Source: Deltaproteobacteria bacterium (GTDB lineage Bacteria > Desulfobacterota > Syntrophia > Syntrophales > UBA6807). From it: DNA of 33,877 bases. Every line of letters starts with the position of its first letter. Position 1 is the first letter of the stretch. Under the pieces are notes generated by a model, which searched no databases, had not been told where the DNA came from, and worked only from the letters and a program-made list of their open reading frames with translations. The translations under genes and the position numbers were made by a program. The stretch lies in the NCBI GenBank assembly GCA_011056835.1, contig DSDU01000081.1, positions 1 through 33,877 on the forward strand, in the 5' to 3' direction. This document shows positions 1 to 33,877 of this stretch, in pieces.

Positions 1-54
1 ATACCACTGTCGGGGCATATCTCTTTCGTCTAATAAAATTTTAACCTGTTTCAT
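1..54 (-). CDS. trpB2: TrpB2-type tryptophan synthase beta chain, N-terminal fragment cut by the window edge
   Basis: Only the first 18 codons are present (MKQVKILLDERDMPRQWY); the gene runs off the left edge. TrpB2 proteins, the second family of tryptophan synthase beta subunits, begin with this kind of K-x-x-x-LDE-x-x-x-P-x-x-WY stretch, and I recognise it from that family. The enzyme would be a cytoplasmic PLP protein joining indole and serine to make tryptophan. The ATG is preceded by a strong AAGGAGGA site. The identification is greatly strengthened by the region upstream, which carries a leader peptide with three Trp codons and an attenuator. The catalytic domain lies outside the window, so intactness cannot be judged. 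Confidence 0.8.
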   Translation of the reverse strand, partial: MKQVKILLDERDMPRQWY

Positions 55-60
55 AACACT

Positions 61-68
61 TCCTCCTT
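61..68 (-). promoter_or_regulatory. Ribosome binding site of trpB2
   Basis: On the minus strand this reads AAGGAGGA, a near-perfect Shine-Dalgarno sequence six bases before the ATG at 54. It supports the start chosen for the truncated trpB2. Confidence 0.8.
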
Positions 69-112
69 ATCGGTTATTGTATTCAATTGCCAAAAGCAAC
101 TATTCTCACCAT

Positions 113-140
113 AAAAAAAGCCATGGGTGATTCCCATGGC
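113..140 (-). terminator. Intrinsic terminator of the trp attenuator (3:4 hairpin)
   Basis: On the minus strand GCCATGGG (140-133) and CCCATGGC (127-120) form a perfect 8-bp stem with a 5-base loop, followed immediately by seven T residues (119-113). It lies between the Trp leader peptide and trpB2, with its T-run ending about 58 bases before the trpB2 ATG. Premature termination here would block trpB2 expression. The plus strand also has T-rich sequence after the stem, but no plus-strand gene ends nearby. Confidence 0.85.
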
Positions 141-249
141 TTTTACTTTTCCGTGTTTTCTGAGAACCATGGGGAAGATCCTTCCGCCTTGCCCACGGTT
201 CATTAATCAAACAAACGATTTCGCAGGCAGGTCTATGTTATAACCTGCC
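113..249 (-). promoter_or_regulatory. Trp transcription attenuator with alternative hairpins
   Basis: Reading the minus strand 5' to 3': segment 1 AACCGTGGG (200-192) pairs with segment 2 CCCATGGTT (173-165), with one G-U pair in RNA and a further GGAAG/CTTCC helix inside. Segment 2 can instead pair through CCCATGG (173-167) with CCATGGG (139-133), the 5' arm of the terminator. That arm otherwise forms the terminator with 127-120. This is the classical 1:2, 2:3, 3:4 layout. A further helix, GGCAGGT (249-243) with ACCTGCC (232-226), spans the third Trp codon and the leader stop. A ribosome stalled on the Trp codons would melt it. The roughly 50-base distance from the Trp codons to segment 1 suggests this extra helix may pass on the signal; that step is inference. 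Confidence 0.75.
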
Positions 250-289
250 ACCACCAACCAATGATATGATTCACTGTTTTTAAAACCAT
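233..289 (-). CDS. trpL: Trp leader peptide (WWW), attenuator control peptide
   Basis: A short ORF on the minus strand encodes MVLKTVNHIIGWWWQVIT and stops at TAG (235-233). Three consecutive TGG codons lie at 256-248. It has the length and content of a trp leader peptide. Its role would be to sense charged tRNA-Trp by ribosome stalling, not to make a functional product. The Shine-Dalgarno is weak, with an AGG about a dozen bases before the ATG, so translation is inferred from the Trp run and its place between a promoter and an attenuator upstream of a tryptophan synthase gene. It is far too short for ordinary gene callers and is probably unannotated. Confidence 0.8.
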   Translation of the reverse strand: MVLKTVNHIIGWWWQVIT

Positions 290-321
290 GAATAAACGCT
301 TGCCTGTTACCATTTATTTCG

Positions 322-362
322 CTAGTAGATTAGTTGCTACCATACTGAATAAAACGTGTCAA
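322..362 (-). promoter_or_regulatory. Promoter of the trpL-trpB2 transcript with a TrpR-like palindrome
   Basis: On the minus strand a perfect -35 TTGACA (362-357) is followed after 17 bases by a weak -10 TAGCAA (339-334). Just downstream, at 333-322, the plus strand reads CTAGTAGATTAG, which matches 9 of 12 positions of the E. coli TrpR core operator CTAGTTAACTAG. It would overlap the transcription start. The promoter is plausible from spacing and position. The operator is tentative, because no trpR gene is visible and such a short match can arise by chance. Confidence 0.45.
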
Positions 363-416
363 GAAGTTTCACCGCAACTCTTCAAATACAGATGCTATTT
401 ACAGACCAAGCGTAAC

Positions 417-425
417 AAGGAGGGG
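417..425 (+). promoter_or_regulatory. Ribosome binding site of the first crotonase gene
   Basis: AAGGAGGGG lies five bases before the ATG at 431 and fixes that start. The rightward promoter should lie in the divergent space shared with trpB2, but I see no convincing -35/-10 pair for it. Confidence 0.7.
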
Positions 426-430
426 ACGTC

Positions 431-1165
431 ATGAAATTCAGCACACTGCTTGTCGAAAAACGATCGGGCGGAATCGGTGTCATTACATTGAATCGTCCGG
501 AATTGAGGAATGCCATTTCCATCCGGATGCGCCATGAAATTTCCGCATGCCTCAGCGAATGGAAAGATGACCGGGATATCGGAACAGTCATCCTCACCGG
601 TGCCGGCGCGGCCTTCACCGCCGGATTCGATTTAAAGGAATTTAAGAACCCCGACCTGTTCGATGAATTGTTCTCATCGTCCGCCCGGTACCATCGGGAT
701 GTATGGAAGTTTCCGAAACCGACAATAGCTGCGGTCAACGGCCCCGCCATGGCCGGGGGATTCGATCTGGCAAAACTCTGTGATATCAGGGTTTGTGCGC
801 CATCAGCCGTTTTCGGTCATCCCGAAATTAAATTCGGAGTACCCACATTGTTCACTCCTCTCCGATGGATCATCGGCGAGGGTCTGGCACGGGATCTTTG
901 TCTGACGGGAAGAACTATCGGGGCGGACGAGGCCTTCCGTATCGGCCTGGTGAGTGAAGTTGTCGACAACGACCGCCTTCTTCAACGGGCTCTTGAAATC
1001 GGAATATCAATTCTGGAAGCACCTCTTGAGGCACTTCAGATAACCAAAGGCTTCATCATGGATAATAAAGGCAGGGGAATGGAAGAATCATTCAGAATTG
1101 AACACGATGAAGTGTTTCAAACAATCATAAAAAAAAGGATATCACCACCGGCCAAAAAGAAATGA
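431..1165 (+). CDS. Enoyl-CoA hydratase/isomerase (crotonase) family protein
   Basis: This is a 244-residue single-domain crotonase. Members bind acyl-CoA thioesters and stabilise an enolate in an oxyanion hole. Visible landmarks are the NRPELRNAIS start-of-fold segment (about 21-30), the TAGFDLKEF oxyanion segment (about 63-71) and NGPAMAGGFDLA (about 103-114). Of the two catalytic glutamates of true hydratases, the second position is kept (Glu132 in HPEIKFG) while the first is Asp112 instead of Glu. It may therefore be a hydratase variant or an isomerase; the substrate cannot be told. The start follows a strong AAGGAGG. The next crotonase gene begins 55 bases downstream, and the two probably form an operon for acyl-CoA degradation. 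No relation to the LPS genes is evident. Confidence 0.85.
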   Translation: MKFSTLLVEKRSGGIGVITLNRPELRNAISIRMRHEISACLSEWKDDRDIGTVILTGAGAAFTAGFDLKEFKNPDLFDELFSSSARYHRDVWKFPKPTIAAVNGPAMAGGFDLAKLCDIRVCAPSAVFGHPEIKFGVPTLFTPLRWIIGEGLARDLCLTGRTIGADEAFRIGLVSEVVDNDRLLQRALEIGISILEAPLEALQITKGFIMDNKGRGMEESFRIEHDEVFQTIIKKRISPPAKKK

Positions 1166-1220
1166 GGAGGGTATGGACAGTTTACCAGCACAACAATAAT
1201 ACAAAAGGAGGGACAATGGT

Positions 1221-2006
1221 ATGCAACTTGAAAACGTGATTCTTGAAAAATCAAGTCACATTGCAACGATCACCTTGAACCGGCCTGATGCATTTAACTC
1301 ATTCAATTTTGACCTTGGCAATGATCTTGTAACGGCACTGGAGTCGTGCAGCGATGACAGCGACATCAAAGTGGTCGTCATCACGGGGGCAGGAAGGGCT
1401 TTCTGCGCCGGCGGCGACCTGGTTCTGTTTCAGAAATCTCCCGATATATCAAATACACTGAGACAGGTTATAAAAATATTAAACACGGGTATTATGGTTA
1501 TGCGGAGGATGTCGCAGCCGATAATTGCCTCGATCAACGGAGCGGTCGGCGCCGCGGGAATGAGCATCGCCGCTGCCTGCGATCTGAGGATCTGTGCCTC
1601 ATCGGTCAATTTCAAACAGGCATATACATCGGTCGGCCTCGTGCCCGACGGGGCATGGACGCTGCTGATACCGCTGTTGATTGGTCTCGGGAAAGCATCC
1701 GAACTGGTTCTGCTTGATCCCGTATTTGATGCACAAAAGGCATTGGACATGGGCTTCGTCAATCAGGTTGTCGATGACTCTGAACTGGAAAAAGCAACGT
1801 ATGATACGGCATCACGACTGGTAAAGGGCCCGTCGCTCGCGTTTACCATCGTCAAAGAAAATTTGAATAACGCAATGCTCGGATTTCTTGAACGGCAACT
1901 CGAACTGGAACGACGGGGCATGACCATGGTCGGCAAAACCGCCGATGCCAAAGAAGGAATATCGGCATTCCTGGAAAAGCGGAAGCCCGATTTTTCGGGC
2001 CGGTAG
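1221..2006 (+). CDS. Crotonase-family protein lacking both hydratase glutamates (isomerase/dehalogenase-like active site)
   Basis: This is a 261-residue crotonase following the previous one. It has the FCAGGDL oxyanion segment (about 61-67) and NGAVGAAGMSIAAACDLRI (about 106-124). At the two catalytic Glu positions of enoyl-CoA hydratase it carries Ser115 and Tyr135. It does have Asp143 in GLVPDGAW, the position used as acid/base or nucleophile in PaaG-type isomerases and 4-chlorobenzoyl-CoA dehalogenase. This makes ordinary hydratase activity unlikely and an isomerase or related reaction more likely; the reaction itself is inference. The start at 1221 follows AAAAGGAGGG. A nearer ATG at 1216 is out of frame and quickly hits a stop. 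A hairpin (1985-2000) spans the last codons. Confidence 0.85.
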   Translation: MQLENVILEKSSHIATITLNRPDAFNSFNFDLGNDLVTALESCSDDSDIKVVVITGAGRAFCAGGDLVLFQKSPDISNTLRQVIKILNTGIMVMRRMSQPIIASINGAVGAAGMSIAAACDLRICASSVNFKQAYTSVGLVPDGAWTLLIPLLIGLGKASELVLLDPVFDAQKALDMGFVNQVVDDSELEKATYDTASRLVKGPSLAFTIVKENLNNAMLGFLERQLELERRGMTMVGKTADAKEGISAFLEKRKPDFSGR

Positions 2007-2022
2007 CCTGCATACCCCGGCA

Positions 2023-2045
2023 ATTGATACCGGTCATTGATACCG
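2023..2045 (+). repeat. Short direct repeat between a crotonase and the MBL gene
   Basis: ATTGATACCG occurs twice (2023-2032 and 2036-2045), and the pair is flanked by CAATTG on both sides (2021-2026 and 2047-2052). It lies in the 106-base gap before the MBL-fold gene. It could be an operator or simply a small duplication; no regulator is identifiable. Confidence 0.4.
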
Positions 2046-2112
2046 TCAATTGGGCAACGGGCATAAGTATGAACGGTGCCGACAATGACAGAGCCGGGAA
2101 AGCGGACGACGT

Positions 2113-3090
2113 ATGCAAACATTGATTAAACCGATAGCCGACAATTTCTACAGGATAACCCTTCCCATGCCCTTCCGCCTGAGACATGTGCACGTTTACA
2201 TCGTGATACATGATAGTGGGATAGCCCTTTTTGATACGGGTATCAACATGGCGGATACTTTCACGAAGCTTGGCGAATCGTTGCATGCAATCGGCAGGTC
2301 CGTAACGGATATCGATCGCATTTACATAACCCATTATCATGCCGATCATTGCGGCATTGCCGGCGGCATAAAAAAAGCATCGGGTGCGATCATTCATACC
2401 TCTGCAATCGGCAAAATGATCAGGCAGCATCACAATAACCACGACGCCGTCGCCTCGCATGTAACAAGTTTCTATCTGAGACATGGTCTCAGTGCGGATG
2501 TTATTAACCATCTTCTGAAGCTTATCCGAAATTTCAGGAGGGCGACCATTCCGTATGATATTGATCGGTGTCTTTCGGCAGGCAATCTATATACACTCGG
2601 TGACCGGTCTTTCGAGATTTTGCCGACGCCGGGACACACAAGAGATCATATCTGCTACTATTTCAGGGATGAGGGCATTCTCCTTTCCGGCGATCATGTA
2701 CTTCCCGATATTACGCCTAACCTCAGCCCGGACTTATTTAATCCGGATTTCAGACCGCTGAAAAGTTTTCTTCATGCGCTGGACGGAGTGAAAGGCTTGC
2801 CCGTTGCACGTGTCTGGCCGGCCCACGGAGATGCATTTGCGGATCTGGATGCACGTATTGAAGAAATCAAAGCACACCACCAGGAGCGCTCGGAGGCAAT
2901 TCTTCATGCCCTCGGGAGCGGTCCGCAGAATGCTTTCCAGCTGTCGATGACGGTTTTCGGGACTGACCTGCCTGAATTCGACAAAATTCTCGCCCTCAAT
3001 GAAACGTATGTACATCTTGTGGAATTGAAGCGGGAAGGTAAGATTGAAGAAGCGAATGGGGAGAAACAGGTCTTGTATACCACTGGTTGA
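2113..3090 (+). CDS. Metallo-beta-lactamase-fold hydrolase with C-terminal winged helix (LACTB2/glyoxalase II-like)
   Basis: This is a 325-residue cytoplasmic metal-dependent hydrolase. The signature HxHxDH is at His74-His79 (HYHADH). Further metal-site motifs follow: TPGHTRDH, SGDHVLP and WPAHGDAF. After about residue 245 comes a helical region beginning HHQERSEAIL and ending in a winged-helix-like tail, as in LACTB2-type proteins. Family members hydrolyse thioesters, lactones, beta-lactams or nucleic acids. Given the preceding crotonases, an acyl-CoA or glutathione-type thioester is a fair guess, but the sequence does not prove it. The ATG at 2113 has no strong Shine-Dalgarno. The gene ends 115 bases before the LPS block, with no clear terminator between. 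Confidence 0.8.
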   Translation: MQTLIKPIADNFYRITLPMPFRLRHVHVYIVIHDSGIALFDTGINMADTFTKLGESLHAIGRSVTDIDRIYITHYHADHCGIAGGIKKASGAIIHTSAIGKMIRQHHNNHDAVASHVTSFYLRHGLSADVINHLLKLIRNFRRATIPYDIDRCLSAGNLYTLGDRSFEILPTPGHTRDHICYYFRDEGILLSGDHVLPDITPNLSPDLFNPDFRPLKSFLHALDGVKGLPVARVWPAHGDAFADLDARIEEIKAHHQERSEAILHALGSGPQNAFQLSMTVFGTDLPEFDKILALNETYVHLVELKREGKIEEANGEKQVLYTTG

Positions 3091-3205
3091 GATGATATAA
3101 GGTCAGCGGATTTACAGAAGTTTCAAAAATCAAACATTCTAAACGGGATAGGTAGGCATTGCAGTTATATATTCTCGGGAAGAGGAACTGTCCCCGGATC
3201 AAACT

Positions 3206-4336
3206 ATGAAGGTAGCCCTTGTTCTAAAAAAATACTCCGTAGAAAAAGGGGGGTTGGAAAGATATGCTGTTTTCCTGAGCAGAGAATTACTGCGCGCCGG
3301 ACATGAAATTCATGTTTTCGCAAATACCTGGCAGCCGGAACCAGGTATTGCATTTCACCATGTCCCCATTATTCGTATGTCTTCTCCTGTTAAAAATCTA
3401 TCCTTCGCCTATTTTTCCGTTCGGGAACTGTCTAAAATAAAATGTGACATTGTCCACAGCATGGAAAGAATACTCCGTCAGGATATATTCCGCGTCTCAG
3501 ACGGTATAAATCCCGTTCAAACCTTACAGAATTATCCCAACCCATTTGTACGAAAGTTTAAAGAGATGGGACCGAGAAGGCTTGCGCTTCATTATCTGGA
3601 ACACGAAATCTTTCAGAAGAATAGAAGCAAGTTTATCATGACCAATTCAAAACTGGTTAAGCAACACATTATAGAATACTATAATGTACCTTCCGAAAAG
3701 ATTCATGTCATTTACAACGGCATAGACACCGTGAGATTCAATCCGGAAGTGAAGGAAAAATACAGGGCGGTCGTCAGAGTTAAACACGGCATCCGAGATG
3801 ATGAGTTACTACTTTTTTTTGCTTCAAATGATTTCAAGCTCAAGAGACTTCGATTAATCCTGAACGCCATGCTCCTGTTGGGGAAAAGAAACATCAAACT
3901 TATGGTGGCTGGAAATGATAACAAAAAACCGTATGTTAAATGGGCAGCCACACATGGTTTAGAAAAACAGCTCATATTCCTGGATCACAGGAAGGATATG
4001 GAACAATATTATGCCGCCTGTGACGTGTTTGTGCTTCCGACGCTCTATGATGCCTGTGCCAATGTATGCATGGAATCAATGGCCTGCGGGGTACCGGTAA
4101 TCACTACAAAAACAAATGGAGCCTGTGAATTGATTGAGAATGGTCATAACGGCTATGTATTGGAAACTCAAGATGCAGAAGAACTGGCGCACAGGATAGA
4201 ATCCCTTGAAACATCGACGGAAATATCCCGATTGGGACACAACGGTGCAGTAACGGCGCGTCGCTTCACCATGAAAAAGCACATAGCAGAGGTGCTGAAC
4301 CTCTACGACATGGTCAGGGAAAAAGGCAATATCTGA
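3206..4336 (+). CDS. Glycosyltransferase family 4, WaaG-like
   Basis: This 376-residue GT-B glycosyltransferase probably transfers a sugar from a nucleotide donor to the LPS core at the inner membrane. The N-terminal acceptor domain starts MKVALVLKKYSVEKGGLERY, with the glycine-rich donor loop at Gly15-Gly16. IYNGIDTVRF starts the donor half near residue 170. The EX7E-type motif appears as Asp282...Glu290 in LYDACANVCMESMACG, closely resembling WaaG enzymes that glucosylate heptose. The exact sugar and linkage cannot be read. AAGAGGAA precedes the ATG. It is the first gene of the plus-strand LPS block, and the next gene (a kinase) starts one base after its stop, so they are almost certainly co-transcribed. 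Confidence 0.85.
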   Translation: MKVALVLKKYSVEKGGLERYAVFLSRELLRAGHEIHVFANTWQPEPGIAFHHVPIIRMSSPVKNLSFAYFSVRELSKIKCDIVHSMERILRQDIFRVSDGINPVQTLQNYPNPFVRKFKEMGPRRLALHYLEHEIFQKNRSKFIMTNSKLVKQHIIEYYNVPSEKIHVIYNGIDTVRFNPEVKEKYRAVVRVKHGIRDDELLLFFASNDFKLKRLRLILNAMLLLGKRNIKLMVAGNDNKKPYVKWAATHGLEKQLIFLDHRKDMEQYYAACDVFVLPTLYDACANVCMESMACGVPVITTKTNGACELIENGHNGYVLETQDAEELAHRIESLETSTEISRLGHNGAVTARRFTMKKHIAEVLNLYDMVREKGNI

Positions 4337-4337
4337 A

Positions 4338-5237
4338 ATGAAAAATTTTTCTTCTCCCGTCGAGTGCCTGGAATCGGGACACGTCATATTCAATCGCGAC
4401 TATCGGGATATTTTCCAGAATGTCGGTCTCGATTCCTTCGATTCGATATATAACTATCAAGATGTTGAAATTATTAAAAACATCAGAGACAGGTCGGTAC
4501 GCCGCTTTAATCTTCATGTCGATGGAAAGAAGAAAAGCTTTTACTTGAAAAGGCACAATAAGGAATATGTGGGAATTCGATGGTTGATAACTGCCCTTTC
4601 CCCCGGAGCAGTGTTGTCCCAGGGCCTGAAAGAATTTAAAAATATATGTGATTTCCGGAGAAAAAGCCTCGCGACAGTTGAGCCCGTAGCCGCAGGAGAA
4701 AGATTGAGCCGATTATTCTGGGCAGAGTCGTTCCTCATAACCGAAGATTTTTCTCCTTTTGTTTCTTTGGAAAAATTGATAGGAGAGAGACCGCAATTCT
4801 TGGTCGATCGGAAAAGTGGATCAGAGAAACGGTCTCTGATCCATGAGATTGCTCGTTACACCCGAAAAATGCATCAGGAAGGGTTCAATCATTGTGATTT
4901 CAATGCGACGCATATTCTCATTAACCGTGAACCCGAATCCCACAGGATGGACGTTGCGCTTTTTGATCTGCAACGGGTCGCCAGAAGAAAGTTTCTCAGG
5001 TTCCGCTGGGTCATCAAGAGTCTTTCTGAGCTGGATTACACATTGCCGGATGATATGTTCAACATCAATGATACAATCAACTTCTTCCTGTCCTATAAAG
5101 GTAAAAGCTCCCTTAATCTCCGGGACCGGTTTGAGCTCTACTGGATCAGGAGGAAAACTGAAAAAATCAAGAGACATACTGAAAAGATGCTGAAGAAAAG
5201 GCAAGAAAGAAGGGGTCGCGGACTCCCGGAACGGTAG
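4338..5237 (+). CDS. LPS core kinase, WaaP/Kdo-kinase family (kinase-like domain 1)
   Basis: This is a 299-residue protein of the lipopolysaccharide kinase clan (WaaP/KdkA/InaA), which phosphorylates heptose or Kdo in the LPS inner core using ATP at the cytoplasmic face. Visible elements are the ATP-binding Lys71 in FYLKRH, the catalytic loop HCDFNATHIL with Asp187 (WaaP has HRDCYICHFL, also with His where protein kinases have Asn), and the metal-binding Asp210 in DLQR, matching the DLHR of WaaP. The tail is very basic (many Lys/Arg after about 265), consistent with membrane-surface binding. It follows the WaaG-like gene by one base. In enterobacteria WaaG and WaaP act on the same core heptose region, so a heptose kinase role is likely. 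Confidence 0.8.
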   Translation: MKNFSSPVECLESGHVIFNRDYRDIFQNVGLDSFDSIYNYQDVEIIKNIRDRSVRRFNLHVDGKKKSFYLKRHNKEYVGIRWLITALSPGAVLSQGLKEFKNICDFRRKSLATVEPVAAGERLSRLFWAESFLITEDFSPFVSLEKLIGERPQFLVDRKSGSEKRSLIHEIARYTRKMHQEGFNHCDFNATHILINREPESHRMDVALFDLQRVARRKFLRFRWVIKSLSELDYTLPDDMFNINDTINFFLSYKGKSSLNLRDRFELYWIRRKTEKIKRHTEKMLKKRQERRGRGLPER

Positions 5238-5243
5238 TCGACA

Positions 5244-5260
5244 CCTCGGCTGAGCCGAGG
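5244..5260 (+). other. GC-rich hairpin between LPS genes
   Basis: CCTCGGCT and AGCCGAGG are perfect 8-base complements around a single G. No T-run follows, so it is not a normal intrinsic terminator. It may be an mRNA processing or stability element between the kinase gene and the next glycosyltransferase. Confidence 0.4.
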
Positions 5261-5287
5261 GAACAATCGGCATTAATGGGATTTTAA

Positions 5288-6457
5288 ATGAAAAGAATTA
5301 AGGTATTACATGTACTGACCGGGTTTTCCGGTGAGTCCCCGCTTTTCAACCAGGTTATTCAAGGGTTGGACACTACTACCTACCGCCATATTGTCTGTTA
5401 TCTCAGCGGACCCGTTCCTCCCGACACGGATCTGAGAAAGGCCGGTTTTGATGTGCGAGAGCTTCCTTATACGAGAAAAGATACTCACATCTTCCGTTTC
5501 GGGATAGTGCGCTTTCTGAGAGAAATAATAAAAAATGAGGGGGTTGCCATCATCCACGCCCATAGGCGCAAGCCTACGAATTATGCTCTTATGGCCGTCA
5601 TGGGAATAAAGGGCGTGAAAATAATTTCCACAATCCACGGTACGAATATATCGCGGACTTTCACCAGAAAGCTGGTAAACAGACTCCTCTGGCCCAGACT
5701 GGATAAAATAGTAGGAGTCACCGAGGCGGTGCGCCAGGATATTTTAACATGTAACGCCTGGTTTCCCCTCGACAGGACAGCCGTTATCAATAACGGAATT
5801 AACATTGATACATACGCCCGACCGGGAATAAGTCGGGCTGCATCGAGAAAATTGTTCGGATTTCCCGCTAATGATTGCTGGCTCTGGGGTTCTGTCGGCT
5901 ATCTCAGGTACGAAAAGGGCCATGACATACTCCTTAATGCCTGGACACTCGGCCGCTTCGGCAAAATCGGTGGCCGCCTTGCCATTGCGGGAAGTGGAGA
6001 GTTGCTTTCCGACCTCAAAGAATCGGCTAAAAAATTGAAAATCAGCGGAGAAGTGCAATTTTTAGGAAAAGTCAGAGATATCCCGAAATTTCTCGCAGGA
6101 CTTGACGGGTTTGTGTTTCCCTCACGAAGGGAAGGCTTCGGTCTTGCACTCGTAGAGGCCATGGCAGCGGGCCTCCCTGTCGTAGCCAGTGCAACGGGGG
6201 GAATCTCGGAAATCCTTGAAGGTCTCCACAAAGACGGCCAGGCGATCCTTGTGCCGCCTGAACAACCGGAAGCTCTTGCCGAGGCGATGTCGAAGGTCAT
6301 GGGCTGGAACACGCTTCATCTGAAGGCATCAAAAGAGGCACATCAGAAAAGGGCCATAACATTCGATACGAAGTTCATGCTCGAGGAAACGGATCGGCTC
6401 TATAAGAAGCTGTCGGGTATTCCTCAAGAACATTTTAAGATTTCCGGATCGCCATAA
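5288..6457 (+). CDS. Glycosyltransferase family 4
   Basis: This 389-residue GT-B enzyme is presumably for LPS core or O-chain assembly on the cytoplasmic side of the inner membrane. The start MKRIKVLHVLTGFSGES is typical of GT4. IHAHRRKPTNY (about 90-100) and STIHGTNISRTF follow. VINNGINIDTY (about 162-172) marks the linker to the donor domain. The donor-site motif EX7E is complete (Glu282 to Glu290 in REGFGLALVEAMAAG), and GLPVVASATGG follows. Sugar specificity is not readable. It begins 50 bases after the kinase gene, past a GC-rich hairpin, and has a poor Shine-Dalgarno. The gap after it (6458-6545) is AT-rich and shows no clear promoter. Confidence 0.85.
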   Translation: MKRIKVLHVLTGFSGESPLFNQVIQGLDTTTYRHIVCYLSGPVPPDTDLRKAGFDVRELPYTRKDTHIFRFGIVRFLREIIKNEGVAIIHAHRRKPTNYALMAVMGIKGVKIISTIHGTNISRTFTRKLVNRLLWPRLDKIVGVTEAVRQDILTCNAWFPLDRTAVINNGINIDTYARPGISRAASRKLFGFPANDCWLWGSVGYLRYEKGHDILLNAWTLGRFGKIGGRLAIAGSGELLSDLKESAKKLKISGEVQFLGKVRDIPKFLAGLDGFVFPSRREGFGLALVEAMAAGLPVVASATGGISEILEGLHKDGQAILVPPEQPEALAEAMSKVMGWNTLHLKASKEAHQKRAITFDTKFMLEETDRLYKKLSGIPQEHFKISGSP

Positions 6458-6545
6458 CCTATTTTAATTATTGATATCCTTATCTTATTATATTTCTCCA
6501 CAGAAAAATGAGCACATTCTCATGTTAGAAAGATAATGGCTTTTT

Positions 6546-7481
6546 ATGAACGGATCATCTCTGCTCAAAAATACAGCTCTCCCGGTTGTATCGGTAATTG
6601 TTCCGGCATACAATCATGAGAATTATATTTCGGATTGCCTCTGCAGCATTATGGATCAGAACTATCCGAACATCGATCTGATCGTTCTTAATGATGGATC
6701 AACCGACAGGACAGATCAAAAAATCAGAAAAATTCTTGAAAAACATCCTTCAGGCTTCAGGTATATATCTCATGCGAATCAAGGGCTTATAAAAACACTC
6801 AACAGAGGGTTGCAATTATCACGCGGGAAATATTTCTGCGAAGTGGCATCAGACGATATGCTCCTGCCGGAAAGTATAAAAAAACGGCTTGATTTTCTTG
6901 AAGCAGACCCCGCTTTTGATGTCGTTTTCGCCGACAGGTATCGATTAGACGGCGTGCACAGGACCAAGATCCGATCAAGCAAGGGTAAAGAGAGTTCCTA
7001 TCGCAGCCCTCAATATACTCTTGAAAATGTAATTGAAGGGATAGCCAGAATCCAGTTCGCTACAGGGATGTTCAAAAAGTCATTCCTTGACAGGCTTGGA
7101 GGGTTTGATGAAGATTTTCATTTTTACGAAGATATAGCCATGCAATACCAGTTGGCAATCCACGCCAAGATCGGATATCTTGACGAACCCGTAATGTATC
7201 ACAGAAAGCATTCCGATAATACTTCCATGAATCGATATTGGGTCCGTAAGGAAAAGATGCTTGCATTAGAAAAACTGCTTTCACTTGAAAACGAGGAACT
7301 TTCAAAACTCATAAAAAAAAATATCTATAAGGAATGTGTAAAGTTTATCAAATTTGCAGTCGGACATTCCGTGGACAGGGAAGAGACGGCACGTGTTTTC
7401 AGAAAAGCTGTCGAGATTGAACCTTACGCGGTGAGAATGCGATACTACATGACCTGTCTGAGGATAAAGGAATATATGTGA
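6546..7481 (+). CDS. Glycosyltransferase family 2 (GT-A fold)
   Basis: This is a 311-residue inverting GT2 enzyme. VVSVIVPAYNHENYI (about 14-28) is the nucleotide-binding start, NDGSTDRT (49-56) binds the base or ribose, SDDM with Asp103-Asp104 is the DxD-type metal and UDP-binding site, and YEDIAMQYQL with Glu195-Asp196 is the likely catalytic base region. There is no membrane segment. The C-terminal 80 residues are helical and basic. It likely adds a sugar to the LPS carbohydrate. The following membrane protein starts one base after its stop codon, so the two are probably translationally linked. Confidence 0.85.
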   Translation: MNGSSLLKNTALPVVSVIVPAYNHENYISDCLCSIMDQNYPNIDLIVLNDGSTDRTDQKIRKILEKHPSGFRYISHANQGLIKTLNRGLQLSRGKYFCEVASDDMLLPESIKKRLDFLEADPAFDVVFADRYRLDGVHRTKIRSSKGKESSYRSPQYTLENVIEGIARIQFATGMFKKSFLDRLGGFDEDFHFYEDIAMQYQLAIHAKIGYLDEPVMYHRKHSDNTSMNRYWVRKEKMLALEKLLSLENEELSKLIKKNIYKECVKFIKFAVGHSVDREETARVFRKAVEIEPYAVRMRYYMTCLRIKEYM

Positions 7482-7482
7482 G

Positions 7483-8694
7483 ATGGTGAAAAAAAGGATC
7501 GGCCGTTTTCTTGATTACCTTATCGAGCTTAATATCGCACTGCTCATATTTTCATTTTCGTTCATACACATGGTGGGCTGGTTCAATGATTTTTGGAAAG
7601 CCCTGCTCATCTTATGGGTTTTTAAAAAAATCCTGAACACGGAGAAGCTGGAGATACCGATCCTTGCTTCATTCAACTACTTGTTATTTATGATAATTTC
7701 GATTATCCTATCATGTATTCTTTCAGAAGACATCAAATTAAGCTTTGATTACATTTCTTATTTTATGCTGGGGATCGGGCTTTCTGTAGTAATCTATGAT
7801 TTTTTTATTCACGATGAAAAACGGATTTCCAGGGCGATAACTTACTTCGTCATCAGTGCCGTGCTGACATCGGCGGACGCGATCATCGATCACTTAGTCT
7901 TCGCAAAGAAAGGCTTCGGAGTTTCGTTGTCTGGTTCGAGGGCAACGGGATTTTTCTCCAACCCGTTTCATTTGTCCCTGTGGTCCGGCATCGGGCTCTT
8001 TTTGGCAATATTCAGATTAATTGAATCATCTACAAAGACCTCCAAGCTCATGTATCTGGCTTTCGTACTTATCCTGGCGGGTGCATTTCTACTCTCAAAA
8101 ACACGCGCTCCATGGATAGCAATGGCTGTAACTCTCTTCATCGCACTTTTTTATACACACAACAAAAAAACGATACTGAAGGTTGCATTAATCCTTGGTG
8201 CTATTACCTCACTAGTGCTTGTTTTCGACAATTCCATGAGAATAAGAGCAGGTTCTATTATAAACCAAGGGGATGCTCGGTGGATAATCTTGGAATATAC
8301 TATAAGAATGATCAGGGAAAATTTTACATTGATGGATTGGTTTGCGGGGAGAGGCCCTGGATTATTCAAGATCGAGTACGCTCAACTTGATCTGGCAAAG
8401 CTTGGACGAGTATATACGTTTCCCCACATGATCTTACTGGAATTGTTTCACGCATCCGGTCTTTTCGGTGTCGTGACCTTTCTTCTCTGGATTTTTCACT
8501 ATTCATTGAAGGTGCTCCATGTGTTGAAAGACAATGCAATAAATGCATCCATAAAGCATCTCGGCTTGATACCGATTCTCATTCTTCTCATCTGTTTCGT
8601 CAATGTACCGTTCTTCTCAAGATATTTTTCTTTCCCGTTCTGGTTTTTTACGGGTGTTTCATTTTATTTGCTGTACAGAATGGGAAAAAAATGA
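7483..8694 (+). CDS. O-antigen ligase / Wzy polymerase-like membrane protein
   Basis: This is a 403-residue polytopic inner-membrane protein with about ten or more hydrophobic segments spread along its length. Examples are LNIALLIFSFSFIHMVGWF near the start and FPFWFFTGVSFYLLY at the end. The pattern matches the O-antigen ligase (WaaL)/Wzy_C family. SGSRATGFFSNPFHLSLWSGIGL (about 147-169) resembles the conserved R-x-x-G-x-F-x-NP region, and FPHMILLELFHASGLFGV (about 312-329) resembles the H-x-x-x-L-x-x-x-x-x-x-G motif after the large periplasmic loop. The family joins lipid-linked glycans to lipid A-core or polymerises O-units in the periplasm. Ligase and polymerase cannot be separated from sequence alone. 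No Wzx flippase or ABC O-antigen exporter is visible in this window. Confidence 0.75.
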   Translation: MVKKRIGRFLDYLIELNIALLIFSFSFIHMVGWFNDFWKALLILWVFKKILNTEKLEIPILASFNYLLFMIISIILSCILSEDIKLSFDYISYFMLGIGLSVVIYDFFIHDEKRISRAITYFVISAVLTSADAIIDHLVFAKKGFGVSLSGSRATGFFSNPFHLSLWSGIGLFLAIFRLIESSTKTSKLMYLAFVLILAGAFLLSKTRAPWIAMAVTLFIALFYTHNKKTILKVALILGAITSLVLVFDNSMRIRAGSIINQGDARWIILEYTIRMIRENFTLMDWFAGRGPGLFKIEYAQLDLAKLGRVYTFPHMILLELFHASGLFGVVTFLLWIFHYSLKVLHVLKDNAINASIKHLGLIPILILLICFVNVPFFSRYFSFPFWFFTGVSFYLLYRMGKK

Positions 8695-8814
8695 AAATGC
8701 TCGAAGCAAGGTGTTTTACTAGAAAAATAAACTGTTCGATCACAATAAATAATGCACGGTAAAACAAATATCATTCATAAAAAAAGACAATCTCTGGAAG
8801 GCAAAAGAAAAATT

Positions 8815-9477
8815 ATGGACACAAATAATAAGGCCTTACCGGAAAGAAATCTCTCCGGCAAGATTATCTCGCTCGAAAAATCAAGAGATTACGACAGGAA
8901 CCGCTTTACAACGCGACGCCGTATGAGGAAACTCGATGCATTTGAAAAATCGTTTGCGATTCGGCTTTTCGAAATGGTGGGCACGGATTCAGCTATCATC
9001 GATATCCCCTGCGGAAACGGCAGATTTTATGATGTCTTTTCCGCTGCCGGAAAGCTGATCGCAGCGGACTACTCCGACAATATGCTCACGGCCTTCAGAG
9101 AAAGGATCAGCAACGTCGAAAACGTGAAGACACTCCAGGCGGATATTACTCAGATCCCCCTACCCGATAAGTGCGTCGATTTAGCTTTCTCTATGAGGCT
9201 GTTTCATCACATGAAAAACGATGCGGTTCGCAGTGCAGCACTCAAGGAACTGTCACGGATATCACGTAAATATGTGGCTTTCAGTTTCTACAACAAACGA
9301 TGTCTTCGATATCTCTGGCGAAAAAGTCTGGGGAAGAAAATCAGGGGCAATTACGTTACACAGGATCATTATATCGAACTTGCTCAAGATGCAGGGCTCG
9401 AACTTGTCAGCAGTTACCGATATAACATTATCGAACAGCAATCCTTGGTGCTTTTCAAGAAATCGGAGGAACCTTGA
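8815..9477 (+). CDS. SAM-dependent methyltransferase (class I, Methyltransf_11-like)
   Basis: This is about 220 residues from the chosen ATG. The SAM-binding motif I is IIDIPCGNGRFYDVF, the acidic end of strand beta-2 is AADYSDNM, and motif VDLAFSMRLFHHM follows. This is a typical class I fold acting on a small molecule or lipid. Given the setting, it may methylate an LPS sugar or phosphate, but that is inference. The frame is open from an ATG at 8752, but that one has no Shine-Dalgarno, whereas GGAAGG lies upstream of the ATG at 8815. The next kinase-like gene starts three bases after its stop. Confidence 0.75.
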   Translation: MDTNNKALPERNLSGKIISLEKSRDYDRNRFTTRRRMRKLDAFEKSFAIRLFEMVGTDSAIIDIPCGNGRFYDVFSAAGKLIAADYSDNMLTAFRERISNVENVKTLQADITQIPLPDKCVDLAFSMRLFHHMKNDAVRSAALKELSRISRKYVAFSFYNKRCLRYLWRKSLGKKIRGNYVTQDHYIELAQDAGLELVSSYRYNIIEQQSLVLFKKSEEP

Positions 9478-9480
9478 TGA

Positions 9481-10368
9481 ATGTTATTTTTAACAAACAG
9501 AAAGATACTATCTGCCGAACTGGGCTTTAAATATCACGATTCTGCATGCAGATGCAGGTGGTGGTTGAAGAATCGGGGATTCCTGAAGACTTCAAAGAAA
9601 GTCGCTGACATCCTCACATCAATATCAGCACATCCGGATTTTCGGCAGCATGACGTGGATATTGTGAAGGTCACCGACAAAAAAATGATCTTCCGAGCAT
9701 GTAACGCAGATGCCACAGACACGAGCCCGGATACCGAACAATCATTTGTGGTGAAATCTTTTTTTTTAAAAAAGCTGTCTCATCGTCTGAAATATCACCG
9801 TTACGGCATTGATGAAGTCGCTAATATCATCAGAGCCGGGCAGCTCGGCATTAACGTTCCGAAAGTATTCGGGTATGCACACATGTATGATGCCCTTGGG
9901 ATGGTGAACACAAACATAATCTTGATGCAGGATCTGCATCCATTAAAACCTATCGGCGAAATAATGGAAGATTTGCCGGATGAGCATCGAGATGCTTTAT
10001 TTATGGCTACGATACCCTTGGTCATTAGTTTATATAAGGCAAACTGCAACCACATTGATGTCAATGCAGGCGGAGTCCTGCTTCAGGATGCCGGACAGGA
10101 AGGCAAAGCGGTTCTTATCGACTGGCAGCACGCGAGATTTCACAAAACACCAAGTCTGGAACAACTGATATTTGAATCCGCTTATTTTGCCGGATCCTGT
10201 AAAAAATGGCTCAAAACTGAAACAATAGACGAATGGCTTGTCCGGATTCTCAATACAGTCGGCGTAACAGAGCCGGCGGAAATAACAAGAGTGAAGCAAA
10301 AATTCCAATTTTATTTTTCAGACGCCGGACGTGCATTGCCTCGCAAAGAAAGAAAGAAGATCAAATAA
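9481..10368 (+). CDS. Divergent LPS/Kdo kinase-like protein (kinase-like domain 2)
   Basis: This 295-residue protein has the layout of the WaaP/Kdo-kinase clan but is divergent. Lys92 in FVVKSFF is the likely ATP-binding lysine. NHIDVNAGGVLL provides His191, Asp193 and Asn195 as the catalytic loop. VLIDWQHARF with Asp214 replaces the DFG metal site. It could be an active sugar kinase with a different target from the other kinases here. The start was chosen as the first ATG after the upstream stop; an overlapping ATG at 9477 in another frame ends quickly. Function is inferred from motifs and neighbours; it might also be a phosphotransferase acting on a non-LPS sugar. Confidence 0.65.
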   Translation: MLFLTNRKILSAELGFKYHDSACRCRWWLKNRGFLKTSKKVADILTSISAHPDFRQHDVDIVKVTDKKMIFRACNADATDTSPDTEQSFVVKSFFLKKLSHRLKYHRYGIDEVANIIRAGQLGINVPKVFGYAHMYDALGMVNTNIILMQDLHPLKPIGEIMEDLPDEHRDALFMATIPLVISLYKANCNHIDVNAGGVLLQDAGQEGKAVLIDWQHARFHKTPSLEQLIFESAYFAGSCKKWLKTETIDEWLVRILNTVGVTEPAEITRVKQKFQFYFSDAGRALPRKERKKIK

Positions 10369-10454
10369 TTGCATATAAAGGCGGAACACACAGAATCATG
10401 CTGCGAATGGGACGATAGAAATATTTACAAAGGAAATCATGCCACGGAGCTTTA

Positions 10455-12032
10455 ATGAAAATTCCCGATAAAATCAGTCTTTCCGTCAGGGGTGCCGGTC
10501 AAGATACGGATCCGGTGGAATTGCTGGACAGGATCAAATCAGCCAGACGATCACCTGAGGAAGTAATTAAATCGGAGAGGAGAAAATCAACCTTAAAGGT
10601 AAACATCGCCCCGTGGGGAGATATTTTTCTTAAAGTATACGAGAGGGACCTGAAAAGGACTGTTCTTTCTCCTTTTCGGATATCGAAAATGAAAAAGACG
10701 TGGAACCTGTCGAAAAATCTGTTAAACAAAGCGATCCCCGTCCCGGAACCGGCATTCTTTCTGGAAATAAAAAAAACTGTTTTCACCGTCCAGACCTATA
10801 TCGCCTATCTATGGATTGACGGGGGTGTCAATTTTGGGATGCTGGCTCACGACAAAGATATTTTTCACAATGACGATTTCAAATCCATCCTGTACCGTGG
10901 TTTGGATATCGTTATCAAGCTCCACAACGCAGGTTTTGTACACGGCGACCTCAAATGGTCCAATCTTTTACATATCGATGGTGGTGATCCAAAAGTTATG
11001 TTAATAGACACCGATTCCTTAAAAAAATCCTCTTCTCCGGATCTGCAGGGAAAGGATTTGGCAAGATTTATATTATCCGCCATGGAATATCAATTAAAGC
11101 CCGACTTGAGAGAAGAGCTTATCGATCGCTACATCAAAGGTCGAAAACCTCGAAACACCGTGATAGAGAAAACAATCAGGAAGCGCATTGCCCACAAAAA
11201 AAAGAAATACGAAGGAAGGGCTATTCAATCCAACTCAATAATGGATGATTGTATAAAAACAGAAAAAAAGCTGTCTCGGGGGTATCTCAAGATCTTCTAT
11301 CGCCGGGGAGACGAAAAGTGGGGCAATCTTGCCCTTTCATACTGGGAGGGAAAAATTGAAGGACTTACCAGAGTAAAAAGCTCGCCACATACGATCATCC
11401 ATGAGGGAATCGTGATGGATCAATCATTTTATTTCAAGCGGTACCTGATGAGAGATGCTGGTGATAGAATCAAACACATCATAAGGCCCTCGAGAGCCCG
11501 CCGAGCTTTAGAAAACGGCGAAACGATTGAAGCACTTGGTTTCCGCACTCCCCGTTCCGTATGTCTTATTGAAGAATGGAGAACCGGTTTCGTCCAAGAA
11601 AGTGTTCTCATTACCGAGGCTGTCAAGGATGCACCGGAGGTAAGATGTTATATTGACACTGTAACCGCGGGTTCCGTTCAGTTCAGGCGTCAGTTCCTGC
11701 AGTCCTTGGGACGGGTAGTCGGCGCAATGCATTCACGGGGGGTGCATCACGGCGACATGCGTGTCGGGAACATCCTCTGTCGTTTTTTACATGACGAATT
11801 TGTATTTTACTGGCTTGATAATGAGCGGACCAAGCGGTATGCGACTTTGCCGATGTCGCGACGGATCAACAATCTGGTACAGTTGAATATGGAGCGTGGG
11901 TTGACCCTTACGGATCGCATGAGATTCTGGAAAGCATACATGGAAGAATCCCGTTTTCCCTCAAATGAGGAAAAGAAGATCTTACGCAAGGTAATGAAAA
12001 AAACCATGGAACGATTGAAGGGGAAGACTTAA
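10455..12032 (+). CDS. Tandem fused LPS kinase-like protein (kinase-like domains 3 and 4)
   Basis: This 525-residue protein has two kinase-like domains of the WaaP/Kdo-kinase clan in one chain. Domain 1 (about 45-235): Lys60 in FLKVY, catalytic loop HGDLKWSNLL (His163, Asp165, Asn170), metal Asp185 in LIDTDSL. Domain 2 (about 300-500): Lys328 in FYFKRY, catalytic loop HHGDMRVGNIL (His432, Asp434, Asn439), metal Asp455 in WLDNERTKR. Both look catalytically complete, so two phosphates may be added by one protein, perhaps to neighbouring sugars. A basic lysine-rich linker (about 235-275) separates them. LPS kinases are usually single-domain, so the fusion is unusual. An AAGGAAATC-ATG just upstream (10440) opens a 10-codon ORF overlapping the start, which may couple translation. 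Confidence 0.75.
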   Translation: MKIPDKISLSVRGAGQDTDPVELLDRIKSARRSPEEVIKSERRKSTLKVNIAPWGDIFLKVYERDLKRTVLSPFRISKMKKTWNLSKNLLNKAIPVPEPAFFLEIKKTVFTVQTYIAYLWIDGGVNFGMLAHDKDIFHNDDFKSILYRGLDIVIKLHNAGFVHGDLKWSNLLHIDGGDPKVMLIDTDSLKKSSSPDLQGKDLARFILSAMEYQLKPDLREELIDRYIKGRKPRNTVIEKTIRKRIAHKKKKYEGRAIQSNSIMDDCIKTEKKLSRGYLKIFYRRGDEKWGNLALSYWEGKIEGLTRVKSSPHTIIHEGIVMDQSFYFKRYLMRDAGDRIKHIIRPSRARRALENGETIEALGFRTPRSVCLIEEWRTGFVQESVLITEAVKDAPEVRCYIDTVTAGSVQFRRQFLQSLGRVVGAMHSRGVHHGDMRVGNILCRFLHDEFVFYWLDNERTKRYATLPMSRRINNLVQLNMERGLTLTDRMRFWKAYMEESRFPSNEEKKILRKVMKKTMERLKGKT

Positions 12033-12209
12033 CGTGATCAATGGATTTGATTTCCTGTTTGAAAGCTTGCATAACCATCGTGATATCATAATGTTACAAT
12101 GAGCATCCTATGATCCGTATTACTTTCAGACGGGCACGGAACCGTATGCCGCTTGATAGAGGCGACAGCACGCGGGTTGACCTTGAATAAGCAAAAGATA
12201 GTGATAAAA
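12033..12209 (+). other. Intergenic stretch with no supported gene
   Basis: The 177 bases between the fused kinase and the next glycosyltransferase hold only a 26-codon ORF (12110-12190) without a Shine-Dalgarno. I see no terminator, promoter or RNA gene that I can support. Confidence 0.5.
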
Positions 12210-13214
12210 ATGAACCCAGTAAGAACAAAAATAATTTTTTTAACGCCGCACATTACTACCCCCAGCACACGCTTCAGGGTTCTTCAAAATATTCCCGAAC
12301 TAGAAAAGAATGCATTTGATATAACCATACATGAGATCCCCAAAGGCATCTTTGCACGGAAAAAACTTTTCGATTCTCTTCCATCCTATGACATTGTATT
12401 CTTGCAGAAAAAAACCTTTCAGCGGTTTACATTCTATTACTTAAGACGAAAATCGAAGATATTGATATATGATTTCGATGATGCCGTGATGTTCAGAGAT
12501 TCAAATGCGGCATATTTTCACTCCCCTTCAAATCTGAGCAGATTTAGAAATGTTCTGAAACATGCCGACGTCGTCGTATCGGGGAATGAATACTTGAAAA
12601 ACTTAGCCATGCCGCATGCAACAAAGGTGGTTGTCATACCCACGGGGATCGATACTCAGACATATGCCAGAAAGTCTTCATCCGATATTTCCTATCCCAT
12701 CACGATAGGGTGGATTGGATCAAAACCAAACCTGATTTATTTGAAACAACTGATTGAGCCCGTCAACAAACTCTACACAATGACAAAGAATTTCAGAGTA
12801 AAGATCGTGTGTGATGATTTTATTGACGGTTTTGCATGCCCCGTGGAAAAAAAGATATGGAAAAAAGAAGATGAGGTAAAAGATATACAAAGTTTCGATA
12901 TTGGAGTCATGCCGTTGCTGAATGATCAGTGGACAAAAGGAAAGTGTGCCTTGAAGCTCTTGCAATACATGTCCTGTGGACTGGCCTCTGTTTCTTCCGA
13001 CACGGACGTGACGTCATCTATTATCAGGGATGGAATAAACGGCTTTCTCGCATCTTCGGATTCCCAGTGGATCGAAAAAACAAAATTTCTTTTTGAAAAC
13101 CCCGATAAACTGATTACGATAGGAAATGAAGCAAGAAAATCTATCGAGGGTAACTATGACTCGAAGACAACAGCGTTAAAATACGCGGCGGTATTTGATC
13201 ATGTGTCCGGATAA
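12210..13214 (+). CDS. GT4-like glycosyltransferase
   Basis: This protein has about 334 residues from the ATG at 12210. It starts MNPVRTKIIFLTPH and has ILIYDFDDAVMFRDS, VVVIPTGIDTQTY, IGWIGSKPNLIYLK and KCALKLLQYMSCGLASVSSD, an order typical of GT-B glycosyltransferases. The canonical EX7E motif is replaced by a lysine-rich K-x-x-L-K-x-L-Q-Y-M segment, as in the branch of GT4 enzymes with the DFDDA motif. The frame stays open upstream to a TTG at 12153, but that lacks a ribosome site and the fold begins at 12210. The product likely adds a sugar to the LPS carbohydrate; donor and acceptor are unknown. Its end overlaps the next methyltransferase gene by 14 bases. Confidence 0.75.
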   Translation: MNPVRTKIIFLTPHITTPSTRFRVLQNIPELEKNAFDITIHEIPKGIFARKKLFDSLPSYDIVFLQKKTFQRFTFYYLRRKSKILIYDFDDAVMFRDSNAAYFHSPSNLSRFRNVLKHADVVVSGNEYLKNLAMPHATKVVVIPTGIDTQTYARKSSSDISYPITIGWIGSKPNLIYLKQLIEPVNKLYTMTKNFRVKIVCDDFIDGFACPVEKKIWKKEDEVKDIQSFDIGVMPLLNDQWTKGKCALKLLQYMSCGLASVSSDTDVTSSIIRDGINGFLASSDSQWIEKTKFLFENPDKLITIGNEARKSIEGNYDSKTTALKYAAVFDHVSG

Positions 13215-13866
13215 TCATTCTAACGAAACAAGACTCAAAATCAATCTGGAAGAAATAATCAAAAGCGGCAAGCCCGTCGTACTGGAACTGGGATGTGGCA
13301 GAAAAAAATATGATTTCACTACGGACGGCAGGATCGGCATTGATAAACTGGACCTGACAAATGTCGATATCGTTACCGACATAGAAAACGGCCTGAGCTA
13401 TTTACCGGATAATTCAGTTGATGAAATTTACTGTAAAAGCCTGCTTGAGCATATAAGGAATTTTGAATATTTGCTGAGGGAAATCGTCAGGGTTCTGAAG
13501 AAGGACGGCACATGCAGCGTGTTCGTGCCACATTTCTCAAATCCGTACTATTATTCCGACTATACACACATTCGATTCTTTGGTCTGTATACCTTTTATT
13601 ACTTTTGCGACGAGAAGCACCAACTCACGAGGAAAGTGCCTGATTTTTACAGCGATATAAGAATAAAAATTCTAAGACAGCGACTTAAATTCAGATCCCC
13701 CTTCAAAAGCAGGCACCTGTTTAAGCAGTTCTTGCAACTGATCATTAATGTGCATTCGTCCGTTCAGGAGTTTTATGAGGAAAACCTGTGCTACATTTTC
13801 CCCTGTTACGGTTTGGATATTGTTTTCACACCGGATGACGATAAACCGTCTGAAAAGGATAAATGA
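13201..13866 (+). CDS. SAM-dependent methyltransferase
   Basis: This is about 221 residues from the ATG at 13201; a TTG six bases earlier is possible. SAM motif I is VVLELGCGRKKYDF, then IGIDKLDL, VDEIYCKSLLEHI and REIVRVLKKDGTCSVFVPHFSNPYYYSDYTHIRFF (in pieces about 92-125). The motif-I region and the aromatic HFSNPYYYSDYTH stretch resemble methyltransferases found in surface-polysaccharide loci. The substrate is unknown; a sugar of the LPS is the contextual guess. It overlaps the glycosyltransferase gene in front by 14 bases, indicating coupled translation. It is the last gene before a 394-base gap. Confidence 0.75.
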   Translation: MCPDNHSNETRLKINLEEIIKSGKPVVLELGCGRKKYDFTTDGRIGIDKLDLTNVDIVTDIENGLSYLPDNSVDEIYCKSLLEHIRNFEYLLREIVRVLKKDGTCSVFVPHFSNPYYYSDYTHIRFFGLYTFYYFCDEKHQLTRKVPDFYSDIRIKILRQRLKFRSPFKSRHLFKQFLQLIINVHSSVQEFYEENLCYIFPCYGLDIVFTPDDDKPSEKDK

Positions 13867-14260
13867 CAGGAACTTCTAGCACCTTGAAAGGTCAAATGTT
13901 GATGCAACGCACACTTTCTCGATGATGAGGCCGGCTGTGTGCTGCAAATTACGGCGGATCAGGAGTTTCGGCCACACTTCGTCCGAACGCATTCACGGGA
14001 GAGGTCAGCATACACCCGATTTATCATCGAACCGTGGTCGCAGTGATCTCAGCTCAATGTTGTGAACCGCCGTCATGTCGTCGCATGGCGCTCGCCGTCC
14101 TGTTTGGAAACACACAGAACTCGGCTCCGTCTTCAGTATCGGCTCTATTCACGTGACGGTCATGAATGATCCGCGAGAAAAACAGCAATACCTGATCGAA
14201 TCCAGATGGCTGACATCGTAAAAAAAACGAATATTACTATCACATAAAGGTTGTTAATTC
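13867..14260. other. 394-base gap, possible decayed sequence
   Basis: There is no supported gene, terminator or RNA here. The bulk of it looks less AT-rich than the neighbouring LPS genes. It holds a 48-codon plus-strand ORF (14075-14221) without a Shine-Dalgarno, and on the minus strand a comparable open frame across about 14070-14240. Neither resembles a family I know. It could be the remains of a lost gene or mobile element; the last 40 bases are AT-rich and lead into the kinase gene at 14261. Confidence 0.4.
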
Positions 14261-15058
14261 ATGGAGAAAATATCTTTCGCTGATGGCTGGGAATCAATAT
14301 TCGACGAAAACGGATTAAAGTCGTTTAACGATTTCTACGACTACAGGGACAAAACATGCCTGAACAGAAACAGGAAGCGTAATGTCAGTGTTTTACGATT
14401 GAAAGTCAGCGGAAAAGAACGCGTTTTTTATATGAAGCGCTTTTATCATCCCCATTTGAAAGATACACTCTTCGCGATGGTTAACAGCGGCCGACTCTGT
14501 TCGCAGGCCGATTATGAACAGGAGAATATGAGGCTTCTTACACAATACGATATCCCATCCTGCAATCCGGTTTGTTTCGGCGAGCAGTTTTGTCTCGGCC
14601 TGGAGAGAAGATCATTTCTTATCACCGAGGAATTGCCCGGCCCCTGCCTTACCGATTTCCTCGCTCAAAACCGACAGAACCTGTACCGATCGGAAAAGGA
14701 ACAGATCATCACATCAATCGCGAACCTTGTCCGGAATATTCACATGGCGAAAATAAGTCTGCCCGATTTATATGTGTGGCATTTTTTTCTGATGCGGAGC
14801 CAGGGCGGTCAATATGATTTCGCCGTGATAGATCTCAATCGAATGAAAAGGAACTGCACAAGCGAAAACGAGAGGATAAAAAATCTCGGCAGATTGTGGT
14901 TCAGTATGACGGATAAATATTTTGACGCCCGAATGCACAGATTTCTCGTAAAACAGTATCTCGGCGATGTTTCAGATGAAAAATTCGACCGTTTTTTGCA
15001 TAAGGTGGAAAAATGTGCGGAGAAACTGGCCATGGTGAGAAAGCAACCCGCATATTAA
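14261..15058 (+). CDS. LPS core kinase, WaaP-like (kinase-like domain 5)
   Basis: This 265-residue protein resembles the single-domain WaaP family. Lys59 in FYMKRF is the ATP-binding lysine; the helix-C glutamate is probably in DYEQENMRLL (about 84-93). The catalytic loop is LPDLYVWHFFL with Asp169 and His174; the usual His two residues before the Asp is Leu167, while WaaP has HRDCYICHFL. Metal Asp191 lies in VIDLNRMKR, matching VIDLHRA of WaaP. It probably phosphorylates a core sugar at the cytoplasmic face. It starts after AAAGG and is the last plus-strand gene, ending about 140 bases before the convergent minus-strand operon. I see no intrinsic terminator between them. Confidence 0.75.
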   Translation: MEKISFADGWESIFDENGLKSFNDFYDYRDKTCLNRNRKRNVSVLRLKVSGKERVFYMKRFYHPHLKDTLFAMVNSGRLCSQADYEQENMRLLTQYDIPSCNPVCFGEQFCLGLERRSFLITEELPGPCLTDFLAQNRQNLYRSEKEQIITSIANLVRNIHMAKISLPDLYVWHFFLMRSQGGQYDFAVIDLNRMKRNCTSENERIKNLGRLWFSMTDKYFDARMHRFLVKQYLGDVSDEKFDRFLHKVEKCAEKLAMVRKQPAY

Positions 15059-15200
15059 TGGAAGTAAAACTTATGGGTGTCATACCTTTTAAGGGGGATT
15101 TCCTGCAACCGTAAGAGATAAGTCTAAAATTTCCCTTTGACTGTTACTGCGGGTAAGGGTATCGGCACCGGGTCGAAGCATCAAATACCTTAAAAATCTT

Positions 15201-15371
15201 TTATGTCAACTTCACGGCTTCATCAATCAGCATAATCGGTATGTCATCCTCGATTTTATACATCAGTCTGCAGCTGTCACAGATAAGCCCTTTTTCATCT
15301 TCGGTGAGGCAAATATCCCCCTTACATTTGGGACATGCCAGAATATTGAGTAATTCTTTGCTGATTGTCAT
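15201..15371 (-). CDS. Trm112/YcaR-family small zinc protein
   Basis: This is a 56-residue protein starting MTISKELLNILACPKCKGD, the usual opening of the Trm112 (UPF0434, YcaR) family. Two Cys pairs, CPKC and CDSC, form the zinc knuckle, and MYKIEDDIPIMLIDEA is the typical tail. In archaea and eukaryotes Trm112 activates SAM methyltransferases; in many bacteria the gene lies beside lpxK or kdsB with no proven role. Here it sits at the downstream end of the minus-strand LPS operon. GAGGAGGA about ten bases before the ATG at 15371 supports this start over an in-frame ATG at 15395. Confidence 0.85.
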   Translation of the reverse strand: MTISKELLNILACPKCKGDICLTEDEKGLICDSCRLMYKIEDDIPIMLIDEAVKLT

Positions 15372-15416
15372 TGGTTTATTTTCCTCCTCATCCATCCTAC
15401 CGAGACTTCCTTTTCA

Positions 15417-16025
15417 TTAAAAAAACATGGAGTAGCCGATCATCCCGATATGTGTATCGATTCCATTGTTCGGCATCTTCAGATCGGCATTGGATATGTG
15501 CCGCCACCTGTATTCCAGATTGATCGCCGATTTTTCATTCAGAAACCACGACACCCCGCAGCCGATCGTATCGGAAAAGATGAACCCGTTTGCCTGGTCC
15601 CTGGTTACAACTGTCACATAATGAGGACCAACGGATCCGAATATATACGCCGCCAGTCGTTCCGTACAGTGATACATATACTTGACACCTACTCCGATAC
15701 CGAACTCGATGTCGTTTTCCGGACTGATTACCGGATTGATCTTCGGTTCGATATAGAGGGACAATGTTCCGTTGTGCCGACTCAGTATCGGGAAAATACG
15801 TCGCATGTCATATCCCAATCGAATGACCAGCAGTATCGGTTCATAGCTCCCCTCGTTGATGTTTCCCTTGCCGTACCCTACGAAAAAACCCACTTCATGC
15901 AGCAGGCGGTCACTCGCCGGCTCGGTTTCACCTGCCACTGCGTGGGCCGACCACAAACAAACAAAAAAGGCGGCAGTCGCCATGATTAAAATTGATAATT
16001 TAAGTTTGCAAGATTCGCATATCAT
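15417..16025 (-). CDS. pagL: PagL-like lipid A 3-O-deacylase, outer membrane
   Basis: This 202-residue protein has a signal peptide (basic KLK near residue 8, hydrophobic core to about 28, likely cleavage after AHAVA) and a body of alternating beta-strands. The C-terminal YRWRHISNADLKMPNNGID then strand GMIGYSMFF is the PagL signature: catalytic His and Ser in H-x-S-N, and a terminal aromatic residue typical of outer-membrane barrels. PagL removes the 3-linked acyl chain of lipid A at the outer membrane. The acidic third member (Glu in Pseudomonas PagL) may be Asp here. The start at 16025 overlaps the heptosyltransferase end by 26 bases; GGAG lies nine bases before it. An in-frame ATG at 15983 would give a signal peptide without basic residues. 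Confidence 0.8.
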   Translation of the reverse strand: MICESCKLKLSILIMATAAFFVCLWSAHAVAGETEPASDRLLHEVGFFVGYGKGNINEGSYEPILLVIRLGYDMRRIFPILSRHNGTLSLYIEPKINPVISPENDIEFGIGVGVKYMYHCTERLAAYIFGSVGPHYVTVVTRDQANGFIFSDTIGCGVSWFLNEKSAINLEYRWRHISNADLKMPNNGIDTHIGMIGYSMFF

Positions 16026-17085
16026 CCTTAAAATCTCCGTATTTCCTACGTATCTCCAGCAATTTCTTCACCGCTTCAAATACTTCATCGACCGTGATAT
16101 CACGCATGCATCGCATAAGGTCGCATTTTTTCAAGAAACAGGGGCTACACTGCAGTTCTCGCCGTATTACCACATGACCGTTTCCGTAAGGTCCCGTGCG
16201 TGCCGGATCGGTCGGGCCGAAAATTGCTACTGTCGGTGTGCCGACAGCCGCGGCGATGTGCATGGGACCTGAATCGGTCGTCACCACCAGCGATGCACGC
16301 CGATACAGGCAGGCAAGCTCCTGCAGTGATGTCTGTCCTTCAAGGCTCACCGAGAGTTCGGTCATTGTTGATCTGATTTCTTTAATGATTGTATCGTTTT
16401 TGCTGCCGGTGAAGACAACCGTCATGTTCAATTCGGCGATGATTCTGTCGCACAGTTCGGCGAACCTGTCGTTTGCCCACAGTTTCGTTTCCCAGTATGC
16501 CACCGGGTTAACTGCCACAAAGGAATCCCCGCTGTCGTCAATACCATGTGTCTGTAAAAGCACCGTCACGCGGGCATCCGTTTCCGATCCGACAGGAATG
16601 AAAAATTCAGGTCGTTCTCCATCCCCGCCCAGATATCTGATGAAGTCGAGATATCGATCCACGGCATGTTTTGTCATATCTTCAAAAATCGTTTCATTGA
16701 CGAAAAGACCGCTCAGTTCCTGCATACTGTCATAACCGAGCTTTCGTTTCCCCCTGCTTGCCACCACAATCACAGAGCTTTTCAACAACCCGTGAAAATC
16801 GATAACTAAATCGTATCGGCGATCCCTCAATTCCAACAGAAACGACCGAATCTCCCGCAATGTTTGATGAATATGTCGGAATCTTCCCAGATTTCGCAGC
16901 CAGTGCCTGCGCCGTGAAACAAGGACTCTGTCGATAAAGGGATGATTCATGATCAGACCGGAAGAGGCTTCTTCGATGACCCAGGTAATATGTGCTTTCG
17001 GATACAGGTTTCTGAGCGCCGCCACTGATGGCAAGGTATGGACCACATCTCCGATGGCGCTGAGTTTCACGATAAGGATGTTCAT
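16000..17085 (-). CDS. waaC: ADP-heptose:LPS heptosyltransferase, WaaC-like (GT9)
   Basis: This is a 361-residue GT9 enzyme adding L-glycero-D-manno-heptose to the Kdo-lipid A core at the cytoplasmic face. MNILIVKLSAIGDVVHTLPS (1-20) is the canonical N-terminus. ITWVIEEASSGLI (about 33-45) and RKLGYDSMQE are also WaaC-like. The C-terminal donor site reads TTDSGPMHIAAAVGTPTVAIF in the 260s-280s, followed by GPTDPARTGPYG. A cysteine pattern (CSPC, KKCD, RCM) near the end is shared with many GT9 members. Assignment as WaaC rather than a third WaaF or WaaQ is from the N-terminal half and from the second GT9 gene nearby. Its start overlaps the gmhB stop by four bases. Confidence 0.75.
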   Translation of the reverse strand: MNILIVKLSAIGDVVHTLPSVAALRNLYPKAHITWVIEEASSGLIMNHPFIDRVLVSRRRHWLRNLGRFRHIHQTLREIRSFLLELRDRRYDLVIDFHGLLKSSVIVVASRGKRKLGYDSMQELSGLFVNETIFEDMTKHAVDRYLDFIRYLGGDGERPEFFIPVGSETDARVTVLLQTHGIDDSGDSFVAVNPVAYWETKLWANDRFAELCDRIIAELNMTVVFTGSKNDTIIKEIRSTMTELSVSLEGQTSLQELACLYRRASLVVTTDSGPMHIAAAVGTPTVAIFGPTDPARTGPYGNGHVVIRRELQCSPCFLKKCDLMRCMRDITVDEVFEAVKKLLEIRRKYGDFKDDMRILQT

Positions 17086-17648
17086 CTTTCCCGGTCCTTC
17101 ATCACCCAGGTGACTGCATCAAGGATATCCTGTGCGACATATGCCGCCGTGCCCGCGTGGACGACGTTTTGACCGTACCCCGTTTTCACCAGAATGGCTT
17201 TCTCAATCCCTGCATTGTGCCCCGCCTGAAGATCCTTGATCATATCACCGATCATGTAGGATTGGGCGAGATCTATGTTAAGCTCCTCTGCGGCACGAAG
17301 CAGCAGCCCCGGTTTCGGCTTTCTGCAATCACATGAGATTTTGTACGGCGCCTTTCCATACATGGGATGATGAGGACAATAATAGAAATGATCGATGAAT
17401 GCGTTGCCTTCTCCCAGCATTTCATTGATACGACAGTGAACGGCATCGACGAATTCCTCATCGAAAAACCCCCGGGCAACGCCGGACTGATTGGTGATGA
17501 CAATTGCCTTCATTCCGCTTTCATTGATCATTCTGACGGCTTCATTCGTCTCGGGGAACAACTTCAATTCCTCCAGGCGACTGAGATATCCCACTTCCTC
17601 ATTGATCGTTCCGTCTCGATCCATGAACACGGCTCTATGTCTTCTCAT
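17082..17648 (-). CDS. gmhB: D-glycero-beta-D-manno-heptose 1,7-bisphosphate 7-phosphatase
   Basis: This 188-residue HAD-superfamily phosphatase makes the heptose 1-phosphate needed for ADP-heptose. The nucleophile motif is FMDRDGTIN (Asp at residues 10 and 12), motif II is ITNQSGVARG, and motif III/IV is CRKPKPG followed by MIGDMIKDLQAG. The zinc-binding cysteines appear as CPHHP and CDCRKP. These are all GmhB hallmarks, and the length fits. It sits between two heptosyltransferases, so substrate supply and use are encoded together. It overlaps the next gene by four bases. Confidence 0.93.
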   Translation of the reverse strand: MRRHRAVFMDRDGTINEEVGYLSRLEELKLFPETNEAVRMINESGMKAIVITNQSGVARGFFDEEFVDAVHCRINEMLGEGNAFIDHFYYCPHHPMYGKAPYKISCDCRKPKPGLLLRAAEELNIDLAQSYMIGDMIKDLQAGHNAGIEKAILVKTGYGQNVVHAGTAAYVAQDILDAVTWVMKDRER

Positions 17649-17709
17649 TCGAGATTCCTCTCATTGCAATGAATTTCAACGAATATCTCTGGATGCGTGA
17701 ATTCCATCA

Positions 17710-18813
17710 TCACACCGAATGCCTGCTGCCGACTGCTGATTTTTTCTGAATCCTCTCGATCAAGAGGTTCTGGGCATGATGATAGACATCATGTACGTCT
17801 ATAATGTCCATGCATCTGAAATCGGTTGGACATACTTGTTTGAGGCAGGGACTGCAGGTTACATCCTTGTGAACAATAACACTGTGTTCTCCCATGGGTG
17901 AGGTTGTTCGCGGATTCGTCGATCCGAATATCGCCACCAAGGGTATGTCCAGAGCGCCGGCAAGGTGCATCAACCCGGAATCGTTGGAAATGAAAAGGTC
18001 GCAGCGGGCGATCAGCGAGATCGCCTCCTTGAGTGAGGTTCTCCCTGCCATATTTATCAGGGTGTTCTTAGAATGTTGCTGCACCAGCGTTGTTCTTTCA
18101 AGGTCTCCGCCGCTTCCGAAAAGTATGATCCGGGAGGGAAAATCATCGATGAGTTTATCCGCTACGGCGGCAAATCTCTCCGGAAACCACATTTTAGCCG
18201 GTCCGTAGGCGGCCCCCGGCGCAATCCCGATCAGAATTTCATCTTTTACGACACCATACCGACCCAAAATATCTTCGGCGATTGCACGATAATCATGGTT
18301 GAGCTTCAGTTTAAGATCACGTTCCGCAGGTTGAAATCCGAGCGCCTTCAACATTTCAAGGTAGTAACAGACCTGGTGCACTTCTCTTATCTCATTTGTC
18401 CTTTTGACTGAGTGGGTAAGGAGAATGCCTCTCCCGTCAGAATTGTATCCTGCCCTTATCGGTATTCCTGCAATCCTGACAATAATGGCTGCTTCAATGG
18501 CATTTTGAAGGAGAATGGCCATGTCGAAGCCCCTGCTTTTCAGTTCCCGGGCGAGTCTGTATTTTCCGGCAATTCCATGGTGAATTCCGGGATCCTCGTA
18601 AATGACGACCTCATCAACATCCGGACAGATTCTGTAGGTCTCGGCTACCCAGGGTTTTGCCAGCACGCTTATTTCTGCGTGTGGAAAGGTATTCCGGACC
18701 GAAGCAATGGCGGGAAGTGTCATGATGACATCGCCGATCCAGTTGGTTCCCCTGACAAGTATATTTTCGATTTTTTCAGGAATAATTTTCCTTGATTCTC
18801 TTACCTTCAGCAT
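17710..18813 (-). CDS. waaF: ADP-heptose:LPS heptosyltransferase II, WaaF
   Basis: This GT9 enzyme of about 367 residues from the ATG at 18813 adds the second heptose of the inner core. ILVRGTNWIGDVIMTLPA is the typical WaaF N-terminus. IGIAPGAAYGPAKMWFPERF is the WaaF donor-site segment, and SNDSGLMHLAGALDIPLVAIF leads to GSTNPRTTSP. A Cys-rich tail (CSPC, CPTDFRCM) matches the family. The frame stays open to a GTG at 18825; neither start has a good Shine-Dalgarno, and the GTG lies inside a small heptamer repeat. It probably shares a transcript with lpxL 53 bases upstream and gmhB downstream. Confidence 0.88.
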   Translation of the reverse strand: MLKVRESRKIIPEKIENILVRGTNWIGDVIMTLPAIASVRNTFPHAEISVLAKPWVAETYRICPDVDEVVIYEDPGIHHGIAGKYRLARELKSRGFDMAILLQNAIEAAIIVRIAGIPIRAGYNSDGRGILLTHSVKRTNEIREVHQVCYYLEMLKALGFQPAERDLKLKLNHDYRAIAEDILGRYGVVKDEILIGIAPGAAYGPAKMWFPERFAAVADKLIDDFPSRIILFGSGGDLERTTLVQQHSKNTLINMAGRTSLKEAISLIARCDLFISNDSGLMHLAGALDIPLVAIFGSTNPRTTSPMGEHSVIVHKDVTCSPCLKQVCPTDFRCMDIIDVHDVYHHAQNLLIERIQKKSAVGSRHSV

Positions 18814-18816
18814 ATC

Positions 18817-18837
18817 GAGTTTCACGTTTCAGGTTTC
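18817..18837 (-). repeat. Three tandem GAAAC-type heptamers at the waaF start
   Basis: On the minus strand GAAACCT, GAAACGT and GAAACTC follow one another across the waaF start and its leader. Similar GAAAC-based low-complexity units are common between genes in many genomes; a regulatory role is only a possibility. Confidence 0.35.
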
Positions 18838-18865
18838 GGGTTAACGACTCCTCGCTTTTCAGGCT

Positions 18866-19756
18866 TTACCGTTTGTTGACCAATACCTGAGCTTTCCTGG
18901 TTCTCCACCGCTGGTGGAGCCAGAAATACTGATCAGGATGCTCCCTCACAATACCTTCAATAACATTGGTAAACCTTTGCGTGTTCTCAAACAGATCCGC
19001 TTCATGATCATCCGTTATTGTAACTTTCACCTCTTTATGCATAATTATTTTATATGTTCCATCTGCAAGCCTGACAATAAAGATCGGAATCACGGCCGCC
19101 CCCGTTTGCATGGCAAGAGCTGCAAGTCCAATGGCAGTGGAAGCGGGTCTATTAAAGAAATCAACAAATATTCCTTCCCGTCGGGTAACATTCTGATCAA
19201 TGAGTATTCCTACTGCTTCGTTCTTTCTCAAGAGTTTGACGATTTTTTTAAAGGCTCCTCCCGTGGGAATGACCTTGTGACCGGTAAACGTTCTGAACCA
19301 TGCGGCAAAATCTTCTAGAATCGGGTTATCCAGCGCACGATAAATAATATTTACCACTATCCCCTGCAATCCTAAACATGCGGCCATGAGTTCCCAGTTT
19401 CCAAAATGCCCCGTATAAAAAAGAATTCCCTTCTTTTTTGACAGGGCGTCTTTATAATTTTCAAGACCCTCAAATGTTACCCAACCCGACATGTTTTCTC
19501 TTGTCAAAGAGGAAATCTCAAAAAATTCTGCTGTGAACGTCCCCAGATTTGAATAAACACTTTTGGCGGTTCTTATGACTTCCGAGAGGCTCTTTTCCGG
19601 GAAAGCCCTCGTGAGGTTATCCAGTGTTATCGATCGGCTTTTCACTGATAAGTGATAAAAAAGATGGAATACGGCTCTGAAGAACACCTTTCTTGTTTTT
19701 AAAGGGATCATCCCGAATAAGAGAAGTATTGTTCGTGTGGACAATGATTTTTTCAT
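18866..19756 (-). CDS. lpxL: Lipid A late acyltransferase, LpxL/HtrB family
   Basis: This is a 296-residue inner-membrane acyltransferase. The catalytic HX4E motif is His117 to Glu122 in TGHFGNWEL. A hydrophobic N-terminus (about 10-35, IPLKTRKVFFRAVFHLFYHL) anchors it. GIFVDFFNRPASTAIGLAALA and HPDQYFWLHQRWRTR near the end are typical of the family. It adds a secondary acyl chain to the Kdo2-lipid A precursor or a related intermediate. Only one such enzyme is present in this window. Its start overlaps the lpxK stop by four bases, suggesting coupled expression. Confidence 0.9.
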   Translation of the reverse strand: MKKSLSTRTILLLFGMIPLKTRKVFFRAVFHLFYHLSVKSRSITLDNLTRAFPEKSLSEVIRTAKSVYSNLGTFTAEFFEISSLTRENMSGWVTFEGLENYKDALSKKKGILFYTGHFGNWELMAACLGLQGIVVNIIYRALDNPILEDFAAWFRTFTGHKVIPTGGAFKKIVKLLRKNEAVGILIDQNVTRREGIFVDFFNRPASTAIGLAALAMQTGAAVIPIFIVRLADGTYKIIMHKEVKVTITDDHEADLFENTQRFTNVIEGIVREHPDQYFWLHQRWRTRKAQVLVNKR

Positions 19757-20841
19757 ATCCTTATTCTTTCCAAAAGAACGTCCTCAAATCGTTCCTGAGA
19801 AGGCAAAATCTCCATCTCTATTCTCAACTGATAAATTTCTCGAAGGAAATCGGGAAAGTCAATCAATTTTATCCCGTCCTTTTCTGTCGTAAGAATGATC
19901 TGGGCTGATGATTCCGCAGCCGCCGTTCTGATTTTTATTACATCCTCTTGTGTATATACGTGATGATCAGGAAAATCAATGAAACCAACCAATGGATCAC
20001 CAAGGAACTCAATCGTTCTTAGAAAAGAATCGGGCTTGGCTATACCGGCAAAAGCGAAAATTTTCTTTCCATGCAAACACTCGAGCGGATGAACATCTAT
20101 GGGACTTCCTCCAAAAAGAGCTACAGGTTTTCGATAAGCCTCAAATATATGAGAACCTGATGGAATCCCCCCGAGATCCGGTCTCCCATCCCTGACCTCT
20201 TTTTTTTCCGTGCCGGTCACTATTACTATATCGGCCCTTCTCAATCCATTCCTGGGTTCGCGAAGTTCTCCTCTCGGAATCATGAATCCGTTACCAAAAG
20301 GTTTTTTATAATCAAGAAGAGCTATATCAACATCTCTGAAAAGGGAGCGGTGCTGAAATGCATCATCCAAAATCAGTACATCCACTCCAAAATGTTCGAT
20401 AGCAAATTTTCCTGTCAGGTAGCGCTTCTTCCCCGTAACCACCGGAACACTCACGACGGATTTTGCAATTAATGCCGGCTCATCACCCGCCTTTGCGGGA
20501 TGAATAAGCAAATTTTTTCCGTCGGATACGATATTAACGCGCCTTTTTTTCTTTCCTCCATACCCCCTGCTCAGGATCGCCGGCCTGTACCCTTTTCCCC
20601 TGAGAATGTCAGCAAGCAGGATGACCATGGGGGTTTTCCCCGTTCCTCCTACGGTAATATTCCCGACACTGATAACTTTGCATGCCAGTTTTCTTACCTT
20701 AAATATTCCGACGTCATACAACAAATTTCGTACTCCCGCAAAACCGCGGTAGAGGAAGGAAATCAGCAATAACGGGAATAACCAGGGGGACGTACTCTCA
20801 CTTTGCAATATGCGAGAAATTGTATGTCGTATCTCAGGCAT
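19753..20841 (-). CDS. lpxK: Tetraacyldisaccharide 4'-kinase
   Basis: LpxK phosphorylates the 4'-position of the lipid A disaccharide at the inner membrane. The P-loop is VGGTGKTP and SRGYGG follows, both characteristic. LDDAFQHRSLFRDVDIALLD is the conserved D-D-x-x-Q-H region. TGTEKKEVRDG and DHHVYTQEDV (the DHH motif) lie further on. A membrane-entry hydrophobic segment is at the N-terminus (PWLFPLLLISFLYRGF). I prefer the ATG at 20841 (MPEIRHTISR), preceded by GGAAGAA. The frame is open to a GTG at 20889 that overlaps the msbA stop by four bases, so the longer form cannot be excluded. lpxK is essential for normal lipid A. Confidence 0.9.
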   Translation of the reverse strand: MPEIRHTISRILQSESTSPWLFPLLLISFLYRGFAGVRNLLYDVGIFKVRKLACKVISVGNITVGGTGKTPMVILLADILRGKGYRPAILSRGYGGKKKRRVNIVSDGKNLLIHPAKAGDEPALIAKSVVSVPVVTGKKRYLTGKFAIEHFGVDVLILDDAFQHRSLFRDVDIALLDYKKPFGNGFMIPRGELREPRNGLRRADIVIVTGTEKKEVRDGRPDLGGIPSGSHIFEAYRKPVALFGGSPIDVHPLECLHGKKIFAFAGIAKPDSFLRTIEFLGDPLVGFIDFPDHHVYTQEDVIKIRTAAAESSAQIILTTEKDGIKLIDFPDFLREIYQLRIEMEILPSQERFEDVLLERIRI

Positions 20842-20885
20842 AATAAAAAATGATTCTTCCAATTGATGCCGTTTAAAAGTCGGAA

Positions 20886-22649
20886 TCACACTCCATCATT
20901 ATGAGGCGTTCCATTCAACTCGTCATTATTGTCCTCTTTAAATTGCATATTATACAATTTGAAGTATTCGCCCTGCCGTTTCAGAAGCGAATCATGCGTT
21001 CCTTCCTCAACGATCTCGCCGTTGACAAGAACGACAATACGATCGGCATTTGCAATAGTGGACAGACGATGGGCAATAACCAGTGTTGTCCGTCCCATCA
21101 TGAGGTTTTCCAATGCTTCCTGGACTTCCTTTTCCGATTCCGTATCCAGAGAAGACGTGGCTTCATCAAGGATGAGGATCGGGGCATCCTTCAGAAGAGC
21201 ACGAGCAATTGAAATTCGTTGCCGTTCACCGCCGGATAGTCTTGTTCCCTGCTCTCCGATAACAGAATCGTACCCTTTCGGCAGATTCATAATAAATCGA
21301 TGCGCATTGGCTGATTTCGCCGCACGTATTATGTCTTCTTCCGTTTTTCTTATATCGCCGTAGGCAATATTGTTTTTGATGGTATCATTGAAAAGAATGG
21401 TTTGCTGCGTGACAATTGCTATTTGTGCCCGTAATGATTCAATCGTAACATCTTTTATGTCATGATCATCAATGAAAATATGTCCTTGTGTAACATCATA
21501 AAACCGGGGAATCAGATTAACGAGGGTCGTTTTACCGCCGCCGCTCATCCCCACGAACGCAATCACCTCATTGGATTTGATTTGAAGGTTGATGTCTTTT
21601 AGAACAAAATCATTATCATATCGAAAGGAAACATTTCGAATTTCAATCTTGTCCCTGATGCGCGGCAATTCCCTGGCATTCTCACTGTTCCTGATCTCCG
21701 GCACTCTATCGATAATATCGAAAACCCTTTCGGCTGCCGCAATACCTTGTTGAATCGTGTTATTAACGTTTGTTAACCGCTTCACCGGTTCATAAAGCAT
21801 GATGAGCGCCGTAAGAAACGAGAAAAATGTTCCCGGCGTCGAGGTACCATTTATCACCTGATAACCTCCATAAAAAACAATGGCCGCGATGCCCAGACCA
21901 CCAAGGAATTCCATAATCGGACTTGAAAGTGCCTTAATCGATACCGACTTCATATACAGGCGGAAAAGGGATTCATTTTCCTTTGAAAATCTTTTACCTT
22001 CATAGTCCTCCATACCAAAGGCCTTCACGATCCGTGTGCCGGTGATGGTCTCTTGAAGGAGACTGGAAAGGCTCCCCATCCTTACCTGCGTCTTCGTCGC
22101 AATCTTTCTCATCTTCCGGCCGAATTTGGTGATTGGATAAACGGTTAACGGAAAAACAAGCGCTGCAATGATGGCCAGTTTCCAATCTCTATAAAATATG
22201 ACAAAAACAAGCCCGATAAGCGTAAAGCTGTCTTTAAAAAGGCTTACTATGGCTTCAGAGACTGCCGACTGAATCATTCGAACATCATTCGTAATGCGCG
22301 ACATGAGTTCACCTGTCGGATTTACGGTGAAAAACGATAGAGGTTGTTTCTGAATGTGATTGTAAAGCTCACTTCGCAGGTCTGTTACCGCACGCTGACC
22401 GATAAAATTCATTAATACCGTCTGGCCGTAACTGCAGAGTCCCTTGATGAGGTACAGTGCAATGACGAGAATCGGTAAAAACTTCAGCATATCGGCATTT
22501 TTATTTAGAAATATCTCATCCAGAGCGGGTTTCACGAGAAATGCCAGGGATGATGTCGTGATACCTACGACCAGCATGCACAGCATGGCAAGCATAAATT
22601 TGGCAATGTGCGGTTTTGCTAATCGAAGCAAACGTCTATATATCAACAT
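20886..22649 (-). CDS. msbA: Lipid A export ABC transporter, ATP-binding/permease protein MsbA
   Basis: This is a 587-residue half-transporter that flips lipid A-core across the inner membrane as a homodimer. The six-helix membrane domain occupies about 1-310 (for example HIAKFMLAMLCMLVVGITTSS and FVIFYRDWKLAIIAALVFPL). The ATPase domain has Walker A VGMSGGGKTTL (about 365-375), a Q-loop IVTQQTILFND, the signature LSGGERQR, Walker B ILILDEATSSLD and the H-loop IAHRLST. Its position between lpxB and lpxK strongly favours MsbA over a drug exporter. It starts nine bases after the lpxB stop, with GTAGG as a weak ribosome site. Confidence 0.93.
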   Translation of the reverse strand: MLIYRRLLRLAKPHIAKFMLAMLCMLVVGITTSSLAFLVKPALDEIFLNKNADMLKFLPILVIALYLIKGLCSYGQTVLMNFIGQRAVTDLRSELYNHIQKQPLSFFTVNPTGELMSRITNDVRMIQSAVSEAIVSLFKDSFTLIGLVFVIFYRDWKLAIIAALVFPLTVYPITKFGRKMRKIATKTQVRMGSLSSLLQETITGTRIVKAFGMEDYEGKRFSKENESLFRLYMKSVSIKALSSPIMEFLGGLGIAAIVFYGGYQVINGTSTPGTFFSFLTALIMLYEPVKRLTNVNNTIQQGIAAAERVFDIIDRVPEIRNSENARELPRIRDKIEIRNVSFRYDNDFVLKDINLQIKSNEVIAFVGMSGGGKTTLVNLIPRFYDVTQGHIFIDDHDIKDVTIESLRAQIAIVTQQTILFNDTIKNNIAYGDIRKTEEDIIRAAKSANAHRFIMNLPKGYDSVIGEQGTRLSGGERQRISIARALLKDAPILILDEATSSLDTESEKEVQEALENLMMGRTTLVIAHRLSTIANADRIVVLVNGEIVEEGTHDSLLKRQGEYFKLYNMQFKEDNNDELNGTPHNDGV

Positions 22650-22657
22650 GGCAGTAC

Positions 22658-23818
22658 CTACAGTAGTTCATATGCTAATTGAGCCGTCCGGGCAGCGGCC
22701 CCCGATGTGCCCAACCTGTCTTTTATGGATCGCAATTCCTGCCGGATACGTTTCAGCCGTACGTTATCGTTGAGAATGCCATATATTTCATGTGCCATTC
22801 CTTCCGGAGTAACTTCGTGCTGAATCAGTTCCGGAACAATTCTGCGCCCTGCAATAATGTTGACCAGCGCAATGTTGTCGACACCGATCAACAATTTCCC
22901 CAAATAATACGATATCTGAGAAACTTTATAGACCACGATCATCGGGGTCCCGATGAGAGCGGTCTCAAGGGTCGCCGTCCCCGATGCAACCACGGCAATA
23001 TCGGATACAGCAATCACATCATACACATTGTTACGAATTATTCTGACTTCAACGGGATACCGGCCGACTATGTCAGCAACAAAAGTGTAATCCAGGGTAT
23101 CCGCAAGAGGAAGAATGAACTGAACAGAAGAGAGCCTGTTTTTGAGAATGCACGCAGCTTCAAGCATATCCGGTAACAGACTGACGATTTCATTGCGTCG
23201 GCTTCCCGGCAGAATACCGACAGTCGTGGTCCCATTGGTCAATCCGAACTCTTTCAGGGCATCGTCACGCGAATATCGTTGTCTGACCACGTCCAACAGC
23301 GGATGTCCGACAAATGTCACATCAAGATCAACATTTTCATATACTGCCGGTTCAAACGGCAGAATAACAGCCATCCGGTCGACATATCGTGCTATCTGGT
23401 AAATCCGTTTTTTTCTCCATGCCCAGATCTGGGGACTGATGTAATAAAAAACCTTGATGCCCGATTGGTGTGCCGCTTTAGCCAGAGGAAGATTAAAGTC
23501 AGGATAATCGATGAGGATTGCCAGATCGGGACGATCTTCCACCAAAGACCGTTTTAATTTCCGACGCACATTGAGAATGAATCCAATCTTAGAGAGAACT
23601 TCGGTCAGACCGACAACCGCCATCTCTGAAGATTCCGCAATAATATCAACTCCCGCCGCACGGAGTTTTTCCCCACCTACTCCGTAAAAACGGAGCATCG
23701 GATCCAGGCGATTCATGGCTTTCACCACATGAGCACCATGAAGATCTCCAGATGCTTCCCCCGCGACGATCATGACCTTCTTATGCGTCGAATGCGGGCT
23801 ATGCTGATCAGAATGCAT
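22658..23818 (-). CDS. lpxB: Lipid-A-disaccharide synthase
   Basis: This is a 386-residue GT19 enzyme joining two acylated glucosamines into the lipid A backbone. VMIVAGEASGDLHGAHV (about 15-31) is the signature N-terminus. SSEMAVVGLTEVL, ILIDYPDFNLPLAK, YYISPQIWAWRKKR and LPGSRRNEI are all LpxB motifs, and SGTATLETALIGTPMIVVYK is the donor-site segment. The start at 23818 lies inside the last codons of the gnnB relic, an 11-base overlap, so its translation was presumably coupled to gnnB. A second in-frame ATG at codon 16 would cut into the conserved start. Confidence 0.94.
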   Translation of the reverse strand: MHSDQHSPHSTHKKVMIVAGEASGDLHGAHVVKAMNRLDPMLRFYGVGGEKLRAAGVDIIAESSEMAVVGLTEVLSKIGFILNVRRKLKRSLVEDRPDLAILIDYPDFNLPLAKAAHQSGIKVFYYISPQIWAWRKKRIYQIARYVDRMAVILPFEPAVYENVDLDVTFVGHPLLDVVRQRYSRDDALKEFGLTNGTTTVGILPGSRRNEIVSLLPDMLEAACILKNRLSSVQFILPLADTLDYTFVADIVGRYPVEVRIIRNNVYDVIAVSDIAVVASGTATLETALIGTPMIVVYKVSQISYYLGKLLIGVDNIALVNIIAGRRIVPELIQHEVTPEGMAHEIYGILNDNVRLKRIRQELRSIKDRLGTSGAAARTAQLAYELL

Positions 23819-24154
23819 GATTGATCACTTGATGGATTTGGTGGATTTCCTCTCTCATCAGCTCGGAGAATGTGGAAAGGAGAAGTACTTCCCTGGCCGG
23901 CTTATCACTTATTGAAAGATCGGCAGATGAAGGATGCCGGTGGGCAAATGCTTTTTGTTTATGAAGCGGTACGGGGTGATAGAGGGCTGAGATGATGTTC
24001 TTATCGTCCAATCTCTTCACAATATCGCCTCTCCTGTCGGATCGAAGGGTAAACTGATGATGCACATGCTTCGTCTCATGCTCTTCGGTGAATAGAACGA
24101 CCCGGCCTTTTTGAACATTCGATACGACCTGTTGAGATCCACCATTAGAGTCAT
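23808..24154 (-). pseudogene. gnnB: gnnB relic: DegT/DnrJ-type aminotransferase with an internal deletion
   Basis: A DegT-family PLP aminotransferase of about 370 residues is expected here. The ATG at 24154 overlaps the gnnA stop (ATGA) and encodes MTLMVDLNRSY, a typical DegT-family opening, but that frame stops at 24017. A second frame, open from a TTG at 24161, encodes the family's C-terminal part: HETKHVHHQFTLRSDRRGDI, then ALYHPVPLHKQKAF (the Y-H/Y-P-x-PLH motif), then REVLLLSTFSELMREEI. Roughly 250 residues with the PLP lysine are missing and the two ends are in different frames. I read this as a deletion of the middle of the gene. GnnB transfers an amino group to the 3-keto sugar made by GnnA. 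The remnant runs into lpxB and may survive by keeping translation coupled. Confidence 0.8.
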
Positions 24155-25107
24155 GTGGCAAGCCCCTGTCCCATGTTCATTTTTTCTACAATTTGAAGCG
24201 CCAGTTCAAGAGACTTTCGTCCCTCTTCTCCCGAAACAATCGGAGGGGTCCTCGTTGAAACAGCGTGGATGAAAGACCGTATTTCCCTTTCGAGAGGATC
24301 GTAATCCTCTACATCAACATTGTTCTGAAATATGCCGACCGATCCTTTATCGTTCTTCCTGCTCAATGACATCAGTTCCCGTTTCCCGCAGTCGACGGAA
24401 TGGTACCCACTAAGGCCGAAAAATCGAATTTTCTGCATAACCTTGCCGGTTACCCTGCTGGCCGTTACGTTGGCGACACATCCGTTCCGGAATGTAATCC
24501 GTGCGTTGCTGATATCCACATTATCAGACAGAACCGATACACCAACCGCCTCAACATTTTTAAGGGGAGATTTGACAAAGCTAAGAATGATGTCAAGATC
24601 ATGAATCATCAGATCGAGTATGACATCCACGTCTGTTCCCCTGGTGAAGAACGGATGAAGTCGGTGAGCTTCAATAAAGAGCGGTTCATCCATTACATTT
24701 TTCAGGGCAACGATTGCGGGGTTGAAACGTTCGATAAAACCGATCTGGAAAATCGCCCCGGTGGTTTTGGCAAGCGAAATGAGCCCGTCCGCTTCTTCGA
24801 TGTTTACCGCTATGGGTTTCTCAAGCAGTACATCGACTCCGGCTGCAAGGAAATCTTTGGTCACGACATAATGATATTTGGTCGGCACGGCAATACTCAC
24901 CGCATCAACCATTCCGACCAGATCGCGGTGATCATCGAAGGATTCACAACCATATGTTTCCGCTGCACGATCGGCCCGCTCTCTTGTGCTGTCGGCAACT
25001 CCGACGATCGCGCATTCGGCTAATTGCTCATACTTTTGGAGGTGATACGTTCCAAGGTGACCGATTCCGATCACCCCTACTCGTATCTTTTCATTACCGT
25101 TATGCAT
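24151..25107 (-). CDS. gnnA: Gfo/Idh/MocA-family NAD-dependent oxidoreductase, GnnA-like (UDP-GlcNAc 3-dehydrogenase)
   Basis: This is a 318-residue oxidoreductase. The Rossmann motif is VGVIGIGHLGTYH (Gly14, Gly16, Gly19). LLEKPIAVN (Glu96-Lys97-Pro98) holds the catalytic lysine of the family. ILDLMIHDLDI (Asp165, His169, Asp170) is the conserved substrate-site helix. GnnA of Acidithiobacillus and Leptospira oxidises the 3-OH of UDP-GlcNAc, and its gene lies between lpxA and lpxB with gnnB. The same position here supports the assignment. The protein looks intact although its partner gene is broken. Other roles of this broad family cannot be excluded. It begins 17 bases after the lpxA stop. 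Confidence 0.78.
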   Translation of the reverse strand: MHNGNEKIRVGVIGIGHLGTYHLQKYEQLAECAIVGVADSTRERADRAAETYGCESFDDHRDLVGMVDAVSIAVPTKYHYVVTKDFLAAGVDVLLEKPIAVNIEEADGLISLAKTTGAIFQIGFIERFNPAIVALKNVMDEPLFIEAHRLHPFFTRGTDVDVILDLMIHDLDIILSFVKSPLKNVEAVGVSVLSDNVDISNARITFRNGCVANVTASRVTGKVMQKIRFFGLSGYHSVDCGKRELMSLSRKNDKGSVGIFQNNVDVEDYDPLEREIRSFIHAVSTRTPPIVSGEEGRKSLELALQIVEKMNMGQGLAT

Positions 25108-25124
25108 GTTTTAATAATCCGCTG

Positions 25125-25898
25125 TTATCGGCAGATGCCTCGCTTCGCGTTTTCTATAAATTCCACAAAATGTCTCACTTCAGGCAGATCCTCTACATCA
25201 TCCCTGACCTTCCGGACAGCCGTTGAAAGGAGGAGTGACGATCTGAAGACTATCTTGTAGGCTTTTTTCAATGCACGCAGCACATCTTCTGTAAATCCCC
25301 GCCGTTTCAGACCAACAAGATTCAGTCCGTACGGCTTCGCCCGATTGCCTGAAACCGTTATATAAGGGGGTACATCCTGAACCACGGCGGATGCGCCGCC
25401 GATAAATGCATGGCATCCTATTCGTGAAAATTGGTGGATACCGGTTAAGCCGCCGATAATGGCAAAGTCCTCGACATGGATGTGCCCTGCCAGATTGGCG
25501 GCATTGGCCATAACGATGTTATTCCCCAGTTTACAGTTGTGTGCCACATGACAGTATGCCATGATTAAATTGTTGTTTCCGATGAAGGTCATGGCAATGT
25601 CTGCAGCGGTGGAACTATGGATGGTAACAAATTCACGTATCGTGTTGTTATTCCCAATAATAACCTTACACTGCTCTCCCCCGAATTTTAAATCCTGAGG
25701 AACCGCACCGATTGAAGTGAACTGGAATATACGGCAATTATCACCTATTTCGGTTCGGCCCTCGATCACGACATGAGGACCGATAACAGTATTCTTTCCG
25801 ATTTTCACCTCGGGACCGATGACACTGTACGCCCCCACTTCAGCATCTTCCTGAAGTTCCGCCCCCGGTGAGACGACTGCTGTCGAATGAATGTTCAT
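25125..25898 (-). CDS. lpxA: UDP-N-acetylglucosamine O-acyltransferase
   Basis: This is a 257-residue left-handed beta-helix acyltransferase starting [20 protein letters not shown]; the hexapeptide repeats run to about residue 185. The catalytic histidine is His120 in [12 protein letters not shown], equivalent to E. coli His125. The chain-length and end-of-helix region reads [13 protein letters not shown], then [10 protein letters not shown] and a helical C-terminus. It acylates UDP-GlcNAc with an acyl-ACP, the first step of lipid A synthesis. If GnnA and GnnB acted, it would acylate the 3-amino sugar instead. AAGGA precedes the ATG at 25898; an in-frame start further upstream would run into lpxD. 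It lies 25 bases after lpxD, with no fabZ between. Confidence 0.94.
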
Positions 25899-25923
25899 TG
25901 TATTGATCCTTCTTTCCGCACCT

Positions 25924-26955
25924 TCACGCCTTATTCTGCTTTTCAAGCGCTTCTATTTTTTCTTCAATATATTTCAGTGTTCGTCTCATATCCGGCAATT
26001 GACCAATACATGCCTGCGTTCTGAGCCATTTCTGGTGAGGCATATGAGGAGCTCCACTGACGATCTGACCGGATGAAACGTCCTCGTGAACACCGGATCG
26101 AGCCGCAATCATTACACCGTCACCAATCTCGATATGCCCCACAATTCCGGCCTGACCGCCGATAACGACGCTGTTTCCCAGTTTTGTGCTTCCCGAAATC
26201 CCCACCTGGGCAACAACGATTGAATTTTCACCAATAACGACATTATGGGCGATCTGAACGAGGTTATCGATTTTCGTGCCCCGTTTAATCCAGGTTTTGC
26301 CCAGTGTCCCTCGATCTATGGTTGTATTAGCTCCAATTTCCACGTCATCGTCAATTTGCACGATTCCCACCTGGGGGATTTTTCGATTTTCCCTTCCTGG
26401 ATCGGTAAATCCGAACCCGTCACTCCCGACAACAACTCCGGCATGAATGATAACCCGCTTTCCGATTCTGCATTTCCGATAAACGGTTACGTTTGGATAA
26501 AGAATTGAATCTTCACCGATTTCCACATTGTTGCCGATACAAACACCCGGATAAAGAACCACTCCCTTTCCTATTCGCACGCCGCGCCCGACGTAGACAC
26601 CAGGGTAACTGGTTGTATTTTCACCGAATTCAGTTCCTTCACCGACAAAAACTTGATCGCTGATACCGGGGGTCTCTTGATCTTCAGGATAAAACAGCCC
26701 CAACAGACGGGCAAAGGCCTTATAGGGATCTTGAACGACGACAAGGTTCTTCGTCGATTCTTTGATGGTCGGCGATACCAGAACAGCCGATGCCCCGGTA
26801 TATTCAAGTTTATGCCTATACCTGGGATTTGCGATGAAGGTGATATCACCGTTCCCGGCTTCGTCGATGCCTCGCACATTATTGATCATAACCGTATCGT
26901 CACCGATTACCGCACCTTCGAGCAATCCGGCAATTTTCCTTAACTGAATTTCCAT
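25924..26955 (-). CDS. lpxD: UDP-3-O-acylglucosamine N-acyltransferase
   Basis: This 343-residue enzyme is a trimeric beta-helix protein adding the N-linked acyl chain in lipid A synthesis. The N-terminal uridine-binding domain includes [19 protein letters not shown] (about 30-48). Hexapeptide repeats cover about 100-300, and the catalytic histidine is His237 in [32 protein letters not shown] (about 178-197) is the LpxD-specific loop, and a helical tail (about 310-343) ends in lysine- and glutamate-rich sequence. It starts 91 bases after the ompH stop. The order ompH-lpxD-lpxA is shared by many proteobacteria, although fabZ normally sits between lpxD and lpxA. Confidence 0.94.
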
Positions 26956-27046
26956 GTGGCCGTTCTCATCCCTTTTATTGTCGTGATCGGTTTATCCTGT
27001 TTCGGGTCATCTCCGTTTAAGAAAACCGGGGTGACCGTCAGCCCCT

Positions 27047-27574
27047 TCATTTCTTCCTTGATTTGTATTCCTTGTTGAATTCGAGAATCACTTGCTTGGT
27101 AATGTCCCGTGCCGGTGAATGATAGGCAATTCCTGCAGCGGCAATATCGAGTATCATGGTATACCCGTCCCGCTTGCCGATTGTATTCACAACCTTGAGC
27201 ACTTCGGGAATCATCTTCCGTGAAAGCTCCTGGTCCATCCGCTGAATCTCTGCGTTTGAGTCCTCAACCAGCCGCTTGTAATCTCTGAATTGTTTCTCAT
27301 ATTCCAGTTCTTTTTCTCTCATGGCAGGCTCGGTCAGCACAAGTCTCTGTTTTTCCAGTTCTTCCTTCATTTTCTTCAACTCAGCTTCCCGGCTCTGTAT
27401 GCTGTCCCTTTTTTTCTGGAACACCGTTTGGAATTCTACAGCAGCCTCCTTGCCATGATCCGACAGGAGAAGAATGTCCTTCATATTGATGAAAGCTATC
27501 TTCTCCTCGGCATAAGCACAGCTTCCAGCCAGCAAAAGTACAATAACACCGAAAATGGTTACTATTCGCTTCAT
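27047..27574 (-). CDS. skp: Periplasmic chaperone Skp/OmpH
   Basis: This 175-residue secreted protein has a signal peptide MKRIVTIFGVIVLLLAGSCAYA, probably cleaved after AYA at residue 22. The mature part starts EEKIAFINMKDIL, the conserved Skp beta-strand. A long charged coiled-coil follows (about 45-130, rich in Lys, Glu and Arg), and the chain ends with the small strand region GYTMILDIAAAGIAYHS. Skp is a trimeric jellyfish-shaped chaperone that carries unfolded outer-membrane proteins across the periplasm to BamA, whose gene lies just upstream. A cysteine in the signal peptide is not in a good lipobox. Confidence 0.9.
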   Translation of the reverse strand: MKRIVTIFGVIVLLLAGSCAYAEEKIAFINMKDILLLSDHGKEAAVEFQTVFQKKRDSIQSREAELKKMKEELEKQRLVLTEPAMREKELEYEKQFRDYKRLVEDSNAEIQRMDQELSRKMIPEVLKVVNTIGKRDGYTMILDIAAAGIAYHSPARDITKQVILEFNKEYKSRKK

Positions 27575-27654
27575 TTTAATCCCCCTTGATGAGATTTCAA
27601 TCTTTTTTCAGTCGGCTATACCAACTTTCATTTTAACCACCTGTTTTATTTACA

Positions 27655-30300
27655 TTACATCATCATGCCGATGGTAAACTCCCATTTGTAGGGAGACTCA
27701 CCGTCTTTTCTGTCAAGGACATAGCCCCATTCAAGCCGCAACGGACCGATCGGAGAATACCACCTGACACCGACTCCCGCCGTTTTTCTCATATCGTCAA
27801 GATAATAGCCGTTGTCCCAGGCGTTGCCAATGTCAAAAAATAAAACCCCTTTCATGCCGGCATCTTTGATGAGAGGAAAGATTAGTTCCGCACTGAAGGT
27901 AAGCATTGTGTTTCCGCCGATGACATCCCCCGTTTCCGGATCAATGGGACCGACATCTTCGAGTCCCCGCAACGATCGTATTCCACCAAGGACAAACCGC
28001 TCATAAATCGGCAACTTCTTGCCCTCATTAGCCTGCAGATACCCGATGCGTCCCCGCACCGCAAAAACATTATCCAGAGGAAGCGGAAAATACCATGAGG
28101 AATTGCCCGAATATTTCGTAAAACTGTTGTCCCCTTGAAATATGGTCCCGGTGTGGCGGATAGCCACACTGTTAAGCGATCCCTTTGACGGGAACATCCA
28201 GTCATTCGTCGAATCCCGCATCAACGTCACCGTTACACCACTGGTTGTTGTTTCTCCTTCCTGTTCCCTGATATATCGGGAAGCATAGTATTTAACGTTC
28301 ATAACCTCATCCATGGTGTATTCATAACCGATGTACCCTTTAACATATTCAAAGAGGGGGTAGCCGAAGGTCATTCTCAATCCCTTTGTATCAAGGTCGT
28401 AGGAATCATATTCGCGCTTCATATTCCACGCATCGTATTTGCTCCAGAGGGGCCGGTCGAAGAGCCAGGGTTCGACAAATGACAATTCGTAATTCGTTGT
28501 CTTGGAACCGAGAAACGCATTGAGACTGAGGACCTGTCCTCTGCCGAAAAGGTTCTGTTGAGATACCTGCGCCATGACGATTGCTTTGTCGACTGCACTG
28601 TACCCGGCGCCGATACTGAAAAGACCTGTCGGCTTTTCCTTCACGTGAATCGTAACGTCGGTAAGATTTTCTTCGGTCCCTTTCTCCGTTTGAAAGTTAA
28701 TCTCCTCAAAATAGCGGAGATTCATCAATCTCATGTAACTTTTTCTCAGGTTTTCCCCACTGTACAAATCACCCTCGTCAATGGCAAGTTCTCGCCTGAT
28801 AACCTTGTCTCGCGTCTTCGTATTACCCACAACAGTGATTCTATTGAAGTATATTTTATCACCTTTCTCAATATGATAGACGACATCGACTTTTTCTTCC
28901 ATTTCACGTGGGGTCGTTTCAGGAGTGACATTTGCATATGCATACCCTTCGTTTTTACACGCTTCAGTCAGGAAGTCGAGATCTTTCATGATGGAATCCC
29001 GATCGAAATAGTCTTTCTTGTTTATTTTCAGTTTTTCAATGAGTTCATCCCTGGAAACAGACAACGTATCGCCGGCAATCTCAACTGCACCTACCTTGAA
29101 TTGTTTTCCTTCCGTTATGGAAATGGTAATATATATACCCTTTTCATCATGCCTGACCTCGGGTTCACCGACCCGGGCATTCATGTAGCCGTGATTCAGA
29201 TAGAACACATTCAGTTTATTGACATCTTCTCTTAATTTATCCCGCTTAAGAACCCCAGAACCACTTATAAAGTGAAAGAATCCTCTCTCTGAAACATCCA
29301 TGATTTTTTTCAGATCGCCATCGGTGAATGCCTTGTTTCCCTCAAATGCGATCTTCTCAATAAGGAGTTTCTTATGCTCCTCGATTATGAAAATAACGAG
29401 AACACCTCTCGTTCCCGCATCTTCCACCGTATGCTCAACGGTGGCGTTGAGATATCCCTTGTCATTGTACAGCGCCTTAATTTTTTCCACGTCGGATTTT
29501 ACTTTATCAAGATTGAGAACCTGCCTGGTCTTGATAGTCAGAACACTGTTTATTTCTCTCTCATTAATATCATCATTCCCCTTAATTACGATCTCCGATA
29601 TAAGTGGTTTTTCCTCAACAATGTACGTGAGAATCTTTCCCTCCGCACCCTCCGTTATGGTAACCTGAACATCGCTGAAATAGCCCATTTTGTAAATAGC
29701 CTTGATATCATCCGACAGGGTTCGACTCGATACAAGCTTACCTTTTTCGCTTTTTAAGACATTCAGAATTGCATTGTCCTCAATCTTTTTGTTTCCCGAA
29801 ATGGCGATATCTTCTATTCCCAATTCCCGGAATTCGACTTTCACGATTTTTTCTGCGAGCGTTGCGGCGATCTTACCGATACTATCCACACCGGTTCCAT
29901 AACCGAATATGCCGGTGACTACGTGTCGCTTCTTTACATCGTATGTCGAAACATCGGCGCTGATCATATTACCTAAACGCGTCAGGCTCCCGGTAATGAT
30001 TATATCAGCACCGATCACATCACCTACGGTCCAGATTAATTCCTCGGAGACTTGTTTCCCATCAATAAGCGGCGAGAATGACTTTGTATCAATGACGTAA
30101 AAACGTCTTGTCTTCATCACTTCGTTTAATAAATTCTTTGATATCGATGCCTCAAGCGTCGATACGTCCGATTCACTGTAAACGTGAAAAGGAAAAATCG
30201 CGACGCGCTTGAGCTCTTCAGCATAAGAGTTGTGCATCCCGAAGTAAGAAAGGACGAGCGCAAGAATAAATATGGTTCGAATCGAACAGAAAAATTTCAT
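27655..30300 (-). CDS. bamA: BamA outer-membrane protein assembly factor with extra TolB/CsgG-like N-terminal domain
   Basis: This is 881 residues from the ATG at 30300, which follows the lolD stop by one base; a longer frame runs into lolD but lacks a signal peptide at its start. The signal peptide MKFFCSIRTIFILALVLSYF ends near residue 27. Residues about 28-165 form an unusual extra domain, RVAIFPFHVYSESDV through VGDVIGADIIITGSLTRLGN, like the TolB-N/CsgG periplasmic fold. Five POTRA domains follow (the first about residue 172, VEFRELGIEDIAISGNKKIE), then a 16-strand barrel from about 540, with the RSLRG motif (GGIRSLRGLEDVG). The last residues are WEFTIGMMM: most BamA proteins end in Phe, this one in Met. 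It folds and inserts outer-membrane proteins. Confidence 0.9.
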   Translation of the reverse strand: MKFFCSIRTIFILALVLSYFGMHNSYAEELKRVAIFPFHVYSESDVSTLEASISKNLLNEVMKTRRFYVIDTKSFSPLIDGKQVSEELIWTVGDVIGADIIITGSLTRLGNMISADVSTYDVKKRHVVTGIFGYGTGVDSIGKIAATLAEKIVKVEFRELGIEDIAISGNKKIEDNAILNVLKSEKGKLVSSRTLSDDIKAIYKMGYFSDVQVTITEGAEGKILTYIVEEKPLISEIVIKGNDDINEREINSVLTIKTRQVLNLDKVKSDVEKIKALYNDKGYLNATVEHTVEDAGTRGVLVIFIIEEHKKLLIEKIAFEGNKAFTDGDLKKIMDVSERGFFHFISGSGVLKRDKLREDVNKLNVFYLNHGYMNARVGEPEVRHDEKGIYITISITEGKQFKVGAVEIAGDTLSVSRDELIEKLKINKKDYFDRDSIMKDLDFLTEACKNEGYAYANVTPETTPREMEEKVDVVYHIEKGDKIYFNRITVVGNTKTRDKVIRRELAIDEGDLYSGENLRKSYMRLMNLRYFEEINFQTEKGTEENLTDVTIHVKEKPTGLFSIGAGYSAVDKAIVMAQVSQQNLFGRGQVLSLNAFLGSKTTNYELSFVEPWLFDRPLWSKYDAWNMKREYDSYDLDTKGLRMTFGYPLFEYVKGYIGYEYTMDEVMNVKYYASRYIREQEGETTTSGVTVTLMRDSTNDWMFPSKGSLNSVAIRHTGTIFQGDNSFTKYSGNSSWYFPLPLDNVFAVRGRIGYLQANEGKKLPIYERFVLGGIRSLRGLEDVGPIDPETGDVIGGNTMLTFSAELIFPLIKDAGMKGVLFFDIGNAWDNGYYLDDMRKTAGVGVRWYSPIGPLRLEWGYVLDRKDGESPYKWEFTIGMMM

Positions 30301-30301
30301 C

Positions 30302-31009
30302 TTACAGATCGTAGGTCCTCCCGTCTCGCAGACCGATGATACGTGACATTCTTTTGGCAAGATCTATGTTGTGCGTAACAACCACGAGTGTTATCCTTTT
30401 TTTTCTATTCAACCCAATTAGAATATCCTGAATTTTTTCACCTGTTTCACTGTCAAGATTTCCTGTCGGTTCATCCGCCAACAGGATTTCGGGGTCCATG
30501 ATGAGTGCTCGGGCCACGGACACCCGTTGCTGTTCCCCTCCTGAGAGTTCTCCGGGCTTGTGAGCGAATCTATCACCAAGCCCGACATCCGTCAAGATAT
30601 TCACCGCCCTCCGGCGGGCTTCACTAATCGACATTCCCCGGATCAACGCGGGCATCATAGTATTTTCAAGGCAGGTAAACTCAGGTAAAAGATGATTTGC
30701 CTGGAACACGAAGCCGATTTTTTTATTCCTGAACTCGGCCTGCAGCTCCTCACTCCATGCAAAGACATCAACGCCGTCATAGTTGACAGAGCCTGATGTC
30801 GGGCGTTCGATGAGACCGAGAATATTGAGAAAGGTGCTTTTCCCGGCACCGGAAACACCGAGAATTGCGAGAGAATCTCCTCGGTCGATTTCAAGATTCA
30901 ATCCGTTGAGAACCCCGATCGTATTTCCGTCCTTAATAAACGTTTTTGTCAAATTGCTGACCGATATCATTCGCCTCTGCCTACAACACGTTGTCTCTTT
31001 GTCTGTCAT
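30302..31009 (-). CDS. lolD: Lipoprotein-releasing ABC transporter ATP-binding protein LolD
   Basis: This 235-residue ATPase has Walker [15 protein letters not shown]-loop [12 protein letters not shown], signature LSGGEQQR, Walker [13 protein letters not shown] and H-loop [10 protein letters not shown], the MacB/LolD subfamily pattern. With LolC/E it extracts lipoproteins from the inner membrane and passes them to LolA. Its start ATG overlaps the lolC/E stop (ATGA), favouring 31009; an internal ATG at 30970, just before the conserved [10 protein letters not shown], is also possible. No lolA or lolB is in this window. Confidence 0.92.
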
Positions 31010-32262
31010 TCATATCTGAGCGCCTCTGCGGGATCGAGTTTTGATGCATTCCACGATGGATATATAGTGGCGAGAAAACATATGATCATGGCAATAATCA
31101 TAACGACAAATACATCAACGAAATTGACCTTTGAGGGAAGCTCACTGAGATAATACACATCTCCCGGCAGGATTTTAAACCCGAAAAGGTTTTCAACAAA
31201 TGATGTTATCGGTTCGATATGAAACGCCACCAGAAGACCTCCGATACATCCCAGAACAGTACCGATGGCTCCGATAATAAGTCCCTGCAACATGAAAATC
31301 TTCATGATGCTTTTCGATGTCGCTCCCATTGACTTTAAGATGGCAATATCCCGTGTTTTTTCCATAACGACCATGATTAACGCCGTTATAATGTTAAAGG
31401 CGGCAACAACAACGATCAAACTCAAAATAATAAACATGACACGCTTTTCCAATCGCAGAGCTGCAAAGAGATTTTTATTCATCTGCATCCAGTTTCTGGC
31501 CCAATAGGGATATCCCAATTCTTTTTCTATTTCCTCGGCAATTTCCCGGGCTTTATAGATATCCTGAACTCTTATTTCTATACCGGTTATATCATCGCCC
31601 ATATTTAAAAAGTGCTGACATTCGGGAAGCGACAAGAATGCAAGTCCCGAATCGTATTCATAAAAACCCGAATCAAAAATTCCGACCACTTCAAACTTTT
31701 TTATTCGTGGAACCATCCCCATCGGCGTAGCGATACCCATAGGTGACAAGACATCAACGGTATCGGACACAAGCAGCCCGAGATTTTTGGATAATTCCTT
31801 ACCGATGACAATTCCCGGCAACTCCTGATTTTCAGCGGTATCACGGGAAAGACTGCCGATGTCTCCATCCATCATCTTTCCCAGACTGAGAACATTGAGA
31901 GCGCTTTTGGCATCAATACCCCGCAGCACCACACCGGTTACGCGATCTTCTTTTTTCAACATGGCCTGTCCATAAACGAACGGCGTTGACGCAACAACGC
32001 CCTCCACCCGGTCAATCTTCTCCTTGACATGGCCATAGTCATTCATCTTCCCATGGTATTTCATGAGGACGATATGTGAACTGACACCCAGTATTTTATT
32101 CCGGAGATCGGTTTCAAACCCGTTCATGACGGCAAGAACAATAATCAATGCGGAGACACCGAGAAAAATTCCCGCAATCGAAATGAATGTGATGAGTGAA
32201 ACAAATGCTTGTTTTCTCTTTGCCCTCAAATATCTCAGAGCTATAAAAAATTCATAGGACAT
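31006..32262 (-). CDS. lolC: Lipoprotein-releasing ABC transporter permease LolC/LolE
   Basis: This 418-residue FtsX/MacB-family permease has an N-terminal cytoplasmic stretch MSYEFFIALRYLRAKRKQAF, a first membrane helix (about 20-45, FVSLITFISIAGIFLGVSALIIVLAVMNGFE, read in parts), a large periplasmic MacB-PCD domain (about 50-260) and three C-terminal helices, ending [14 protein letters not shown]. That tail is the hallmark of LolC and LolE. A single permease gene suggests a LolF-like homodimer, or that a second subunit lies elsewhere. It starts 117 bases after lysS and overlaps lolD by four bases, so lolC-lolD-bamA form one transcript. Confidence 0.9.
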   Translation of the reverse strand: MSYEFFIALRYLRAKRKQAFVSLITFISIAGIFLGVSALIIVLAVMNGFETDLRNKILGVSSHIVLMKYHGKMNDYGHVKEKIDRVEGVVASTPFVYGQAMLKKEDRVTGVVLRGIDAKSALNVLSLGKMMDGDIGSLSRDTAENQELPGIVIGKELSKNLGLLVSDTVDVLSPMGIATPMGMVPRIKKFEVVGIFDSGFYEYDSGLAFLSLPECQHFLNMGDDITGIEIRVQDIYKAREIAEEIEKELGYPYWARNWMQMNKNLFAALRLEKRVMFIILSLIVVVAAFNIITALIMVVMEKTRDIAILKSMGATSKSIMKIFMLQGLIIGAIGTVLGCIGGLLVAFHIEPITSFVENLFGFKILPGDVYYLSELPSKVNFVDVFVVMIIAMIICFLATIYPSWNASKLDPAEALRYE

Positions 32263-32379
32263 CGTTTATAACCATTTCTCTCTATTCGAACTGCTTCCGG
32301 TAATCCATCAGGGAGGGGATGCTACATTAGCCGTATCGCTTCACAAAAAATATGCGATTTCGTATCGCCATTCATGAGA

Positions 32380-33858
32380 TTACATTTTCGCTCTCATGTG
32401 GGGAAAGAGAATAACGTCCCGGATCGAAGGGGAATCCGTAAAGAGCATGACTAGTCGGTCAATACCGATCCCCTCCCCGGCTGTCGGTGGCATTGCATAT
32501 TCCAAGGCTCGAATATAATCTTCGTCCATTTCATGAGCTTCAAGATCCCCCGCTTCCCGCTCCCTCAACTGCATGAGAAACCGTTCCCGCTGATCATAAG
32601 GATCGTTAAGCTCCGAAAAGGCATTGGCAATTTCCCTTCCTTGGATATACAGTTCAAATCGGTCGGTAAATCGGTCGTCTTCGTTGTTTTTTCGCGAGAG
32701 CGGTGAGACTTCGAGGGGATACTGCGTTACAAAAGTCGGCTGAATAAGCTTGTCTTCAACAATCGCTTCGAATATAGTCATAATAACCTTGCCCAGTGTT
32801 TCGTTGCCCAGTATTTCAAGGCCGATGTCACGGGCATATTTTATTGATCGTTCTCTGTCATCAAGAACAGGAGCATCCACTCCGGTATAGGCGACAATAG
32901 CATCTTTCACCGTCAGCTTTCGCCAGGGAGGGGTAAGATCGATCTCAGTTCCCTGGTATGAAAAAATGAAAGAACCGAAGAGGTCCCGGGCAATATCGGT
33001 CAACAATTCCTCAGTCATGCTCATGAGATGCTCATAGGTTGCGTACGCCATGTAGAATTCCATCATGGTAAATTCAGGATTATGGAGCGTCGAGACCCCT
33101 TCATTCCGAAAGTTTCGATTGAGTTCAAAGACCCGCTCAAGGCCCCCCACCACTAGGCGCTTCAGATAGAGCTCGGGAGCTATTCTCAAGTAAAGATCCA
33201 TTCCGAGGGCATTGTGATATGTCTTGAACGGCTTTGCCATGGCGCCTCCCGCAATGGGATGCATCATCGGTGTCTCAACTTCAAGGAAATCATATTTGTA
33301 CATAAAATCACGGATGAGGCGAATGATACGACTCCTTGTGTGAAACATTCCTCTCACCGAAGGATTAACGATCAAATCAAGATGTTTCTGTCGATATCTC
33401 GTTTCAATGTCGGTCAATCCATGCCATTTTTCAGGCAGAGGACGGAGTGCTTTTGATAAAAGACGAATAGAATCCGCCTGAACGGTGAGCTCACCCGTTT
33501 TTGTTTTGAAAACACGACCGGCAACTGAAATTATATCCCCGATATCAAACTTCTGAAAAAGCGAATAGCTCATGTCGCCGACGATATTTTTTTTTATGTA
33601 AGCTTGAATTCTTCCTTTTCGATCTTGGATGTTGACAAACGAAGCCTTGCCGAAATTTCTTATGGCCATAAGCCTCCCTGCCAGAGTAAATCTGTCTTCT
33701 ATCTTTTCAAGGGCTTCATTATCCAAGCCTCCCAACCGGTTGAGGACATCCTCTGTCGTGGAAGTTACTTCAATATCATTCGGATAGAGATCGATTCCGT
33801 CAGCTTTCAGAGATTCGATTTTTTCTCGACGCGTCTTCAACAGTTCGCTTTCACTCAT
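32380..33858 (-). CDS. lysS: Lysyl-tRNA synthetase, class II
   Basis: This 492-residue cytoplasmic enzyme charges tRNA-Lys. It has an N-terminal OB-fold anticodon-binding domain (about 50-145, FTLAGRLMAIRNFGKASFVNI in parts). The class II motif 1 lies near DFMYKYDFLEVETPMMHPI, motif 2 near FELNRNFRNEGVSTLHNPEFT, and motif 3 is GEGIGIDRLVML near the C-terminus. The ATG at 33858 is 19 bases from the right edge, and the gene is complete. It commonly precedes lolC in Desulfobacterota and other proteobacteria. Confidence 0.95.
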   Translation of the reverse strand: MSESELLKTRREKIESLKADGIDLYPNDIEVTSTTEDVLNRLGGLDNEALEKIEDRFTLAGRLMAIRNFGKASFVNIQDRKGRIQAYIKKNIVGDMSYSLFQKFDIGDIISVAGRVFKTKTGELTVQADSIRLLSKALRPLPEKWHGLTDIETRYRQKHLDLIVNPSVRGMFHTRSRIIRLIRDFMYKYDFLEVETPMMHPIAGGAMAKPFKTYHNALGMDLYLRIAPELYLKRLVVGGLERVFELNRNFRNEGVSTLHNPEFTMMEFYMAYATYEHLMSMTEELLTDIARDLFGSFIFSYQGTEIDLTPPWRKLTVKDAIVAYTGVDAPVLDDRERSIKYARDIGLEILGNETLGKVIMTIFEAIVEDKLIQPTFVTQYPLEVSPLSRKNNEDDRFTDRFELYIQGREIANAFSELNDPYDQRERFLMQLREREAGDLEAHEMDEDYIRALEYAMPPTAGEGIGIDRLVMLFTDSPSIRDVILFPHMRAKM

Positions 33859-33877
33859 CTATCATTTCCCCATATAC

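Follow-up and report, generated by a model that had tools for sequence, protein, structure and literature searches.

The GnnA/GnnB pathway has been described in Acidithiobacillus ferrooxidans, Campylobacter jejuni and Mesorhizobium, and the order of the GnnA and GnnB reactions is known (PMC5644692, PMC8036547). The window analysed here is a stretch of 33,877 nucleotides, contig C20 of genome G000, a 3.41-Mb draft in 261 contigs with 99% completeness and 4.7% contamination; its host is a member of the Syntrophales (Desulfobacterota), not of Acidithiobacillus. As in the described pathway, gnnA occupies the slot between lpxA and lpxB, the encoded protein shares the GnnA family and its catalytic residues, and sister lineages of the window carry intact GnnB homologues in the same slot. 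By contrast, the window and many other Syntrophales lineages have lost gnnB whereas gnnA persists.

Other Desulfobacterota with an lpxA-lpxI-gnnA-lpxB arrangement (L119, L126, L118 and others) likewise have gnnA without gnnB near lpxB, but their operons contain lpxI and fabZ, both of which are lacking in the Syntrophales operon. In the WbpB/WbpD/WbpE (WlbA/WlbC) pathway to UDP-GlcNAc3NAcA, a Gfo/Idh protein and a DegT aminotransferase also add a 3-amino group. G000 encodes such a set on contig C170; it differs in being a separate locus, for which a glucuronate-type sugar of surface polysaccharide, not of lipid A, is expected.

The gnnB remnant of the window

The lipid A operon lies on the minus strand in the order bamA, ompH, lpxD, lpxA, gnnA, gnnB remnant, lpxB, msbA and lpxK, where bamA, ompH, msbA and lpxK were named from the translations of their open reading frames, with no family search. 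Its central features are:

25924 to 26955, minus strand: lpxD (TIGR01853, E=1.9e-110)
25125 to 25898, minus strand: lpxA (TIGR01852, E=4.4e-106), start set at MNIHS by alignment
24151 to 25107, minus strand: gnnA, predicted UDP-GlcNAc 3-dehydrogenase (Gfo/Idh/MocA), intact, 318 aa
24110 to 24154, minus strand: gnnB 5' remnant, start codon and about 14 codons, from alignment to the intact L014 gnnB and translation; its ATG (24154) overlaps the gnnA stop
24017 to 24154, minus strand: 45-aa open reading frame from the original gnnB start, from translation
24110 to 24125, minus strand: gnnB deletion junction and frame shift, both flanks aligned to intact gnnB (347 versus 1095 nt)
23808 to 24122, minus strand: gnnB 3' remnant, about 100 C-terminal DegT residues in another frame (PF01041; 53.5% identity to the L014 C-terminus); its TGA overlaps the lpxB start
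22658 to 23818, minus strand: lpxB (TIGR00215, E=1.1e-97)

The product of gnnA is predicted to be a UDP-GlcNAc 3-dehydrogenase. It matches PF01408 (3.8e-29) and, under that model's cut-off, the NCBIfam UDP-GlcNAc 3-dehydrogenase (2.8e-65); the nearest solved chain is 7bvj (E=3.4e-60), and the EKP (E96, K97, P98) and H-D (H169, D170, D172) motifs of the Gfo/Idh/MocA fold are present.

The translation from the gnnB ATG at 24154, which overlaps the gnnA TGA in the ordinary ATGA manner, begins with MTLMVDLNRSYRMFKKAG... and its frame ends at the stop at 24017. Aligned to the gnnB of G001 (L014), a sister genome of the same genus in which the gene is intact (364 aa), the window sequence matches over roughly 15 codons at the start and then from around codon 262 onward, with about 247 codons missing in between. 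Only 347 nt are left of about 1095 nt, and the net loss of about 748 nt is not a multiple of three and is thus out of frame. The frame running from 24161 to 23808 matches the DegT/DnrJ family (PF01041) at profile positions 262 to 358 of 360 only (E=1.7e-9). A chance match to gnnB was ruled out by this E-value and by the position and ends of the remnant, which match those of its relatives. The PLP-lysine motif SFFPSKNL, present in 46 of the 46 intact Syntrophales GnnB proteins checked, is absent. The remnant descends from gnnB, as both of its ends align to the sister's intact gene in the same slot, and it is no longer a full-length fold-type I PLP aminotransferase with a catalytic lysine. These observations agree with the sequence-only reading, which had described a complete gnnA beside a gnnB reduced to its two ends, with overlapping start codons and frames, a C-terminal part in a different frame and the catalytic lysine deleted; the junction that it had put near 24120 is placed by the aligned flanks at about 24110 to 24125.

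The sequence of the C-terminal remnant has also diverged. Its dN/dS against the sister G001 is 0.347, compared with 0.096 for the intact G001-G002 pair and with about 0.06 for lpxA and gnnA in the same comparison as the remnant. Identity to G001 is 53.5% for the remnant C-terminus, 82% for GnnA and 88% for LpxA. At 34 positions, 90% or more of the other intact copies share the same residue; the remnant has lost it at seven of these positions and the sister at none, and the worst of 46 intact GnnB copies breaks five. Both the raised dN/dS and the broken conserved sites are those of a pseudogene under relaxed selection. Inactivated by an internal deletion, gnnB is now a decaying pseudogene in this genome and, since its C-terminal remnant has decayed relative to intact relatives, the deletion is real and old and not an assembly collapse. 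That it might instead be an assembly or binning artefact of a metagenome-assembled genome is largely refuted and in our view hardly tenable. The draft is in 261 contigs, and two other apparent gnnB deletions (L173 and L176) turned out to be due to runs of N, and both loci were counted as intact. However, there are no Ns at the junction of the window, the missing part of gnnB is on no contig of the assembly, similar remnants occur in other assemblies, and the decay of the remnant exceeds that of all relatives, which is impossible for an artefact.

The pattern shared among remnants suggests that the two ends of gnnB have probably been preserved by their overlaps with the gnnA stop and the lpxB start. 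The stop of the 45-aa open reading frame overlaps a GTG (24020; GTGA) that opens a 70-aa C-terminal frame; this overlap could let ribosomes run on toward lpxB, or may be due to chance. It should also be noted that fabZ and lpxI, found in the outgroup Desulfobacterota operons, are missing from the window operon, including the interval 25898 to 25924. As no LpxI_C match was found in the window genome, the UDP-diacylglucosamine pyrophosphatase step must, judging from its gene content, rely on an enzyme other than LpxI.

Recurrent loss of gnnB in the Syntrophales

An orthologue of gnnA was found in 110 of 149 Syntrophales genomes. An intact gnnB is adjacent in 58 of these, 49 have no intact gnnB orthologue (including G076, where the locus is cut by a contig end) and in the remaining three the locus is broken by an N gap or a contig end. 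Remnants with both ends of gnnB occur at L033, L175 and L077/L155, and L017 retains a C-terminal trace consisting of the last gnnB codons only. Deletion of gnnB beside an intact gnnA is a recurrent pattern across the order, beyond a single case. On a FastTree phylogeny of LpxA, GnnA and LpxB, at least 13 changes and 15 maximal all-lost clades were counted (about 13 to 15 lineages), a count that is approximate as the deep forks are weakly supported. The loss in the window is well placed, as gnnB is intact both at its sister L075 and at the next-nearest locus L076, on starred branches. Because GnnB distances follow operon distances (Mantel r=0.79, 0 of 2000 permutations), the inheritance of GnnB appears to be largely vertical, and repeated loss is a simpler reading than repeated gain.

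Seventeen genomes lacking gnnA were tested. Thirteen have lpxA, and in nine of these lpxB comes directly after it with neither gnn gene between. At L222 (G004, same family), the gene after lpxA is msbA-like, and gnnA, gnnB and lpxB are all missing between the two; the sole LpxB-like match of G004 is 36% identical and lies on another contig.

Outside the order, nearly all of the Desulfobacterota loci examined have gnnA but no gnnB, mostly as lpxA-lpxI-gnnA-lpxB. These loci are the best matches from a larger set, so that their frequencies are biased; L129 is one outgroup locus with both genes. No trace of gnnB was seen in the lpxA-lpxI-gnnA-lpxB outgroup loci examined, where its absence may be ancestral rather than due to loss.

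GnnA in lineages devoid of GnnB

About 60 GnnA residues, including EKP (96 to 98) and H169/D170/D172, are invariant in Syntrophales with and without gnnB, and the window GnnA departs from the conserved state at 2 of 114 sites. In close pairs, the median omega of GnnA is 0.087 where gnnB is present (16 pairs) and 0.145 where it is missing (15 pairs). GnnA is still under purifying selection after the loss of gnnB, and the slightly higher omega without gnnB is consistent with mild relaxation. Since GnnA stays catalytically complete and constrained in this genome and in dozens of relatives that lack gnnB, it is most likely kept for a role that does not require GnnB and is linked to the lpxA-lpxB operon.

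The same genes could also be undergoing a two-step loss of the pathway, in which gnnB goes first and gnnA is a passing, functionless leftover that goes later. Genomes with neither gene do exist, genus g5 includes both G099, with gnnA and a gnnB remnant, and G051 and G006, which have no gnnA, and the omega of GnnA is slightly higher in gnnB-less lineages. However, a useless gene is expected to show an omega near 1 and broken frames, whereas whole families (f10, f14 and f19) keep an intact and constrained gnnA long after the loss of gnnB, and gnnA is retained without gnnB at almost every outgroup Desulfobacterota locus of the best-matching sample. We therefore consider a two-step loss to be very unlikely.

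The separate role of GnnA may extend further. We propose, tentatively and as a possibility that falls short of the probable, that GnnA would be across the Desulfobacterota an enzyme of the lipid A operon with a GnnB-independent function, UDP-3-keto-GlcNAc, or a product made by a partner, being used in envelope biosynthesis, and that the GnnA/GnnB diamino pathway would be a variant that was repeatedly switched off. A constrained GnnA without GnnB poses a testable question, namely what the job of this dehydrogenase is beside lpxA and lpxB without the transaminase.

A second GnnA-like dehydrogenase (325 aa, 36% identity over 176 aa) is encoded on contig C146 of G000 (L043), beside a UppP-like open reading frame.

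Candidate aminotransferases and lipid A linkage

The sequence-only reading had proposed as a check a search of the genome for another DegT aminotransferase near lipid A genes. No intact GnnB orthologue was found elsewhere in the 99%-complete assembly, in which a pathway with both genes intact is accordingly lacking; the best DegT, encoded on contig C170, is 47% identical to GnnB. This WbpE-like protein is the candidate if another aminotransferase were to replace GnnB, with GnnA still feeding UDP-GlcNAc3N synthesis and amide-linked lipid A persisting. It is complete, with the PLP motif FFPSKNL, and has orthologues (75-76%) in only three other genomes of the order, G099, G102 and G077; G099 also has gnnA together with a remnant of gnnB, and neither these three nor the window genome yielded an intact gnnB orthologue. 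A replacement would directly explain the continued selection on GnnA. In addition, gnnB is unlinked from the lpx genes in M. loti (PMC5644692), and identity alone is no bar to a replacement, as the candidate GnnB proteins of Granulibacter share only 37-39% identity with that of Acidithiobacillus (PMC8036547). On the other hand, G102 (98% complete) carries the C170-type DegT but no gnnA, and the C170 gene adjoins its own fused Gfo/Idh-acetyltransferase open reading frame, as in WbpB-WbpD-WbpE sugar modules. Moreover, six nearly complete genomes without gnnB (G010, G012, G018, G026, G034 and G035) lack any DegT that hits GnnB at E<=1e-60, and no single replacement thus explains the order-wide pattern. 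Altogether, we regard the replacement of GnnB in the window genome as unlikely. A universal replacement was also considered and rejected, as the sole nearly universal DegT is KdnA-like (8-amino-Kdo) and occurs alongside gnnB too.

The acceptor pocket of LpxA was compared at E. coli positions Q73, D74, K76, H122, H125, Q161, N198 and R204, which we take, on the basis of E. coli LpxA structures, to represent it. These eight positions are identical in Syntrophales with gnnB, with gnnA only and with neither gene. The LpxA columns that track gnnB status most strongly are at neither catalytic nor acceptor residues and appear to reflect phylogeny; they were not retained as determinants. In lineages with neither gene, LpxA must, from their gene content, work without the 3-amino sugar and acylate UDP-GlcNAc, and the same pocket therefore probably permits UDP-GlcNAc in the window LpxA. 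To our knowledge, no lipid A structure is available for this lineage, and a search of the literature on Syntrophus lipid A found nothing relevant.

Taken together, these results are best explained by a loss of gnnB, ester-linked lipid A and a separate role of GnnA, a combination that we hold with moderate confidence. The internal deletion inactivated gnnB and left a decaying pseudogene; without GnnB, UDP-3-keto-GlcNAc would not be converted to UDP-GlcNAc3N, a permissive LpxA would then acylate the 3-hydroxyl of UDP-GlcNAc, lipid A would revert to ester-linked primary chains, and GnnA would be retained for a GnnB-independent role. Within this explanation, we infer the loss of UDP-GlcNAc3N, the ester linkage and the independent GnnA function from sequence comparisons. 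A lack of 3-amino lipid A is made likelier by the conservation of LpxA and by the relatives without both genes. The earlier claim that the 3-amino pathway is broken thus holds for the deletion and for the lack of an intact GnnB orthologue, and the absence of 3-amino lipid A itself is what we infer. The three readings then offered, reversion to ester-linked lipid A, supply of GnnB from elsewhere and another activity of GnnA, are compatible, and the evidence favours the first together with the third. Lineages are seldom observed in the course of a switch between amide- and ester-linked lipid A, and here remnants from several lineages can be compared with intact sisters.

Two other loci of the genome deserve mention. 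On contig C170 (L213), the fused Gfo/Idh-acetyltransferase open reading frame beside the DegT gene encodes 541 aa; beyond this genome, counterparts of this DegT (75-76%) occur in genus g5 alone, and as that genus belongs to another family, the distribution suggests horizontal transfer. Contig C67 (L002, L214) encodes a KdnA-like transaminase (5k8b, E=2e-103); next to it lie a KdnB-like alcohol dehydrogenase of the iron type and an HldD-like open reading frame, both named from their translations. A DegT similar to that of C67 is found in nearly all genomes of the order searched, and the C67 set suggests the presence of 8-amino-Kdo in the core.
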